Shown piece by piece: positions 1 to 64,000 of a DNA stretch of 64,000 bases (the stretch's first letter is position 1; every line of letters starts with the position of its first letter). The DNA is from Clostridium beijerinckii (GTDB lineage Bacteria > Bacillota > Clostridia > Clostridiales > Clostridiaceae), in the NCBI RefSeq assembly GCF_036699995.1, contig NZ_CP144906.1, forward strand, positions 5,399,501 to 5,463,500. The letters run 5' to 3'. The notes below the pieces were generated by a model. That model was not told where the DNA came from. It did no database searches and saw only the letters and a program-made list of their open reading frames with translations. The position numbers were made by a program, and so were the translations under genes.

Positions 1-1386
1 TCTTATATTTTGAATTATCAGATAGCTTTTTACAGTATTTATTTCTTCTTTTACAGTAATAATATCTTTTCCATTATTTAAACTTGTTCTATAGAATTTA
101 CCCAAGGCTTTTATCATTTCATATATTGTTTTATTTTTTCCGAGTAGAGCTAAAGAATTAATAGTATCAAACGTATTGTATAGAAAGTGAGGCTTTATTT
201 GTGACATTAACAAATTCAATTCATTTTGCCTTTTTATCTTTTCATCTTTACGTATTTTATCCAAAAGTAAATTAATTTGAGAAATTGCAATGTTATATCC
301 CTTTTTTAATTCTCCTACTTCATCATTGTACGTTTTTATATTAACAATATTAAACTCTCCACTTTGAATCCCCTTCATTGATTCACTAAGCTTCTTTAAA
401 GGCATTGTTATAAATTTAGATATTACTATAGACCCAATAATGATTAATAGGAAATTTATTATACTAAAACATAAAAGAAAATAATTAGTATACTTTGTTT
501 GCTCTGGAGATTCATTGTATTCTGCCACAGTCGTCAGATTCCAGTTGTAGTCTGAATTTTTAAGATTTGATATTATATAATCTTTATCTTGTATTCTTTC
601 CTCTAGAAAAAACACTTTTGATTTAGAATCATTATAATTTTTTATTCTACTTAGCATTTTAGAATCAGCCTCTGACCCTGTTATCAATTCACCTTTATCA
701 TTCTTTATAATCAGTCTTGTTCCATACTGATTATTTAGCTTCAAACTTAAATTATAGAACGCATTCTCGTTCATATTTATAATTATTAAACCAATTTTTT
801 CACCGGTATTTATATCATTTATTTCTCTTATGAGGGATACATAATTATTACCATAACCCTCAAAAAATCCTCCACCATTTAATCTTAGTATATATTTACC
901 CTTACCCTCTAATAATTCATTATACCATTCAGAATTTTTAATCTTATCCATCTGAAAATCCTTATAAAAGACATTTTCAGAATAATACTTATTGCCATAG
1001 TTATCTAATATATATATTGAAGATATATTAGAGCTAAAATTAGTGAATTGTATCAGATAATTACTAATATTATCATAGGCATTTCCTTCTTTCTGAACTC
1101 TCTTTAATGTATTTTGAACATTGTCACTTGATATAATCATCTTTGAGACATTATTAACATTATCAATTATCATGCTCGTATTAGTTTCTGCACTTTCCAA
1201 AACCTCAACTGAACTTTGTTTCATCTTTTCTATATTATAAATAGAATTTATTTTCTTATATGCAAAGGTAAGTATGACTGTTGAAAGCACAAAAATTATT
1301 GAAAAATATACAATAATTTTTATACTTATTTTCGAATTTAAATATTTATCTTTCAAATTCTTTAATATAAAAAATTTATTATACAT
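1..1386 (-). CDS. YesM-type sensor histidine kinase, C-terminus cut off by window edge
   Basis: An uninterrupted frame runs from the ATG at 1386 to the window edge (462 codons). GAGGAT lies 8 bases before the ATG. One membrane segment lies near residues 17-37, then a long extracellular sensor region, a second membrane segment, a HAMP-like linker, and the His_kinase signature with the phospho-accepting His in KPHFLYNT. The last visible residues are YLIIQNIR; the ATPase domain, about 130 residues in this family, lies outside. It follows a solute-binding protein gene by 15 bases, so the two likely form one unit. Such kinases usually pair with an AraC-type YesN response regulator, which would lie beyond the edge. 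Ligand unknown; a sugar is inferred from the partner. Confidence 0.85.
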   Translation of the reverse strand, partial: MYNKFFILKNLKDKYLNSKISIKIIVYFSIIFVLSTVILTFAYKKINSIYNIEKMKQSSVEVLESAETNTSMIIDNVNNVSKMIISSDNVQNTLKRVQKEGNAYDNISNYLIQFTNFSSNISSIYILDNYGNKYYSENVFYKDFQMDKIKNSEWYNELLEGKGKYILRLNGGGFFEGYGNNYVSLIREINDINTGEKIGLIIINMNENAFYNLSLKLNNQYGTRLIIKNDKGELITGSEADSKMLSRIKNYNDSKSKVFFLEERIQDKDYIISNLKNSDYNWNLTTVAEYNESPEQTKYTNYFLLCFSIINFLLIIIGSIVISKFITMPLKKLSESMKGIQSGEFNIVNIKTYNDEVGELKKGYNIAISQINLLLDKIRKDEKIKRQNELNLLMSQIKPHFLYNTFDTINSLALLGKNKTIYEMIKALGKFYRTSLNNGKDIITVKEEINTVKSYLIIQNIR

Positions 1387-1401
1387 TTAATCATATCCTC
1401 A

Positions 1402-2682
1402 TCATTCTATTTTCACCATTTCCTTTGTGAATTCTTCAGGACTTATTTGTCCTTTAAACAACTGACTAACTAATTCCTTTTCTTTGTTTCCTTTTTCCTC
1501 CCCCAAGTAAATATCGCCATATAAGCTATATGATGCGTTCTCTGTTAACGTCTCTAATTCTTTAGATAATTTATTTACCTTACTCTTATCATCAGTGTAT
1601 TTCCATGCTGGAAGTCCCGAACCGAATTCAAAATATCTTTTTGATATTCTTTCAGCTATAAATTTTGCCGCATCAACAGCCTCTTTCTTATATTTTGTAT
1701 TATTGCTTACCATTAAGTGATCCACTGCTCCACCTAAAAATTCTCTATCATTCCCATCTCCTTCTTTAACTATCGGGAATTTCTTAACGATTACATCCTC
1801 CTTTATAGATGGGTCCATATTCCCTATCTCACCGATGAACCAGTTTCCTGTATAGTACATAGGAATCTTTCCTTGTTTAAATAAAATTTCAGACTCATCT
1901 CTTGTAAGCTCCATACTTGATTCATTAAAAGCCTTTAAATCTATTAATTCCTTTAATCTATATGCGGCCTTTAATATTGTATCACTTTTATTTGCGCCTA
2001 TATGTGGATCACTAGTTCCGCCTATTCCTCCTTCTCGTAGCGCTAAAATATCATAATAGAGAATTCCTGTCCAATTATCTTTTTCCCCTACTAAAAGAGG
2101 TGTTATACCTTTATTCCTAAAAGCTTTTATTGCATCTAGAAATTCATCATAATTTTCTGGTACTTTAATATTTGCTTGTGAAAAAAGCTTTGTATTACAG
2201 TAAAATGTCCCAACTGATAAGGTCATTGGTAATCCATATATGTTGTTATCGTAAGTTACATTGTTAAGCATATCTTTATTAATCTTATCTTTTGTATCTT
2301 CATCTATATATTCATTAAGATTTAATACTTTTCCAGATTCTATAAATGGCTTACTAAAGCCACCTCCCCAAGAATAAAATATATCAGGTAGCTCGTTTAC
2401 AGCAAATGCTGTCTTTATCTTTGCCTTATACCTTTCATTTTCCACAGCCTCAACTTTAATTTGGACATTAGGATTAGCCTTATTCCATTCTTCCACCGTA
2501 TCCTGAATTATCCTTCCATTAGCATCCATTGTGGTTTGTGACCATATATGCCACATTGTTAATGTTATTTTTTCTTTATTTTCTGTATCATTTTTGTTAT
2601 CTAAAGAGCAACCACCGAAACTAACTAAAAATATTAAAATTATAGGAAATAAAATTACTTTTTTAATAATTATCCCTCCCAA
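1402..2682 (-). CDS. Extracellular solute-binding lipoprotein, family 1 (sugar type)
   Basis: About 420 residues with a hydrophobic signal and lipobox SFGGC (Cys about 25), so a lipid-anchored binding protein outside the membrane. The body has the family 1 sugar-binding pattern (TMWHIW near the N terminus, YYTGNW in the second lobe). No permease or ATPase gene is adjacent; instead a YesM-type kinase follows directly, so it may feed ligand information to the kinase rather than serve transport. The start is odd. The only in-frame canonical codon after the upstream stop is TTG at 2682, but a GGGAGGG ribosome site lies downstream of it, placing initiation best at a non-canonical ATT a few codons later. 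The mature protein is not affected. Confidence 0.85.
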   Translation of the reverse strand: MGGIIIKKVILFPIILIFLVSFGGCSLDNKNDTENKEKITLTMWHIWSQTTMDANGRIIQDTVEEWNKANPNVQIKVEAVENERYKAKIKTAFAVNELPDIFYSWGGGFSKPFIESGKVLNLNEYIDEDTKDKINKDMLNNVTYDNNIYGLPMTLSVGTFYCNTKLFSQANIKVPENYDEFLDAIKAFRNKGITPLLVGEKDNWTGILYYDILALREGGIGGTSDPHIGANKSDTILKAAYRLKELIDLKAFNESSMELTRDESEILFKQGKIPMYYTGNWFIGEIGNMDPSIKEDVIVKKFPIVKEGDGNDREFLGGAVDHLMVSNNTKYKKEAVDAAKFIAERISKRYFEFGSGLPAWKYTDDKSKVNKLSKELETLTENASYSLYGDIYLGEEKGNKEKELVSQLFKGQISPEEFTKEMVKIE

Positions 2683-3001
2683 AGAAACTGATAATTAGAT
2701 AGATACTGAGCAATTACTGTATAACTTTGCTATAAGCATTTTTATAAACAAAACTAATCTCATCTTCCTACCTGATAAAAAATTCTCACTTATCATTATA
2801 AATTTTAATGTACTTTACTATGATATCATCAGTTTCCTAATTTATAGTTGATAAACTTATTCTAGATCTTTCTGCCTTTAAATTTTCCTTCTTTAACTAT
2901 ATCTGTATTATGCTTTTACTGCAAGACTTCAAGTTCTTCTTCAAGCATAAATATACTTTATGTTTTGATAAAACCGAAATTCACCTATTAATACAGCTCA
3001 T
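2683..3001. other. Intergenic region, no gene seen
   Basis: 319 bases between the solute-binding protein and the chemoreceptor. I see no ORF with a ribosome site and no clear terminator hairpin. It must hold the promoter for the leftward binding protein / kinase unit, but I cannot place it with confidence. Confidence 0.4.
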
Positions 3002-4714
3002 TTAGATAGTAAACCTGTTAATTACCTCATTCAATTTTAATGTTAATTCACTTTGATTCTGCGTATTAAATGAAATTTGTTCTACTTCTTTGGTTACTTC
3101 ATTTATACTATCTAATATTTCATTAGAATTGTTTTTAGATTTCTCTATATTACTTGAAAACTCTCTCATTGTACTATCTACATTGTCAATATTTGAATTT
3201 ATTGCCTTTACCATGATAGCAATTTCCTCAGACATTTCATTTATAAATCTAGCATCATTTTCATAACTTTTACTGGATTCTATCATAAACTCATAATCAT
3301 CGTTTACGTTTTGTTCTATATACTTTAAAATTCCTTTTGAATTTTCTGATAAATATTCAAATACATTTTTTATTTCTTCTACAATTCCATGAATACCACT
3401 TACAGTAGTAATAGATTCTTCTGCTAGCTTTCCAACCTCATCTGCAACAACTGAGAAACCTTTTCCCATTTCTCCCGCTCTTGCTGCTTCTATTCTTGCA
3501 TTTAAGGCTAAAAGGTTAGTCTCTGAAGCAATGCTTACTATAGATTCACTTAAAACTTCTATTTCTTTAACTACCTTTCCCCTCTCTATAGCATCTTTAA
3601 TTTTTTTGTTTTTCTCCTCATATATCTTTCTAGATAATTGTATGGAATCTTCGCTTTTTTCCATCATGCTACTTGATTTAGTTTTTATATCTACTGATTT
3701 TCTAACCTCTTGATTTACTATTGCAGCTAGATTATTTATATTTTCATTAATCTTTTGGATAGATAAAACAAATTTCTCGGTTGATGAACTCGTCTGCTCA
3801 GCTCCCACTGCTATTTCATCTGTCGATTCATTTATAAAAGAAAGCTTTGAACTTATCTCGTGAACAGATGCAGTTAATTCCTCAGATGACGCTGATAGTT
3901 CTGTTGAGTTATCTAGAATTGTCCTAATAAGTTCCCTTACATTTTTCAATGCTATATTAAGAGCGTCTCCTGTTTGTGCAAATTCATCTTTTCCCTTAAG
4001 TATAATTTCCTCCGAAAAATTATACTGTGCAAGATTATTTGCATAATTCTTTATCTTCTTTAAAGGTACTATCATATTTCTAGTCATTGCATATCCTAAA
4101 ACTATAGTAAGAATCAACCCTGCTATTATAAAAGTTAATATTTGTATCTCTACCTTACTATATAAATCAGCATTGTTAATATTCTCATTCTTTGCCTTAA
4201 TCGAGCTATACTCTAGTAATTTAGTTAGCGATGCTGCAACCTTGCTTCGTGATACTGATAAACTTCGATAATCTAGTATAGCTTCATCATAATTATTTTC
4301 CTTTACAAGCTTTAGCAATGAATTACTTTTTTCCTTATAATCCTTATAAATTTCATTATAATTTAGAAGCTCATTCTCTTGATAGTCATCTAAATTTAGC
4401 TCTCTATATTCATCTATAAGTATATTTCCTTGTTCAAATCCTTTTAAAATGTCATCATTTAATTTTTTTATCATTAATTCATCTCTATCATAAATTAGGC
4501 TTAATATGTTATTATTTATTTCCAATGAATTTGCGTTTAATCTATGTAAAACATCTATAGATACAAGATCTGTATTGTACATACTATCTGATGCATTATT
4601 AACTTTACTTAAACTCTTTAAACCTATGACTCCTACCGATGTTATAATTATGAATAATAGCGTGTATGAAATTACCAATCTTTTGCCTACACTAAAATTA
4701 TTCCCAAAATTCAT
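3002..4714 (-). CDS. Methyl-accepting chemotaxis protein
   Basis: A 570-residue transmembrane chemoreceptor. TM1 is at about residues 12-32, a helical extracellular domain of the four-helix-bundle kind follows to about 188, TM2 is at about 189-210, then HAMP to about 262 and a long cytoplasmic coiled coil. The conserved signalling tip ([19 protein letters not shown]) at about residues 395-415 contacts CheW and CheA. It lies between two sugar-binding protein genes in the same orientation, which suggests, but does not show, that it senses a sugar. No C-terminal CheR-binding pentapeptide is present. Confidence 0.93.
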
Positions 4715-4835
4715 CCTCTAAACCTCCTTGTAACCTTTAGTTCAAAGCTTGATTTTCATATGTATCTTAAATCACTTATAAATCATTCCCTATTACCAAT
4801 TAATATGTATAGTTATTTAATTAAATAGCAATAAA

Positions 4836-4902
4836 AAGGGTAACTCAATTTGAAAATATACTAAAGTAAATTTGAATACATTAATCATTTGAGTTAGCCC
4901 TT
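4836..4902 (-). terminator. Terminator after the sugar ABC operon
   Basis: The arms AAGGGTAACTCAA and TTGAGTTAGCCCTT pair across a loop of about 40 bases. Read leftward, the stem is followed by TTTTTATTG. It lies just past the stop of the binding-protein gene. Confidence 0.7.
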
Positions 4903-4926
4903 ATTAATTTTATTTGTATTTAATTA

Positions 4927-5952
4927 TTATTTAGTTTCTGTTGTAAATTGCTTTTGTTTTTCTTTTCCGTATTCAACAATTTTATCTGGAGTTACCCATT
5001 TAACTGGTACTGGATAAACATCATCAACTTTTTCACCTTTTATTTTCTTATCTAAAGTATCAATTATAGTTTTACCTATTGCATAAGAATCTTGGTCAAC
5101 AATTCCTGATATTAAATTGCTACTTACACCATTTTCCCAAGTTGGAGTATAGTCAAAACCAAAGTGATAGATACTTCCTGATTTACCTTGAGATTTTATA
5201 GCTTCCATTACACCTGTATCTGGTCCTTCTGATCCTAATGAGAATACAGCTACCATATCAGGATTTGATGTTATTTGTCCTTCTAATTGTCTTTTAGATT
5301 CTGCTGATTGGTCATTATCTTGGATTGGTTCTAACCACTCAAAATTCTTGGCATCTGCTCCCATAACTTTTTCAAATCCAGCTTTTATTCCATCTTGTCT
5401 ATATGTCATAGTTGTTTGAGTTAAGTTTACTGCTGCCATTGCAATTTTACCTTTTGTGATGCCCTTTTCCTTTAAAGCTTTAGCACCATTTTCACCAAGT
5501 TGTTCTCCTGCTAGCTTATTGTCTGTTCCTATATAAGATGTTCTATTTTCTTTTGTCTTTACATCAGCATCAAAAGTTACTACTGGAATTCCCTTATCAT
5601 TTGCTTCCTTAACCTTCTTATCAAACATATCTGGATCCATTGGAGCAATAGCTATCCCTGCTGCTTTATTCTTTATAGCTTCGTCAAGGAATCCTATATG
5701 CTTTTCGTTCTTTTGTGTTTCATTTGGTGGTGAAGTTTTAACTACTAAATCATATCCTAATGCCTTAGCCTCATCCTCGGCTGCTTTCTTCATAGGTGAC
5801 CAGTAAGCTCCTGTATCAACTATTGGAATAAAATAAATAACCTTTTTTCCACTTGTACTTGCTGTTCCCCCAGATTGTGTCTTTGTTCCACACCCTGCTA
5901 AGCTACCAACAATAAACACTGTTGATAATAAAGCAATTATTTTCTTCTTCAT
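4927..5952 (-). CDS. Sugar ABC transporter substrate-binding lipoprotein (CUT2/RbsB type)
   Basis: A 341-residue periplasmic-binding-protein-like lipoprotein with lipobox SLAGC (Cys21). The mature part follows the ribose/galactose-binding fold: IYFIPIVDTGAYW at the start, AAGIAIAPMDPD in the first lobe, GIPVVTFDAD, then DMVAVFSLGSEGPDTG and FGFDYTP in the second lobe. Third gene of a leftward ATPase-permease-binding protein operon, 118 bases after the permease. The gene order and the nearby GH43/GH3 pentosidases make a pentose or related monosaccharide a reasonable substrate, but the residues do not settle it; galactoside import is an alternative. Confidence 0.88.
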   Translation of the reverse strand: MKKKIIALLSTVFIVGSLAGCGTKTQSGGTASTSGKKVIYFIPIVDTGAYWSPMKKAAEDEAKALGYDLVVKTSPPNETQKNEKHIGFLDEAIKNKAAGIAIAPMDPDMFDKKVKEANDKGIPVVTFDADVKTKENRTSYIGTDNKLAGEQLGENGAKALKEKGITKGKIAMAAVNLTQTTMTYRQDGIKAGFEKVMGADAKNFEWLEPIQDNDQSAESKRQLEGQITSNPDMVAVFSLGSEGPDTGVMEAIKSQGKSGSIYHFGFDYTPTWENGVSSNLISGIVDQDSYAIGKTIIDTLDKKIKGEKVDDVYPVPVKWVTPDKIVEYGKEKQKQFTTETK

Positions 5953-6070
5953 AATTTTTCCCCTTTCGTAATTCCAATTTTTTAGATATGTTTTTATATT
6001 TTAAGCCTTATTCAGTAGTAAACACTTAAGCCTCAAATCTACCAAATTACGCTCAAACGACTTTTTATGA

Positions 6071-7087
6071 TTAGCTTTTTTTCTTAAATAAACTTCCTTT
6101 TCTGTAGAAGTCAACAACTATAGCAAGTACAATAACAGCTCCTGTTACAGCTTGTTGTAAGAATGAGTTAATTCCAAGAATTGCTAATCCACTTTGGAAT
6201 ACTTGTATAGTAAATATTCCTACCATAGCTCCACCGATGGTTCCTACTCCTCCACCGAATTGTACTCCACCCATGATTGCACCAGCCATTGCAAATAGAT
6301 CTGGACCATTTATTTCACTTGGAGCACCAACATTTATACTAGACATTAGTAATATACCAGCTATTGCAGCTAAAACACCTTCTATTGCATATACCTTTAT
6401 AACATGCTTGTTTACATTTATTCCTGATAATCTTCCTGCTTCCTTGTTTGATCCAACCACATAGCAGTATCTACCAAATCTTGTATTTTTCATTAAGTAA
6501 GCCATTACTAATACTATTATGATGAATACTATGGTGTTAGTGTGTATTATTGATATTCCAACTTCTGTGTTAGAAATATTATAGAACCAATCTGGAACAC
6601 CCTTTATATAAATCCCATTTGTAAAAAATAGTATTAATCCTCTTATTAAATAACTTGTACCCATAGTAAGTATAAAAGATTCTAATTTAAATTTTGTAAT
6701 TAATACTCCATTAAATAATCCCCAAACTGCACCTACTAATAACCCTGCAAGTAAAGAAACTGGTACGCTAACCCCTTTTACAGCTAGATAGGCTACTGTA
6801 CATCCAGAAAATGCAGCTATTGCACCAATGGAAAGATCAACACCTCCAGTTATTATTACCATAGTAATAGCAACAGTTAAAATTCCCACTGTAGGAATTT
6901 GTCTTAAGAAATTTGAAGCATTTGCTGCTCCCAAAAAGTCCGGGCTTGCTATTGAGAATACTAAAATAAGCACTACAAGTACTAGATAGATTGAATATTT
7001 GAGAAATAAGTTTTTAATATTAAACCCTTCCTTTTTCATCTTAATACCTTCTTCTTGTACAATTTTATTATTAATTGTTTGATTCAT
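6071..7087 (-). CDS. Sugar ABC transporter permease (CUT2/RbsC type)
   Basis: About 338 residues with 8-10 membrane helices and the family landmarks: TGGVDLSIGAIAAFSG, SFILTMGTSYLIRG, and AMAGAIMGGVQFGGGVGTIGGA near the C terminus, typical of BPD_transp_2 permeases. I chose the ATG at 7087 because GGAGG lies about 10 bases before it; a longer TTG start at 7105 would overlap that ribosome site. The start overlaps the end of the ATPase gene, so the two are probably translationally coupled. It forms the membrane channel for the neighbouring ATPase and binding protein. Confidence 0.9.
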   Translation of the reverse strand: MNQTINNKIVQEEGIKMKKEGFNIKNLFLKYSIYLVLVVLILVFSIASPDFLGAANASNFLRQIPTVGILTVAITMVIITGGVDLSIGAIAAFSGCTVAYLAVKGVSVPVSLLAGLLVGAVWGLFNGVLITKFKLESFILTMGTSYLIRGLILFFTNGIYIKGVPDWFYNISNTEVGISIIHTNTIVFIIIVLVMAYLMKNTRFGRYCYVVGSNKEAGRLSGINVNKHVIKVYAIEGVLAAIAGILLMSSINVGAPSEINGPDLFAMAGAIMGGVQFGGGVGTIGGAMVGIFTIQVFQSGLAILGINSFLQQAVTGAVIVLAIVVDFYRKGSLFKKKS

Positions 7088-8582
7088 CTTTATTAATCCC
7101 TCCAAGCGTAGCTAATTTCATAATCTTTTCTTGTGTCGCTTCTTCTCTGCTAAGTTCTCCAGTGAGTTTTCCTTCACACATAACATATATTCTATCTGAC
7201 ATACCTAATAATTCAGGTAATTCAGAAGACACCATTATAACTACTTTGCCCTTTCTAACTAGATCATTCATTATGTGATATATTTCAGCTTTAGTACCAA
7301 CGTCTATTCCTTTAGTTGGCTCATCAAAAATAAATATTTCCGAGTCCGTATTTAACCATTTAGCTAGTATTAATTTTTGTTGATTTCCACCTGATAATGT
7401 TCCTGCCATAACATCAAGATTTGCTGTTTTAATCTCAAGTGCGTCCTTAAATCTTTCTCCAGTTTCCCTTAACTTTTTATGATTTAACACAAAATCTTTT
7501 AAGTTAGTTAAAGTTATATTATCAAGTACACTCATTACTAGAGATAATCCTTGACTTTTCCTATCTTCTGTTAAAAGGCAGATACCATTATTGATTGCAT
7601 CCATAGGTGAATTAATCTTAACTTCCTTCCCATTGATTTTTACCTTACCTTCACTTATTTTATCAGCGCCAAATACAAGCCTCATAAGTTCTGTTCTACC
7701 TGATCCAACCAAACCAGCTAGTCCTAAAATTTCACCTTTTCTTGCTTTTAAACTAACATTCTTAACTCTACCAACATTATCACTAATATTTTCTACTTCT
7801 AAAACGTATTCTTTAGGCTCAAAAATCTCCTTAGGAAATAGCTCTGTCAAATCTCTTCCTACCATCATATTTATAAGTCTTTCCTGAGTTATCCCTTCTA
7901 GTTCACAGCTTTCAATATAAGTACCATCTCTGAGTACTGTAGCTCTATCACAAATATCAAAAACCTCTTTTAATCTATGTGATATATATATTGCTGCAAC
8001 ACCTTCCTTTTTTAGTGTTTTTATAACTTTAAAAAGGTTTTCAACGTCCTTCTGAGATAACGATGTTGTTGGTTCATCAAAAATAATCGCTTTTGCATTT
8101 AAACTTATTGCCTTTGCTATTTCCACCATCTGTTTCTTTGCAGTTGGAAGCTGCATAACTAGGTCAGTAGCTTTTATATCTATTCCTAATTTTTTTATTA
8201 TAGAATCTGTATCTTCGTGTAATTTCTTGTAGTCAACAATGCCCAAGGCTTCATTTTTATATGGTAGTCTTCCCATATAAACATTTTCTGCAACTGTCAA
8301 TGTCTCTGCTAGATTTAGCTCTTGATGAACAAATCCAATACCTAATTGTGCAGCTTTAGTTGGATTAATAACTCCACAATCAACTCCTTCAACAAATATT
8401 TGACCTTCATCCTGTGTATGAACTCCTCCAAGTATTTTCATTAAAGTTGATTTTCCAGCACCGTTTTCTCCTAATAAAGCATGTACTTCACCTTTTTTAA
8501 TTTCCAACTGTGCTCCCTTAAGAGCATAAACTCCTGGAAATCTTTTATGTATATTTTTCATTTCTAAAAATACATTACTCAA
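7071..8582 (-). CDS. Sugar ABC transporter ATP-binding protein, two cassettes (RbsA/XylG/MglA type)
   Basis: About 503 residues with two fused ABC domains. Domain 1 has Walker A GENGAGKS and Walker B IIFDEPT; its signature region (LPTAKKQMVEIAKAI) departs from LSGGQ, as usual in this family. Domain 2 has the degenerate Walker A GLVGSGRTE, a full LSGGNQQK signature and Walker B IFDEPTKGID. First gene of the operon. The start is taken as TTG at 8582, 6 bases after AGGTGG; a TTG at 8597 would precede the ribosome site. Its upstream region contains a duplicated promoter segment with candidate catabolite-control sites. Confidence 0.92.
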   Translation of the reverse strand: MSNVFLEMKNIHKRFPGVYALKGAQLEIKKGEVHALLGENGAGKSTLMKILGGVHTQDEGQIFVEGVDCGVINPTKAAQLGIGFVHQELNLAETLTVAENVYMGRLPYKNEALGIVDYKKLHEDTDSIIKKLGIDIKATDLVMQLPTAKKQMVEIAKAISLNAKAIIFDEPTTSLSQKDVENLFKVIKTLKKEGVAAIYISHRLKEVFDICDRATVLRDGTYIESCELEGITQERLINMMVGRDLTELFPKEIFEPKEYVLEVENISDNVGRVKNVSLKARKGEILGLAGLVGSGRTELMRLVFGADKISEGKVKINGKEVKINSPMDAINNGICLLTEDRKSQGLSLVMSVLDNITLTNLKDFVLNHKKLRETGERFKDALEIKTANLDVMAGTLSGGNQQKLILAKWLNTDSEIFIFDEPTKGIDVGTKAEIYHIMNDLVRKGKVVIMVSSELPELLGMSDRIYVMCEGKLTGELSREEATQEKIMKLATLGGINKDESNN

Positions 8583-8601
8583 TTCTAACCACCTCAACTT
8601 T

Positions 8602-8617
8602 CACTAATCGTTTTCAT
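8602..8617 (-). promoter_or_regulatory. Candidate cre (CcpA) site, proximal copy
   Basis: On the minus strand this reads ATGAAAACGATTAGTG. It matches the clostridial cre pattern WTGWAAACGWTWWCAW at 13 of 16 positions and lies about 20 bases before the ATPase gene. By position a CcpA roadblock or repression site; not tested. Confidence 0.45.
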
Positions 8618-8756
8618 GAACATTTTACAATAATATATTAGTTAGTTATATTTAATATCTTTACCTGTACATTTGAAATTTTTACTTTTTAAATAATGAT
8701 TAAAAAGTTATTAAATCTCTAAGAATACGTTTGCTAAACTCTCATCTTCAAAGCGT

Positions 8757-8772
8757 TTAACATCGTTTACAT
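8757..8772 (-). promoter_or_regulatory. Candidate cre (CcpA) site, distal copy
   Basis: On the minus strand this reads ATGTAAACGATGTTAA, matching WTGWAAACGWTWWCAW at 14 of 16 positions. It has the same position relative to the second promoter repeat as the proximal cre has to the first (155-base spacing). Confidence 0.5.
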
Positions 8773-8961
8773 TTGTTATTTTACAGTAATGCATTAATTA
8801 ATTATATGTAATATCTTTACCTCTACATTTGAAATCTTTACTTATTAAACTTATTTTAAAAAGTCGTTATTTATTAAATTTAATAGAAACTGTTGCTAAA
8901 CCAACAGATTTAGTTTTGTAGAACCTCAATTTTATGAATATAATTCTCTGAAGAATAAAAA

Positions 8962-9094
8962 AGTCGCAGGCGACTGTGGTTAAGTTCCGTATTGTGCTTC
9001 GCACTCTTTTCATAGGTGTAGATTTTTTTCACGCATCTGCCTTTTCGAACGCATGCGAGAAAAATCTGCACATCAGAAATAGCAGCTCTGCTGC
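8962..9094. repeat. Cluster of short GC-richer palindromes (intergenic repeat element)
   Basis: Several hairpins occur in a row: AGTCGC-AG-GCGACT at 8962-8975, GTGC-TTC-GCAC at 8994-9004, a long imperfect stem of TGTAGATTTTTTTCACGCAT against GCATGCGAGAAAAATCTGCA between about 9017 and 9071, and GCAGC-TCT-GCTGC at 9082-9094. The base composition differs from the surrounding AT-rich DNA. No coding potential seen. It looks like a dispersed palindromic element. Confidence 0.5.
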
Positions 9095-9142
9095 ATATAA
9101 GAACATTTTTTACTAGAATATAAATTCCTAAATAATAAAAAA

Positions 9143-9168
9143 AATGTGAATTCCGAAGAACTCACATT
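9143..9168 (-). terminator. Terminator after the nitroreductase gene
   Basis: AATGTGA and TCACATT form a stem with a 12-base loop. On the minus strand it is followed by a run of eight T. Confidence 0.75.
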
Positions 9169-9207
9169 AATTGTATGATTAAATTATGTTAATAGATAAA
9201 TCATTCA

Positions 9208-9726
9208 TTAAAATTTATTATAAAAGACAGTTTGGGAAATATCTTTTCTTTTTTCGTGGTTAGGATTTGGTTTAGCCTCGTTACTTGGATAACCAATTGG
9301 TAAAAGACATACTGGTTCAAGGTCTGTTGGTATATTAAAAGCAGCACGTATAGCAACAGGGTCAAAATGGCCCACCCATGTTGATCCTAAACCAAGCTCA
9401 GCAGCTTGTAGCATCATATGTGTAGCAATAATACTTCCATCAATATCAGTATGGATTTTTCCATCATAACTACGCTCCCATGCTTCATTTTTATCAGCGC
9501 ATATAAGTAAGGCTAACGGTGCATTAAAATGATAAATTGTGCAAGTTTGTAGTTTAGCAAGAGCATCCTCACTTTCAAGTACCAAAATTCTTTGCGGCTG
9601 ACGATTTGCCGCAGTCGGAGCTAATTGGCCTGCTTTTAAAATTAAATTTAAATCCTCCTCACTGATTTTCTTTGTGTCAAAACTTCTCACAGAATATCTT
9701 TTGGTAGCTAATTCTATAAATTTCAT
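9208..9726 (-). CDS. Nitroreductase family protein
   Basis: A 172-residue FMN-dependent oxidoreductase. The N terminus has the family signature KRYSVRSFDTKKISEEDL, followed by APTAANRQPQ, which in this family contacts the flavin phosphate. The central IDGSIIATHMMLQAAELGLGSTWVG and the C-terminal LPIGYP are also typical. The ATG at 9726 was chosen because GGAG lies 8 bases upstream; the ATG at 9744 precedes that site. It probably reduces nitro or quinone compounds with NAD(P)H; substrate unknown. A single gene with its own terminator. A fragment of another flavin reductase lies just upstream. Confidence 0.9.
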   Translation of the reverse strand: MKFIELATKRYSVRSFDTKKISEEDLNLILKAGQLAPTAANRQPQRILVLESEDALAKLQTCTIYHFNAPLALLICADKNEAWERSYDGKIHTDIDGSIIATHMMLQAAELGLGSTWVGHFDPVAIRAAFNIPTDLEPVCLLPIGYPSNEAKPNPNHEKRKDISQTVFYNKF

Positions 9727-9847
9727 ATATACATCTCCATTCATTTAAGTTAATATCTTTATACCTCATCTATTATAACTTTGTAAAATATTTTATGCTT
9801 AAATTTATATAGTAAGAATATATTACCCGATTAGACTAGCTCCTATT

Positions 9848-9961
9848 TCAAATGCCTTTTGGCAATCTGAAGTTAAAATCATATAAATTAATCATTTCAG
9901 CTTCAATTTCTTTATCTTTTGCCGCTTCTTCCACTCCATCTAAATCTTTTTGATTTAACTT
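9848..9961 (-). pseudogene. Fragment of an NADPH-dependent FMN reductase / flavodoxin-like protein
   Basis: A 37-codon leftward frame ending at a TGA reads GVEEAAKDKEIEAEMINLYD and then FNFRLPKGI. This resembles the helix and second strand (ELINLYDLNF) of NADPH-dependent FMN reductases. There is no start, and the conserved cysteine stretch that normally follows is missing. It abuts the end of the beta-xylosidase gene. Probably a gene remnant; it could be chance similarity. Confidence 0.45.
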
Positions 9962-11567
9962 ATATCCCTTCTACATATGAAAAATAATCAAAATCTGCAT
10001 ACTTATTCATACCCGATAAGTCCTGACACGCAATTCCTACAAAAGCACCAGTGAAAGCCCATGAACCTTTAATCGCATCATCTGACAATGTACTTGAGTC
10101 ATAAACTTTGCCTATAGGCCTCCACTCGTCCTTATTGGTAGCAAAGAAAAATCTAAGTTGCCCAAAATTCACTTCCACTTTTAGATAAATGCGTTCTACA
10201 TCAGTTATCAAGATGTTATCATCCTGAGTCATGGACTCTGACAAATCATTATTTATGCTAGCTAGAACCCCTATGCATTTGCCTCCTAATTCTTCATCCA
10301 TACTTATCCTCAAATAATAATAGTTTTCTGTGTTGTAATAGCAAATTAATCCTGCAAGCTGCAACGTTGTTTCAGGTTCAAATTCAACACAGGTTTCGGC
10401 AGAATAAACAAAGTTCTGCTGACGTCTTGCTATCATACTTTGTGTAAACTTGGAAAACATTGATTCTTTTCCATATAACCTTAAAAATCCTGGCCTTTCA
10501 GTAAGTGACATAAAGGTTTCCGCTGGAACTCTTAAGGACTGAAAATTTATATTTAATAAAGTATTATTAAAATCGTCATACTGTGAAACTAAGACATCTT
10601 CTTCATTATTTGATTCACTTTCACTATCATTGTTAATTTCTATTTCCCAAGAAGGTAAGTTATCTGTACCAGAACATAAATAAAGCCAATCATCTTCACG
10701 CCATTCCACCTTTTGTATAGCTGTTTCTCTTCCTAGAATGCAGCGATCTGTTTCAGGAAGAGGTCTTCCACAAAGATGAACCATAAACCATTCATTATTA
10801 GGGCCTTCCACAATGCTTGCATGCCCTGCTTTTTGAAGAACTTTATGCATATCACTTCCCACAGAAGTAAGAATTGGATTTTGTGGATGAACCTCATAGG
10901 GACCCGTAAGTTTTCTCGAACGAGCAAGTGTTACTGCATGTTCATAACTAGTGCCTCCTTCAGCCGCCATCAAATAATAGTAGTCATTATGCTTATATAT
11001 ATGAGGACCCTCAGAACAACCCAAATCTGTCCCTTTAAAAATATTCATTACAGGGCCAGTAAGGCATTTGTTTTTTTCATCATATTCTTGTAAAAGATGA
11101 CCAGCAAAATTATTCTTTCCTATACGATTATCCCATTTCATGTTTATAAGCCACTTTTTTCCGTCATCGTCATGGAATAGAGATGGATCAAAACCACTTG
11201 AATTAAGATACACAGGCTCTGACCACTCACCACAAATATCACTTGAGGTTACCAGATAATTATGGGTATCTTTAATATGTCCATTGTTGTTTACTATTGT
11301 ATATATTAAGTAAAAGATACCTTTATTATAGGACAAACATGGCGCCCAAATTCCACCTGAATCGGGTGTTCCTAACATATTTAGCTGAGAGACTCTATTC
11401 AAGGGATGTGCTATAAGCTCCCAATTCACTAGATCTTTGGAATGATGAATTTGAACTCCTGGAAACCATTCAAAAGTAGAGGTTGCAATATAATAATTGT
11501 CCTCAGCTTTACATATAGATGGATCTGGATTAAAGCCCTTTAAGATGGGATTTTTAATTTTTAACAT
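9960..11567 (-). CDS. xynB: Beta-xylosidase, GH43 subfamily 11 type
   Basis: 535 residues, the usual length of two-domain GH43 beta-xylosidases such as that of Selenomonas. Residues 1 to about 310 form the five-bladed propeller. The catalytic residues are visible: base Asp15 (FNPDPS), pKa modulator Asp127 (SGFDPSLFHD) and acid Glu186 (CSEGPH). The C-terminal beta-sandwich runs from about 330 to the end (INFQSLRVP, RPGFLRLYG, GAFVGIACQD). There is no signal peptide, so it acts in the cytoplasm, splitting xylose from imported xylo-oligosaccharides; arabinofuranosidase side activity is common. It has its own AAGGAGGAG ribosome site and is separated by a terminator from the upstream GH43 gene. 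Confidence 0.93.
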   Translation of the reverse strand: MLKIKNPILKGFNPDPSICKAEDNYYIATSTFEWFPGVQIHHSKDLVNWELIAHPLNRVSQLNMLGTPDSGGIWAPCLSYNKGIFYLIYTIVNNNGHIKDTHNYLVTSSDICGEWSEPVYLNSSGFDPSLFHDDDGKKWLINMKWDNRIGKNNFAGHLLQEYDEKNKCLTGPVMNIFKGTDLGCSEGPHIYKHNDYYYLMAAEGGTSYEHAVTLARSRKLTGPYEVHPQNPILTSVGSDMHKVLQKAGHASIVEGPNNEWFMVHLCGRPLPETDRCILGRETAIQKVEWREDDWLYLCSGTDNLPSWEIEINNDSESESNNEEDVLVSQYDDFNNTLLNINFQSLRVPAETFMSLTERPGFLRLYGKESMFSKFTQSMIARRQQNFVYSAETCVEFEPETTLQLAGLICYYNTENYYYLRISMDEELGGKCIGVLASINNDLSESMTQDDNILITDVERIYLKVEVNFGQLRFFFATNKDEWRPIGKVYDSSTLSDDAIKGSWAFTGAFVGIACQDLSGMNKYADFDYFSYVEGI

Positions 11568-11623
11568 AATTCTCCTCCTTAAGTTAAGAATTTTATATAT
11601 AGAAAGACTACAGAAAATATTAA

Positions 11624-11660
11624 AAGGTCTGACTCCAATGGACTATGGAAATCAGACCTT
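11624..11660 (-). terminator. Terminator after the GH3-GH43 unit
   Basis: AAGGTCTGA pairs with TCAGACCTT. Read leftward, the stem is followed by a T-rich run. It separates the upstream glycosidase unit from the beta-xylosidase gene. Confidence 0.75.
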
Positions 11661-11769
11661 AGCATCATAATTTTTCATTATTTCTCCTGTCTACTTGACA
11701 GAGTGAATTTCAAATATGAAGTACCTTTTTATAAATCTTCAAGATACATATTTATCATAATTTCGATTA

Positions 11770-12747
11770 TTAAGACAACTCTACTTTTTGTAAAGTACCA
11801 TCATCATTGTACTTTATTTCAGTGTATTTTACACAACGTCTGTTATCAGCTCCACCAGACAAAGAACTATCATGATAGAATAAATACCATTTATCTTGGA
11901 ACTCAACAATTGAGTGATGAGTTGTCCAACCAATTACAGGATCAAGTATTTTCCCTTTAAATGTATAAGGTCCCTTTGGATTCTTACTCATAGCATATAC
12001 TATGCAATGTGTGCTACCAGTAGAGTATGAAAGATAATAATTTCCATTATATTTATGAACCCATGGTCCTTCAAAATATCTTCTTTCTTCATCACCAGCA
12101 AGTATAGGATTTCCATCTTCATCAACAATTGATATCTCCTCTGGAGCCTCTTTAAATGTAAGCATATCATCATTTAATTCAGCTACTCTTGGTCCTATAG
12201 CAGGTGCTGTAGCAGCAGGACCTTCTCCATCTGGATTAAAAGTTCCAGTTTGCCATTTTTCTAGCTGTCCTCCCCAAAGGCCTCCAAAATAAACATATGA
12301 TCTATTATCGTCATCCATTAAAACAGCAGGATCAATGCTATAGCTACCAGGTATATAACTTTCTTGCGCTTTGAATGGTCCAGCAGGAGATGAACTAGTA
12401 GCTACTCCAAGTCTAAAGATATCATCTTTATCTCTTGCTGGGAAAAACAAGTAATAAGTTCCATTCTTATAAGCAGCATCTGGAGCCCATAATTGTTTAC
12501 TTGCCCATGGAATATCTTTTAAGTGCAGTGCTTCTCCATTGTCGATACAAGGTGAATTAGTATCATCAAGAGATAAAATATGGTAATCTTCCATGTTATA
12601 TTGGTCACCATTATCGTTTGAGATCTGTACTTGGTCAAGATCATGAGAAGGGTAGATGTAGATTTTACCTTCAAATACATGAGCAGAAGGATCTGCCGTA
12701 TAAATATGAGTTACTAGAGGTTCGTTTTGTTTTGCAATATTTTTCAT
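11770..12747 (-). CDS. GH43 beta-xylosidase / alpha-L-arabinofuranosidase, single domain
   Basis: A 325-residue single-domain GH43 enzyme. Catalytic positions by motif are Asp19 (YTADPSAHVF), Asp139 (YSIDPAVLMDDD) and Glu226 (YFEGPWVHK). It lacks the C-terminal sandwich of the neighbouring XynB and has no signal peptide. It resembles GH43 subfamily 1 enzymes that remove arabinose or xylose from short arabinoxylan pieces. It lies 101 bases after the GH3 gene in the same direction with its own AGGAGA site, so the two probably share a transcript. Exact substrate not determinable. Confidence 0.88.
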   Translation of the reverse strand: MKNIAKQNEPLVTHIYTADPSAHVFEGKIYIYPSHDLDQVQISNDNGDQYNMEDYHILSLDDTNSPCIDNGEALHLKDIPWASKQLWAPDAAYKNGTYYLFFPARDKDDIFRLGVATSSSPAGPFKAQESYIPGSYSIDPAVLMDDDNRSYVYFGGLWGGQLEKWQTGTFNPDGEGPAATAPAIGPRVAELNDDMLTFKEAPEEISIVDEDGNPILAGDEERRYFEGPWVHKYNGNYYLSYSTGSTHCIVYAMSKNPKGPYTFKGKILDPVIGWTTHHSIVEFQDKWYLFYHDSSLSGGADNRRCVKYTEIKYNDDGTLQKVELS

Positions 12748-12848
12748 ATGATTCTCTCCTATCTTTTCTTTGAATATTTATTTATGAGTCAACTTATGAT
12801 TATTCTTTTATAATTACGATTTAAGCGTTTAATACTTAATTTAAATCT

Positions 12849-14978
12849 TCATATTAATTCAATATTTGCTTCCAATGGTGCTACTGAGGTAAGCTCAAAG
12901 CTTCTCTTATCTGGTTGTGATACCCCTACAAATAATTTGAATTTCTTACTATCAAGAAGCCTTTCTCCATCATCATTTACAACTTCGAATGATTTCTTAT
13001 CCAATTTCATTATTACAGTTTTGCTTTCCCCTTTTTTCAATGAAACACGTTTGAATCCTGCTAGGCTGTGATTTAATACAGCATACTTTGATTCTATATC
13101 TTTTACATAGCATTGAACTACTTCTTCAATATCATATTCCCCAGTATTTTTAATCTCTATGCTGATATCAAAACTCTCAAAGCCTTGCTTAACAGAAGGC
13201 ACTTGTAAATTAGATAATTCTACTGTTGAATAAGTTAAACCATACCCAAATGGATATAAACTCTCATGTTCTAAATATCTATAAGTTCTTCCCTTCATTG
13301 AATAATCAGTAAACTCAGGAAGCTTAGCTGTGTCTTTATAAAAAGTTACTGGTAATTTCCCACTCGGTGAGCATTTTCCAAATAATATATCCGCTACAGC
13401 AGTTCCTCCGTGGCTACCTGGATACCATGCATTTAAAATGGCTGCACATTTTTCTTCTGCACCATTTAGTGTTAAAGCACTTCCAGCTCCAAGGACAACA
13501 ATAACTGGCTTTCCAACCTCAAGTACTTTTTCAAGTAAATTTTGTTGCCTTCCTGGCAAGTTCAAATTCTCTTTGTCTCCTGCCCCGTAGCTATTACCAG
13601 CATCCCCTTGTTCTCCTTCAATTGTTGAATCTAATCCTAGACATAATACAACTACATCAGATCTTTCTGCTACTGAAATCGCTTCTGATAATCTATCATC
13701 TGGTCTTGCTAAATCCTCCACTTTATCTTTAAATAGGTGACATCCTTCAGAGTAATATACTCTCACATTATCACCAACTGCATTATGAATTCCTTCTAAT
13801 ATTGTTGTATACTTAGATGCTGTTCCAGAGTAATTTCCCTTCAACATTATTTCGCTGTTTGCATTCGGGCCAATTACTGCTATTGATTTTAAATTTGATT
13901 TATTCAATGGAAGCGTTCCATTATTCTTTAGCAATACCATTGATTTTCTAGAAGCTATTAATGCAACATCGTTATGCTCTTTAGAATCGTTTACTTCATA
14001 TGGTATCTTGTTATATTCACAATCTTCATCAAACATACCTAATTTAAATCTTGTTGTCATTAATCTTTCTGCTGCTGTAGTTATTTGTTCTTCAGTTACT
14101 AAACCTTCTTTATAAGCTAATAGCAAATTAAGATACATATTTCCACAGTTAAGATCACAGCCATTTTCTATAGCCAATGCTACTGATTCAGTTGCAGTAC
14201 TTGTAACCATATGGTGTAAATGAAAATCTGCAAGAGCCCAGCAATCAGATACTACATGTCCTTTAAATCCCCATTTGCCTCTTAAGATATCTTTCAACAA
14301 AGTCTTACTACCACAACATGGCTCCCCATTTGTGCGGTTATATGCTCCCATTACACTTTCAACATTTGCCTCTTTTACACATGCCTCAAATGCTGGTAAA
14401 TATGTTTCATATAGATCCTTCTTGTTAACTATCGCATTAAATTCATGCCTTAACCCTTCTGGTCCGCTATGAACTGCAAAATGTTTTGCACAAGCAGCTA
14501 ACTTTAAATATTTTCCTTCTCCTTGCAATCCTTTTATGAATGCAACCCCTAATCTAGATGTTAAATAAGGGTCTTCCCCGTAAGTTTCATGTCCACGTCC
14601 CCATCTAGGATCTCTAAAAATATTTATATTTGGAGACCAATAAGTTAGTCCCTTATATATGCCTCTGTCGTCTTTTTTGCTGTATTCATTGTATTTAGCA
14701 CGTCCCTCTGTAGCAATAATATTTGCAACCTTTCCTAGGAATTCATCATCAAATATAGCGGCTAAACCAATCGCTTGAGGGAACACAGTTGCTGTTCCAG
14801 CTCTAGCTACCCCATGAAGGCCTTCATTCCACCAATTATACTCAGGTACATTTAAGTGCTTTATTGCTGGTGATTGATAAGTTAATTGCTCCGCTTTTTC
14901 TTGTAATGTCATTTTAGATACTAATTCTTTTGCTGCCTTTACTGCAAATTCATGAGTATTTTCTTGCTCACCATTCAT
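12849..14978 (-). CDS. Glycoside hydrolase family 3, probable beta-xylosidase
   Basis: 709 residues with the (alpha/beta)8 domain first, then the alpha/beta sandwich, then a C-terminal fibronectin-III-like domain (about 600-700). The nucleophile is Asp245 in VVSDCWA; the SDCW form is common in GH3 beta-xylosidases. Other landmarks are WNEGLHGVAR, SPNINIFRDPRWGRGHETYG and KHFAVHSGPEG. No signal peptide, so cytoplasmic. First gene of a leftward unit with the single-domain GH43. The divergent AraC regulator next door is the likely activator. Beta-glucosidase activity is the alternative. Confidence 0.9.
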   Translation of the reverse strand: MNGEQENTHEFAVKAAKELVSKMTLQEKAEQLTYQSPAIKHLNVPEYNWWNEGLHGVARAGTATVFPQAIGLAAIFDDEFLGKVANIIATEGRAKYNEYSKKDDRGIYKGLTYWSPNINIFRDPRWGRGHETYGEDPYLTSRLGVAFIKGLQGEGKYLKLAACAKHFAVHSGPEGLRHEFNAIVNKKDLYETYLPAFEACVKEANVESVMGAYNRTNGEPCCGSKTLLKDILRGKWGFKGHVVSDCWALADFHLHHMVTSTATESVALAIENGCDLNCGNMYLNLLLAYKEGLVTEEQITTAAERLMTTRFKLGMFDEDCEYNKIPYEVNDSKEHNDVALIASRKSMVLLKNNGTLPLNKSNLKSIAVIGPNANSEIMLKGNYSGTASKYTTILEGIHNAVGDNVRVYYSEGCHLFKDKVEDLARPDDRLSEAISVAERSDVVVLCLGLDSTIEGEQGDAGNSYGAGDKENLNLPGRQQNLLEKVLEVGKPVIVVLGAGSALTLNGAEEKCAAILNAWYPGSHGGTAVADILFGKCSPSGKLPVTFYKDTAKLPEFTDYSMKGRTYRYLEHESLYPFGYGLTYSTVELSNLQVPSVKQGFESFDISIEIKNTGEYDIEEVVQCYVKDIESKYAVLNHSLAGFKRVSLKKGESKTVIMKLDKKSFEVVNDDGERLLDSKKFKLFVGVSQPDKRSFELTSVAPLEANIELI

Positions 14979-15066
14979 CTATATCCCTCTATTCCTTAAA
15001 TATTTATGGAGATTAAAATCTATAATACAATATTCAATTTGTAATTTAATAATATAAAATTTATGG

Positions 15067-15095
15067 TTGACTTAACAAGAAAGTATTTATATAAT
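15067..15095 (+). promoter_or_regulatory. Promoter of the AraC-type regulator
   Basis: TTGACT (15067-15072), 17 bases, TATAAT (15090-15095). Transcription would start near 15102, downstream of the ATG at 15063, so translation must begin at 15129. Confidence 0.8.
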
Positions 15096-15128
15096 TGTAG
15101 ACAAAATTTACTCTCTTGGAGGTATTCT

Positions 15129-15899
15129 ATGTTAAAATACGAGTCGCACCACTTTGGAGAAAACACTCTTTTTTCCCACTACCATCCAATTAGTCTTAAT
15201 TACCCTGTTCATCTACATCGAAGCTTCGAGTTCATATCTGTTATTGATGGAGATCTTCAAATTTCTGTTAATAATAGAAATTTTGAAGTAAAAAAGGATG
15301 AATGCATATTAATTTTACCTTACGAAATCCACTCTCTCTCAACTAATAAGTACTCTGATGCTCGTATTTGCATATTTTCCCCTGAATATGTAAAAACATT
15401 TGACAGCATGATCTATGGTAAATTTCTCGAAAATCCAGTCTTTAATTTATCACATAACGCGCGATCTCTTATACTAGACAAAATTTTCAGAGATAATGTC
15501 AATGTTCTCGAGATGAAAGCTTGTCTTTATTTGCTTTGTTCTGAAGTTATGGAACATACGCAATTACTTGTAAGCGTGAAAAATGATTATGAATTATTAC
15601 ATAAAATTCTTAACTATATTCAAAATAATTTTACTAAAGATATCTCATTAAAAAGCATTGCAGATGAATTTTGCTACAGTTACAATTACCTATCCAAATA
15701 TTTAAATAATGTACTCGGAATATCGTTTGTTGATTTTGTTAATCAAAATAGAATTAATTACGCGGCATATTTATTAAAAAATACAGAAGACCCGATTACT
15801 GATATTACTTATAAATGTGGTTACTCAAGCATCCGTTCATTTAATAGAAACTTTCTTAAGATTATGAATATGACTCCAAAAACTTATAGAAACTTTTAA
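15129..15899 (+). CDS. AraC-family transcriptional regulator, cupin sensor domain
   Basis: A 256-residue regulator divergent from the GH3-GH43 glycosidase unit. The N-terminal half is a cupin-like sugar-sensing domain (HLHRSFEFISVIDGDLQISV, ILPYEIHSL). The last about 100 residues form the double helix-turn-helix (DISLKSIADEFCYSYNYLSK, then DITYKCGYSSIRSFNRNFLK, ending MTPKTYRNF). The start at 15129 follows GGAGG by 7 bases and lies downstream of the visible promoter. It probably activates the pentosidase genes in response to xylose, arabinose or an oligosaccharide (inference from position). Confidence 0.92.
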   Translation: MLKYESHHFGENTLFSHYHPISLNYPVHLHRSFEFISVIDGDLQISVNNRNFEVKKDECILILPYEIHSLSTNKYSDARICIFSPEYVKTFDSMIYGKFLENPVFNLSHNARSLILDKIFRDNVNVLEMKACLYLLCSEVMEHTQLLVSVKNDYELLHKILNYIQNNFTKDISLKSIADEFCYSYNYLSKYLNNVLGISFVDFVNQNRINYAAYLLKNTEDPITDITYKCGYSSIRSFNRNFLKIMNMTPKTYRNF

Positions 15900-16234
15900 T
15901 CTACAGTTAATTAAATACTAAGCGATGGAAATTCCAGTATTCTCAAACGTCTATAAATGCGATTACTATTTTGTCCATTTTATGAATTTCAACTTATTCA
16001 TATTGATATTCTTGGTTATAAATAATTAAAATCAAGAGTATCAAAAAATATAAAACTTTACATAGCTAATGAAAGTTATACTGGAGTTTATGATAACTTT
16101 AAGTGGAAAAATATTAATAAGGTTAAAGCTAAGAAACTAAAGTATTTGAAACGCAGTTAAAATAACAGTATTAAAATAAATGCAAACATTATTTTAATAC
16201 TCTCTTATCTATTCAGTTGTTGTAGAAGTAACTG
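15900..16234. other. Intergenic region with one stem-loop
   Basis: No gene is supported here. A frame at about 16070-16160 (ending KKLKYLKRS) has no start or ribosome site and may be decayed coding DNA. At 16168-16200 the arms GTATTAAAATAA and TTATTTTAATAC form a perfect 12-base-pair stem that may end transcription from either side; the T run is weak. Confidence 0.5.
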
Positions 16235-16363
16235 TCATAGTATTCTAATTAATAATGGTGCAAATATATATGCTAAAATCAATAAAACTTCTACCCAACC
16301 AATACCATAAAACATGCCTCCAACACCCTCAAGTTCACTTTTATTTTCTTCCTTATCATTCAT
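16235..16363 (-). CDS. Small single-span membrane peptide (42 aa), cassette copy 1
   Basis: The ATG at 16363 is preceded by GGAGG at 10 bases. The product has a charged N terminus (MNDKEENKSELEGVGG) and one strongly hydrophobic segment from about residue 18 to the end. No family recognised. It lies about 115 bases downstream, on the same strand, of a repeated micro-ORF/terminator element. A second copy of that element at 30.8-31.0 kb is also followed by a short membrane peptide, and both peptides share a LEG motif just before the hydrophobic part. It could be a type I toxin-like peptide, a signalling peptide or a small membrane regulator. Confidence 0.6.
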   Translation of the reverse strand: MNDKEENKSELEGVGGMFYGIGWVEVLLILAYIFAPLLIRIL

Positions 16364-16478
16364 ACCGTACTTTCCTCCATGAATTTAATGATATTAGAAT
16401 TATTTCCCTTGGTATTAAGATTTAAACTACATTAAAACAATTCATTTTTAGTATTTCATTAATTATAAAAAATACAAA

Positions 16479-16642
16479 ACCAGGGTTTATTTTTAAACCC
16501 TGGTCTGTTTCGAAACAAGTGTACTTATGGGGACTTTAAAATCATTTTCGGACTAATCCTAAAATATTATTGTTAAAATCAATGTCCATGAGAACCACCT
16601 CTTTCAGTTATTATTGTGTGTAATATAAAATTAAATATACTA
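16479..16642 (-). repeat. Repeated micro-ORF and terminator element, copy 1
   Basis: About 160 bases resembling 30828-30990 at roughly 80 percent by eye. In transcription order (leftward) it holds a T-rich leader, GGTGGTTCTC directly before a start codon, a 15-codon reading frame, the shared stretch TTTTAAAGTCCC, the palindrome GTTTCGAAAC, and a strong terminator ACCAGGGTTTA / TAAACCCTGGT at 16479-16504 followed by T-rich sequence. The conserved start and ribosome site suggest a translated micro-ORF or leader peptide; a small RNA is the alternative. Confidence 0.65.
16542..16589 (-). CDS. Micro-ORF of 15 codons (copy 1)
   Basis: ATG at 16589 with AGAGGTGG 5 bases upstream. The peptide is MDIDFNNNILGLVRK. 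The second copy encodes a 13-residue version with the same DFNNNILGL core, so the frame is conserved while flanking bases vary. Confidence 0.45.
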   Translation of the reverse strand: MDIDFNNNILGLVRK

Positions 16643-16843
16643 GAATATAAAACCATATATTCCACATAGTATTATTTCTTCTATTAAAAAGCTTATAATT
16701 TTTTTCATCATAATAATTTATATGCACTAGTTAATGCTCAATTAATGGCCCGTGACTTCCACATTCACCTTTCATAATACATTTCATAAATTAGCGTTGA
16801 AAATCCTATTATAATGGATATAATTGTAATAGGAGGTGTTTAA

Positions 16844-17104
16844 ATGGAATCGAATAAACTAAACACTAGACTTTCTTTAGTCGGGGCATTGCTAGGCTTA
16901 ACATTATTCATTATGGGTGGATTATTGAATACTATACTAGATCGTTATATAATAATTATCCCAGCTGTTACTATAGTAATTAGTTTGATATCTTTAATAA
17001 AATCTAAAAAAACTGATATAAAAATTAAAAGTTATTCTTCTTTGGGGTTAATACTTGGACTATTTTACTTTATTTTATCTTTATATGAATTATTAAAATT
17101 ATAA
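16844..17104 (+). CDS. Small membrane protein of unknown function (86 aa)
   Basis: GGAGGTG precedes the ATG by 6 bases. The product has three predicted membrane segments (about 10-27, 33-51 and 65-84) separated by a short basic loop (IKSKKTDIKIKSY). No family recognised. It is a single gene: its neighbours run the other way and a stem-loop follows at 17147-17198. Confidence 0.75.
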   Translation: MESNKLNTRLSLVGALLGLTLFIMGGLLNTILDRYIIIIPAVTIVISLISLIKSKKTDIKIKSYSSLGLILGLFYFILSLYELLKL

Positions 17105-17146
17105 ATTTGTAAAGCCCTTATATTCTAATATTACACTTGCAAGAGA

Positions 17147-17198
17147 AAAACATGCCTTGCTATTTTCACTTAAGTGCAAATGGTAAGAACATGTTTTA
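17147..17198 (+). terminator. Stem-loop after the 86-residue membrane protein
   Basis: AAAACATG pairs with CATGTTTT and encloses the palindrome CACTTAAGTG. It is followed rightward by TTTATTATTTT. Confidence 0.55.
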
Positions 17199-17313
17199 TT
17201 ATTTTCTGGCTAATATCATTGTTTTTATATCTTCATAAAACTATATGATTTATAGATACTAATCTACAGATAATATAAAAACATCAGTTCGAATTTTTGC
17301 GATAAAAAAATAC

Positions 17314-17472
17314 CTAAATACTTTTATTAATACTATTCATATATTCATTAATCAATTTATCTAACTTTATACTAAGTTCTAATAATTCCTTATCATTTGT
17401 AATTATTTCCTTGTTCTCAATTAATATATTTAATTCTTCTCTAGTTCTTTCAAGTTCACTCTTTATACCCAT
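17314..17472 (-). CDS. Spo0E-like aspartyl-phosphate phosphatase
   Basis: A 52-residue protein with the two-helix Spo0E pattern: LERTREELNILIE in helix 1, then ELLELSIKLDKLINEYM, matching the SxxLDxLIxxY signature that removes phosphate from Spo0A-P. Start ATG at 17472 with AAGGAAG upstream. Such small proteins restrain sporulation entry. It stands alone between two rightward/leftward units. The length is normal for the family (about 50-60 residues). Confidence 0.75.
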   Translation of the reverse strand: MGIKSELERTREELNILIENKEIITNDKELLELSIKLDKLINEYMNSINKSI

Positions 17473-17588
17473 AGCTTTCGTTCTTCCTTATTCCTTAAAT
17501 TTATACTTTATCCATATTATACAATAATAATGCATTAATTTCAAACATATGTTCGTATATTTCTTATAATTATGATTCTGGCACTATC

Positions 17589-17639
17589 AGCCCCCATTAC
17601 GGACTTTCACCGATTAGCACGCGCCCATGCTGGGCAAAC
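17589..17639 (-). other. Possible 5' fragment of a group II intron
   Basis: The minus strand begins GTTTGCCCAGCATGGGCG and continues to CGGTGAAAGTCCG and GTAATGGGGGC. The hairpin GCCCA-GCA-TGGGC followed by GGTGAAAGTCC resembles the 5' domain of bacterial group II introns. Only about 50 bases remain and no intron-encoded protein is nearby. The GC content is far above the surroundings. Confidence 0.4.
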
Positions 17640-17647
17640 TACAAAAA

Positions 17648-17678
17648 AATAAGAGCTTATATTTCATAAACTCTTATT
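17648..17678 (-). terminator. Terminator after the efflux gene
   Basis: AATAAGAG and CTCTTATT form the stem. On the minus strand it is followed by TTTTTTTG. It ends the marR-efflux unit. Confidence 0.65.
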
Positions 17679-17809
17679 TTACACAATGATGCCTCAAGTT
17701 CTTATGTGTCCTATAAATATTTACATATATTTATAGTTACATAGGAATATAGTTATCTTTTTAAATATGTTTCTATGAATAAAGGTATATATATTTACCT
17801 TTGTTCATA

Positions 17810-19258
17810 TTAAACTTTAAACTGGTGCTCCAAATACATATTAGAGCTTTTCAGCTTTTTACTTCTTAGTCTTAAAAAAGTCAAGGCAGCACCAATTAAG
17901 CTTATTACTGCAGCCGCTATATATACAGTTCTCATAGCATATATAAAAGCATCATTTCTTCCTGCTACAAAATCTGTAACACGGTATCCAATTATAGAAC
18001 TCATCATGCTATATAAAAGCGTTGTAGCTAAAGCTATCCCACATACCATTCCCAAGTTTCTTACAAGAGCATTTACGCTTCCTGCAATTCCAAGTTTCTC
18101 TTTAGGTACTGTTGACATTATCAAAGAATTATTAGGCGATTGAAATAATCCCATACCAATAGACATAATTCCTATGAATATTATTGTGATTATTACAGTT
18201 GAATTTACATTTAAAGTGGACATTAATATTAAACCTAGGCTTATAAGTATCAAACCTATGAAGGTTAAAAGCTCTGAGCCAATTTTATCTGATAGGCTTC
18301 CACTAAGAGGTGCTACTACAGTTAAGAGTAATGGATAAACCATCATTATTAATCCAGTATGCTCTGGTGTATAATTCATTACATCCTGAAGATAAAATGG
18401 CAGAATAATATTGTTACAGAAGATTGCCACAAAAGTTACAAATGCACAAAATATACTTAAAGAAAATAATTTATTACTAAATATATTCAATTGTAATAGA
18501 GGATCTTCTTTTTTCTTTTCCACAAAAATAAATATTATAAATGAGATAATTGCTATGGCAAAGCTCAATAAAATTATTGGATCTGAAAAACCAATGTTTA
18601 AACCTTCATCTAAAGCTCCAAAAAGTGGAACTATTGCAAACATAAATAATACAGCTCCTAAGATATCTAATTTTCCCTTAACTGTTTTATTCCCCTTCGG
18701 TAACAATTTAATAGCATAAAATAATGCTATTACTCCAATAGGTACATTTATTAAAAAAATATATTCCCAACTTGCTGCGCCTACTATTAGTCCTCCAAGT
18801 CCTGGTCCTATTAGAGATCCTAAAGCTACAGAAGTACCTAAAAATCCAAGAGCTTTTCCTCTTTCATGTGGAGGGAATGTTTCTGTAATAATCCCTTGAT
18901 TATTAGCCATAGTTCCAGCAGCGCCTATAGCTTGTACTATTCTTGCTAAAATAAGTATTGGAAAAGATTTTGTTATACCACATAGTAACGATCCAAGGGT
19001 AAATAATCCTAATCCAAATGTGAACATCTTGGATTTTCCAACCATGTCTCCAAGTCTTCCAAAAATCAATACTGTCCCAGCGATTACTATTAAATAACTT
19101 GTTGCAACTAATTGTATACTAGATGTTGTTACATTTAAAGCAATGGCCATTTTAGGTAATGCTACATTTACAATGCTACCATCTAGGGCAGACATAACTG
19201 TAAACATTAAAACTATTACCAATATAGACCACTTGTTTCTATTCTTTACATTTTCCAT
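17810..19258 (-). CDS. MFS drug efflux transporter, DHA2 (14-TM, EmrB/QacA) family
   Basis: 482 residues with about 14 membrane helices. The first half has DGSIVNVALPKMA (motif D1), the loop GRLGDMVGKSKMFTFG (motif A) and LGFLGTSVALGSLIGPGLGG (motif C), all usual in drug:proton antiporters. The start is the ATG at 19258, which follows AAAGGAGG by 7 bases; a longer GTG start lies before that site. It is co-transcribed with the MarR-type gene 53 bases upstream. It presumably exports toxic compounds sensed by that repressor. Substrate unknown. Confidence 0.92.
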   Translation of the reverse strand: MENVKNRNKWSILVIVLMFTVMSALDGSIVNVALPKMAIALNVTTSSIQLVATSYLIVIAGTVLIFGRLGDMVGKSKMFTFGLGLFTLGSLLCGITKSFPILILARIVQAIGAAGTMANNQGIITETFPPHERGKALGFLGTSVALGSLIGPGLGGLIVGAASWEYIFLINVPIGVIALFYAIKLLPKGNKTVKGKLDILGAVLFMFAIVPLFGALDEGLNIGFSDPIILLSFAIAIISFIIFIFVEKKKEDPLLQLNIFSNKLFSLSIFCAFVTFVAIFCNNIILPFYLQDVMNYTPEHTGLIMMVYPLLLTVVAPLSGSLSDKIGSELLTFIGLILISLGLILMSTLNVNSTVIITIIFIGIMSIGMGLFQSPNNSLIMSTVPKEKLGIAGSVNALVRNLGMVCGIALATTLLYSMMSSIIGYRVTDFVAGRNDAFIYAMRTVYIAAAVISLIGAALTFLRLRSKKLKSSNMYLEHQFKV

Positions 19259-19311
19259 TAATTTTCCTCCTTTATCACTTGTCACTATTTAGCCTACATA
19301 GCCATATTACC

Positions 19312-19755
19312 TTAATTCTCAAATTCGTTTAATCTTCGAATATTGATTAAAATTTTCTTTAAAGACTGCATTGTAATTAACATTTCTGCTTCTGATACAT
19401 CTTGTGTTATTAAACTCATCAACGTTTGAACATCTTCATGAATTTTGGGCAATACTTCTTTAGCTTTCTCTGTTAAATATAATTTATAAGATCTACTATC
19501 TTTTTCATCTTGTTTTTTATAAACATAACCAAGATCTACTAATTTTGTAATTGTTCTTGCAGACATTGCCTTGTCATTACCAAGTTCTTTGCTTAAGCCG
19601 TTTTGGCTTATACCTTCGTTTCCTTCAAGATTAAACAAATATGGGCTGGAACCACTGCTTAATCCATATTTTTTTAAGGCCTTTTCTAAATACATTTGCT
19701 TATATCTAAAAATTTTACTTGTAATCATTATGAGGTTCATGCTTTCAACATCCAT
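19312..19755 (-). CDS. MarR-family transcriptional regulator
   Basis: 147 residues with the winged helix-turn-helix of MarR proteins: GISQNGLSKELGNDKAMSAR as recognition region, then the wing GYVYKKQDEKDSRSYKLYLT. The ATG at 19755 is 9 bases from AAGGAG; an ATG six bases earlier is too close to it. First gene of the marR-efflux unit. A perfect palindrome GTTGAC-TT-GTCAAC covers the -35 box of its promoter, so autorepression is likely. Two more TTGACNNGTCAA sites lie at 22.0 kb, beyond the IS element. Confidence 0.9.
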   Translation of the reverse strand: MDVESMNLIMITSKIFRYKQMYLEKALKKYGLSSGSSPYLFNLEGNEGISQNGLSKELGNDKAMSARTITKLVDLGYVYKKQDEKDSRSYKLYLTEKAKEVLPKIHEDVQTLMSLITQDVSEAEMLITMQSLKKILINIRRLNEFEN

Positions 19756-19795
19756 AATCATTCTCTCCTTATAATATAATTGATTAGTCTACTAT

Positions 19796-19825
19796 ATTAT
19801 ATTTACACTATGTTGACTTGTCAAC
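19796..19825 (-). promoter_or_regulatory. marR promoter with overlapping MarR-box palindrome
   Basis: Minus strand: TTGACA (19819-19824), 17 bases, TATAAT (19796-19801). The palindrome GTTGACTTGTCAAC at 19812-19825 covers the -35 box. Confidence 0.8.
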
Positions 19826-19853
19826 TTTTATAATGGAACATTTTTACTAAATA

Positions 19854-19878
19854 GAATACAAATATTCTATTTGTATTC
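19854..19878. other. Stem-loop between marR promoter and peptide ORF
   Basis: GAATACAAAT and ATTTGTATTC form a perfect 10-base-pair stem with a 5-base loop. It may end the short transcript from the right; no strong T run. Confidence 0.45.
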
Positions 19879-19928
19879 ACATAATCTTGATCATCATACA
19901 ACCCGTTCTCACAACAGACTTATATAAA

Positions 19929-19997
19929 TTACTTTTGAATAATCTTTTTAATTATTGAAAGCATAGTAATTGATCTCTTACTACAAAGTGATAACAT
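19929..19997 (-). CDS. Short peptide ORF (22 aa) cut from its promoter by the IS element
   Basis: ATG at 19997 with AAGGAG 5 bases upstream. The peptide is MLSLCSKRSITMLSIIKKII followed by QK. Removing the IS element and one 5-bp duplication places this ORF about 55 bases downstream of the MarR-box promoter at 22.02 kb, a normal leader length. It may be a real small peptide, a leader, or the start of a decayed gene. Confidence 0.35.
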   Translation of the reverse strand: MLSLCSKRSITMLSIIKKIIQK

Positions 19998-20040
19998 AAC
20001 AACTCCTTGTCAATATTTACTTATAAACATTATCAAATTT

Positions 20041-22000
20041 ATAACTCATATTTCGCTGAATGCTATGCATTTCAGTGAAATATCTTTTCTTTATTTAAAG
20101 TTTGGAATAATATATATCTATATGTGAATTATTCCATAGTAAATTTCTAAACTATCCCTAATGGAATCATTATTAAATTTTTTGAAATATATACTTGTTA
20201 AATAGCATGTCCAACAAAAATACTTTCATCCAAACCTAAATAATTCAATATCTGCCGTTGATTATCTTTTAGTGGTTTTTGAAACTTTCTTATACAATTG
20301 TTATTAACTTTAATTACTTGTATAGGCACATACTCAAAGATACCCATTATAGCTTTTAAACTCGGCTTGGACATTTTTATTTTTCCAGGTCCAAGTATAA
20401 TCGTATTATCTTTCTTCATCTCACGTCTGACTACATGTTCCATTACTGATAAAATCATTAAACCAATAAGTATCATGTATGTTAAGGCTTCAACTCTTTT
20501 GGGAGTTTTTACAAAAAGGTCATCTATAAACTCTGGTGCTTTTAGCTGCTGAAACTTTTTCTCTACGCTGCTTTGAGTTTTGTATTCTTTCAGCATTTCT
20601 TCACATGAAATATCAGAATCATTACTTGCTAAGATGAAAGTACACTCTCTTTCAATTGCTGCTTCAATTTTTGAATCTTCACGGTTAATTTCTAAATTAA
20701 TAGTATATTCATATTCCTTTTGTGAATCCTTATTATCAGCTTTTTTACGCTTACGTTTTTCATTCATTTCAATATTCAAATTAACAGAATGGTATTTTAA
20801 TTTTTTCCCTTTAGTCTTTAAAAACTCTTCTATTTCTTTTTGTGAATCTGCTTCGCACGCGAAGCTACGCTTGGAAAATACTTTGATTTTTTTCTCTAAT
20901 TCGGCATATTCTTTTTCTGCATGCCTAGAAATAGTTTTCCTTTTGGTTTCTTCAAGAGTGAAGGAATAACAGACTGCCAGTTTAACTGGAATCCCCTTAT
21001 ATTCTGATTTATAATCTAATACTTGATATTTAACTTTTTTACCTTGGGCATTTTCAAAAATAACATCTTTTGTTAACTGTCTTTCACTAAAAAATTTACC
21101 AATATAGATTTTAGACATATTTGTTGTTTCAGGAGCTCTTGTTATAAATTTTATATCTCTACCATTTGCTTTATTAATATTTTCTTCTGTAAAAAATGCA
21201 CTATCTGCAACATAGTAGAATGAATCTTTACTAGTTTTGGATTTTTTTAAAATTTCATCAACATCATCTATAGCGTCATTATTATAAGTTTTATCATCTG
21301 TATTACCCGAAAGAACTTTTGCGTCTACAACTATACCGTTAGCTGTTCCAATTCCAATTTTTATTTGTTTCTTATCATTTCTTTTATCTTTACTATATCC
21401 ATAATCAATTGATATTTCATCTATTTTACCTTCTTCTGTTTCATACTGGCCCCACATTACCTTTGAGGTAGTATCGTAATTAATATTCTTTATACTCAAT
21501 CCATACGTAGCGAAAGCAGTCATACTTATTTCAGAAAAAATTTTTCTTGGACCAGCTTCATGAAAATTATCAAGAAAACAGCCAAATCTATCATCTGTAA
21601 GATTATGAGGCTTCGCATCGCTGTTAAATGTCCCTTCAATATCAATATGTTCAAAATACTCATCCATAAGATATAATGGTCGTCTTGAATGACAAAGATT
21701 TGCTAACATCATTTGAGCCATTATCCCATAAGCTATATCAGGCTTTCTCCCATTTTGTTTAGTCAAATATTGATCAAAGATGTTGATAACTCCTAGTTTC
21801 TTACACATACCTGCTACAAGCGTCGCTTTTCCATGGCTATATGCTTCCATTTCAATATTTTCCAATAACAACTCTTTATCCATTCCAATCCCCCCATTAA
21901 ATATTATTTGCATACCGTAATCATAATAATTTTTAGTCAAATAATATAGTGAATAGTTGAGGTTAAATAGGAAAAATTAGTTAGGCGGAATATGAGTTAT
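20041..22000 (-). mobile_element. Complete IS1634-type insertion sequence
   Basis: 1960 bases. The terminal inverted repeats are ATAACTCATATTTCGCT (left) and ATAACTCATATTCCGCC (right end, read inward), 15 of 17 identical. The element is flanked by the 5-base direct repeat AATTT at 20036-20040 and 22001-22005. It holds one transposase gene. Its right end lies only about 15 bases downstream of the predicted start point of a host promoter reading inward. Confidence 0.85.
20198..21883 (-). CDS. IS1634-family transposase (DUF4277 type)
   Basis: 561 residues. The N terminus (AYGIMAQMMLANLCHSRRPL, then YFEHIDIEGTF) is the DUF4277 region that marks this family. The DDE core shows INYDTTSKVMWG, YYVADSAFFTEENI and the late SVEKKFQQLKAPEFIDDLFV. 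The start at 21883 follows GGGGGAT by 4 bases; the longer reading to 21940 lacks a ribosome site. The frame is intact, so it may be active. A GC-rich palindrome GCTTCGCACGCGAAGC lies inside the coding region at 20850-20865 and encodes RSFACEA, which looks like an in-frame repeat insertion. Confidence 0.85.
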   Translation of the reverse strand: MDKELLLENIEMEAYSHGKATLVAGMCKKLGVINIFDQYLTKQNGRKPDIAYGIMAQMMLANLCHSRRPLYLMDEYFEHIDIEGTFNSDAKPHNLTDDRFGCFLDNFHEAGPRKIFSEISMTAFATYGLSIKNINYDTTSKVMWGQYETEEGKIDEISIDYGYSKDKRNDKKQIKIGIGTANGIVVDAKVLSGNTDDKTYNNDAIDDVDEILKKSKTSKDSFYYVADSAFFTEENINKANGRDIKFITRAPETTNMSKIYIGKFFSERQLTKDVIFENAQGKKVKYQVLDYKSEYKGIPVKLAVCYSFTLEETKRKTISRHAEKEYAELEKKIKVFSKRSFACEADSQKEIEEFLKTKGKKLKYHSVNLNIEMNEKRKRKKADNKDSQKEYEYTINLEINREDSKIEAAIERECTFILASNDSDISCEEMLKEYKTQSSVEKKFQQLKAPEFIDDLFVKTPKRVEALTYMILIGLMILSVMEHVVRREMKKDNTIILGPGKIKMSKPSLKAIMGIFEYVPIQVIKVNNNCIRKFQKPLKDNQRQILNYLGLDESIFVGHAI

Positions 22001-22021
22001 AATTTTAAAATTTATCATCTT

Positions 22022-22083
22022 ATCATATCCCAATATAATTGACCAGTCAACAATACTTTGTCATCGTCGAGTTGACTAGTCAA
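22022..22083 (-). promoter_or_regulatory. Orphan promoter with two MarR-box palindromes
   Basis: Minus strand: TTGACT (22045-22050), 17 bases, TATGAT (22022-22027). The palindrome TTGACCAGTCAA (22039-22050) overlaps the -35 box, and a second, TTGACTAGTCAA, lies at 22072-22083. Both share the TTGACNNGTCAA core of the marR promoter. The promoter now fires into the IS element. Confidence 0.7.
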
Positions 22084-22142
22084 TCTATTTGTTTATTTTT
22101 ACATATTTTATGAAGATGAAGCAAAAACTCATTTAACTCATA

Positions 22143-22193
22143 ATTGGTAATAATGATGATATGGCTATAGGTGCAATTAATCATTTGTTGTAA
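22143..22193 (+). pseudogene. Vestige of a galactose-binding-type protein
   Basis: A 16-codon frame reads IGNNDDMAIGAINHLL before a stop. NNDDMALGAI is a hallmark of MglB-like glucose/galactose-binding proteins. No other part of the gene is visible. The piece lies between inverted arms GAAGATGAAGC and GCTTCATCTTC. Could be chance. Confidence 0.3.
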
Positions 22194-22290
22194 TCTTGCA
22201 ACGCTTCATCTTCACATCTTAGTTCTCCACTGCCTTCAAAATTATTTTTACAAACTTATTTATATTTTTTATCTAGCCATAACAGTTCAT

Positions 22291-22398
22291 TTAAAATTCT
22301 ATATCTCTCGAAAAACTACGTAAGTCTTTTTCCAGGCTAAGTAGCGCACTCCTCTTTATATTATTATCTTCCATCCACGCTCGCATAAAGTGTTGCAT
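22291..22398 (-). CDS. Possible small protein or gene fragment (35 aa)
   Basis: A leftward frame from ATG 22398, preceded by AGGACG, encodes MQHFMRAWMEDNNIKRSALL and then SLEKDLRSFSRDIEF. The composition is protein-like, but no family is recognised and the ribosome site is weak. It may be the tail of a decayed gene. Confidence 0.3.
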   Translation of the reverse strand: MQHFMRAWMEDNNIKRSALLSLEKDLRSFSRDIEF

Positions 22399-22483
22399 CG
22401 TCCTATTTTGATTAAATTTGATTACAATATAGCTGGTAAATTAACGCTTTATACGGTAGTTTGACCTATTATTTGGGCAACTA

Positions 22484-22530
22484 AAAAAGCGCATGAGTCC
22501 TTAGTTTTACTAAAGACTCACGCACTTTTT
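22484..22530 (-). terminator. Terminator, probably the original one of tRNA-Ser
   Basis: GTGCGTGAGTCTTTAG and CTAAGGACTCATGCGC (minus strand) form a long stem with a 5-base loop, followed by six T. It lies just outside the left attachment repeat, where the tRNA-Ser gene ended before the island integrated. Confidence 0.8.
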
Positions 22531-22544
22531 ACATCTTATTTCCA

Positions 22545-22606
22545 TGGCGGAGAGAAGGGGATTTGAACCCCTGATAGAGTTGCCCCTATACACGCTTTCC
22601 AGGCGT
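22545..22606 (-). repeat. Left attachment repeat (attL): tRNA-Ser 3' part
   Basis: 62 bases identical to 35002-35063. It covers the anticodon loop, variable arm, T arm, acceptor end and CCA of tRNA-Ser(GGA). The 5' half of the tRNA is absent here, so this is a pseudo-tRNA left by integration. Confidence 0.95.
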
Positions 22607-23142
22607 CAAAAGCGTTAAAACTCCGTTAAATCGTCTATTCTTGTCACTCAACACACGCTATCTTATATCAAAATAACGCACATTTAGTTATTAATACTAA
22701 TTTACTATTGTTTTAAACGTATGTCAATATTAACTCTTTTATGGATTGCTTACAATTATACTTACGATAAAATCTAATTATATTACTGTATTTCCTTAAT
22801 ATATGAATAACCCCTATCGTTTAATGTTGTACATGTACTCAACTGTTAGCTATTAAGTTTTAGATAATACTAAACTGCCTAAATGTATAGGCATTCCACT
22901 TGGGTAATTCTGATTTGCTCTAGTATATAACTAAGTTTTATTCCAACAGAAAAGAAGATGATTAAAACCTCTTCAATGCTATTTTGTAAGAATATGTTCT
23001 TTAATCTTCTATAACTCCAACTGATTATACTTTTCAATAGTCGCTTAGATGACATCTAAAACCACTGTATTCAATTTCGTTTCTTTAGTCAATATTTATA
23101 AAAGTGAAATCTCTACATAATATTAAAATAACTTCTTCTTTT
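22607..23142. other. Left end of the island, no gene seen
   Basis: About 535 AT-rich bases inside the left attachment repeat. No ORF with a ribosome site, no terminator and no repeat stood out. Confidence 0.4.
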
Positions 23143-24099
23143 TTATAAACTATCTAACATATTAAGTTGTTCTTGCCCTAATTTTCTTCCTTTAACTGAC
23201 TTCATAGGACGTACAGTTATTTTTGCATTTTCTCTAACTTTACCTATTAATAAAGGATAATTTTTATCATGTAATTTAAAGTTATCTTCTACTTGATTAT
23301 AATTAAAATTTGCATAGCAATATAAACAATGATGCATACACGTATTATATTGACCTATATCTATACTTTTTACACATCCACAAACTTCCCTTTGTGTATC
23401 ATCCTTTTTTACATTTACTTCATAACCCATTATTCTTGATATCACACTATCGTCTATACACTTGCCTTTTTTTATCCCAAATTCAGTTAGGTCATATGCT
23501 TCCGAACAAGTCTCCACAACAATGTTATGCTCTTGTGCTATTTTTGAAAATTCCCTAGAAATATTATTAATACTTTCAATAGTAGTAGCTAATATATTAA
23601 GATTCTGAGTATTTCTTTCAGTTTTTTTATATAAGTCAATAAAACTAATGACGCATTTTTCTGTATATCCTTCTAATTGTACACATAACTTTTTAAAGGC
23701 TTTACAATGATAACTTACAGTATATTCTTCACTAAAAAAAATAGGGTCATACCTCAAAATAACACGTTCTTTTCCTATTTTTTTTGATAATTCCTTAAAT
23801 GTTTCAATTATTTCCTTTTTATTAAGTACTCCCTTTTCAACTTCTGATTTATATCCAGTTATAGTGTATTGAAAATAATACTTATAATCTCTTAGTTCTT
23901 CTAATCTATTTAACATTGGTTTAGCATTTTTAGTCCAAAATACAAAACAATCAACTGTTTCTGGTGTTAATTCGACTTTACTGACTTGATTTAAATTCAT
24001 TGGATTTAACACATAAACATACCCTTCTTTAAGCCTATAAAAAAACCATTCACTATAAAATGCTGGTATGTCAGTCCGTCTACTTACACTTACTATCAT
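23143..24099 (-). CDS. DUF1848 family protein with C-terminal radical-SAM-like Cys motif
   Basis: 318 residues. The N terminus SVSRRTDIPAFYSEWF and VFWTKNAKPML mark the DUF1848 family, whose function is unknown. A CX3CX2C cluster (Cys254, Cys258, Cys261, in YNTCMHHCLYCYAN) lies near the C terminus, with further Cys at 240 and 242. This spacing binds a 4Fe-4S cluster in radical SAM enzymes, but there it sits at the N terminus, so the fold may be circularly permuted (inference). The gene starts one base after the stop of the upstream methyltransferase-like gene, with its ribosome site inside that gene, so the two are coupled and probably act together on one substrate. Confidence 0.8.
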   Translation of the reverse strand: MIVSVSRRTDIPAFYSEWFFYRLKEGYVYVLNPMNLNQVSKVELTPETVDCFVFWTKNAKPMLNRLEELRDYKYYFQYTITGYKSEVEKGVLNKKEIIETFKELSKKIGKERVILRYDPIFFSEEYTVSYHCKAFKKLCVQLEGYTEKCVISFIDLYKKTERNTQNLNILATTIESINNISREFSKIAQEHNIVVETCSEAYDLTEFGIKKGKCIDDSVISRIMGYEVNVKKDDTQREVCGCVKSIDIGQYNTCMHHCLYCYANFNYNQVEDNFKLHDKNYPLLIGKVRENAKITVRPMKSVKGRKLGQEQLNMLDSL

Positions 24100-24100
24100 T

Positions 24101-24961
24101 TTATTCCTTCTTTCTTACTATCATTTGTGCACTACTACAAAATTGCCACGGATTATAGTCTTCTAGTATATTAGTAGGTATGATTGTAGTTAATTCATTA
24201 CTGTTATATTCCTCTCCATAATCAAAATGATTATCCCTATAATTATTATTGAAATGGCAACATGCATATTCATAGTGACTATTCAGTTTTGTTAGCATAT
24301 AATCGAAGTATTTTCTTGTTGTCATATAATTAATATCATTCATTATAATTATGGAACCTTTTTCCATATGCTTTATTATACAATCTACCAACTTATCTAT
24401 AAAATCAAATGTGCTAGTACCATCTAAGTCATACTTCACCATATCCGACACTACATATTGCAATACCAAAACGTTAAATTCTATACCTTCATCTTCACCA
24501 TTCAATATATTGAACACATCATCATATATAAATCTAGTTTGAATATTATCATTATTGTTCTGTTGTATATGCTCATGTATATGATTCCATATATCATTTA
24601 AATCTACCCCAGTATAGTCAAGTTTTATATTTGGATTTACCTTCGAAATAGTGTTTATTATTCCCATTAAATCTGTACACGGTCCACAACCTATGGATAA
24701 AACATTCAACTTCTCAATTGAGTTTAAAATATTAAATTTCATAAATACATGTTCTATTTCCGATGAATACTTATATATATATTTACAAAAATAATAATTT
24801 GTTATATTGAAACAATTATATCTTCGAGTATCACCAAAATGTATTTTATCTAAACATTTTTCACAAGACCCATGACAATTATTATTACAATTCTCACATC
24901 TACAAGTTGTTTCTGAATTTTTATATGACATATCACAATAATCTACTAATTCATTTAACAT
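24101..24961 (-). CDS. Class I SAM methyltransferase-like protein with Cys-rich N terminus
   Basis: 286 residues. Residues 20-36 hold six cysteines (CRCENCNNNCHGSCEKC), a probable metal-binding knuckle. The Rossmann-like part shows motif I (LNVLSIGCGPCTDLMG, glycines at 91-93), the acidic motif II GVDLN (118-122), and IEFNVLVLQYVVSDM before the later strands (GSIIIMNDIN). The ribosome site GGGGGG precedes the ATG. No target-recognition domain or DPPY-type motif is seen, so a DNA adenine methylase is not supported; the substrate could be RNA, protein or a small molecule. Coupled to the DUF1848 gene. Confidence 0.72.
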   Translation of the reverse strand: MLNELVDYCDMSYKNSETTCRCENCNNNCHGSCEKCLDKIHFGDTRRYNCFNITNYYFCKYIYKYSSEIEHVFMKFNILNSIEKLNVLSIGCGPCTDLMGIINTISKVNPNIKLDYTGVDLNDIWNHIHEHIQQNNNDNIQTRFIYDDVFNILNGEDEGIEFNVLVLQYVVSDMVKYDLDGTSTFDFIDKLVDCIIKHMEKGSIIIMNDINYMTTRKYFDYMLTKLNSHYEYACCHFNNNYRDNHFDYGEEYNSNELTTIIPTNILEDYNPWQFCSSAQMIVRKKE

Positions 24962-25220
24962 TTATTATCCCCCCATAAATCACATTTTATTTCATATTAT
25001 ACCATAATTTACTTCCTTATACACAAATCATTTTCTATAAGATTCATATAACATTAACTTATGTTATATGTTTAAGACTTTTGACACTCTTTAAATTCAA
25101 AATTTATTCTTATTTAATTTACAACAATATAACGTCATTGCAGAGCATAGGTATCAGAGTTCTTGAAGTAACTATATATTGCCACTCGTTTTTTTAATAT
25201 TTTCCAATATTAAAATACTT
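24962..25220. other. Intergenic, upstream of the methyltransferase pair
   Basis: Holds the presumed promoter of the methyltransferase/DUF1848 pair. No ORF. It leads into the hairpin-rich block. Confidence 0.4.
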
Positions 25221-25390
25221 TGGCTAGTGAGTAAATCTCTATAAACGCCTTGTTTTAGACATCCATTAAAAAGGTGTACCATAAAAACGACAACATTATA
25301 TAATATTACAGTATAATGTATTCATTTCTATGGTACACTTTTTATTTTTACTAACTTTTTAATGCATGCTATTTCTAATTTCACTAGCTA
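25221..25390. repeat. Inverted-repeat module 1 with internal hairpin
   Basis: Bounded by TGGCTAGTGA (25221-25230) and TCACTAGCTA (25381-25390). Inside, AAGGTGTACCATA and TATGGTACACTTTT pair, enclosing a second stem ACATTATA / TATAATGT. T runs lie on both sides, so the hairpin can end transcription in both directions. Confidence 0.6.
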
Positions 25391-25450
25391 AATTATTATT
25401 TTAAATCTTCAAATGACTTCGTATTACACTTTTCCTCCACCACACTCTTT

Positions 25451-25540
25451 TACCTTGCCAAGCTTAAGAAGTAGATGCTCGTACCTCACATCTATTCTTA
25501 AGTTCGCTCCAAGGTAAGCCGTTTGGCAAACCAAGGAGCG
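25451..25540. repeat. Structured segment with nested stems
   Basis: TACCTTG pairs with CAAGGTA, CTTAAGAA with TTCTTAAG and GTAGATG with CATCTAT in one extended hairpin (25451-25516). It is followed by GTTTGGCAAAC, and CGCTCC pairs with GGAGCG. It could be a structured RNA, an origin or a recombination site. Confidence 0.5.
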
Positions 25541-25583
25541 TGCTATTACTATTCTTTTAAGTTCCTGAGATGCTCCAAATTAT

Positions 25584-25788
25584 GTTTTGGCTAGTGAAAT
25601 TTTTATTATAATCTTATAATATTACTATATTTTTCGAGACTGTTTTGTACATAAACACGTCATATTATAATTCTTATTTTTATAATATGACATATTCTTG
25701 TACAAAAACAATGAGGTTGATATACAATAATATTATTTATTTACTCACTATTTTAAATATCCACTTTCAAAATTTCACTAGCCAAACT
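25584..25788. repeat. Inverted-repeat module 2 with long internal hairpin
   Basis: Bounded by GTTTTGGCTAGTGAAATTTT and its near-perfect inverse at 25769-25787. Inside, TGTTTTGTAC / TACAAAAACA and GTCATATTATA / TATAATATGAC form a long rod at 25641-25710. It ends two bases before the stop codon of the replication-like gene. Confidence 0.6.
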
Positions 25789-25789
25789 A

Positions 25790-26887
25790 TTATTTCAACT
25801 TATCTCTACTACGAATACCTCTACTAATTAATAGTCTAGCCGTTTTCTTCGCATCTTTTTCATAATCATCTTTGTGTACTATTCTTTGTTCCTTAGTCAG
25901 CTTGTCTTCATATGCATCTAATATGTCATATGCATCTCCAAACGTTTCTTGTAATTGTAGTTCATTATTTTCTTTACGCTCTTCTATTGTCTTGATTGTT
26001 TGGTTTATCATTTTAAGATTAAGCCTATTTCTTACCTCTGCTAATTCACTTCTCTTTAATTCTTCTAATACTTCTTCACTATTGTAAGTTATATCATAAA
26101 CATAGTAGTAATATTCAATATCTGTATCTTTCAATAGTTGTTTACATCTAGCCTTGAATTTACTACCAGCTTCCTTACAAAAATTAAAGAATGATTTTTT
26201 CTTAACACTCATCTCTTTCATAGCTTTTCTTTCAATATCCAATACTATCTCTTTCTCTCTATCTGTTGGGAAACGACTAACCATCTCTTCTCTTTCTACC
26301 ATCGGATTATCATTCTCGTCATACATAAGTTTTCCACTTACACTATGTTTGTATATACATTCCTTTACACAAACCATCATTTTAAATTCCCATATTATCA
26401 ATGCCTTATCTTGTAAATCCTTTAAGGCTTCCTTTATATTTCTTGCCCCCTTAGTATTTATTACTCCATATACATCTCCAATGGTCTCAATATCCACTTT
26501 TGTCAATTCCTCTAAATCAAGGTATATCTTCTCATAACTATATCCTTTGATATAATTGTCATTAATCATTTCTAAGGCTCTCATCAAACGCTTTATAGTC
26601 AATGATATATGCCTGCCCTCATTTCTAGCCAACAAATCTAGTGTGAGAACTTCAATCTCTTCTCTTAGTAACCCACTAGATAGTTGTGTCTTTTCAATAT
26701 CATACAATCTTCTAGGAATAAATATACCTTTTTCCCTATTATCTAATTCCATTACTGTCCTCATATCTTTTATCTGTGCTGATTTTGAATTACCTGTTTT
26801 TCTTGGTATCTGTAACATATCACATAAATCGCAATATTTACATTCTTTTCCCCATTTAACGTTATCAAAATTGTAATTGTATTTCAT
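25790..26887 (-). CDS. Unknown protein, possibly a replication initiator
   Basis: 365 residues, start ATG 26887 with AAGGAT 8 bases upstream. The N terminus has CKYCDLC (Cys16, 19, 22). The centre (LTIKRLMRALEMINDNYIKG, GARNIKEALKDLQDKALIIW) looks like helix-turn-helix and winged-helix DNA-binding segments. The C-terminal third is highly charged and coiled-coil-like. Position beside hairpin-rich noncoding DNA in an integrative element suggests a replication or origin-binding protein, but I recognise no specific Rep family. A regulator is the alternative. Confidence 0.6.
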   Translation of the reverse strand: MKYNYNFDNVKWGKECKYCDLCDMLQIPRKTGNSKSAQIKDMRTVMELDNREKGIFIPRRLYDIEKTQLSSGLLREEIEVLTLDLLARNEGRHISLTIKRLMRALEMINDNYIKGYSYEKIYLDLEELTKVDIETIGDVYGVINTKGARNIKEALKDLQDKALIIWEFKMMVCVKECIYKHSVSGKLMYDENDNPMVEREEMVSRFPTDREKEIVLDIERKAMKEMSVKKKSFFNFCKEAGSKFKARCKQLLKDTDIEYYYYVYDITYNSEEVLEELKRSELAEVRNRLNLKMINQTIKTIEERKENNELQLQETFGDAYDILDAYEDKLTKEQRIVHKDDYEKDAKKTARLLISRGIRSRDKLK

Positions 26888-27056
26888 AGTATCAAATCCT
26901 TTCATCATTAGTAAATAGCTAATAGCTTGTCTATTATTATAGTATCAGCCTAGTAATTTTATATATATTTGCATTTAGGCTGACACTCTAGCAATTAATT
27001 ACATTGCCTTTTCTAAAACGTCATATTTTCATAAAGGGGATAATCCCCCTTTATCG

Positions 27057-27341
27057 TTATTGCTCCCAATCGTCTTCTGGATTACAAGTACTAACTGTAT
27101 AATAAACCCCATCCCTCTCTAATATATAGTGATTTTCATTATCAGTGAATACTTTAGCAATATCCATTGTTTTATAACAATCCATAAACCTCTTAAATTC
27201 AACCAACTCATTATTGAACCAAATAAAACAATCCTCATAAGCCTTTCTATACACATTAATTACATATTCCAAGCTAATAGTCTTTTCCATTTCACATTTC
27301 TCCCTTGTATTTAAATTTATATTTTTCTTTTGTATACTCAT
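27057..27341 (-). CDS. Unknown small protein (94 aa)
   Basis: ATG at 27341 with AAGGTGG and GAGG upstream. The sequence is mixed helical and strand-like with aromatic residues (YEDCFIWFNNELVEFKRFMD) and an acidic tail (NPEDDWEQ). No motif recognised. It precedes the replication-like gene in the same direction, separated by a perfect GC-rich hairpin AAAGGGG / CCCCCTTT at 27035-27055. Confidence 0.6.
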   Translation of the reverse strand: MSIQKKNINLNTREKCEMEKTISLEYVINVYRKAYEDCFIWFNNELVEFKRFMDCYKTMDIAKVFTDNENHYILERDGVYYTVSTCNPEDDWEQ

Positions 27342-28119
27342 TTCCTCACCACCTTTTTTGTAATCGTTTACTGTAGCTGACAGCAGTATATCTTGTTTTC
27401 CTGCCCCTAATCCCAGTATACCATTTTTTTACTGCTTTGTACAGGTTTCCCTGTAAAACTTTAAATTATTTTGTTAATAAATATATAGTGAAATTTTTTT
27501 ATAAATTACTGGCTAAATAACTTTCTAACTTCTTTGCTACTGCCTAAAAATAGTTTAAAACACTTACTTTAACTCAACTCGTAGTTTTTTAATTCTGTGA
27601 GGTGTATGTGCTACTGGTAGCAATATTAATGCCAACCTTAAATTTATTCCAAAACGTTTCGTACCCCCACTATATAGAACTTTACCACTTAGAATTGTAA
27701 TATTACCTATGTGATATCCTCAGAATGGTCTTAGCATTGATTTAAAATTTAAAGTTGACCACCGTCTTAATTATCATCTCATTAGATGGCTTATGAACTA
27801 AAATTATCTAAAGATGCTCTAAAACCCTAAAATCACACCTCTAAAAACACGTAATTTACTACCTTTTATTTTTTGATTTTTCCAATAAAACTTAGGTTTT
27901 ATTAAGAACAATTAAGGGAACTATATATTAGGTATTCAAAGTATGCATAAAATAATATCACCTACAAGTTTTTGTAATGTTATAAGTATTTTTCTTAACG
28001 CAAGCGTTAACATTTATATAATAAGTCATAATTCAAAAGAATATTATAAAGTTAATTATAATTAAAATAGATGCTTTAAAGAAAAGTTATATGAAATGAT
28101 AGTAGCATTTAAGTATATA
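27342..28119. other. Long intergenic region inside the island
   Basis: 778 bases without a supported gene. The one clear element is the palindrome TTAACGC-AA-GCGTTAA at 27995-28010, a good size for a repressor operator. The rest is AT-rich with several in-frame stops in all frames. Confidence 0.45.
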
Positions 28120-28683
28120 TTATTTAATTTTAAACTGTGGTAATTCTATTTTGTTAGTACTACAAATTGCTACCAACTGCGCTATTAATGTAACATAATC
28201 GTTTTTGGATTGTATTCTAGCAAATTGTGATTCATATTTATCAAAATCCTCTTTGCTAATATTGGGAGTAATAATTTTTAACAATTGCTTGTAATGAACA
28301 ATTGCACTATTAATATATTTAAGTTGATTTAACTGTAAGAACAAATACCAAATTGCAAATAAAAAGTATCCTAACATAAAATTTTGGATTACATTTGAGT
28401 TATTATCAACCACTTGAGTGAGGTTTAAATTTACTCTACTTGCTATGCTAATCAAAATAATAACTATAATAATTCCAAATAAAATTCCATCCATATAAGA
28501 TAAACATAAAATACTAGGCGTTTCATTGAAATCCTTCGCAATTGTTTTATAAGTTTTATCAGTATTTTCTTGAATTAGTTTTTGAATATCTAATGTAAAT
28601 CCTTTTCTATCTAGCATTGGTTTAATCAAATAATTAAACACTATTGCGCATAGAATTGATGTAATTATTGTTACTATAGACAT
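28120..28683 (-). CDS. Unknown membrane protein (187 aa)
   Basis: AAGGAG lies 10 bases before ATG 28683. Three membrane segments: residues 3-20, about 62-83 and about 103-120. A cytoplasmic or exterior loop (residues 25-55) separates the first two, and a soluble helical C-terminal tail follows (SKEDFDKYESQFARIQSKND). No family recognised. It stands between the hairpin region and the serine recombinase. A membrane effector of a defence or exclusion system is possible but unsupported. Confidence 0.65.
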   Translation of the reverse strand: MSIVTIITSILCAIVFNYLIKPMLDRKGFTLDIQKLIQENTDKTYKTIAKDFNETPSILCLSYMDGILFGIIIVIILISIASRVNLNLTQVVDNNSNVIQNFMLGYFLFAIWYLFLQLNQLKYINSAIVHYKQLLKIITPNISKEDFDKYESQFARIQSKNDYVTLIAQLVAICSTNKIELPQFKIK

Positions 28684-28837
28684 AGTTAAAGTTCTCCTTT
28701 ATCATTACTAATTGTAAAAGTTACACCATCATTCCATTAACTTCCTATTAATTAATATTATATCATACTAAATGTTGAATTTTATAATAATATTGCGAAA
28801 ATACATGTTTCTTATACCGTATCCTATGCACTCTAGA

Positions 28838-29422
28838 TTATTTAATTTTACGTTTGTTATTCTCCCTTATAAGTGTACTTTTAGATATTCCCAGCAATTC
28901 TGCAACTTCATTATAACTCTTATCACCACCATTAATACTCAGCATTGATAACGCATTATCAAGTTGTTTATCCGTATATGATTTCGGTCTACCTTCCTTA
29001 AAGCCTTCTTTAGTCTTAGCTATTGCTTTGCCTGTTTGTGTACGCTCAACTATTGTATTCCGTTCCATCTCTGCCACTGCTAACAATGTAGTTAAAAAGA
29101 ATTTACCCATGCTCGTATTTTCTAATAATCCGACATTTAATACATGAACACTCACACCTTTATTAAATAACTCTTGCACTAACTCTATCCCTTCAACTGT
29201 ATTACGTGCTAATCTATCTAACTTTGAAACAACTAATGTATCGTTTGGCTTTAAATCTTCAATTAGTTGGTTTAATATTGGTCTATCTGTTGTTGTTCCT
29301 GTAAATTGTTCCTTGTATATTATTGCATGGTTATACTTTTCTAATATAACGCTTTCTTGTTGCTCAAAACTATTATTATCTAATTTTCCTTTGCTACTTA
29401 CTCTACAATATCCATAAATCAT
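28838..29422 (-). CDS. Serine recombinase, resolvase/invertase family
   Basis: 194 residues, the normal length of small serine recombinases. The catalytic serine is Ser9 in YGYCRVSS. The catalytic domain continues through VSKLDRLARNTVEG and AEMERNTIVERTQTG, and a C-terminal helix-turn-helix follows (SYNEVAELLGISKSTLIREN). It could resolve cointegrates or invert DNA. Inverted TGACAC-type repeats just upstream (29455-29535) are a candidate binding and crossover site. Confidence 0.93.
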   Translation of the reverse strand: MIYGYCRVSSKGKLDNNSFEQQESVILEKYNHAIIYKEQFTGTTTDRPILNQLIEDLKPNDTLVVSKLDRLARNTVEGIELVQELFNKGVSVHVLNVGLLENTSMGKFFLTTLLAVAEMERNTIVERTQTGKAIAKTKEGFKEGRPKSYTDKQLDNALSMLSINGGDKSYNEVAELLGISKSTLIRENNKRKIK

Positions 29423-29454
29423 ATCTCATATCCTCACTTTTTGTACTTTTGTTT

Positions 29455-29535
29455 TGACACTAAGTTTCGACACCTCTTCATACCCTTATTATGCGTTCTG
29501 ATTTTATTGGTGTCAATACTTAAAAGTTATGACAC
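29455..29535. promoter_or_regulatory. Candidate recombinase (res-like) site
   Basis: TGACAC at 29455-29460, CGACAC at 29468-29473, and the inverted pair GTGTCA / TGACAC at 29510-29515 and 29530-29535 lie directly upstream of the serine recombinase gene, where such enzymes usually bind. Confidence 0.45.
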
Positions 29536-29598
29536 TTAAGCAATGCAATGTTATAGAAAAAAAGCTAATAATATTAAATTATTAGCCTAACAATTACC

Positions 29599-30045
29599 TT
29601 AAAACACTAACCATTTTCCTTTTATTTCTTTTTCGCTTATAAAACCAGTCTCTAAAATTTCATTAAAATCATCAAAACGGTGTTTATCATTTACTATTAT
29701 TTTATTATTTTGAGTATGACAATAAACATTTCCACCATATTCAATGTGCTTACATCCATCAAATGTAATTATTTCATCGGTTGATACTTTAGGACTTATA
29801 ATATTTTTATTATTTACAATAAATTCGCTAATAGCTTCTTTATAATCCATTTCTACAACTTTAGAAAGCACTTTTTCTTTTAAAGGAATAGGATAATCAT
29901 TTATACTTATTCTTTTTTCATTATTATCATAAATATTATCAATGCTTATTTCATCATCGGACACATCTAATATTGCTAAACCATCACACCATTTACCTGT
30001 TAAGTTTTCAATAATAACTTCATAAAAAGATTTCTTTTCTTCCAT
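29599..30045 (-). CDS. Unknown protein (148 aa)
   Basis: Start ATG 30045 preceded by GGGGGA at 7 bases; an earlier ATG at 30078 lies before that site. Acidic soluble protein with no signal peptide or membrane segment and no recognisable motif. It stands alone, upstream of the recombinase gene in the same direction. Confidence 0.55.
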   Translation of the reverse strand: MEEKKSFYEVIIENLTGKWCDGLAILDVSDDEISIDNIYDNNEKRISINDYPIPLKEKVLSKVVEMDYKEAISEFIVNNKNIISPKVSTDEIITFDGCKHIEYGGNVYCHTQNNKIIVNDKHRFDDFNEILETGFISEKEIKGKWLVF

Positions 30046-30503
30046 TATTTCTCCCCCTCTATCAATATTACTTTTCATTTAAATTTTACCACATTTTTCA
30101 TATAAGTTAATTTAAATTTGTAAAATTGTCTAATCTCTTAAAAATCACTTGAAAGCATCTGATTCTTTTCCATACCGATAAGTATCAAAACTTTAAGCTA
30201 TAATACTTTTGTGATTAAGCTTTATAATTGTTGCGTAACTTCTCTTGCATAAATACCAGTCTGCATCGAATTAGCAATCGTAAAAGTATTGTAATTACGA
30301 ATATTATAACACCCATAATATTCTAAAATAGCTATGTTTTATCGTATCGAGTAATTAGAACTACGGTGGATATATGGGTGTTAATATCCTCTACATGCTC
30401 TCTGAGTTCATTTTAAATGTCTTATGTTCTAATAGTTAAAGCCTCTCTAAGTAGCCATAATTACTTTGTAGATGTTATAACTTTATAGTCAATGCAAATA
30501 AAA
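30046..30503. other. Intergenic with a long-range hairpin
   Basis: No ORF with a ribosome site. AACACCCATA (30308-30317) pairs with TATGGGTGTT (30373-30382) across a 55-base loop. AAAGCCTCTCTA near 30440 can pair with TAGAGAGGTTT near 30507, competing with the terminator of the peptide gene to the right. Confidence 0.4.
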
Positions 30504-30531
30504 GCTAGAGAGGTTTTCATTACTCCCTAGC
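30504..30531 (-). terminator. Terminator of the 33-residue peptide gene
   Basis: GCTAGAGAG and CTCCCTAGC form a 9-base stem with one mismatch. Leftward it is followed by TTTTATTT. It starts immediately after the stop codon. Confidence 0.65.
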
Positions 30532-30532
30532 C

Positions 30533-30634
30533 TTATCTATTTGCCCATATCTTTAACAATTGAAATATCACGACTAAAAAACATATTACTATTATTCTCT
30601 CAGTTGCAATACCCTCTAACTCTAGCGCTACCAT
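30533..30634 (-). CDS. Small single-span membrane peptide (33 aa), cassette copy 2
   Basis: ATG 30634 with AAGGTG 6 bases upstream. The peptide starts MVALELEGIATER, then has one hydrophobic span (IIVICFLVVIFQLLKIW) and a short basic end (ANR). This shape is like type I toxins of Firmicutes. It has its own promoter (TTAACT at 30693-30698, 17 bases, TATAAT at 30670-30675) and the palindrome AATTAACT-TATG-AGTTAATT (30653-30672) at the expected start point. It lies downstream of micro-ORF element copy 2, as the 42-residue peptide does for copy 1. Confidence 0.6.
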   Translation of the reverse strand: MVALELEGIATERIIVICFLVVIFQLLKIWANR

Positions 30635-30652
30635 ATTTTCACCTTATGAACT

Positions 30653-30698
30653 AATTAACTTATGAGTTAATTATACTAAACAATTCATTTAGAGTTAA
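30653..30698 (-). promoter_or_regulatory. Promoter and palindromic operator of the 33-residue peptide
   Basis: Minus strand: TTAACT, 17 bases, TATAAT. The 8-base-pair perfect inverted repeat AATTAACT / AGTTAATT overlaps the -10 box and start point. Confidence 0.6.
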
Positions 30699-30827
30699 TT
30701 TGTTTTATAAACCAAAATAAGTTAATTTTAACGAAATAATAGGACTTTTACAAGAGTTGGTTTGTTATTGTTTGCAGTATACTCTAAACGAACTCCAATA
30801 TATATCTTTTCTAAACAAAATAAAATC

Positions 30828-30990
30828 AAGGCTTATTTTTTAACCTTAGTCTGTTTCGAAACAAGTGTACTATAGGGACTTTAAAATTGTTTTCAGAGTA
30901 ATCCTAAAATATTATTGTTAAAATCATTATCCACGAGAACCACCTATTTCAAATATTATTATGTACAATAATGTAAATATACCTATATAA
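30828..30990 (-). repeat. Repeated micro-ORF and terminator element, copy 2
   Basis: Homologous to 16479-16642. It keeps GGTGGTTCTC before the start codon, the DFNNNILGL frame, TTTTAAAGTCCC and TACACTTGTTTCGAAACAGAC. The terminator stem is weaker here (AAGG / CCTT with extra partial pairing at 30828-30847). Confidence 0.65.
30893..30934 (-). CDS. Micro-ORF of 13 codons (copy 2)
   Basis: GTG start at 30934, AGGTGG 5 bases upstream. The peptide is MDNDFNNNILGLL. Its conserved core with copy 1, despite base changes around it, argues for translation. Confidence 0.4.
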   Translation of the reverse strand: MDNDFNNNILGLL

Positions 30991-31043
30991 TTACTGCAAG
31001 TCATAAAATAAAAGGAGATTTTCAGTTCCCCTTATTTATAAAA

Positions 31044-31568
31044 CTAAGCTGAAGGTATCCATTTTATATCTGGATTTAAAAAACTAGCGAATAATCTATA
31101 TTTACTCCTATACTTAAAAAGAATTTCTCTGTTTAAATCATTAATTATACTTCCATATCTGTACTGGTATGCATCACTATTAAGAACATTTATAAAATTT
31201 TGAATATCTTCAATAATTGAATTATGGAATTGTTCTTTACAATTGTTCAAATAATCAAATATTATAATATTCAACCAATCTAACTCCATTTCAAGTTGTA
31301 CTGATAAGTTAGCATTTTCACTAATAATCATAGTAAATTCACACTTTATAAACAAACCTAGTGCATAAAAAAGTTCGAAGCCAAGTACATTAAGAAATTT
31401 CTCTATTTGCTCGTTATGTATTTCGTATGAACACTTGTAACCATCACCTTGACTTTCCACAATTATAGACTCATTATCGGTATATATTCTGTACTCTTTT
31501 GATAAGTGCTCTCTAAGGGTTTCTTTAGCAGCACCACATAATAGTTGAACGTCTGTGTATTCGAACAT
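31044..31568 (-). CDS. Unknown protein (174 aa)
   Basis: AAGGAG precedes ATG 31568. Soluble, largely helical protein with an acidic bias (IEKFLNVLGFELFYALG, LEMELDWLNIIIFDYLNN). No signal peptide and no recognised motif. It is the downstream neighbour of another unknown protein in the same direction, separated by a terminator. Confidence 0.6.
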   Translation of the reverse strand: MFEYTDVQLLCGAAKETLREHLSKEYRIYTDNESIIVESQGDGYKCSYEIHNEQIEKFLNVLGFELFYALGLFIKCEFTMIISENANLSVQLEMELDWLNIIIFDYLNNCKEQFHNSIIEDIQNFINVLNSDAYQYRYGSIINDLNREILFKYRSKYRLFASFLNPDIKWIPSA

Positions 31569-31723
31569 ATAGTTTCTCCTTTTTTATAACTAAATTTTTT
31601 CTCTCTTTGATTTTTGTCCTACATTACATATTATACAACCTTTCCTAGGAGAATATTGATTAAGCTGAAATATATCTGAAATAAATGCTTTTCTTTACAA
31701 ATAAATAGATTGAAACATCAATA

Positions 31724-31758
31724 AAAAAGAACCCCTATATAATATAGTTGCTCTTTTT
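31724..31758 (-). terminator. Terminator after the 162-residue protein
   Basis: AAAGAACCCCTATAT and ATATAGTTGCTCTTT form an imperfect stem. Leftward it is followed by TCTTTTTTATTG. Confidence 0.6.
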
Positions 31759-31771
31759 ATCTATATATATT

Positions 31772-32260
31772 TTATTTTGCCATTACTATATAATTATAAC
31801 TTTCTTCCTCATCCTCCTCTAATGTTATTAAATTCTCCTCTACTAAATCATAAATCTGTAAATAATTTCTTAATTCTTTAAAATCATTATCTGTTAAAAA
31901 TTTAATATCCTTGAACTCCTTCCCATATTCTAAGTAATCATTATATTTAAAATCATCATAGTTATTTCCATTTAATATAAATTCAAACTGAAATTCATGG
32001 GCTATTTTTTGTATAAGTTTTTTGAAATAACTATCAAATTTATTTCCCTTACTCCATGTTCCCACATCAACTTTTTTCACAACATTTTTTAATTCTAAAG
32101 TTTTCAATGCAAACTTAATTCTATTTTCCCCATCCTTACCATCATTTATTTGTTTCCATAACTTAACTTGTTCTTTACTATTTTCATATATTAGATTTGC
32201 TGTTATTGATTTATTATTTTGTAAAAAACACATTATTCTAAAGAACCACTGTCTATTCAT
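31772..32260 (-). CDS. Unknown protein (162 aa)
   Basis: AAGGAG lies about 9 bases before ATG 32260. The first half (LIYENSKEQVKLWKQINDGK, IKFALKTLELKNVVKKVDVG) may form a winged helix. The C terminus is acidic (LEEDEEESYNYI). No family recognised. Located between the decayed integrase and the other island genes, so it could be a regulator or excision factor; that is a guess from position. Confidence 0.55.
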   Translation of the reverse strand: MNRQWFFRIMCFLQNNKSITANLIYENSKEQVKLWKQINDGKDGENRIKFALKTLELKNVVKKVDVGTWSKGNKFDSYFKKLIQKIAHEFQFEFILNGNNYDDFKYNDYLEYGKEFKDIKFLTDNDFKELRNYLQIYDLVEENLITLEEDEEESYNYIVMAK

Positions 32261-32681
32261 ATTTTAATAACTCCTTTTAATAATAGTAAGCCGGCTTCTG
32301 TTATTAGAATACAATAAGCTTAATGAATTATCAATTTCCATTTAAGCCAGTTCATAAAAATATATCTTTAACAACTTAGAATTGACAACTCCCCTTATTT
32401 TTTGATATGTCCCCCTAAATTTTAAAATATGTCCCTTAGAATTTTAAACATGTCACCTTAGATTAGAATACTACTCACTTTTGCTTTATAAAATAAAATC
32501 TCTCTTTTTCTCGTGTTTTCTTTTCTTTACATACAATTTCATTTTTCTTCTTTGCCTTTTCGAAATTTTAAGTTACTATACCGAATACGATAAGTGGTTA
32601 TCTTCAATATAATGTTTTTTCTATTACATAATGCTCTTCTAAAATTATCCATATTTTGTATACTTAATATCTAAAACAAGC
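32261..32681. other. Intergenic with three iteron-like repeats
   Basis: At 32405-32470 three imperfect copies of ATGTCCCCYTWRAATTTTAAA follow at 22- and 21-base spacing (ATGTC at 32407, 32429 and 32450). No ORF. Regularly phased repeats near an integrase could be arm-type or excisionase sites, or replication iterons. Confidence 0.55.
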
Positions 32682-33651
32682 TTAAAAATTCCTAACTTTA
32701 ATATCATATTTTCTTTTTAAATATACTTTCTTAATTTGTTTTGATGCTATATCATCAATTATATTTACAATATCATCAGCAGTTGAATTATAGTATCTAT
32801 TAAGTTGTTGCAAACTGCTATGCCCTGTAATTCGTTTTAATATTAATGGATTAACACCTTTTCTTACTGCATTAGTTATGAATGTATGGCCAAATAAATG
32901 TATTGAAACCTTATTAACCCCTCTTTTTATGTTGTAATTAGATACTATATTTTGTAATGTTGTTCTTGCTACTTGGTCACCATAAATTGATATAAATAGA
33001 TGATCATCACTACGCCCTTTTCTAACCTTCATGTACTTTTCCAATACTTCTATAACATTTAATGATAATGGTAATTGCCTTGCTTGATTATTCTTGGTTA
33101 CATTGAAGTGTTATCACCCTTCTATCTAAATCAACATTATTAATAGTTATATTCCTTAATTCTTTTGCCCTTGCCCCCGTTGTAGCTAATAACCATATTA
33201 TTGCACTATCTCTTAACATAAGAAAATCATTCTTTTTAAGTATAGTAAGCAATGCTTTCGACTCACTCTCCGAATAAATGTCTTTCAACTTTACTTGCTC
33301 TTGCACAAATGGTATTTTAAATTCTTCTATTAAGCCTTTAGCCATTCCATGCTTAATAATAGGTTATGTATTTTGAATGTAGCTATTTATCGTTGTGCTA
33401 TTAATAATTCCTTGTACTTCTTGCATATATAAAATATACTCTTCCAAAACTTCTCTTGTTATTTCTGATGCATCCTCTACATTTATAAAATCACAGAAAT
33501 ATTTATTTTGATAATGATAACTCCTTATTGTTTCTTCAGCTAATCCTCTTACCTTACAATTTCTTATAAATTCCTTGTATAGTTGTTCGTATGAAATTAT
33601 TTCTGTTATTGTTATGAACTTTTTACCTCCTGTTTTTGCTGCTTTTCTCAT
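32682..33651 (-). pseudogene. Decayed tyrosine recombinase (integrase)
   Basis: Three pieces of one integrase. 33651-33364 is the N-terminal SAM-like core-binding domain (start after GGAGGTG). An in-frame TAA follows, and the same frame continues as PIIKHGMAKGL through 33088, which contains the first catalytic Arg (ATTGARAKELRN). A one-base shift near 33100 then moves the frame; the rest (NNQARQLPLSLNV through 32682) holds the C-terminal catalytic part with GHSSLQQLNRYY. In the HxxRH box the Arg is replaced (HLFGHT). So a stop, a frameshift and a lost catalytic residue make it inactive. It neighbours a guaA end fragment. Confidence 0.85.
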
Positions 33652-33680
33652 TTACTACACCTCCACAAATCAATAAAAAA

Positions 33681-33722
33681 GTAGCTTAGATGTTACCTTT
33701 TTGGGGATAATATCTAAGCCAC
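33681..33722 (-). terminator. Terminator of the active integrase gene
   Basis: GTAGCTTAGATGTTA pairs with TAATATCTAAGCCAC. On the minus strand it is followed by TTTTTTATT. Confidence 0.7.
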
Positions 33723-33781
33723 TAAATTTTTTATCAAATTTTCTATAAGTGCTTAAACGCTTTGCTTAACAGACTTTCCCC

Positions 33782-33811
33782 CTATTCCCACTCAATTGTA
33801 GCTGGTGGCTT
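33782..33811 (-). other. Fragment of the guaA 3' end (probable attachment core)
   Basis: The minus strand encodes KPPATIEWE and a stop, exactly the C-terminus of GMP synthase, without any other part of the gene. The guaA 3' end is a known target of tyrosine-integrase elements, so this is best read as the att core of a former guaA-specific element, next to its decayed integrase. Confidence 0.65.
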
Positions 33812-33826
33812 TATAATAAATAATAA

Positions 33827-33872
33827 ACGCCTCTTCATAGGTATTATTTTAAAATAAAGAGGAGTATTTTTT
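33827..33872 (+). terminator. Stem-loop with T run
   Basis: GCCTCTT pairs with AAGAGG(A)G and is followed rightward by TATTTTTTAT. No rightward gene is visible, so its role is unclear. Confidence 0.4.
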
Positions 33873-33938
33873 ATGTTTCTTATCTTTTTAAGTTATAGTA
33901 AGCAATATTTTCAATTCATACATTAGATGCATTTAAAA

Positions 33939-34880
33939 TTATTTCATTTTTATAGTTCTTTTGCTCTCTTTCTTATTTACTATATTCTCCAGAGGATTAA
34001 ATTCATTGAAGTCCCTTTGTAAATCATTAGTGAACATATTAACATAATTTCTTACAACTTCCATATCACTATGACCTAAAATTTTTTGTAATCTAAATAT
34101 ATCTCCACCATTTAAAATCCAATTTTTCGAAAATGTATGTCTAAATCTATGTATTCCAGTAGTTTTTACACCTCTTCTTCTATTATAACTTCTTAAATTC
34201 TCACTCAAGGTATTTCTATTCAATTGTTGACCATACGCGTTGCAAAATAAATAATCTTCATTTTCACCTTTTCTAATGCCTATATACTCCTTTAATATTG
34301 GTATAATTGTTTTACTTAATGGAATTATTAATGGCTTTCTGTTCTTAGTAGTCTTTATATAAACCATATTGTTTGTGAAATCTATGTCTTCAACCATTAT
34401 ATTAATTAATGAATTTAATCTGCATCCCACAGCTAAAAGGAAATTACATACAACCCAATTCCTGTATTCCACGAAATTACACGTCTTAACATTAGGTTTT
34501 TTTAATAATAAATCTAATTCATTTGAGGAATAAGTTTCAATAATCTTTTTATCCATCTTTGGCAAAGATATTTTAAATTCTTTCATGTATCCTTTTTCCA
34601 TGAAGAAGTATAGAATTGTTTTTAACGCCCTAACATACGTGTTTAAAGTCACGCTGTTTATATTTAGTTCATTCTTGCAAGACAATATAAAATTATCAAC
34701 TGTATCTTTTGTAATTGAAGAAATAGGTGTTTTAGGTTCAATAAACTTATAAATGTTCAACATATTATTGTCATAAAACTTTATAGTATATTCTCTCAAA
34801 TTCCTAGATTTACAATTAAATATGAACTCGTCATATCCTTGGTCTAAAGTGGCTTTCTTAGTCATTTCAATCTTTTTCAT
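33939..34880 (-). CDS. Tyrosine recombinase (island integrase)
   Basis: 313 residues from ATG 34880, which follows TAGGAG by 9 bases. N-terminal SAM-like DNA-binding domain (residues about 10-100), then the catalytic domain with all key residues: Arg154 (VGCRLNSL), Lys179 (TTKNRKPLIIPL), His244 and Arg247 (HRFRHT), His270 (LGHSDME) and the nucleophile Tyr279 (RNYVN). It lies between the island cargo and tRNA-Ser, the usual place for the integrase that uses the tRNA as attachment site. Four AACACACGT-type sites lie just upstream. Confidence 0.93.
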   Translation of the reverse strand: MKKIEMTKKATLDQGYDEFIFNCKSRNLREYTIKFYDNNMLNIYKFIEPKTPISSITKDTVDNFILSCKNELNINSVTLNTYVRALKTILYFFMEKGYMKEFKISLPKMDKKIIETYSSNELDLLLKKPNVKTCNFVEYRNWVVCNFLLAVGCRLNSLINIMVEDIDFTNNMVYIKTTKNRKPLIIPLSKTIIPILKEYIGIRKGENEDYLFCNAYGQQLNRNTLSENLRSYNRRRGVKTTGIHRFRHTFSKNWILNGGDIFRLQKILGHSDMEVVRNYVNMFTNDLQRDFNEFNPLENIVNKKESKRTIKMK

Positions 34881-34893
34881 AGTTAACACTCCT

Positions 34894-34974
34894 AACACAC
34901 GTTTTTTCGAAAAAATAACACACGTCTAGCTATTTTTTCATAACTAAACGTGTGTTATCTTGTATCGTGTGTAA
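34894..34974. repeat. Four AACACACGT-type sites upstream of the integrase
   Basis: AACACACGT occurs at 34894-34902 and 34917-34925, its inverse ACGTGTGTT at 34948-34956, and a variant CGTGTGTAA at 34966-34974. They lie between the integrase start and the tRNA attachment repeat, consistent with integrase arm sites or an operator. Confidence 0.55.
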
Positions 34975-35001
34975 GTGACACTATAGGTATTCTGAGCATA
35001 T

Positions 35002-35063
35002 TGGCGGAGAGAAGGGGATTTGAACCCCTGATAGAGTTGCCCCTATACACGCTTTCCAGGCGT
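35002..35063 (-). repeat. Right attachment repeat (attR) within tRNA-Ser
   Basis: 62 bases identical to 22545-22606, beginning in the anticodon stem and ending with CCA. Integration keeps the tRNA intact at this end. Confidence 0.95.
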
Positions 35064-35091
35064 GCTCCTTCGACCACTCGGACATCTCTCC
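35002..35091 (-). tRNA. tRNA-Ser (GGA)
   Basis: 90 bases with encoded CCA. Acceptor stem GGAGAGA pairs with TCTCTCC, anticodon loop CTGGAAA gives anticodon GGA, and a long variable arm is present as in tRNA-Ser. T loop GTTCAAATC. It reads UCC and UCU. The 3' part (35002-35063) is repeated at the far end of the island. Confidence 0.97.
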
Positions 35092-35244
35092 ATATAGTAT
35101 TTAATGCTTTATTATAATATCATATAATTGTTATCGATTCAACTGAATATTTTATATATAGAAATCCTATCATTTAATATAATAGAATCTATTTATTCAT
35201 ATTCAATATAAACCATCATCCTTCCATTTTCGTAATTAATGCAA

Positions 35245-35289
35245 ATAGTAGGCAGAAATACTTAAAATTTAAGTACTTTTGCCTACTAT
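35245..35289. terminator. Long stem-loop after the cyclopropane synthase gene
   Basis: ATAGTAGGCAGAAATACTTA pairs with TAAGTACTTTTGCCTACTAT, about 18 of 20 pairs, with a short loop. The only strong structure in 35092-35378. The flanking T run is weak. Confidence 0.55.
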
Positions 35290-35378
35290 AAATTACTTCT
35301 AATTTAATTAGCTATCATTTCTATAATGAATATAGATAGTAATACCACAAAGTTATCTCTTAAAGTGCTTATATAAAC

Positions 35379-36554
35379 TTATTTATACATATACTCTCTA
35401 GTCCATGGTAAATCATTGTTTACTCCTTTATTGAATACAAATTGATGAATACTTATATTTCCGGAGTTAAAAGATGCTGCACAAGCATTTAAATATAATC
35501 TCCACATTCTTATAAATGTTTCATCCTTAGTCTTCCTTATCTCTGGCAATGCATTCTCAAAATTCTTTGCCCAATGCTCCAAAGTTCTTCCATAATGAAG
35601 TCTTAAGTTTTCTGCATCGATTAAAGTGAACTTTTCATCCGACATACAATTGATTAACTCTCTAACAGCTGGAACATATCCACCTGGAAATATATATTTA
35701 TCAATCCATGTATTATTTCCTCCAACCTCTGTTGATGTTATGCAGTGGAGTAAAGATACACCTTTATCATTTAATAAGTTATTAACATTTGAAAAATACT
35801 CTGCGAGATGATCTTGCCCTACATGTTCTAACATTCCCACACTAACTATTTTATCAAATGTTCTATTTTTTAGTTCCCTGTAATCTACAAGTTCAACTTC
35901 AAGAAGATCCTCTAATCCTTCACTTTTTATTCTTTCTTTAGCTTTTGCTAATTGTTCAGAACTTAAAGTTATACCCATCGCTTTTACCTTATATTTTTTT
36001 GCTGCAGATATTATCAGTTCACCCCAACCACAACCTATATCAAGTAGTGTTTCTCCTTCTTTTAAGTTTAACTTTTTAAGAATATGCTCTACTTTATTCT
36101 TTTGTGCTTGAGTTAATGAATCACTTTTTGATTTGAAGTATCCACATGAATATGTCATAGTATCATCTAACCATAATTTATAAAAATCATTTCCAATATC
36201 GTAGTGGAACTCAATATTTTTCTTGCTATTTTTGATACTATTTGTAGCCATCCTTAGTAAATTTGCATATTTGTCACTATTACTCAAAAAACTTTCCTGA
36301 TTATTATATAAAGATTCTATAACCTTTTGAATACTTCCTTCAATATCTATCTTTTTAGTCATATAAGCTTCACCAAATGTTAATGAAGGATCCTTTATAA
36401 TATCGGCTTTAGGAATGGGCTCATTAAATATTATTCTAAATTCTGGATTCCCTTCCCCATAAATTTCTGAACTTCCATCCCAAAGTTTTAATTCAAAAGA
36501 GTCTGAAAATAAATTTTTAAATAATGTTTTGTAAAATATTTTATCAATAATCAC
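35379..36554 (-). CDS. cfa: Cyclopropane-fatty-acyl-phospholipid synthase
   Basis: About 391 residues of the CFA/mycolic synthase family. It adds a methylene from S-adenosylmethionine to double bonds of membrane lipids. Visible landmarks: FHYDIGNDFYKLWLDDTMTY, CGYF, the SAM-binding motif LLDIGCGWGEL, VSVGMLEHVG, and a C-terminal RTLEHWAKNFE. The start is taken as GTG 36554, 9 bases after GGGAG; an ATG at 36563 overlaps the ribosome site. It follows the GntR gene by about 80 bases and could share its transcript. Confidence 0.92.
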   Translation of the reverse strand: MIIDKIFYKTLFKNLFSDSFELKLWDGSSEIYGEGNPEFRIIFNEPIPKADIIKDPSLTFGEAYMTKKIDIEGSIQKVIESLYNNQESFLSNSDKYANLLRMATNSIKNSKKNIEFHYDIGNDFYKLWLDDTMTYSCGYFKSKSDSLTQAQKNKVEHILKKLNLKEGETLLDIGCGWGELIISAAKKYKVKAMGITLSSEQLAKAKERIKSEGLEDLLEVELVDYRELKNRTFDKIVSVGMLEHVGQDHLAEYFSNVNNLLNDKGVSLLHCITSTEVGGNNTWIDKYIFPGGYVPAVRELINCMSDEKFTLIDAENLRLHYGRTLEHWAKNFENALPEIRKTKDETFIRMWRLYLNACAASFNSGNISIHQFVFNKGVNNDLPWTREYMYK

Positions 36555-36636
36555 GATAATCATCTCCCTATTTAAAATTAATTATTAAATATAGAACTTT
36601 AAACAGAAATATGCAAATTAAATTTATAAATAGATT

Positions 36637-37308
36637 CTAAACAATATGACTTAATTCCAAGTGTTTTTGTGCCGCAATTGAAGCTGCATTAGAATCATGA
36701 TCTTTTAAAGCTCTCCATATTTCTTCATGATGATTTTTTACAAGTATCTTATTAATAGTATGAACTTTTGAATTTTCAATATATTTTTCAACCAAAGAAG
36801 ATATAGAAAACATTATAGTTGAAATTAAGTGATTGCCAGTAGCTTGCGCTATTTTATAATGAAATTTTTTGTCTAATATAGCACAGGCTTCAATATCTGA
36901 ATTATTATTTAATTCGCCCATTATTTCCTTCAATTCTATAAGTTGTTCATCAGTTATATTTTTAGCAGCGATAGCTGCTGTTTCTGGTTCAATTATTTTT
37001 CTAAGCTCAAGAACATCCTCACTTTTGCTTCCTAGAAGTAAGAATACAATAGATAGAGGTTCAAGCAGACTATTTTCAAATTTTTCATTGATAAAATTCC
37101 CTTCCCCATGCTTAGATTCTATAAGTCCAAGCATTTGTAAAGATTTTAGTGCTTCTCTAACAGATGCTCTGCTAACCTCAAGCTTCTCGCATAAATCTCT
37201 CTCCGATGGTAATTTATCTCCACTCTTTAGTTCTCCTCTTTTAACAATTTCTTTTATTTGCTCTATTACTATTTCATATATTTTTGTACTCTTCACAGGA
37301 CTTAACAT
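36637..37308 (-). CDS. GntR-family regulator, FadR/FCD subfamily
   Basis: 223 residues. N-terminal winged helix (KSGDKLPSERDLCEKLEVSR, then ASVREALKSLQMLGLIESKHGEG) and C-terminal all-helical FCD ligand-binding domain (LELRKIIEPETAAIAA, DKKFHYKIAQATGNHL, NHHEEIWRALKDHD). The His and Asp residues there usually bind a metal and a carboxylate. ATG 37308 follows GAGAGG by 9 bases. Last gene of the lrgA-lrgB-unknown-gntR set. The palindrome TGGTC-T-GACCA before lrgA is its likely operator; lactate or pyruvate is a plausible effector by analogy with LldR/PdhR relatives. Confidence 0.9.
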   Translation of the reverse strand: MLSPVKSTKIYEIVIEQIKEIVKRGELKSGDKLPSERDLCEKLEVSRASVREALKSLQMLGLIESKHGEGNFINEKFENSLLEPLSIVFLLLGSKSEDVLELRKIIEPETAAIAAKNITDEQLIELKEIMGELNNNSDIEACAILDKKFHYKIAQATGNHLISTIMFSISSLVEKYIENSKVHTINKILVKNHHEEIWRALKDHDSNAASIAAQKHLELSHIV

Positions 37309-37329
37309 CGATATCATCCTCTCAAAACT

Positions 37330-37917
37330 TTATATGTTTGCTTTTGATAAGTAGTTAAGTAATTCGTTGTAATTTTTTTCTGCTAACAGTTCTTTATTTT
37401 TTGAATTCTCTATTTTATGATTATGTATACTAATATTTTTTCTAAAGCTATCCAATGTGTTCATAATAGCAATTTTAAAAAGAGGAATACTATCAATTAT
37501 TCTCTTTATTCCATATACATATTCATCATCGCTCAGTTTAAAACATTGAAATAATCCAGAGGTCAACCTCCCATCAGAAAAAATATAAATATATCTATCG
37601 CTCATTTCATCAGATAAATTAACTTCTATTTTATGCTTATACAGTCTAAAAACAACATCTCTACTTTTTATAAATACTGGAAATATACTTGAAAAAAGCA
37701 TCGCCATATTATTATCTTCCTCATCAATTAAACCAGAGAAGTCATTTTCATTAAGTTTCATTATAATTTCATCTGTAAATATGCTATTTTTTATCTCTTT
37801 TCCTAACTTTACTTTTAACCTCTGTTCTCTCTCTTCAATTAATAAATTATCAATAGAACTAAACAACTTATTAATTGGACTCTCTCCCTTTTTGTAGTTA
37901 TTTTTATCTCCATTCAA
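37330..37917 (-). CDS. Unknown soluble protein in the lrg operon (195 aa)
   Basis: TTG start at 37917, preceded by GGGGGG at 7 bases. No signal peptide or membrane segment. The middle has strand-rich repeats (VVFRLYKHKIEVNLSD, RYIYIFSDGRLTSGLF) and the C terminus is helical and basic. No family recognised. It lies 16 bases after lrgB and 21 bases before the GntR gene, so it is part of that operon and may modulate LrgAB or the regulator. Confidence 0.6.
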   Translation of the reverse strand: MNGDKNNYKKGESPINKLFSSIDNLLIEEREQRLKVKLGKEIKNSIFTDEIIMKLNENDFSGLIDEEDNNMAMLFSSIFPVFIKSRDVVFRLYKHKIEVNLSDEMSDRYIYIFSDGRLTSGLFQCFKLSDDEYVYGIKRIIDSIPLFKIAIMNTLDSFRKNISIHNHKIENSKNKELLAEKNYNELLNYLSKANI

Positions 37918-37933
37918 AGATAATCCCCCCTAA

Positions 37934-38638
37934 CTAATTTAAAAATACTGAAAATAAACTCCATAATACAGGTGCTATCAGTACAGTCACAATCCCAGAA
38001 ATTGCAATAGTTAAACTACTCATAGCTCCTTCAATTTCACCTATTTCCATAGCTTTTGCTGTCCCAACAGCATGTGATGAGCTTCCCATAGCAATTCCCA
38101 TTGCTACTTTATCATTTATCCTTAATATTTTATATAGAAATGGTCCAATAATAGAACCCAATATTCCAGTAATTATAATAGCAACAACAGCTACAGAAGG
38201 AAGCCCTCCTAACTGTTTAGATAATGCCATTCCTATAGGAGTTGTTATAGATTTAGGAATTAATGATTTTGTAAGCTCGCTTGAAAGATTAAATGCCTTC
38301 GAAAGCAGAATTACAGATATCATCCCAGATACAGCTCCAAATAAAATGCCTAATAAAATAGGTAAAGCATTTTCTTTAAACAAAGAAAACTTTTTATATA
38401 ATGGTAATGCTAATGCAATAGTTGCTGGAGCTAAAAAGAAAGAAATTATTTGTCCCCCGCTATTGTAATCATCATATTTAATATTAAATTTTAATAAAAA
38501 TGTAATCAGAATTATTATCGCTATAAGTAATGGATTAAATATTGAAAGCTTAAGTTTTTGTTTTATTAAAAGACCTATTTCATAAGCAATAATAGATATT
38601 AAAACCCCGAAAACAGGTGAATTTATCATATCATTCAT
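37934..38638 (-). CDS. lrgB: LrgB/CidB family membrane protein
   Basis: 234 residues with about seven membrane helices. Family landmarks: ISFFLAPATIALALPLY, LIPKSITTPIGMALSKQLGG and MGIAMGSSSHAVGTAKAMEIGE. It overlaps lrgA by four bases. LrgAB was first described as an antiholin system controlling autolysis. Homologous pairs in Bacillus and Streptococcus take up pyruvate, which fits the adjacent FadR-type regulator. Confidence 0.93.
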   Translation of the reverse strand: MNDMINSPVFGVLISIIAYEIGLLIKQKLKLSIFNPLLIAIIILITFLLKFNIKYDDYNSGGQIISFFLAPATIALALPLYKKFSLFKENALPILLGILFGAVSGMISVILLSKAFNLSSELTKSLIPKSITTPIGMALSKQLGGLPSVAVVAIIITGILGSIIGPFLYKILRINDKVAMGIAMGSSSHAVGTAKAMEIGEIEGAMSSLTIAISGIVTVLIAPVLWSLFSVFLN

Positions 38639-38985
38639 TTTGAAGTCACCCTCCTTAAAAATTTAACAACGTAGGCAGTCACAATCCAAACTACAAATGT
38701 AGAAATAACAATTATAGTGGAGAAAGGTATAATCTTACCTTTAATTGCTTGAAAGGATGTCACTAACCCTACCCCTGCTGGAATAAATAAGAATGACATA
38801 TGAGATATTAGTACCTCACATATATCTTCAATCATCTCAACTTTAACAATTCCAAAATATAACGCTAAGAAAAGAAAAATGAGACCTAAAACTGTCCCTG
38901 GTATAGGTAATTTAAAAACTACTTGTACTATTGTTCCTAAAAAATATGATACTAGAATAATCATTAACTGCTTTAAATACTTCAA
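38635..38985 (-). CDS. lrgA: LrgA/CidA family membrane protein
   Basis: 116 residues with four membrane helices: typical KLPIPGTVLGLIFLFLALYFG, then FLFIPAGVGLVTSF. TTG start at 38985, 10 bases after AGAGGTGA. Partner of LrgB, first gene of the operon. The unusual TTG start may lower its translation. Confidence 0.92.
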   Translation of the reverse strand: MKYLKQLMIILVSYFLGTIVQVVFKLPIPGTVLGLIFLFLALYFGIVKVEMIEDICEVLISHMSFLFIPAGVGLVTSFQAIKGKIIPFSTIIVISTFVVWIVTAYVVKFLRRVTSK

Positions 38986-39022
38986 CTAAAAATCACCTCT
39001 TGTGTAAAAATCATTGGTATAG

Positions 39023-39033
39023 TGGTCTGACCA
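39023..39033 (-). promoter_or_regulatory. Candidate GntR/FadR-type operator before lrgA
   Basis: The perfect palindrome TGGTC-T-GACCA lies 38 bases upstream of the lrgA start. FCD-type GntR repressors bind TNGTNNNACNA-like sites, and such a gene ends this operon. Confidence 0.6.
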
Positions 39034-39168
39034 GTTGCTATTACTATATCATATTTATTTTTATATCTCAACTTCATAATATTCTAAAAATGTGATTTTA
39101 TTCCCCATATTTCCAATTGGCTCTCACTAACTACCTATATCTTTACTAATCTCTTTAAATAAAAAAAT

Positions 39169-39202
39169 CACCTTAAATCTAATACTTTTAAGATTTAAAG
39201 TG
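39169..39202 (-). terminator. Terminator after tadA
   Basis: CACCTTAAATCT pairs with AGATTTAAAGTG. On the minus strand it is followed by a run of seven T. Confidence 0.8.
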
Positions 39203-39273
39203 CACAGTACATTTCCATATTGTAATAAAATTAAAATTTAACGCTATTCTTAACTATATATATTTTTTATAAT

Positions 39274-39723
39274 TTATTTATACTTATTTCTTCTCTGGGA
39301 GAAAAACTCCAACATGATATCAGAACATTCTTTATCGTATAACCATTTAGTACTTACAAAAGAATTTAACCATTTATTATCTGTAACATCAATTACTGAA
39401 CCACAAGCACCCATATCTTTATTAAATGTTCCTATATATACTTTAGATATTCTACTCTGAATTATCGCCCCCGCACACATAGGACAAGGTTCTAATGTAA
39501 CATACATCTCAGCTCTATTTAATCTCCAATCTCCAATAAATTTCGAAGCTTCTTTAATGGCTAAAATCTCAGCATGAGCAGTACTATCATTTAAGGTTTC
39601 TTTTAAATTATGAGCTCTTCCTATTATTTTATCATCCAATACAATTACTGCTCCTACTGGAATCTCCCCTTTTTTCATTGCCATCTTAGCTTCTTCTTTT
39701 GCAATTTTTAGAAAATCAACCAT
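39274..39723 (-). CDS. tadA: tRNA-specific adenosine deaminase
   Basis: 149 residues. Converts A34 to inosine in tRNA-Arg(ACG). The zinc site is visible: His50 and catalytic Glu52 (TAHAEILAI), Cys80 and Cys83 (LEPCPMCAGA). ATG 39723 follows GGGAG by 8 bases; an upstream ATG at 39741 lies before that site. A single gene with its own terminator. The length fits the TadA family. Confidence 0.93.
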   Translation of the reverse strand: MVDFLKIAKEEAKMAMKKGEIPVGAVIVLDDKIIGRAHNLKETLNDSTAHAEILAIKEASKFIGDWRLNRAEMYVTLEPCPMCAGAIIQSRISKVYIGTFNKDMGACGSVIDVTDNKWLNSFVSTKWLYDKECSDIMLEFFSQRRNKYK

Positions 39724-39878
39724 CTGTAATGCTCCCATCATGAATTTTCTTGACTAAATATTTTTAATATTATATATGTTCCTTTCTCAATATTCTACCA
39801 TATAATAAAAATATAAAATCATAAGTTTCATACTCATTATTATCAACTTATATTCAATGATCAAATAAAAATCCAAAA

Positions 39879-39917
39879 ATATAGAAGGGATATATTTAAA
39901 ATATCTCCCTCCTATAT
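39879..39917 (-). terminator. Terminator of the sucrose operon
   Basis: ATATAGAAGGGATAT pairs with ATATCTCCCTCCTATAT with two bulges. On the minus strand it is followed by TTTTTGGATTTTTATTT. Confidence 0.75.
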
Positions 39918-39937
39918 ATGAATTCATCTAGCTCGGC

Positions 39938-40876
39938 TTAATTTAATTCGTTTAGTGTCGGCATTGAAGCTATAGCACCGTAGTTAGTGCATGTTATTGC
40001 GCCTACCTTATTTGCAAATGAAACTATCTCTTTCCATCTATCAAAACTTATACTCTCTTTGTCATCAATATCAGATACCTGTCTTAATACAGCTCCAACA
40101 AATGCGTCTCCTGCACCAGTGGAATCTACTTGCTTAATTTTTATAGATGGTATTACTTCATTTTTTCCATTAACACTTAAGTATGTGCCCTTAGACCCTA
40201 AAGTAACCGTCACAACCTTAACTCCAATTTCATGTAACTTGTTAACAGCGCTTTCTATATCTTTTTCTTTTGTTATTAAATATAATTCTTCATCACTTAG
40301 TTTCGTAAAGTTACTGTATTTCAAGAATTTAACACAATCCTCAACAAATAACTCTAACTTGTCTTGAGTGATTAATGCATCGCGGTAATTAGGATCAAAT
40401 GATACATATATGTTATTAGATTTCGCATATTCTAATAGTTTAAAATATGTCTTTTTTAACTCTCCCTCTAAAAATCCCGTTGCGGACCCGAAATGAATTA
40501 TATCCGAATTACTTATCTTTGATAAATCTATATTATCAAACGAATATTCCCCATCACTACCTCTTAAGAAGTCAAAGTTACGTTCACCATTTGCATCAAT
40601 TCCAACTAATGCAATTGTTGTACTTCCTCTTTCTACGGTCATCTCAGTATTTATATTCAAGCTTTTTAGCAACTCAACTAAATGCTTACCAAAAAAATCA
40701 TTACCTACTTGTCCTAAAAAATAAGCATTACCTTCTAATTTACAAATACTCGCCGCTACATTTGCTGGTGCTCCACCTGCTTTTTTCTCAAATTTCTCTC
40801 CATTTTTTAAACCTTTATTATCTACACAAACCATATCAATTAAAAGTTCCCCAATACAAAAAACATTATTATTCAT
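39938..40876 (-). CDS. scrK: Fructokinase (PfkB family)
   Basis: 312 residues. Phosphorylates the fructose freed by ScrB. PfkB signatures: GGAPANVAASICKLEG near the N terminus and VDSTGAGDAFVGAVLRQ with the catalytic Asp in GAGD near the C terminus. It overlaps the end of scrB by eight bases, which implies translational coupling. Last gene of the scr operon. Confidence 0.95.
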   Translation of the reverse strand: MNNNVFCIGELLIDMVCVDNKGLKNGEKFEKKAGGAPANVAASICKLEGNAYFLGQVGNDFFGKHLVELLKSLNINTEMTVERGSTTIALVGIDANGERNFDFLRGSDGEYSFDNIDLSKISNSDIIHFGSATGFLEGELKKTYFKLLEYAKSNNIYVSFDPNYRDALITQDKLELFVEDCVKFLKYSNFTKLSDEELYLITKEKDIESAVNKLHEIGVKVVTVTLGSKGTYLSVNGKNEVIPSIKIKQVDSTGAGDAFVGAVLRQVSDIDDKESISFDRWKEIVSFANKVGAITCTNYGAIASMPTLNELN

Positions 40877-42326
40877 ACTTCACACTCCTTAAGTTCCATA
40901 TATTTAGCTCATTAATTGTAATTTTGCTATCATTTCTTATTTGAAGTTCTAATCCTTCACTCTTAGGGTAATATGTTAATGTTGTTACTTCTAATCCATC
41001 TTGATAATATATTTCCATCACAGAATTGTCAATGAATACATTCATTTTTAGTTCTTTCAAAGAATTCAATTTAAATTTTCTTATACCTTTCCCGCCAATA
41101 TTCATATTACTTCTATCAACTGTACATAGTTGTCTTTTATTATCATATGTTATGGAAATATACTCGTCATTAAATTTAAATTTAACTTCTGTAAATTCAA
41201 CATTCTCAACTTCTATACTTATCATTATTTCTACTGAACGAGACTCTAAAGCTAAATTGTAGTTATTCAAAGTTAACCCTTTAATATCTATTAACTGAGT
41301 TTCTCTTAAATTTCTAATTTCATCAATAGGCTTTTGATAAAGGACATTATTCTTATACTCTAAAACTCTAGGCATAGTTAGTGAATACATCCAACCATGC
41401 TCATATGTCGGGTATTCAGAGTCCCTATCTGGCATTCCAATCCATCCAATCATTATATTTTTACCATTATGATTAAATATTTGCGGAGCATAAAAATCAA
41501 ATCCCATATCTAATTCTTTAAATCTGCTATGATTTTTCAACTCAACACTCTTTATATCTAGCTCACCAATTACATATCCCGACTGATATAAATTTTGATT
41601 TTTCAATTCTTCTTTTTCTAAACCTTGTGGTGAAAATATAAATGCGTGTTTATCTTTACTTATCCTTATTATATTAGGGCATTCCCACATGTATCCAAAG
41701 TCCTTCATATCGGTTTTTAACTCACCAAGCAAGTTCCATTTAACTGAATCTATAGATTCATAAATTAAAACCCTTCCTTTTAAATCTTCACTTTGAACGC
41801 CTAATATCATGTAATAAGTGTCATCTTCTATAAATACGTATGGATCTCTAAAGTGAGCTGTATATCCGTTTGGCTGCTTATCTATAATTACTCCATGTTT
41901 CTCTATTATTCCATCTTTATTACAAGTGGCTAAGCACTGATATGACTCTCTTTCGCCATTTGGACCTTTCACGTTTCCTGTGTAGTATAACTTTAACTCA
42001 TTATCTTTAACCAATCCACAACCTGAATAGCATCCATTTCTATCAAACCAATCTTGTGGTTTTAAACTTATTTGGGGCTTAGTAAAGTTAGTGAAATTGG
42101 TTGTTGTTACTAATCCCCAGTGCTTTGTTTTATGCTCACATCCAAATGGATTCCATTGATAGAATATATAAAACTTATTGTCGTAATAACTTAATCCATT
42201 TGGGTCATTGATCAAACCAAATGGCATCTCAATGTGAAAGTTGTTTCGCCATATACTCATTTCTTTATTACTGTAATAATTATTTAAATTTTGGTTTATT
42301 TCCTGGTATGATTTTGGGTTTGGCAT
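40869..42326 (-). CDS. scrB: Sucrose-6-phosphate hydrolase (GH32)
   Basis: 485 residues. Splits sucrose-6-phosphate into glucose-6-phosphate and fructose. Catalytic nucleophile Asp41 in LINDPNG, then FRDPYVF, and the acid/base Glu in MWECPNI. The five-bladed propeller is followed by a C-terminal beta-sandwich (about 350-485). Cytoplasmic, no signal peptide. It begins 21 bases after scrR. Confidence 0.95.
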   Translation of the reverse strand: MPNPKSYQEINQNLNNYYSNKEMSIWRNNFHIEMPFGLINDPNGLSYYDNKFYIFYQWNPFGCEHKTKHWGLVTTTNFTNFTKPQISLKPQDWFDRNGCYSGCGLVKDNELKLYYTGNVKGPNGERESYQCLATCNKDGIIEKHGVIIDKQPNGYTAHFRDPYVFIEDDTYYMILGVQSEDLKGRVLIYESIDSVKWNLLGELKTDMKDFGYMWECPNIIRISKDKHAFIFSPQGLEKEELKNQNLYQSGYVIGELDIKSVELKNHSRFKELDMGFDFYAPQIFNHNGKNIMIGWIGMPDRDSEYPTYEHGWMYSLTMPRVLEYKNNVLYQKPIDEIRNLRETQLIDIKGLTLNNYNLALESRSVEIMISIEVENVEFTEVKFKFNDEYISITYDNKRQLCTVDRSNMNIGGKGIRKFKLNSLKELKMNVFIDNSVMEIYYQDGLEVTTLTYYPKSEGLELQIRNDSKITINELNIWNLRSVKYE

Positions 42327-42347
42327 CTTTCCTCTTCTCCTATTAAT

Positions 42348-43340
42348 TTAATTAATCCCACCCACACTTTCTCTTTCTATTAGCTTCAAGGAAGTATCCT
42401 TATTCTCTTCTAACTCTTTTCCCTCTATTAAATCTAGGATTCCTTGAGCTGCTTTTATACCAATTAATTCATAATCAAAAGCTACTGTTGTAAGTGTAGG
42501 GTATGAAACACTTCCTATATCATATCCTCCAAATCCAGCTACTGAAATTTCTTCTGGAACTTTAATATTATTTTCATGTAAATATCTAAGTACTCCTAAA
42601 CAAATATTATCAGTTGCACAAACTATTGCTGTCGGCTTATATTCTAATATCTGTCTAGCCTTACTGTATGCATTGGTAAATGAAAAATCAGTTTCAACAA
42701 ATTGAACATTACAATCTGGATTATCTTTCTTCACAGCATCAATGAATCCATTTTTACGATCCACTCCCACTGCTATATCCCATTCATTTACTCCTAAAAA
42801 TACTATATTTTTATGTCCCTTAGATTTAAAATAGCTTCCAAGTATTTTTCCTGCTTCATAATCATCTATTTTTATATAATTAGTAAATTCATTTTTTTGC
42901 CCTGTAAATATAGTTGGAATACTAAGCCTGCTAATTAATTGAATATGCTTTTTAGTAATAGCCATAGAATTAATGATTATTCCATCAACTCCTTGCTGAT
43001 AAAGGCTATTGATATTTGCTAGTTCTTTCTCTATATCTAGTTCGCTGATCAAGATAATTCCTTGATAATCATTTTCCATTAATTTTTTATTGATACCAGT
43101 TAATACTTTGCCTATTGTAACAGAATCGATTCTAGGAATTACAATTCCAACTAATCTACTTTTTTTAGTCTTTAATCTTTTTGCAAAAAAATTAGTTTCA
43201 AATCCGGTCTTTTCGATCGCTTCTTTTATCTTTTTAGCATTTTCTTCGCTCACGTATCCATTATTCAAATATCTAGAAACACTACTCTTTGAAACATTAA
43301 CCATATTAGCAATATCTTGAATTGTGACTTTTCGATCCAT
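42348..43340 (-). CDS. scrR: LacI-family repressor of the sucrose operon
   Basis: 330 residues. The helix-turn-helix VTIQDIANMVNVSKSSVSRYLN and hinge are typical of LacI proteins. The C-terminal periplasmic-binding-like domain senses the inducer, in ScrR proteins usually fructose or a phosphorylated sugar. ATG 43340 follows GGAGG; the ATG four codons earlier overlaps the ribosome site. Second gene of the operon, after scrA. The site at 44915-44930 is its likely operator. Confidence 0.93.
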   Translation of the reverse strand: MDRKVTIQDIANMVNVSKSSVSRYLNNGYVSEENAKKIKEAIEKTGFETNFFAKRLKTKKSRLVGIVIPRIDSVTIGKVLTGINKKLMENDYQGIILISELDIEKELANINSLYQQGVDGIIINSMAITKKHIQLISRLSIPTIFTGQKNEFTNYIKIDDYEAGKILGSYFKSKGHKNIVFLGVNEWDIAVGVDRKNGFIDAVKKDNPDCNVQFVETDFSFTNAYSKARQILEYKPTAIVCATDNICLGVLRYLHENNIKVPEEISVAGFGGYDIGSVSYPTLTTVAFDYELIGIKAAQGILDLIEGKELEENKDTSLKLIERESVGGIN

Positions 43341-43459
43341 ATTATCCTCCATATATGTTTTATATAAATATTATTATATATCATTAATACATATTATTGA
43401 AAAGATAACTTATAAACTTATATGGATATTAATATATAAAATATAGCTTTATATAGCTT

Positions 43460-43499
43460 GATAGATTTAGCAAGCAAAATTATCCCTACTAAATCTATC
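43460..43499 (-). other. Stem-loop between scrA and scrR
   Basis: GATAGATTTAG and CTAAATCTATC form a perfect 11-base-pair stem with an 18-base loop. There is no T run leftward, so it is more likely an mRNA-stabilising or partial-termination structure that sets the scrA to scrRBK ratio. Confidence 0.5.
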
Positions 43500-43529
43500 T
43501 ATAATTCATCTAAATATTTTTTATTATTC

Positions 43530-44885
43530 CTATTCTTCTGCCTTAAAGAAGAACAATGTTAAGCAAAAAGCAACTGCTATAGCTACAACGTTAACTAAAA
43601 TATAACTTCCAAGATTGTTCACATATAATAGCATACCTGGTAATGCTGTAATTCCCATTCCTGTGCCTGCTAGGTGAAGTATTCCTGAAAGCATTCCTCC
43701 AACTGCTCCTCCTGCGCATCCAAATATAAACGGCTTTATAAATCTTAAGTTAACACCAAATATTGCTGGTTCAGTAATGCCTAAAAATGCTGGAATTGCT
43801 GATGAAATATATAATGAACGCTTCTTTTTATCTTTTGTTTTGAATGCTACTGCTAAAGCTGCCCCACCTTGTGCTACAATACCACAAGTTATCATTGCAT
43901 TAAATGCATCTTTTCCTGTGCTAGATAGCAATTCAACTTCTAAAGCATTTAATGCATGGTGAACTCCAGTAACAACTATAAGTTGATGTACTCCTCCTAC
44001 AACTAGTCCACCTAATCCAAATGGAAGCCCCATGAATCCTTTGATTGCTCCAAATATTAATTGTTCAGCATTATGCATAATTGGCCCAACTATTAATAAT
44101 CCCAATACCATTGAAAATAATAATGTAATAAATGGAGTTACTATTAGATCCAATACATCTGGAACTACTTTCTTAAGTGCCTTTTGAGTTTTAGCTGCAA
44201 TAATTCCTAATACTAATGCTGGCAATACAGATCCTTGATATCCAACTACAGGAATATTTAATCCTAGTATAGTTAGATTAATTGGAGTTGCTGTTCCCGC
44301 TGCCACAGCATAAGCATTTGGTAAACTAGGTGATACAAGCATTAATCCTATTACTATACCTATTACTGGTGTACCTCCAAACTTTTTCATGGTTGACCAT
44401 GCAACTAATGCTGGTAAAAATGCAAAAGCAGTATCTGTCAATACTTGAGTAAAGAGAATAAAATTCTCATTCATTTGGACTCCTAGATTTGTCAGAAGAC
44501 CTCTTAGTCCCATAAACAAACCTGTTGCAACTAATACTGGTATTATAGGTACAAATACATCTCCAAAAGTTCTAGATATTTTTTGAATTAATGTCATTTG
44601 GCTATAAGCTTCCTCTTTATTATTTCCAGTTACTAAGTCAGAATTTTGTCCAACTATGACATCATAAACTTTATTTACAAATCCTGTTCCAAGAATTATT
44701 TGGTATTGCGCTGCCGAGAAAAATTGTCCTTTTACACCATCAATATTTTCAATAGCTTTTTCATTTATTTTTTCCTTATCATTAAGTATAAGTCTTAATC
44801 TAGTTGCACAATGTTCTACTGATTTTATATTTTCTTTTCCACCAATATTCTCTAGAATTTCTTTTGCTACTATTTGTTCCTTCAT
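43530..44885 (-). CDS. scrA: PTS sucrose-specific EIIBC
   Basis: 451 residues. N-terminal EIIB domain with phospho-Cys26 (VEHCATRLRLIL), then the EIIC channel of the glucose/sucrose superfamily (GVHHALNALEVELL, FLGITEPAIFGVNLRF). It lacks a fused EIIA, so it must borrow one; the EIIA-Glc encoded at 47.9 kb is the nearest candidate. AGGAGGGG precedes the ATG. First gene of scrA-R-B-K. Confidence 0.95.
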   Translation of the reverse strand: MKEQIVAKEILENIGGKENIKSVEHCATRLRLILNDKEKINEKAIENIDGVKGQFFSAAQYQIILGTGFVNKVYDVIVGQNSDLVTGNNKEEAYSQMTLIQKISRTFGDVFVPIIPVLVATGLFMGLRGLLTNLGVQMNENFILFTQVLTDTAFAFLPALVAWSTMKKFGGTPVIGIVIGLMLVSPSLPNAYAVAAGTATPINLTILGLNIPVVGYQGSVLPALVLGIIAAKTQKALKKVVPDVLDLIVTPFITLLFSMVLGLLIVGPIMHNAEQLIFGAIKGFMGLPFGLGGLVVGGVHQLIVVTGVHHALNALEVELLSSTGKDAFNAMITCGIVAQGGAALAVAFKTKDKKKRSLYISSAIPAFLGITEPAIFGVNLRFIKPFIFGCAGGAVGGMLSGILHLAGTGMGITALPGMLLYVNNLGSYILVNVVAIAVAFCLTLFFFKAEE

Positions 44886-44914
44886 TAATGTCCCCTCCTA
44901 ATTTAATTAACTTC

Positions 44915-44965
44915 AAAAACCGTTTTCATGTTAATATGATACCAGTTCCATATATAATGTGTCAA
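44915..44965 (-). promoter_or_regulatory. scr promoter and LacI-type operator
   Basis: Minus strand: TTGACA (44960-44965), 18 bases, TATCAT (44936-44941). Just downstream lies ATGAAAACGGTTTTTG (44915-44930), a near-palindrome of the LacI/CcpA type that would block elongation when ScrR or CcpA is bound. Confidence 0.7.
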
Positions 44966-45178
44966 TACGTTTTTTACGTAAATAATAAATTATATAGATT
45001 TCCTTTCTGCCCCATGTATAATGCATATTTTCTAATATATTATCTATTATGCCTTCCTATTCATATGATTTATATTTTCAAAAACTACAATTCATTTCAT
45101 ATGGTACTGTTCCCACTAGCATTACTAATTTTAAAAATTAAATTTATATATAAAACAATCAGTTCTCAGAAAATAAAA

Positions 45179-45214
45179 AAGTGTACTCCTTTTTGTAGTT
45201 TAAGGAACACACTT
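45179..45214 (-). terminator. Terminator after the 157-residue membrane protein
   Basis: AAGTGTACTCCTT pairs with AAGGAACACACTT. Leftward it is followed by TTTTTTATTTTC. Confidence 0.7.
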
Positions 45215-45232
45215 ATTAACTATACTTTATTT

Positions 45233-45706
45233 TTAAAATGTAATTTTTTGAACATAAATTATCTTAACTATTTTTTCAAGTTCTTCATTTAAGGCTAATT
45301 GTATTATTTTATTGTTGTTTAATTCAAAAGTATAAATCTTTAGTCCATTTATATTAGTATTATAATATGCTGACACCCCGCTCTTAAGAGCATTTTTTCG
45401 TTCTGTAATGTATACTTTTTTCACATCATCTCTACTAATCTTTTGAGCAATCTTTCTTCTACTTGCATTATAGACCTTAGTTATTGTTATATCACCATTA
45501 TATAACTCATACTCATAATCAATATACATAAAGTAACTTCCCACAAAAAATATTAATGCTACTATTATTAGCGCTATTCCGATTATTGGTGATGCAAAAA
45601 CAATCATTAATCCAACTACTAAAAAAACAATTGAAATTTTTTGAAGTATGTTACTAATTCTCTTAGGCTTATCTGATGGAATAAACTGTTCTAAAACAAC
45701 TTCCAT
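45233..45706 (-). CDS. Membrane protein of unknown function (157 aa), DUF6106-like
   Basis: Two closely spaced membrane segments (about 22-40 and 43-62) in the N-terminal half, then a soluble beta-rich domain (YEYELYNGDITITKVYNASRRK, then LKIYTFELNNNKIIQLALNE) that looks like a PH-like fold facing the cytoplasm. This layout resembles small clostridial membrane proteins of the DUF6106 kind. AAAGGGGAG precedes the ATG. A single gene with its own terminator. Confidence 0.6.
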   Translation of the reverse strand: MEVVLEQFIPSDKPKRISNILQKISIVFLVVGLMIVFASPIIGIALIIVALIFFVGSYFMYIDYEYELYNGDITITKVYNASRRKIAQKISRDDVKKVYITERKNALKSGVSAYYNTNINGLKIYTFELNNNKIIQLALNEELEKIVKIIYVQKITF

Positions 45707-45963
45707 ATTCTCACTCCCCTTTAAACATTTATACCTATAGTAAATATTTTAAATTAATTCATATCGTATAGTAAGTATAAAATTAAAATTTATCTTGATG
45801 AAAATCTCATTTCACTTATACTTAATTACTATTATACATATTAAACGAAATAAATTGTATTAGTTCCTTTACTTTTTGTGAAATATTACATAGATTTCAT
45901 ATAAATTTCTATAATCCAACAACCATAAATTCATATGCTTTTACTAATAATAAGATGAATAAA

Positions 45964-45987
45964 AACAGATGAAAAAATTCATCTGTT
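45964..45987 (-). terminator. Terminator of the parM-parR unit
   Basis: AACAGATGAA and TTCATCTGTT pair around a 4-base loop. Leftward it is followed by TTTTTATTC. Confidence 0.8.
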
Positions 45988-45989
45988 CT

Positions 45990-46256
45990 CTACCACTGAA
46001 GCAATCTATCTATCTCATTTTCTTGATCACTATCTATTTTTATAGATTCTTTTTCATCTATAGATATAGCTGCCTCATCAACTTTATCATTACTAACTTT
46101 TTTAATAGTTGAAGGTATCATAGTACCTCTCATTTTTTCACCTATTAGTACAGTTATATATGCAGAAAAATCTAAGCCAAGAGATTTGGCTTCTTTAGAT
46201 GCAAATTCCTTAATATGGGGAGCTAAAGTAATTGTAGTTTTTAACTTTTTACACAT
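45990..46256 (-). CDS. ParR-like DNA-binding adaptor (88 aa)
   Basis: A small protein whose first half (LKTTITLAPHIKEFASKEAK, then SLGLDFSAYITVLIGEKMRG) fits a ribbon-helix-helix fold and whose acidic C-terminal tail (KVDEAAISIDEKESIKIDSD, ending RLLQW) fits the actin-binding tail of ParR proteins. It overlaps the end of the ParM-like gene by eight bases, as partner genes often do. Identification rests on context and architecture more than sequence identity. Confidence 0.6.
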   Translation of the reverse strand: MCKKLKTTITLAPHIKEFASKEAKSLGLDFSAYITVLIGEKMRGTMIPSTIKKVSNDKVDEAAISIDEKESIKIDSDQENEIDRLLQW

Positions 46257-47142
46257 TCTTACTCTTACCTATTATGTCATAAGTTTTTACATTAATCATC
46301 TGTGCATCATCTAATACTCTGTAGTCTTTTAAATAATTTTTAAGCAATAAGGCTCCCCCACCTATGAAAACAAATCTCGAATATTTTGATTGCTCTGGAA
46401 ATGCCTGTTTTATAGCATTTATTATTTCTCCTGCTCTCAAACTTAATACATTATCAATATCGTTACTTACATCTACTTCTTTTCCTTCTACAAATATAGC
46501 TTTATCTGCAATTATTTGTTCTGCTTTCATACGATTAGAATAGTTCACTCCATATTTGGTTAACTCTTGTAGAAGTACATCATATGTGGGATTTACTCCC
46601 AATGGATATGTTCTACCTTCTTTAAATTGGCCATTGCTCATATATGCTATATCTAATGTACCACCACCTATATCTACTACTAGCGTATCCTTTTCTACTA
46701 ATGATTTATCATATAAAAATAATCCTGCCGACTGAGGAAATACAATTACTTTGGTAATTGTAAAACTTCTATTTTCTCCATTAAGTTTCATAAAGACTCG
46801 TCTATTTTCAAGAGCTTTTATCAGAGAATTCTTTTGTTCTGCAAAAAATTGAGCAGGAAGTCCTGTTATAACCCTTACATTGTTATCTATTGTTGAACTC
46901 ATTGTAGCTGCTATAGCTGTATATAGGCAAATATGAAATATAATATCCTTATCTCTTGAATGTTCTATGCTGGTAAATCCATCATCATTACCAATTAAAT
47001 ATGTTTTATTATTGTACTCAACAGTATATTTAGCGGTCTCTAACTCGTGCATCTTTTCTTTTACTGTCGATGAAAAGGAGCCTTCTATGTTATGTCCAAT
47101 AAAATTTGTTGTATTGTAGCCTATATCTGCACTGATTCTCAT
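46249..47142 (-). CDS. ParM/StbA-family actin-like ATPase
   Basis: 297 residues of the actin/Hsp70 fold: phosphate-1 region ISADIGYNTTNFIG, phosphate-2 VVDIGGGTLDIAYM, and adenosine motif FVFIGGGALLLKNYL. ParM-like proteins polymerise into filaments that push plasmid copies apart; here the gene is in what appears to be chromosomal DNA. Ribosome site GGGGG. Together with the downstream adaptor it forms a plasmid-segregation-like pair, perhaps from an integrated plasmid or phage. Confidence 0.85.
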   Translation of the reverse strand: MRISADIGYNTTNFIGHNIEGSFSSTVKEKMHELETAKYTVEYNNKTYLIGNDDGFTSIEHSRDKDIIFHICLYTAIAATMSSTIDNNVRVITGLPAQFFAEQKNSLIKALENRRVFMKLNGENRSFTITKVIVFPQSAGLFLYDKSLVEKDTLVVDIGGGTLDIAYMSNGQFKEGRTYPLGVNPTYDVLLQELTKYGVNYSNRMKAEQIIADKAIFVEGKEVDVSNDIDNVLSLRAGEIINAIKQAFPEQSKYSRFVFIGGGALLLKNYLKDYRVLDDAQMINVKTYDIIGKSKNV

Positions 47143-47378
47143 TTTTTAATCCCCCTTTTTTACTTTTACATTCTATTTGAATATCTTTTTATGGCGTTTA
47201 TACCACTGTTCACCTAAAAATTATTTATCCTTATGAAATGTTTCTCCATTAATATTCCTTTGTATGTAGTTTATATAGCTATCATACTGCTATTACCTTA
47301 GGCCATTAAACAGTATTTGTACAATGTATTGCTTGTCTATACTTTATATGCAAGCAGATAAAACTCAAGATCAACTTG

Positions 47379-47564
47379 CTATTCTTTGGATTCTAAATCC
47401 AAATCAATATCTCCATTTATTTCAGATAATTCAGATTTACTAATCGATTTCATCATATTAAATAGCATAAATTCTGTAATAGTCATTCCTTGCTTTCTAG
47501 CCATTCTTTTTATAGCTAGCTTCTGTTCTGTTGTAACTCTGAGCATTATGGTAGCATCTTTCAT
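47379..47564 (-). CDS. Ribbon-helix-helix protein (61 aa)
   Basis: IMLRVTTEQKLAIKRMARKQ followed by GMTITEFMLFNMM is a typical ribbon-helix-helix dimerisation unit, like antitoxins of the DUF1778 kind or Arc-type repressors. GGGGGG precedes ATG 47564. No toxin gene is adjacent. It lies 236 bases upstream of the ParM-like gene in the same direction, so it may bind the region between as a regulator. Confidence 0.7.
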   Translation of the reverse strand: MKDATIMLRVTTEQKLAIKRMARKQGMTITEFMLFNMMKSISKSELSEINGDIDLDLESKE

Positions 47565-47823
47565 CGTATCCCCCCATTCTACGTAATGTATATAATGTAA
47601 TTACGATTTATACATTACATACAATATCACACTTGTTTTACATTTTTTGTAAAAATATAGTATAAAAATTATAAAATCTCTCGACTTCTTTCGTATTTTG
47701 TTTTTTATATTATATAAACATTATCACTTGCATAAGTCACTCCAGTATATAGACTTGACTCTCTTGCCAGTATATTGATTTATACAAAGGATTATTTAAC
47801 AACTATAATCTTAGAGAGTAAAA
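47565..47823. other. Intergenic, promoter region of the par-like unit
   Basis: No ORF. The sequence upstream of 47564 is rich in TACATTACAT-type short repeats (TAATGTATATAATGTAATTACG on the plus strand), which could serve as operators for the ribbon-helix-helix protein. Confidence 0.35.
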
Positions 47824-47866
47824 AATAATCTAGAGCATATATTCGCATATTATACTCTAGATTATT
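47824..47866 (-). terminator. Terminator of the alpha-glucoside operon
   Basis: AATAATCTAGAG and CTCTAGATTATT form a perfect 12-base-pair stem. Leftward it is followed by TTTTTTACTC. Confidence 0.85.
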
Positions 47867-47916
47867 TAAATCAACCTTCATAATTTATCATTTTAATTTA
47901 TTATATCTTTAACAAA

Positions 47917-48402
47917 CTAGTTGTACTCTAGTAGGATTATCTCATTTGCCTTCATATCCAAATCAATATGAATATCCACAATTTTATGATTATTAAGTTC
48001 TGATATTACTAGCATAGTAATATCGTCTAAGCCCTTTTCCTTAATAAATTTTCTGTCAAAGCTTAAAAGAAGATCACCTTTTTTTACCGCTTTTCCTTCT
48101 TCACAATATAGTTCAAAACCTTCTCCGTTTAGAGCTACAGTATCAATTCCCACGTGAATTAGAAATTCTACTCCATCTTTGGTCCTTATTCCAACAGCAT
48201 GCTTACTTTCCTTCATAACTGCCGCTATCGTTCCATCACAAGGTGAATATATTTTTCCTTCACTTGGTTTAATCGCAACTCCTTCCCCCATCATTTTTTG
48301 TGAGAACACTTCATCATTAACCTCACTTAGGTCAACACTTACACCATTAGCAAAAGCATAAAATACTTTATTCTTATTTTTATTAAACAAATTCTTAAAC
48401 AT
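47917..48402 (-). CDS. PTS glucose-type EIIA protein
   Basis: 161 residues of the EIIA-Glc/Crr family. Active-site His83 in FLIHVGIDTV and supporting His68 in SKHAVGI; GEGFELYCEEGKAVKKGD is also typical. ATG 48402 lies just after GTAGGAG; a longer start at 48429 precedes that site. It overlaps the reading region of the glucosidase end, so it is co-transcribed. It phosphorylates the EIICB of this operon, which has no IIA domain, and could do the same for the sucrose EIIBC. Confidence 0.92.
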   Translation of the reverse strand: MFKNLFNKNKNKVFYAFANGVSVDLSEVNDEVFSQKMMGEGVAIKPSEGKIYSPCDGTIAAVMKESKHAVGIRTKDGVEFLIHVGIDTVALNGEGFELYCEEGKAVKKGDLLLSFDRKFIKEKGLDDITMLVISELNNHKIVDIHIDLDMKANEIILLEYN

Positions 48403-48410
48403 ACATACTC

Positions 48411-49754
<1,344 letters not shown>

Positions 49755-49796
49755 TTAATTTATATTATTCTTCAAATACTTCTACGATTTATATTA

Positions 49797-51392
49797 TTAT
49801 TCTCCTACAATTCCTAATGCTTCATCCACTATAGATCTTATTCTAGTTACATGTAACCCATAAATTACTTGAACATTTTCTCCTTTTTTAACTACTCCTG
49901 TAGCTCCTGTTCCCTTTAATGTAGCTTCATCAACTTTTGATGTGTCATCAAGGATTAATCTTAGTCTTGTGAAACAGTTATCTACTTTTTTAATATTTTC
50001 TTTTCCTCCTAGGGCCTCTATTATTACAAGTGCTTCATTTCCTGATGTTGATTCTTTATCTCCAGACCCTTGGCCTCCTGTTACTTTATCCTTATAATCT
50101 TGCTTAGTATAAAGTTTAACTTCTTCATTACTGTCTTCTCTTCCAGTAGTCTTTAAGTTAAGCTTAACTATTAGAAATCTAAATATTACATAGTAAACTG
50201 CGAATTGCACTACACCTACTAAAATAAACATTGGCCAACCTGTTTTCTCTATACCTAATGGTAAATTATAAAGTAAGAAATCTATAAATCCATTAGGTGC
50301 TATAGCCCTTACGTTTAATATATTTAAAGCTACCATTCCAAGACCGCTTAAAACTGCATGTACTCCAAATAATATTGGTGCTGTAAATAAGAATGAAAAT
50401 TCTATAGGTTCTGTAACACCTGCTATTATTGAGGTTACTGCTGCTGGTATAAGAATCGCTCTAGCCTTCTTTTTCTTATCAGCATCAGCTGTGTGATAAA
50501 GTGCTAAACACGCTCCTACTAATCCAAACATCTTTGATAATCCTCTAGCATCCCATATAACTGTGCTAGATAAAACTTTAATTGAAGGATCTGCAATTTG
50601 TGCAAAATAAATGTTTCTTGCTCCTTCTATCGCCTTTCCCCCTATAGTCTCTATTCCTCCAAGCTGACTATATAAGAATGGAGTATATACCAAATGATGC
50701 AATCCTGTTGGAATTAAAAGTCTTTCTAGCATTCCATACATAAATACTCCAAAGTTACCACTCTTTTGTATGTAATACCCTAAACTTGATATTCCCCACT
50801 GTACTGATGGCCAAACATAAGAAAGTATTACAGCTAATACAACAACTACTGGAATTAATATTAAGAATACTAATCTTGAACCTCCATATATTTGAAATGC
50901 TCCATTAAATTCTTTCCTGCAATATTTATTATGAAAATACGCTACCACTATACCTAAAATTATTCCTAAAAAAACTCCCATATCCAAAACTTGAGTCCCA
51001 AGCACAATCGCCTGACCAGAACCTCTTAAATTATCTGGATTTACTAACTTCCCTGATAAACTCAAGAAAATATTCATCGCATTATTAAATATTAAATAAA
51101 CTAATACTGATGTGAAACCTGATTCTGCTTTTTTCTCTTTTGCAAGTCCTACAGCTAAACCAACACAGAATATTATTCCAAGGTTTGATAGTATAGGAAC
51201 CAAGGATCCTGATAATATTTTCCCAAATCCAAATATTACACTATTTTTTAAGAACGGTGCATATTCTGCTAATTTGGTATTTGTGAGAATATTTCCAAAA
51301 GCTATTAATATACCTACAATCGGAAGTATTAATACTGGAATAAACATAGCCTTCGAAAATCTTTGCATAGCATTCATAATTTTATCCTTCAT
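49797..51392 (-). CDS. PTS alpha-glucoside-specific EIICB
   Basis: 531 residues. EIIC channel first (AMFIPVLILPIVGILIAFGN, GLHHLVYTPFLYSQ, TEPIEFSFLF), then the EIIB domain with phospho-Cys in VDNCFTRLRLIL near residue 458. No EIIA. Related to MalB of C. acetobutylicum and GlvC. Start ATG 51392 after GAGGTGG; the preceding GTG at 51401 lies inside the ribosome site. Imports maltose or other alpha-glucosides as 6'-phosphates. Confidence 0.93.
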   Translation of the reverse strand: MKDKIMNAMQRFSKAMFIPVLILPIVGILIAFGNILTNTKLAEYAPFLKNSVIFGFGKILSGSLVPILSNLGIIFCVGLAVGLAKEKKAESGFTSVLVYLIFNNAMNIFLSLSGKLVNPDNLRGSGQAIVLGTQVLDMGVFLGIILGIVVAYFHNKYCRKEFNGAFQIYGGSRLVFLILIPVVVVLAVILSYVWPSVQWGISSLGYYIQKSGNFGVFMYGMLERLLIPTGLHHLVYTPFLYSQLGGIETIGGKAIEGARNIYFAQIADPSIKVLSSTVIWDARGLSKMFGLVGACLALYHTADADKKKKARAILIPAAVTSIIAGVTEPIEFSFLFTAPILFGVHAVLSGLGMVALNILNVRAIAPNGFIDFLLYNLPLGIEKTGWPMFILVGVVQFAVYYVIFRFLIVKLNLKTTGREDSNEEVKLYTKQDYKDKVTGGQGSGDKESTSGNEALVIIEALGGKENIKKVDNCFTRLRLILDDTSKVDEATLKGTGATGVVKKGENVQVIYGLHVTRIRSIVDEALGIVGE

Positions 51393-51434
51393 ATATTCCA
51401 CCTCTTATCAAATTATTGTGTCATCCATAGGCTC

Positions 51435-51473
51435 ATTATATATACGTTTTCATTGAATTGAAATAGATTTCAA
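51435..51473 (-). promoter_or_regulatory. Alpha-glucoside operon promoter, cre and RpiR-type palindrome
   Basis: Minus strand: -10 TATAAT at 51435-51440; cre-like ATGAAAACGTATATAT at 51438-51453 (14 of 16 against the clostridial pattern); and the palindrome TTGAAA-TAGA-TTTCAA at 51458-51473, covering the -35 region, a good candidate site for the RpiR-type regulator encoded next door. Confidence 0.6.
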
Positions 51474-51478
51474 GCATT

Positions 51479-51514
51479 AAGAAACCTGTTAGCTTAAAAG
51501 ATAACAGGTTTCTT
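51479..51514 (-). terminator. Terminator after the RpiR-type regulator gene
   Basis: AAGAAACCTGTTA and TAACAGGTTTCTT form a perfect 13-base-pair stem with a 10-base loop. It separates the regulator gene from the operon promoter. Confidence 0.75.
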
Positions 51515-51521
51515 AATTTGA

Positions 51522-52280
51522 CTATTTATTTTCTTTTCTTGTTTCTTGATAATATCTGTAAATTAAGTATTCCATAAACATAAGCATATTTGCAAAAAAC
51601 GAGTTAGCCAGCACATTACTGTCATCCAATTTATGCATATCAAATATTTTAAATGAAATATCCGAAAGAGCTGAAATACTGTTTTCTACTTCCTTTGTGA
51701 AGGAAATTACTACTTTATTTTTCTTCTTCGCCACTTGAACCTTATCTAGCACTTCTTTAGTCTCTCCGGATTTTGATATTACTATTAGCGTTTCCATATC
51801 TTCTAAATTATTTTCAAAGCTGCCCTTAGAATCTATCAATATGCTCTTTATCCCTACCCCAAGCAGCTTTTTGTTAAAGTATTCTCCAGTAATTTCGGAG
51901 TAGCCTCTTGCATAAATAAAAATATACTTTTTGGTTCCACTTGCTAATATCTCTATAAATTTTTTTACATTTTCCTCATCTATATATTTAGACAAAAACT
52001 TAATATCAGTACCTATTAATGCTTCTGACTCTTCTATAATTCCCTTGCTACCACCATCTATTAATGGTGTTATATTATAAATCATATCAATAAATCCTGT
52101 AAAACCTAATTTTTTTGAAAGTCTCATAATAGTTGATGTCGATGTATAGTTTTCAGCAGCAAGCCCTCTAACGCCAAGATCCATTACACTATCAATATTA
52201 TTGATTATATATTCTAATACTTGTTCTTCTATAGGTGTGATTTTTTTATTATTAACAATTTTGCTTAGATCAACTTTCAT
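51522..52280 (-). CDS. MurR/RpiR-family regulator with SIS domain
   Basis: 252 residues. N-terminal RpiR helix-turn-helix (LGVRGLAAENYTSTSTIMRL, then SKKLGFTGFIDMIY) and C-terminal SIS sugar-phosphate-binding domain (IFIYARGYSEITGEYFNKKL, LIVISKSGETKEVLDK). It lies directly upstream of the alpha-glucoside PTS genes and probably activates them with a sugar phosphate as signal, as in GlvR systems. AGAGGATG precedes the ATG. Confidence 0.92.
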   Translation of the reverse strand: MKVDLSKIVNNKKITPIEEQVLEYIINNIDSVMDLGVRGLAAENYTSTSTIMRLSKKLGFTGFIDMIYNITPLIDGGSKGIIEESEALIGTDIKFLSKYIDEENVKKFIEILASGTKKYIFIYARGYSEITGEYFNKKLLGVGIKSILIDSKGSFENNLEDMETLIVISKSGETKEVLDKVQVAKKKNKVVISFTKEVENSISALSDISFKIFDMHKLDDSNVLANSFFANMLMFMEYLIYRYYQETRKENK

Positions 52281-52768
52281 TTTTAATCATCCTCTAATTA
52301 TTATACGATTTCAATAGTTGCAATAACATTATTGTAATACATTACTATCTTACTATTCAATCTTAGCACACTATTATATATGTTGTCATAACTACTTTCT
52401 TGCTCCTATATTCCATTCAAATACTTTCATATGGGAATTGTAATACAATCTACTTATAAATTGCCTATCTAAATTTAATACTTATTTTAGTATTCTTTTT
52501 TATGTTATTAGTATTGTTCTTATACCTCAATTACCTTATAAAAAGCCTAAATTTCCTTAATCTTATCTAGAAAATATATACTGTATTGCTTGTCTATACA
52601 ATATACACAACATTTAATTTATAAAAATTTTATTTTGCCTACTTAAAATATAAATGCTTAATCTATATGTAATTATAGCTATAGAAACATACTACTCGAA
52701 GCTTATTTGTATTTTAGTATCCAAATATTAAAAACATATTATTGACTTATATGAACGCTGGATATTCC
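52281..52768. other. Intergenic region with an 18-base repeated word
   Basis: 488 AT-rich bases without a supported ORF. TGTATTGCTTGTCTATAC at 52582-52599 is repeated exactly at 47325-47342, upstream of the ParM-like gene. Confidence 0.45.
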
Positions 52769-53206
52769 TCACTGCGAAATTAGTTTATTTATATAATCCA
52801 AATCTAAAGTATTTTCAATAATTCTATATTCTTTATTAGAATTATTAATATTATTAGCAATACTGATATATTCCTTGCCTTGTATAGTAACTTCAGCAGA
52901 TATACTATTTTTATCGTAAATATATATATGATAAGAACCTTTTGCCCTATTTGATATGCTACCATAATGTTGAATTAGTTTTATTTTAGATAAATTAAAT
53001 AAAATATCGTTTATCTCAATCTTATCTTTAATTGTCTTATCTTCACCTCCAGATGTACTTCTAATCTCAATTTCCTCTATATTTTCCTTGTTATAATTAC
53101 TAAATAAAAAATTATTTAAAGTTCCTTTTCTAGGATATAAATAATATGATGCGCAAACTATTAGCACAGTAATTAAAAATATAGATACGCTTAGTTTTTT
53201 TCTCAT
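52769..53206 (-). CDS. Unknown membrane-anchored protein (145 aa)
   Basis: One N-terminal membrane anchor or signal (residues 5-22, with a Cys but no clear lipobox), then an exported soluble domain (ENIEEIEIRSTSGGEDKTIK, YHIYIYDKNSISAEVTIQGK). No family recognised with confidence. AGGAGAA precedes the ATG. It follows the DUF4179-like gene by 67 bases in the same direction, with a stem-loop between. Confidence 0.6.
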   Translation of the reverse strand: MRKKLSVSIFLITVLIVCASYYLYPRKGTLNNFLFSNYNKENIEEIEIRSTSGGEDKTIKDKIEINDILFNLSKIKLIQHYGSISNRAKGSYHIYIYDKNSISAEVTIQGKEYISIANNINNSNKEYRIIENTLDLDYINKLISQ

Positions 53207-53222
53207 GATAATTCTCCTACAT

Positions 53223-53272
53223 AAGTAAAGAAATACTTAAAGTTCTTATTACTCTAAGTATTTCTTTTACTT
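53223..53272 (-). other. Strong stem-loop between the two exported-protein genes
   Basis: AAGTAAAGAAATACTTA pairs with TAAGTATTTCTTTTACTT. It starts next to the stop codon of the upstream gene and ends before the ribosome site of the downstream one. No T run leftward, so it may be partial. Confidence 0.5.
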
Positions 53273-53273
53273 A

Positions 53274-54224
53274 TTATCTTATATTTATTGTAATGGCTTT
53301 ATCATAATTGCTAATAGTAGGAAATTTTCTAGGATATGCTGTATCAGGGTTGTTAAAAGAAGTTCTTGGGATTATCGTTACACTTCTCATATCAGTTGTG
53401 TCAACAAAATAATTTAACATTATACTTTTATCAGATCCATGACCATCTGATTCCTTAATCTTATTTCCTTTATCATCCGTAAGTTCCCATGATGCCATAT
53501 CTGTAGTATCACTAAAACTATCGATATCACTGCCTCCTGTAAATTCAATTCTGTATGGGAATATTTTTATATTGTGCACATATAGTTCATGGCCATCTAT
53601 TACTAGAGTTTGATTAATATCCTTGGTTAAAATTGGCTTGTCTATTTGAGATGCGCCAATTGCAAAATTGAATTTCCAATTCCCTGTTACATACGAGTCA
53701 ATATTGGCTGTACTAGTTACCCCTATCTTATCATAATCGATTAAAATATTTAAATTTTGACTTGTATCTATATTGTCTAAGTAAATATGTGTCACTATAT
53801 CACAAGTTCCATCATCGTTATGGATGTAATCGTACTTAAATTCATTTGTTTCATTATTTATTATCTTTCCATTAATAGATATACTTGGTTTTAACTCTTG
53901 TGCATAATCACCTCTTTCTTTACTATCCAAATGTGTTGTAAAAGTAAGCATATGAGTATCTGCATAACAGTCAGATAGAGTAACCTTAATTTCCTTATCT
54001 TCAACAGTTTTTCCAATCACTATTTTAGATTTTTCAGGTATTGAATAATTTTCTTTTTCTGAAACAGAATTTCCGCTAGCATCTTGAATTACGGACGTAT
54101 TATTAACTACTGCAGCACTAGAATATTGGCAATTACCTGCAGTAATTACTGAAATAAGTGCAATTGCTCCAATAAGTAAACTTTTAGATTTTTTATTGCG
54201 AAAACCTACTTTTATTTTTTTCAT
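53274..54224 (-). CDS. Exported DUF4179/DUF5643-like protein
   Basis: 316 residues with an N-terminal membrane segment (residues 14-31). The body resembles the extracellular region of clostridial anti-sigma-factor-like proteins: IVIGKTVEDKEIKVTLSDCY near residue 70 and LVIDGHELYVHNIKIFPYRI near 210. The usual intracellular zinc-finger part and a sigma factor gene are absent here. It is probably a secreted or anchored relative that lost the sigma-binding part. GGGAGGA precedes the ATG. Confidence 0.65.
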   Translation of the reverse strand: MKKIKVGFRNKKSKSLLIGAIALISVITAGNCQYSSAAVVNNTSVIQDASGNSVSEKENYSIPEKSKIVIGKTVEDKEIKVTLSDCYADTHMLTFTTHLDSKERGDYAQELKPSISINGKIINNETNEFKYDYIHNDDGTCDIVTHIYLDNIDTSQNLNILIDYDKIGVTSTANIDSYVTGNWKFNFAIGASQIDKPILTKDINQTLVIDGHELYVHNIKIFPYRIEFTGGSDIDSFSDTTDMASWELTDDKGNKIKESDGHGSDKSIMLNYFVDTTDMRSVTIIPRTSFNNPDTAYPRKFPTISNYDKAITINIR

Positions 54225-54651
54225 TATCTTATTCCTCCCACATAATTTTTCATTTTTTTGATATCACTGCAAGTCCACTTTTAATAATAATTAAAAGTAA
54301 TCTTTTGTTATCATTCGTTTTCTATGGACAGCCTCCTTTCCCATTGTAAATAATATTAAATTATACACTCAATTTCTATTTCATACAAATAATTACATAT
54401 ATTGAAATAGCTTGTTGATAGATTTGAGAAAAAAACACTATCTCTTATCTCTTGATTCCTCATCTCTTTTACATTTCTGAATCCAAATTCTTTGATATAG
54501 GATGATAATGCTTTGTAAGCATTTGATATCAAATATTAGCACACATAGTACATTAAATTCAGAAAAACTCTTATTGTGCATTACATTTTTTTCTTTTGTA
54601 AATTCCCATAAAACTTTTTGTCCCCATTTTGTCCCTTATTCTATAAGCAAA
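54225..54651. other. Intergenic, no gene seen
   Basis: About 430 bases. A small stem ACTTTTAAT / ATTAAAAGT lies near 54277-54298. A short rightward frame at 54502-54810 runs through the tRNA gene and is not a real gene. Confidence 0.4.
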
Positions 54652-54680
54652 AACGGCCTAACCATTATGGTTAAGCCGTT
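54652..54680 (-). terminator. Terminator of tRNA-Arg
   Basis: AACGGCCTAACC and GGTTAAGCCGTT pair around a 5-base loop. Leftward it is followed by TTTTTGC. Confidence 0.85.
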
Positions 54681-54693
54681 CCTTCATTTAACT

Positions 54694-54768
54694 TGGTACT
54701 CCCAGCGGGAATCGAACCCACATCTATCCCTTAGGAGGGGATTGTTCTATCCATTTAACTATAGGAGC
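54694..54768 (-). tRNA. tRNA-Arg (CCU)
   Basis: 75 bases with encoded CCA. Acceptor stem GCTCCTA / TGGGAGT, anticodon loop CTCCTAA giving CCU, T loop GTTCGATTC. It reads AGG. Confidence 0.96.
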
Positions 54769-55030
54769 ATAATACTTAAATATTCTTTTTTGTTTAATTT
54801 GTACTTATAAATTTTATTACAATTATTTGTCATTGTCAAATTAATAATTTATTTTTACATAAAAAAATAAATTATATTAGATATTAAATGTCTGATTACT
54901 AACCTTTCAAAAAATAAATTTTTCCATAAATACTTGATAAAATGTAAATACTGTAACTTATCCTTCTTCTAGCTCCATATAAACTAATAAACAAAAAACC
55001 TGAATATACTAAGCTAAAACTGTAAAAATA

Positions 55031-55063
55031 AAGCTTAAATACCCTCTATATGTATTTAAGCTT
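55031..55063 (-). terminator. Terminator of the P-type ATPase gene
   Basis: AAGCTTAAATAC and GTATTTAAGCTT form a perfect 12-base-pair stem with a 9-base loop. Leftward it is followed by TATTTTTA. Confidence 0.85.
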
Positions 55064-55070
55064 CATAGTT

Positions 55071-57461
55071 TTAAATTGTTTTAACTTTAAATTTTTTATT
55101 AACTCTAACTCTAAATATATCTACAATTTTAGTTATCAGAGGACTGGATGCTATTATTACTGCTAGCGATATGAGCCAATGACTTAATTGTATTTTAGTT
55201 AAGCTAAATATATATCTTCCTATTGGTGTTAAGAACCCCAACACTATTATCCCAAACATAGATAAACACATTACCGTTTTAAACTTAGTTAACGGTCTTG
55301 CGACTCTAAGCAATACCACCATACTAATTCCAGAAAACATTAGTACTGCTAAAGTTCTACTGTAATCCATTGGGAGATTCATTTGCATTGATATAATAAA
55401 TGTTATAAGTATAAATATAGCAAGTAATATCCCGTTAGGAATACTAACAGTTAATATTCTTGTTAAAAATCCCTTTTTAACTCCACCCGTGCTAGGCAAT
55501 AACGCCAAAAAGAATGATGGAATTCCTATAGCACAACTTCCCACTAATGACAACTGTATTGGAAGTATTGGATACTCTATAAATAATATTGAACATACAA
55601 ATGATAGAATTATGCAAAATACAGTTTTGGATAAAAATAATTCTGATACTCTCTCCAAATTATTAATTTGCTTTCTTCCCTCTTCAAGAACTTTAGGAAG
55701 TGCAGTGAAATCAGATTTCATTAATACTAATTGCGCTACAGCTTTTGTTGCATCGGAACCATTTGCCATTGCAATGCCACAATCAGAAGATTTTAAAGCA
55801 AGTACATCATTCACTCCATCACCTGTCATTGCAACAGTATGCCCCATTTCCTGAAGAGCCAAAACGATTCTTTTCTTTTGATGTGGAGTAACTCTTCCAA
55901 AAACAGTTATTTCCTGAATCAAAGCCTTCAATTTTTCATTATCCTCTGGCAACTCTCTTGCATCCACATATTTTTCCCAGCCACTTAAGCCTGCTCTTCT
56001 TGCAACCTCTGAAACAGTAATAGGGCTATCTCCAGAAATAATTTTCACCCCTACGCCTTGACTATCAAAGTACTTTAATACATCAGGTGCTGCTTCTCTT
56101 ATGATATCCTCAATTAGCACTAGTGCTACACTTTCTACCTTACCTTCTAATTTTTCATTCAAATTGTTATGAAGATTTGCTAGTAATAAAACTCTTTTTC
56201 CTTTTCTAGCTTCTTCTTTAACTATTTCTTCTATTAACTGGTATTCCTTACCCAATATTATTTCTGGTGCGCCAAGTACCCATGTCCCAAGCTTTTCAAA
56301 AGTAGCTCCGCTCCATTTTCTTTTAGATGAGAATGCAATCTTGTCTAAAACTTTGATTTCCTTATCATATTCCTTATATTTTTCTAATATAGCTTTCTGA
56401 GTTGGATTATTGCTTGGCAAATTATTTATTAATGCCGCTAATACATGATCTATCTCTTCAGAACTTTTAGAACCAATATTCTTCACTTCTGACAATCTTA
56501 ACTCTCCTTGAGTCAAAGTTCCTGTCTTATCTAAACAAAGTACATCAACTCTTGCTAATACTTCTGTAGCACTTAGTTCTTGAACTAAAGTATCATATTT
56601 AGATAGCTTTATAATTGACACTATAAACGTAGCACTAGTTAATAGTACTAGTCCCTCTGGTATCATTCCTACAATTCCTGATACTGCTCCTATTAATGCA
56701 TCCTGCCACGTATTCCCTGGTATTCTTAGTTGCGTTATTATTAATAATGCAGATAAAGGAGGTACAATCCATATTATTACTCTAAAAATTTTATCTATTG
56801 CTGCTTGTAGCTCTGAATTTATTATTTTAAATTGTTTAGCTTCCTCAGCAAGAGTAGATGAATATGTTTCTTTACCTACTTTTGTAACAATCGCATATCC
56901 CTCTCCAGATACCACGAAACTTCCAGATAACAATGTCTCTTTGTAATTTTTAGATATTGCATCGGCTTCTCCTGTTAACATAGACTCATCTATTTCTAAT
57001 CCGTTACTATGCAAAACTTCTCCATCCGCTAATACCTGCATGCCGGTTTCTAGATAAATCACATCATCCAATACAATTTCTTCTATTGCAATCTCCTTTA
57101 TTTCACCATCTCTAAGAACTTTTGCATGCGCAGAACTTATGACTGATAACTTTTCTAATGTGCGCTTAGCTTTAATTTCTTGAATCACTCCAATTAATGT
57201 ATTTACTATTATAACGCCTACAAATATAGCATTCTTAGGTGATCCTGCTAGAATAATTATTGCTGCAAGCACAAAGTTTATTGCATTAAACCTTGTAAAC
57301 AAATTAGCTCTTATTATTTGAGGCATAGTTCTTGATGGCGTTTTCGGAATGTGATTCACTTTTCCTTCTTTAATTCTCTGCTTAACTTCTTCAGATGTTA
57401 AACCAATTATAGCTTCAGCATCTTTCTCCTTCATATTCAACGTATTATTATTTAAATTCAT
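55071..57461 (-). CDS. Cation-transporting P-type ATPase (CtpE-like)
   Basis: 796 residues. Actuator motif LTGEAD at about 163, phosphorylated Asp311 in DKTGTLT, and hinge MTGDGVNDVLAL. The M4 motif is PEGLVLL (residues 268-274), as in CtpE-type calcium pumps. It has no N-terminal metal-binding domain, so heavy metals are unlikely; calcium or another cation is inferred. ATG 57461 follows GGAG by 7 bases, with a TTG just before it. Single gene with its own terminator. Confidence 0.9.
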   Translation of the reverse strand: MNLNNNTLNMKEKDAEAIIGLTSEEVKQRIKEGKVNHIPKTPSRTMPQIIRANLFTRFNAINFVLAAIIILAGSPKNAIFVGVIIVNTLIGVIQEIKAKRTLEKLSVISSAHAKVLRDGEIKEIAIEEIVLDDVIYLETGMQVLADGEVLHSNGLEIDESMLTGEADAISKNYKETLLSGSFVVSGEGYAIVTKVGKETYSSTLAEEAKQFKIINSELQAAIDKIFRVIIWIVPPLSALLIITQLRIPGNTWQDALIGAVSGIVGMIPEGLVLLTSATFIVSIIKLSKYDTLVQELSATEVLARVDVLCLDKTGTLTQGELRLSEVKNIGSKSSEEIDHVLAALINNLPSNNPTQKAILEKYKEYDKEIKVLDKIAFSSKRKWSGATFEKLGTWVLGAPEIILGKEYQLIEEIVKEEARKGKRVLLLANLHNNLNEKLEGKVESVALVLIEDIIREAAPDVLKYFDSQGVGVKIISGDSPITVSEVARRAGLSGWEKYVDARELPEDNEKLKALIQEITVFGRVTPHQKKRIVLALQEMGHTVAMTGDGVNDVLALKSSDCGIAMANGSDATKAVAQLVLMKSDFTALPKVLEEGRKQINNLERVSELFLSKTVFCIILSFVCSILFIEYPILPIQLSLVGSCAIGIPSFFLALLPSTGGVKKGFLTRILTVSIPNGILLAIFILITFIISMQMNLPMDYSRTLAVLMFSGISMVVLLRVARPLTKFKTVMCLSMFGIIVLGFLTPIGRYIFSLTKIQLSHWLISLAVIIASSPLITKIVDIFRVRVNKKFKVKTI

Positions 57462-57691
57462 CAAATTTCTCCTGCCTATGTAAATTATTTGCTATACTAT
57501 TTCATAGAATTATCATTGTCTTATATATTATACATTTTTTAATATTATTTTACCCTAATTATTTACTTAATTTTAAATTAATTTTATTGAATTTTTAATA
57601 GGTATGTAATCTATTTAGTCTTTCAATATGTTAATTTTTATACTATACTGATTAGTGTAAAAATTAATATATTAAGGGTGTGTAATTTTTA

Positions 57692-58414
57692 ATGTTAAGA
57701 ACTATCTATTTTTATCTCGGATTAATAATAAGTCTTATATTTTCATCTATTTATAGAATTAGGATAAAAATCTTAACTAATAAAGGAGATATTGAAGGAA
57801 GAAAATGGTTCATTCATAAAGTAAGCCATTCTTGGGCAAAATTTATAATGAAAATATCGGGTGCAAAAATTAATGTTGTCGGTTTGGATAATCTTCCAAA
57901 AGATCAAACTGTATTATTTGTATCTAATCACCAAAGTAACTTTGATATTCCGTTGCTTCTAAGCTGCATTGACATTCCAAAAGGATTTATTGCAAAAAAG
58001 GAACTTGAAAAGCTACCTCTTATTAGTACTTGGATGAAATATATAAATTGCATTTTTATGGATAGAGATAACTTAAGAAAATCTGCTGAATCAATAGTTG
58101 AAGGTGTTAATTTATTAAAGTCTGGTTATTCAATGGTAATATTTCCAGAGGGTACTAGAAGCAAAGGTAAATCTGTGGACGAGTTTAAAAGTGGAAGCTT
58201 CAAATTAGCTACAAAATCCAAATGTCCTATAGTTCCACTGACTATAAATGGAACATATAAACTTATGGAGGAAAATAATAACGCAATAAAAAGTGCTGAT
58301 ATAGAATTAGTAATACATCCTTTAATAGATGTTGCTACCCTAAATAAAGACGAGCTAGAAAAGCTGCCTGAAACCGTTCATTCTATCATATCTAGTGCTT
58401 GCAAGCTACACTAA
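57692..58414 (+). CDS. plsC: 1-acyl-sn-glycerol-3-phosphate acyltransferase
   Basis: 240 residues. Makes phosphatidic acid in membrane lipid synthesis. The HX4D catalytic motif is NHQSNFD and the glycerol-phosphate-binding motif is FPEGTRSKGK. One N-terminal membrane segment (residues 5-22). Single gene followed by a terminator. Confidence 0.95.
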   Translation: MLRTIYFYLGLIISLIFSSIYRIRIKILTNKGDIEGRKWFIHKVSHSWAKFIMKISGAKINVVGLDNLPKDQTVLFVSNHQSNFDIPLLLSCIDIPKGFIAKKELEKLPLISTWMKYINCIFMDRDNLRKSAESIVEGVNLLKSGYSMVIFPEGTRSKGKSVDEFKSGSFKLATKSKCPIVPLTINGTYKLMEENNNAIKSADIELVIHPLIDVATLNKDELEKLPETVHSIISSACKLH

Positions 58415-58421
58415 TATAAAA

Positions 58422-58450
58422 AAGCAAGTTGCCTTAAATTAGGCAGCTTA
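58422..58450 (+). terminator. Terminator after plsC
   Basis: AAGCAAGTTGCCT pairs with AGGCAGCTT with a small bulge, followed by ATTTTTATAC. Confidence 0.75.
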
Positions 58451-58520
58451 TTTTTATACATTAATTTAAGTATATTTTATACTAAATGCTGCTAATAATA
58501 TATTTAGATTATAATATCTT

Positions 58521-58550
58521 TTGACATGAATTTATCTATTGTGTTATAAT
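58521..58550 (+). promoter_or_regulatory. Promoter of the DEAD-box helicase gene
   Basis: TTGACA (58521-58526), 18 bases, TATAAT (58545-58550). This leaves a leader of about 80 bases, as is common for cold-induced helicase genes. Confidence 0.8.
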
Positions 58551-58637
58551 GAATTCATTTGACTTATATATAAAACTTTAATATAAGTTATCGAAACAAA
58601 AATAACTAATTTTGAAACAAAGAAACGAGGATATTTA

Positions 58638-60215
58638 ATGAATGATAATCAATTTGCTACATTAGGTCTTAAAGAGAGTATTGTTAAGGCAATATCAGAC
58701 CTTGGTTTTACAAAACCATCTCAAATACAAGAACAAAGTATCCCTGTAACACTTAGTGGCGCTGATTTAATAGGGCAGGCACAAACTGGTACCGGAAAAA
58801 CTGCAGCTTACAGCTTACCAATTATCACCAAGATGAGTGATAATAAGGGAATCAAATCTCTTATTTTAGCACCAACAAGAGAACTTGCTGTTCAAGTTAA
58901 TGAGGAGATACAAAGACTTTCTAAATATGAGAAAATTGGAACTCTAGCTGTTTATGGTGGAGATTCAATCGAAAGACAAATCAGAGCACTAAGAAAAGGC
59001 GATGTCGATATTGTCGTTGGAACGCCTGGTAGAATATTAGATCTTGTAAAAAGAAAATGCCTTCATTTAGAAAGTATAGAATTTCTAGTACTAGATGAAG
59101 CTGACGAAATGCTTAACATGGGATTCATCGATGATATTCAAGAAATTCTTAGTCATACACCATCTGAAAGACAAACTTTATTGTTTTCAGCAACAATGCC
59201 TGATCCAATAGCAAAGTTGGCTAAAAAGTATATGAAACCAGATGCTAAACTTGTTAGTATTAAGAGGAGTTCATTAACTGTATCTAAAATTGAGCAAAGT
59301 TATTTTATGATTAATAATAAGCATAGATTAGAAGCTCTTTGTAGATTACTTGATCTAGATAATCCTAGTTCGGCTATAATATTCTGTAGAACTAAAAGAG
59401 GTGTTGACGAGCTTGTACAAGAACTACAATCAAAAGGTTATATGGTTGAAGGTATGCATGGAGATATGACACAAGCTCACAGATTAACTACTTTAAATAA
59501 ATTTAAAGAAGGTACACTAAATCTATTAATAGCTACTGATGTTGCTGCTAGAGGTATAGATGTGGAAGGTGTAACTCATGTATTTAACTATGATTTACCT
59601 CAAGATGTAGAATCATACGTTCACAGAATTGGTAGAACTGGTAGAGCAAATAAAAGCGGTACAGCTTATTCTTTAGTAACTCCAAAGGATTTTTCAATGC
59701 TTAAACAAATTCAAAATGTTACTAAAAGTTCAATCACACAAAAGCCAGTTCCAACTGCAGAAGAAATTAATAATAAAAAATTTAAGGACATGATGTCAGA
59801 GGTTGAGAGTACTATTAAAGCTGGTGAGCTTACTAAGTTTATACCAAGTGCAATAGAATTGACTGAATCTTATGATGCAGTATCAGTTATTTCAGCCCTA
59901 ATGAAAATGAAGTTTGAAAATGAAATTGTATTTGATTACAGTTCAAACAAATTAGAAGCGCCTAAAAAAGAAGATGTTCGTTTATTTTTCTCTGTCGGCA
60001 AAAGAGACGGTTTAACTCCAAAAGTATTAATTAATTATATTAAAGATATGACAAGAGTTAATGCTTCAGCAATTGGTCAAATAGATCTTATGGAGAACTT
60101 CTCATTTGTAACTGTTGATGAGTCTATATCTTCTAAAATATTAAAAAATTGTCCTGGTGGAAAAATTAATAAGAAGAAGGTTAATGTTGAGGTTGCTAAT
60201 AAGCGTAAGAGATAA
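58638..60215 (+). CDS. DEAD-box RNA helicase with DbpA-like RNA-binding domain
   Basis: 525 residues. All helicase motifs are visible in order: Q motif (residues 3-27), AQTGTGKT, PTRELA, GTPGR, DEAD, SAT, then the second RecA domain with IATDVAARGIDV and HRIGRTGRA. The last about 75 residues (VRLFFSVGKRDGLTPKVLIN onward) match the DbpA RNA-binding domain, which in Escherichia coli and Bacillus directs the enzyme to 23S rRNA. A role in large-subunit assembly is likely. The tail ends in a basic stretch (NKRKR). GAGGAT precedes the ATG. Confidence 0.94.
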   Translation: MNDNQFATLGLKESIVKAISDLGFTKPSQIQEQSIPVTLSGADLIGQAQTGTGKTAAYSLPIITKMSDNKGIKSLILAPTRELAVQVNEEIQRLSKYEKIGTLAVYGGDSIERQIRALRKGDVDIVVGTPGRILDLVKRKCLHLESIEFLVLDEADEMLNMGFIDDIQEILSHTPSERQTLLFSATMPDPIAKLAKKYMKPDAKLVSIKRSSLTVSKIEQSYFMINNKHRLEALCRLLDLDNPSSAIIFCRTKRGVDELVQELQSKGYMVEGMHGDMTQAHRLTTLNKFKEGTLNLLIATDVAARGIDVEGVTHVFNYDLPQDVESYVHRIGRTGRANKSGTAYSLVTPKDFSMLKQIQNVTKSSITQKPVPTAEEINNKKFKDMMSEVESTIKAGELTKFIPSAIELTESYDAVSVISALMKMKFENEIVFDYSSNKLEAPKKEDVRLFFSVGKRDGLTPKVLINYIKDMTRVNASAIGQIDLMENFSFVTVDESISSKILKNCPGGKINKKKVNVEVANKRKR

Positions 60216-60245
60216 TAAAACTTTTTATTCTTAATACTCTTACTT

Positions 60246-60297
60246 AAGGGAAGATTTAAATTTAGGTATAATGCCTAGAGCTTATCCTCCCTTTTTT
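60246..60297 (+). terminator. Terminator after the helicase gene
   Basis: AAGGGAAGAT pairs with ATCCTCCCTT, enclosing the inner hairpin TTAGG / CCTAG. Followed by TTTTTTGC. Confidence 0.75.
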
Positions 60298-60362
60298 GCT
60301 TTTATTATAAAAATAACTACTCTAAAAATAGCATTAAAACATTTCATGCTATTCCTTATACA

Positions 60363-60875
60363 TCACTGTATATCCGCATCATCTTGATAAGAATCCACAT
60401 CTATTATATTCGATGTATTTTCTAACGAATACTTTTTCTGCATTATTATACTAAGAACTCCATTATCAATACTTTTAAGTATCTGATTTGTGTCTATATC
60501 CTCAATATCATTAAATCTTTTATTATAAGCATTCTTAACAAGAGCAGTATTAGAAAATATCCCAAATCCACTTTTTTTAATTTCTAATCTATTTAGGTTT
60601 ATATCTAATATTCCTGGATCATATCTTATGCTTAATTCTCTAAGATCAATACCTTTTAGATCTATAGTTAGATGATACATATCATCATACCGATTAAGTT
60701 TTATAAAATTATTATATTCTTCTCTATTTCCTTCATTAGAAGAAATATTTTCATTATTTTTAGCAAATTCATTTATATCAAAGTTACCTAAAAATGAATG
60801 CATAATTCCACTTATCTTTTCTATATTGTTTGGATTAAAAACATTATCAAATCCAAAAGTAAAAATTTTAAACAT
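60363..60875 (-). CDS. Hsp20/alpha-crystallin-like small heat shock protein
   Basis: 170 residues. The alpha-crystallin domain runs from about residue 58 (YDDMYHLTIDLKGIDLRELS, then GILDINLNRLE) to about 150 (SIDNGVLSIIMQKK), with the usual GVL motif replaced by NGVLSI. The N-terminal region is long and polar, and the central loop is longer than in typical Hsp20. It would act as an ATP-independent chaperone; sequence divergence leaves room for a different, for example spore-related, role. GGGAGGA precedes the ATG. Confidence 0.75.
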   Translation of the reverse strand: MFKIFTFGFDNVFNPNNIEKISGIMHSFLGNFDINEFAKNNENISSNEGNREEYNNFIKLNRYDDMYHLTIDLKGIDLRELSIRYDPGILDINLNRLEIKKSGFGIFSNTALVKNAYNKRFNDIEDIDTNQILKSIDNGVLSIIMQKKYSLENTSNIIDVDSYQDDADIQ

Positions 60876-61146
60876 ATCTTCCTCCCAATATATTTCTTAA
60901 CACTTATATAATATTTATAAACTTCCAATTTGTTTAAATCATTTATCTTAATTTTAGTTGTATTTTTAAACTTTAATTAGTGTATCAATTCCTAAATATT
61001 ACTTAATTTTTTCAAGTGTATAATCTCATTACTTTTTAATACTGTTCTAATCCAATATATTTCTTTTTTTAAATATGCATCAATACACTATTGAATAAAT
61101 TCATATAAGATATTACAATATTTATTATATACAGGAGGATACTATA
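60876..61146. other. Intergenic between divergent hsp20-like and levR-like genes
   Basis: 271 AT-rich bases holding the two divergent promoters. I see no heat-shock CIRCE element and no sigma-54 promoter pattern (TGGCAC-N5-TTGC). Confidence 0.4.
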
Positions 61147-63273
61147 ATGAAGCGTATTGATAAGATTTATAACTATATTTTAAAAAATTCTAAGAACTTT
61201 AATAAAGATAAATTTTTAGATCAAAAGGGGTTTAGCGCCCAAGAAATTGGCGAAAAATTAGATATACTAAGAAATAATGTTTCAAAAGAACTTAATATTC
61301 TCTGTAGAGAGAAGAAAATTATTAAAATGAAAAATAGGCCAGTTATGTATTTTGATAGGAGTTGCCTTGAAAATATACTATCTATAAAGCTACCTGAAGA
61401 TTTAGATGAAATATTAGATATTAATATATTACTTTCTTCTCCTTCAAATGCATTTATTGAGAATAAGTCACCTTTTAACTATCTAATTGGCGCTAATACA
61501 AGTTTAAAAAATCAAATTGAACAAGCTAAAGCTGCATTGATGTACCCACCAAACGGATTACATACATTAATAATTGGTGGTACAGGCGTTGGTAAAAGTT
61601 TATTTGCTAACATAATGTATGAATACTCTAAATATATAAAAAGGCTCTCAAAAGATGCTCCTTTCGTTGTTTTTAATTGTGCTGATTATGCTAATAATCC
61701 ACAACTTCTTCTATCATGTATTTTTGGACACATCAAAGGTTCCTTTATAGGTGCTGATAAAGAGATAGATGGTATTGTTTCAAAAGCCGATGGAGGCATT
61801 TTACTCCTTGATGAAATACATAGATTGCCACATGAAGCTCAAGAGATGGTATTTCACTTCATGGATACAGGAACTTACAATAAACTTGGTGAAACAGGTA
61901 ACACCCGAAGAGCTAGTATACTATTAATAGGTTCGACAACGGAAGATCCTAATTCCACTTTACTTAATACTTTCACAAGAAAAATTCCAATAACTATAAC
62001 TATTCCAAGTTTTGATGAAAGACCAATTGATGATCAAATTGAGTTAATACACTATTTGTTATCAAATGAAGCCCAAAGAGTTAACAAAACTATTAAGATT
62101 TCAGCTGAAGCTATTGAAGCTTTAATAAGAAGTACATCTTACGGAAATGTTGGACAGCTTAAATTGAATATCCAATCAGCGTGTGCAAAAGGATTTTTAA
62201 ACTGTATCAATACAGATGAATGTATTGATATAAATTTAAACTTATTCCCATCTAATATAAAAAACAAAATTTTAACTTTTAGTGATAAAGGAAGGGTTAA
62301 TGTAACAGAATGGAATATAATTCCTAACACAATTACAATTCAACCTGATGGTGATAAAACTTTCTTAGAAACTGATGATTATGAACCACCTTTTAATATT
62401 TATAACATTATTGAGGATAAAACTTCTGCTCTTCATGAAGAAGGTATGAGTGATGATTATATAAAAGATTTTATAACTACTGATATCAATATTCATTTAA
62501 AGCAATTCTATTCTAGGCTTAAAAACGATGCACATTGTCGTGAAGTCTTATTAAAAATTGTTAATAAGGATATTGTTGAATTTGTTGAAGAGATCAAAGC
62601 TCTGGCAGAATTCAGATTAAATAGAAAATTAAATGAAAGATTTATTTATGCAACAAGTCTACATTTTAGCGCTCTGTTTAATAGAATTAAGAAAAAAAAT
62701 GATTCCTTTTCATCACATATTGATCTACAGTTATCTGTTAACAATAAAGAATATGATGTTGCAGTTGAAATTCATCAGTTGACCCAAAAACGTTATAATA
62801 TAACTCTTCCTCCAATTGAGGTTGATTATCTAGCATTGCTTTTGGCTTCAATACAAGAATCCTCCCACCAAGAAAGGGTTGGGGTAGTAGTTGCTTCTCA
62901 TGGCTCGAGTGCAGCAACAAGTATGGTTGCTGTTGCTAGAAAGCTCTTTGATGTTGATAATATTTTAGCTGTAGATATACCTCTTGAAATGATGCCTTCT
63001 GATATGTTACAAGTTATTACTGAAAAAGTTAAAATAGCCGATGAAGGCAAAGGAGTATTGCTTTTAGTAGATATGGGATCATTAAATAGCTTGAGTGATG
63101 TTATAAATGAACGTACTAGCATTAATACTAAAAGTTTAGATATGGTATCAACACAATTAGTTCTAGAGGCTGTTAGAACATGTTCCCTCTGCAATACAGA
63201 TTTAAACTCTGTTTATTCTTATCTAGTTAATGATTTTAAAGGATATGCAAATAATGTTATTACCGAATACTAA
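61147..63273 (+). CDS. LevR-type sigma-54 activator with PTS domains, short form
   Basis: 708 residues. N-terminal helix-turn-helix (about 25-60), AAA+ domain with Walker A GGTGVGKS (144-151), sigma-54 contact loop GSFIGA (198-203, usually GAFTGA) and Walker B LLLDEIH. Then a PRD (about 430-540) and an EIIA-Man-like domain with phospho-His in VASHGSS (about 583). LevR proteins usually continue with EIIB and a second PRD to about 930 residues; this one stops after the EIIA domain, so regulation by the second PRD is missing. It would activate a PTS operon; the adjoining EIIA-Man gene is broken. AGGAGG precedes the ATG. Confidence 0.88.
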   Translation: MKRIDKIYNYILKNSKNFNKDKFLDQKGFSAQEIGEKLDILRNNVSKELNILCREKKIIKMKNRPVMYFDRSCLENILSIKLPEDLDEILDINILLSSPSNAFIENKSPFNYLIGANTSLKNQIEQAKAALMYPPNGLHTLIIGGTGVGKSLFANIMYEYSKYIKRLSKDAPFVVFNCADYANNPQLLLSCIFGHIKGSFIGADKEIDGIVSKADGGILLLDEIHRLPHEAQEMVFHFMDTGTYNKLGETGNTRRASILLIGSTTEDPNSTLLNTFTRKIPITITIPSFDERPIDDQIELIHYLLSNEAQRVNKTIKISAEAIEALIRSTSYGNVGQLKLNIQSACAKGFLNCINTDECIDINLNLFPSNIKNKILTFSDKGRVNVTEWNIIPNTITIQPDGDKTFLETDDYEPPFNIYNIIEDKTSALHEEGMSDDYIKDFITTDINIHLKQFYSRLKNDAHCREVLLKIVNKDIVEFVEEIKALAEFRLNRKLNERFIYATSLHFSALFNRIKKKNDSFSSHIDLQLSVNNKEYDVAVEIHQLTQKRYNITLPPIEVDYLALLLASIQESSHQERVGVVVASHGSSAATSMVAVARKLFDVDNILAVDIPLEMMPSDMLQVITEKVKIADEGKGVLLLVDMGSLNSLSDVINERTSINTKSLDMVSTQLVLEAVRTCSLCNTDLNSVYSYLVNDFKGYANNVITEY

Positions 63274-63504
63274 ACTTTAGTAAATTCTGAATTTAGTATC
63301 AAAATAAGCTTGTAAATACTGGAATATATATTATTCCTAAAAAAGTGTATCAAAATATTCATACAGTGTATTGCCTTTGTAAAATTTCAATTTATTAAAT
63401 ATAATCAAACTGTATCCTTAATAGTATTCAATGTTATCTGACACACTAATGAGGATGTTAATTACTATATATTAGTATCCAAATAGTAATTAAAAGATGG
63501 TAAA
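63274..63504. other. Intergenic between the activator and the broken EIIA gene
   Basis: About 230 bases, no ORF and no clear sigma-54 promoter. Confidence 0.4.
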
Positions 63505-63694
63505 GTAGTGATTTCATTAATTATAGACATTTATAAAAATTTCTCAAAAAAGCTTATCAAATCAGCAGAAATGATTTTCGCTACTCAAAAATGTAGACAT
63601 AGTTATATTTAAATCAGGTGAGGATATAGGCAATCTAGTTGGAACATATATTAACATAATTTTCACCTTCAGGTGTTCAATCTCACATAGTTGA
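63505..63694 (+). pseudogene. Broken PTS mannose-type EIIA gene
   Basis: In one frame: VVISLIIDIYKNFSKKLIKS, then AEMIFATQK. After a one-base shift near 63590: NVDIVIFKSGEDIGNLVGTY, then INII. Together they match the N-terminal part of EIIA-Man proteins (IVIASHGNFAxGLxxSAEMIxG). The active-site His segment is altered (IDIYKN for ASHGN) and the rest of the gene is missing. It directly follows a LevR-type activator, its natural neighbour. Confidence 0.65.
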
Positions 63695-63702
63695 TTAGAA
63701 TT

Positions 63703-63733
63703 AAAAAAAATGTAGTTAATCTACATTTTTTTT
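63703..63733. terminator. Bidirectional terminator
   Basis: AAAAAAAATGTAG and CTACATTTTTTTT flank a 5-base loop, giving T runs in both directions. It separates the converging EIIA remnant and the HD-domain gene. Confidence 0.85.
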
Positions 63734-63762
63734 AACAAATTTAATCACTTACATTCAGATGA

Positions 63763-64000
63763 TTATTTATTTTTTCTTTTGAAATCAGTTATTTTTTCTT
63801 TAAACTTTCTTACTTCCTCTTTTGTTTTATTTATTTCTATATGATCTAAATTACCTCTACCTAACCTATCTGATAGGGAAACTAAGAAAATCTCATTTAT
63901 ATCTACATCTCTTAGCATGTCTCCTATATTTTGAAATTTCATATCTTTAGTTACAAATAAACTTTGCATATGCCATCTTACAAGCCCTCTTACTTCATCT
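63763..64000 (-). CDS. HD-domain protein, C-terminal part only
   Basis: The frame continues upstream of the first internal ATG to the window edge, reading VRGLVRWHMQSLFVTKDMKF and later VSLSDRLGRGN before a charged tail. This is the end of a metal-dependent phosphohydrolase (HD) domain as found in tRNA-nucleotidyltransferase-like and related HD proteins; DRLGRG follows the last catalytic Asp. The start and the HD motif lie outside the window, so the substrate cannot be named. Confidence 0.7.
   Translation of the reverse strand, partial: DEVRGLVRWHMQSLFVTKDMKFQNIGDMLRDVDINEIFLVSLSDRLGRGNLDHIEINKTKEEVRKFKEKITDFKRKNK

What the first reader, a model, noticed from the sequence alone, without database searches (positions are those of the whole stretch)
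16235..16642. Micro-ORF / terminator / membrane-peptide cassette, copy 1
A 160-base element with a 15-codon ORF (core DFNNNILGL), fixed GGTGGTTCTC ribosome site and strong terminator is followed on the same strand by a 42-residue membrane peptide. The homologous element at 30.8 kb has the same order with a 33-residue membrane peptide. The 13-base word AAACAATTCATTT also lies between element and peptide in both (16436-16448 and 30678-30690), and both peptides have an LEG motif before the hydrophobic part. I know of no described family with this layout. It could be a type I toxin-like system, a peptide signal or an attenuated small-protein operon.
Basis: partly seen in the sequence, partly recalled or inferred. 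Interest (0 to 1): 0.7.

Follow-up and report, generated by a model that had tools for sequence, protein, structure and literature searches.

The report
Hairpin-locked mini-gene of Clostridium
A roughly 170-base free-standing gene, found in one to about ten copies in some Clostridium-family bacteria, appears to make a short RNA whose tiny 15-codon reading frame is folded inside one long hairpin; its job is unknown and it is not tied to the neighbouring membrane peptide.

Summary
The element is real and conserved; the proposed cassette with a membrane peptide is not. On the minus strand, copy 1 (16640-16468) reads as a complete small transcription unit: promoter-like block, strong Shine-Dalgarno site, 15-codon ORF, terminator. 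It occurs in 31 of 206 family genomes, 8 of 46 genera. No Rfam, phage, plasmid or viral match was found at the thresholds used, and none outside the family among 391 class genomes. The 42-residue peptide is in 1 of 68 genus genomes, this one; relatives of the 33-residue peptide lie over 0.5 Mb from element copies. Copy 2 is decaying: GTG start, stop at codon 14, short promoter spacer.

New: the RNA is predicted to fold into one hairpin hiding the ribosome site in 49 of 49 folds checked. ORF substitutions show no synonymous bias, yet the frame is 15-16 codons in 52 of 53 aligned copies (degraded copies left out). RNA structure, perhaps also translation, looks selected more than the peptide. The promoter resembles sigma-E (mother-cell) promoters, inference only. 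Best reading: a new clostridial structured small RNA with a locked micro-ORF.

The parts
16634..16640 (-). copy 1, -35-like block GTATATT
   Evidence: read; block conserved in alignment A2 and similar in other genera
16613..16620 (-). copy 1, -10-like block CACACAAT, 13 nt from the -35 block
   Evidence: sigma-E-like score above shuffles over 53 copies, assignment inferred
16512..16605 (-). copy 1, predicted long hairpin that contains SD, start codon, the whole ORF and the post-stop arm
   Evidence: MFE folds, pair counts, accessibility
16596..16600 (-). copy 1, Shine-Dalgarno core AGGTG, 6 nt before ATG
   Evidence: spacer 6 nt in 41 and 7 nt in 11 of 53 copies, core not found in 1
16542..16589 (-). 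copy 1, 15-codon ORF MDIDFNNNILGLVRK plus TGA
   Evidence: 15 codons in 50, 16 in 2, 13 in 1 of 53 aligned copies
16477..16506 (-). copy 1, intrinsic terminator
   Evidence: all 18 pairs of this helix show double changes in A5, and the sequence differs strongly in L167, L171, L187
30976..30982 (-). copy 2, -35-like block GTATATT
30958..30965 (-). copy 2, -10-like block TACATAAT; spacer only 10 nt
30893..30934 (-). copy 2, decayed ORF: GTG start, VDNDFNNNILGLL then TGA at codon 14
30822..30853 (-). copy 2, terminator-like stem
   Evidence: read; not scanned separately
16238..16363 (-). 42-residue hydrophobic ORF; NOT part of the element
   Evidence: 1 of 68 genus genomes, this one
30536..30634 (-). 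33-residue hydrophobic ORF; NOT part of the element, has relatives elsewhere without it nearby

Best explanation
The element is a self-contained small gene, roughly 170 bp from promoter to terminator, found so far in one bacterial family (Clostridium and seven related genera). Shown by sequence: a conserved promoter-like block, a very strong Shine-Dalgarno site, a 15-codon ORF, a post-stop arm complementary to the 5' half, and an intrinsic terminator; no fixed neighbour. Predicted by folding: the full-length RNA closes into one hairpin that hides the ribosome site and, in most copies, the start codon. Inferred: it is made in the mother cell during sporulation from a sigma-E-type promoter; ribosomes load mainly on the unfinished RNA or when something opens the hairpin; and the selected product is chiefly the RNA, with the open frame letting a ribosome pass and free the post-stop arm, rather than a defined peptide. 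The membrane peptides in this window are bystanders.
For: Distribution: 18 of 68 genus genomes by blastn; 31 of 206 family genomes, 8 of 46 genera, by each of two covariance models. Free-standing: a Pfam scan of 139 of 163 listed neighbour ORFs gave no family in more than 4. Own transcript: a terminator is kept though its sequence differs strongly in L167, L171, L187. Fold: in 34 of 34 and 15 of 15 MFE structures at least 4 of 5 SD bases pair beyond the stop codon; two or more start-codon bases do in 33 of 34 and 14 of 15; z -4.9 to -5.9 for 4 copies, terminator included; SD unpaired probability 0.12 versus 0.29 with the part after ATG shuffled and 0.45 in a truncated RNA, n=53; 25 of 53 pairs, 7 of them outside the terminator, have double changes in A5. 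Frame: 15 or 16 codons in 52 of 53 aligned copies, the one in-frame indel being +3; the stop-to-CACTT distance differs by one base in 11 and two in 1 of the other 52. Promoter: sigma-E-like score mean 12.3 of 15 against 10.4 (sd 0.96) shuffled; sigma-A and sigma-K scores equal the shuffles.
Against: A5 was fitted to the structure; on the unfitted A3 only 2 of 35 ORF-hairpin pairs have a double change. A5 leaves out degraded copies; one of them, L186, has a broken frame and L188 lacks the ORF. No expression data. Sigma-E consensus letters are recalled; the exact consensus is not enriched in 5 genomes (7 hits against 6 for the reversed control, none in this genome), and spoIIIAA upstream regions gave only weak matches (best 13 of 15, mostly 11-12, two of 18 with none). 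The 53 copies are related, so promoter and fold counts are not independent. The truncated RNA opens the SD only partly (above 0.5 in 19 of 53). Depletion of nonsense changes (2 seen, 11.1 expected) vanishes against a same-site null (2 against 3.4), so translation is not proven.
Confidence: 0.42

Rival explanations
1. Functional micropeptide gene: the 15-residue peptide itself (D-F core, L-x-R-K end) is the product, and the hairpin only limits its dose.
For: D4, F5, L12 and K15 change least, with R14 (5, 4, 3, 1 and 5 changes on the tree); length nearly fixed; a stop kept though TGA, TAA and TAG all occur, 11 of 13 changes in the stop codon keeping a stop; the one ORF indel in A5 is +3; strong SD with constant spacing.
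Against: Replacement-to-synonymous ratio near 1 in the reading frame (1.03; other frames 0.84 and 1.03); 39 synonymous and 115 replacement changes against 39.3 and 113.3 expected at the same sites. No synonymous change is counted at D4 or F5; those codons lie in the stem, so RNA pairing can explain them. The purine changes of the stop codon also keep pairing with U.
Confidence: 0.28
2. Type I toxin-like mRNA: a ribosome-hidden small ORF controlled by an antisense RNA, with copies kept on plasmids and chromosomes.
For: 5'-3' pairing that hides the SD is the recalled hallmark of such mRNAs; copies are scattered, and copies in L177 and L178 (genome G046) lie close to Rep3-type plasmid initiator genes.
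Against: Peptide too short and charged to span a membrane (by eye); one weak 9-of-12 promoter-like match on the opposite strand inside copy 1; no conservation seen beyond the terminator in most copies (output partly cut).
Confidence: 0.1
3. Purely noncoding hairpin sRNA; SD and ORF are by-products of a conserved RNA arm that acts on other RNAs or on the ribosome.
For: No synonymous bias; no nonsense avoidance beyond the same-site null; both arms conserved across genera; a left-out copy has a broken frame (L186).
Against: SD-to-start spacing stays 6-7 nt although spacer letters change, and the frame is kept in the aligned copies while the other arm has single-base indels.
Confidence: 0.2

Closest known systems
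Type I toxin mRNAs (recalled: hok, aapA1, tisB)
   Same: Short transcript, strong ribosome site hidden by pairing of the 5' and 3' parts, own terminator
   Different: 15 residues, charged, no membrane helix; no antisense RNA shown; no synonymous bias
Dual-function or peptide-coding bacterial small RNAs (PMC5521070, passages seen; SgrS/SgrT and SR1 recalled)
   Same: Small RNA with a short ORF and terminator, no fixed neighbour
   Different: Here the whole ORF lies inside one predicted hairpin and the peptide shows no purifying selection; no Rfam match
Leader peptides with attenuators (recalled)
   Same: Short ORF followed by an intrinsic terminator
   Different: No gene recurs downstream of the copies examined
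sORF and structured RNA motifs from intergenic scans (PMC6429828, PMC8632094, PMC11109978; passages seen)
   Same: Class of object: conserved intergenic RNA with possible short ORF

Membership tests
Type I toxin-antitoxin | Small hydrophobic, usually membrane-spanning toxin peptide | tested here: not met
   Peptides such as MDNDFNNNILGLLRK and MGNDFEDDYWGLLQK are 15-16 residues with charged ends; judged by eye
Type I toxin-antitoxin | Antisense RNA gene on the opposite strand or nearby | tested here: inconclusive
   One weak opposite-strand promoter-like match inside copy 1; trans-encoded partners not tested
Type I toxin-antitoxin | SD hidden in the full-length mRNA | tested here: met
   SD unpaired 0.12 on average, below 0.2 in 41 of 53; prediction only
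Leader peptide / attenuator | Conserved regulated gene directly downstream | tested here: not met
Known Rfam RNA family | Match at gathering score | tested here: not met
   best sub-threshold match E 0.2 to a Bacteroides sRNA on the other strand
Sigma-E regulon (mother cell) | ATA-type -35 and CATA-type -10 at suitable spacing | tested here: inconclusive
   Above shuffles, but exact consensus not enriched in 5 genomes; spoIIIAA comparison weak
Sigma-E regulon (mother cell) | Loss of expression in a sigE mutant | not testable with these tools
   needs RNA
Conserved micropeptide | Synonymous bias in the frame | tested here: not met
Transposable mini-element | Terminal repeats, target-site duplication, empty sites | not tested
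   no empty-site comparison made

The most novel reading that the evidence does not exclude
A developmental RNA switch in which the act of translation, not the peptide, is what selection keeps: in the sporulating mother cell a ribosome crossing the 15-codon frame peels the hairpin open and frees the conserved post-stop arm, which then acts on other RNAs, so the element reads out ribosome activity during spore formation.
Probability: 0.15. Interest if true: 0.8.

Novelty: new variant of a known kind. Interest (0 to 1): 0.5.

Why it matters
It adds a structured RNA family without an Rfam entry to the clostridia, multicopy in some genomes and cheap to test in a laboratory C. beijerinckii strain. 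If the frame is kept open without selection on the peptide, it is a clean case for asking whether translation itself can be the function of a small ORF. It also warns that conservation of a tiny ORF need not mean a functional peptide.

Tried and rejected
Cassette with membrane peptide: rejected. Shared 13-base word as a regulatory site: near 2 of 49 entries, both in the window. Upstream 23-codon hydrophobic ORF as part of the unit: a close match only at the same locus of one genome, held twice as L024 and L149. Phage or plasmid records: no match, nor in IMG/VR with one strict pattern; yet Rep3-type initiator genes near copies in L177 and L178 suggest that some copies are plasmid-borne. Sigma-70 promoter: score equals shuffles. 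Exact sigma-E consensus scan of 5 genomes: not informative. Nonsense depletion as proof of translation: fails the same-site control. RNAalifold default structure was replaced by the consensus of individual folds. spoIVA upstream regions were not used further as a promoter yardstick. Literature: six searches and passages of PMC3789822, PMC517825, PMC6429828, PMC8632094, PMC11109978 and PMC5521070; the passages shown do not describe this element; supplements could not be read.

Full report
WHAT IS THERE. The element lies on the minus strand. Copy 1 reads, in transcription order: GTATATT (16640-16634), 13 nt, CACACAAT (16620-16613), a short leader, the Shine-Dalgarno core AGGTG (16600-16596), ATG at 16589, fifteen codons MDIDFNNNILGLVRK, TGA at 16544-16542, a ~30-nt conserved post-stop stretch, and a terminator at 16506-16477 with a T-rich tail. 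Copy 2 (30982-30817) is damaged: the promoter spacer has 10 instead of 13 nt, the start is GTG and codon 14 is a stop. This genome shows only these two copies.

HOW WIDELY IT OCCURS. By blastn it is in 18 of 68 genomes of the genus; 56 rows are listed, several of them fragments or short probable chance matches, with ten rows in the richest genome, G012 (nine by covariance model). A covariance model of 34 copies found it in 31 of 206 family genomes, 8 of 46 genera; 225 order genomes gave the same 31. A second model, trained on 53 copies, gave again 31 of 206 and 5 of 391 class genomes, all five in the same family. These large searches used stricter filters that lose weak matches, and E-values of such models are rough, so absence is provisional. 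No match was found in Rfam, phage or plasmid records or, with one strict pattern, IMG/VR.

THE MEMBRANE PEPTIDES ARE NOT PART OF IT. One search listed downstream ORFs for 49 entries, which are 47 distinct places (L024 repeats L149, and L188 is listed twice); apart from the near-identical pair L150/L151 none recurs, and tblastn of the two peptides against these loci found only themselves. The 42-residue peptide is in 1 of 68 genus genomes, this one. The locus of copy 1 is shared with two genomes, G002 (L148) and G003 (L149, the same contig as C. beijerinckii HUN142, L024): the upstream transporter is 97.8 and 90.5% identical, but the gene after the terminator there is a family 4 glycosidase, not the peptide. 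The 33-residue peptide has relatives in two further genomes, in both more than 0.5 Mb from the element copies listed; the one read out (G012) has its own ribosome site and lacks the LEG motif. A Pfam scan of 139 of the 163 neighbour ORFs listed matched 169 families, none in more than four ORFs. Of the 24 left out, 3 were shorter than 64 codons and 21 were picked out by hand, mostly second neighbours; loci without a recognisable ribosome site were not. In the other genera, strong neighbour matches (over 75% identity) occur only between L247/L248, L249/L250, L252/L254, L253/L254, L253/L256 and, across two genera, one protein 2-4 kb downstream in L251/L260; none recurs throughout. So the unit is free-standing.

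THE RNA FOLD. Four transcripts have z-scores of -4.9 to -5.9 against dinucleotide shuffles, terminator included. In 34 of 34 copies and 15 of 15, at least 4 of the 5 SD bases pair beyond the stop codon; at least two start-codon bases do in 33 of 34 and 14 of 15, the exceptions being L175 and L260. The minimum-energy fold is one long hairpin: the SD arm pairs with the end of the post-stop arm, the start codon mostly with CCAU after the stop, and codons 4-6 with the stretch just after the stop. On the unfitted alignment A3, 92.1% of cells pair, but only 2 of the 35 pairs of the ORF hairpin show changes on both sides; 7 of the 18 terminator pairs do. On the 53-copy alignment A5, which was fitted to the structure, 25 of 53 pairs do, 18 in the terminator and 7 in the ORF hairpin (shuffled mean 15.1, 0 of 500 reaching it; slid partners 13-16). 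A clear case is column 17 with 117: A-U in 27, G-C in 15, unpaired in 11. The hairpin is thus well supported by consistent folding and only moderately by covariation. The SD is unpaired with mean probability 0.12 in the full hairpin, 0.29 when the part after ATG is shuffled, and 0.45 when the RNA ends at codon 12, where it exceeds 0.5 in 19 of 53. For A5 I gave 48 of the 60 sources. Those left out were near-duplicates (such as L148, L150), one copy with a foreign terminator (L189), and degraded ones, among them L186, whose frame is broken, L188, which lacks the ORF, and L190, L191, L196, which are fragments.

IS THE ORF TRANSLATED, AND DOES THE PEPTIDE MATTER? For: among the 53 aligned copies the ORF has 15 codons in 50, 16 in 2 and 13 in 1 (copy 2); AGGTG-to-start spacing is 6 or 7 nt in 52; leaving copy 2 aside, the distance from stop to a loosely defined CACTT motif differs from 20 nt by one base in 11 and two in 1 of 52. 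Against peptide selection: for 44 distinct 15-codon ORFs the replacement-to-synonymous ratio is 1.03 in frame, 0.84 and 1.03 in the other two frames. A parsimony count gives 39 synonymous, 115 replacement and 2 nonsense changes, against 39.3, 113.3 and 3.4 expected at the same sites; without three decaying or misaligned rows it is 36, 105 and 0 against 37.2, 102.4 and 1.4. A looser null suggested that nonsense changes are avoided (2 against 11.1), but the same-site control removes that. The stem limits synonymous sites, which weakens the test; codons 2, 3 and 13, mostly unpaired in the folds, took 47 replacement and 14 synonymous changes (no per-codon expectation was computed).

PROMOTER. The block, G[TC]ATATT-N13-CACAYAAT in most copies, scores 12.3 of 15 on average against the recalled sigma-E consensus, 10.4 (sd 0.96) in shuffles; sigma-A and sigma-K scores equal the shuffles (the copies are related, so this is not 53 independent tests). 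A C. [quoted passage not shown] Against this, the exact consensus is not enriched in five of these genomes (7 hits, 6 in the reversed control, none in this genome), and the upstream regions of spoIIIAA gave only weak matches: best 13 of 15, mostly 11-12, none in two of 18. Mother-cell expression is therefore a hypothesis.

HOW IT MOST LIKELY WORKS. Anatomy is shown; the fold is predicted; the rest is inferred. A short RNA is made, probably in sporulation. While it is being made the ribosome site is partly open; once complete, the RNA locks itself. A ribosome that gets in would melt the 5' arm and release the conserved post-stop arm. The selected feature seems to be the RNA and perhaps its translation, more than the peptide. 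The type I toxin analogy holds for the locked ribosome site, not for the peptide, and no partner RNA is known.

NOVELTY. No Rfam family matches, and six literature searches plus passages of six papers did not show it; open-licence papers only, supplements unread. I rate it a new variant of a known kind: a structured small-RNA family with an embedded micro-ORF.

Noticed in passing
L174, L175, L177, L178, L179, L170 upstream of the element: Copies of the second sequence type (peptide MGNDFEDDYWGLLQK and kin) carry an extra similar block of about 25-30 nt (ATAACTTAACAGTAGTAATACTGG-like) before the -35 block; possibly a regulator site.
   Followed up: no
window 16643-16711 (-): A 23-codon hydrophobic ORF ends just before the copy 1 promoter; a 78% identical one lies at the same place in C. 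beijerinckii HUN142.
   Followed up: partly
window 16844-17101 (+): 86-residue hydrophobic protein without a Pfam match, 91% identical in L024/L149 (one contig) and with an 83% identical copy beside a degraded element in L188.
   Followed up: partly
window 28838-29422 (-): Serine resolvase about 1.4 kb from the decaying copy 2; four nearby ORFs scanned have no Pfam match.
   Followed up: no
L177 8197-9207 and L178 3-608 (genome G046): Rep3-type plasmid initiator proteins lie close to element copies; G046 has eight matches by covariance model, all on contigs shorter than 18 kb, so some are probably plasmid-borne.
   Followed up: partly
window 30536-30634 (-); L299, L300: The 33-residue peptide has relatives in two other genomes (48 and 53% identity): a separate small membrane-peptide family.
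   Followed up: partly
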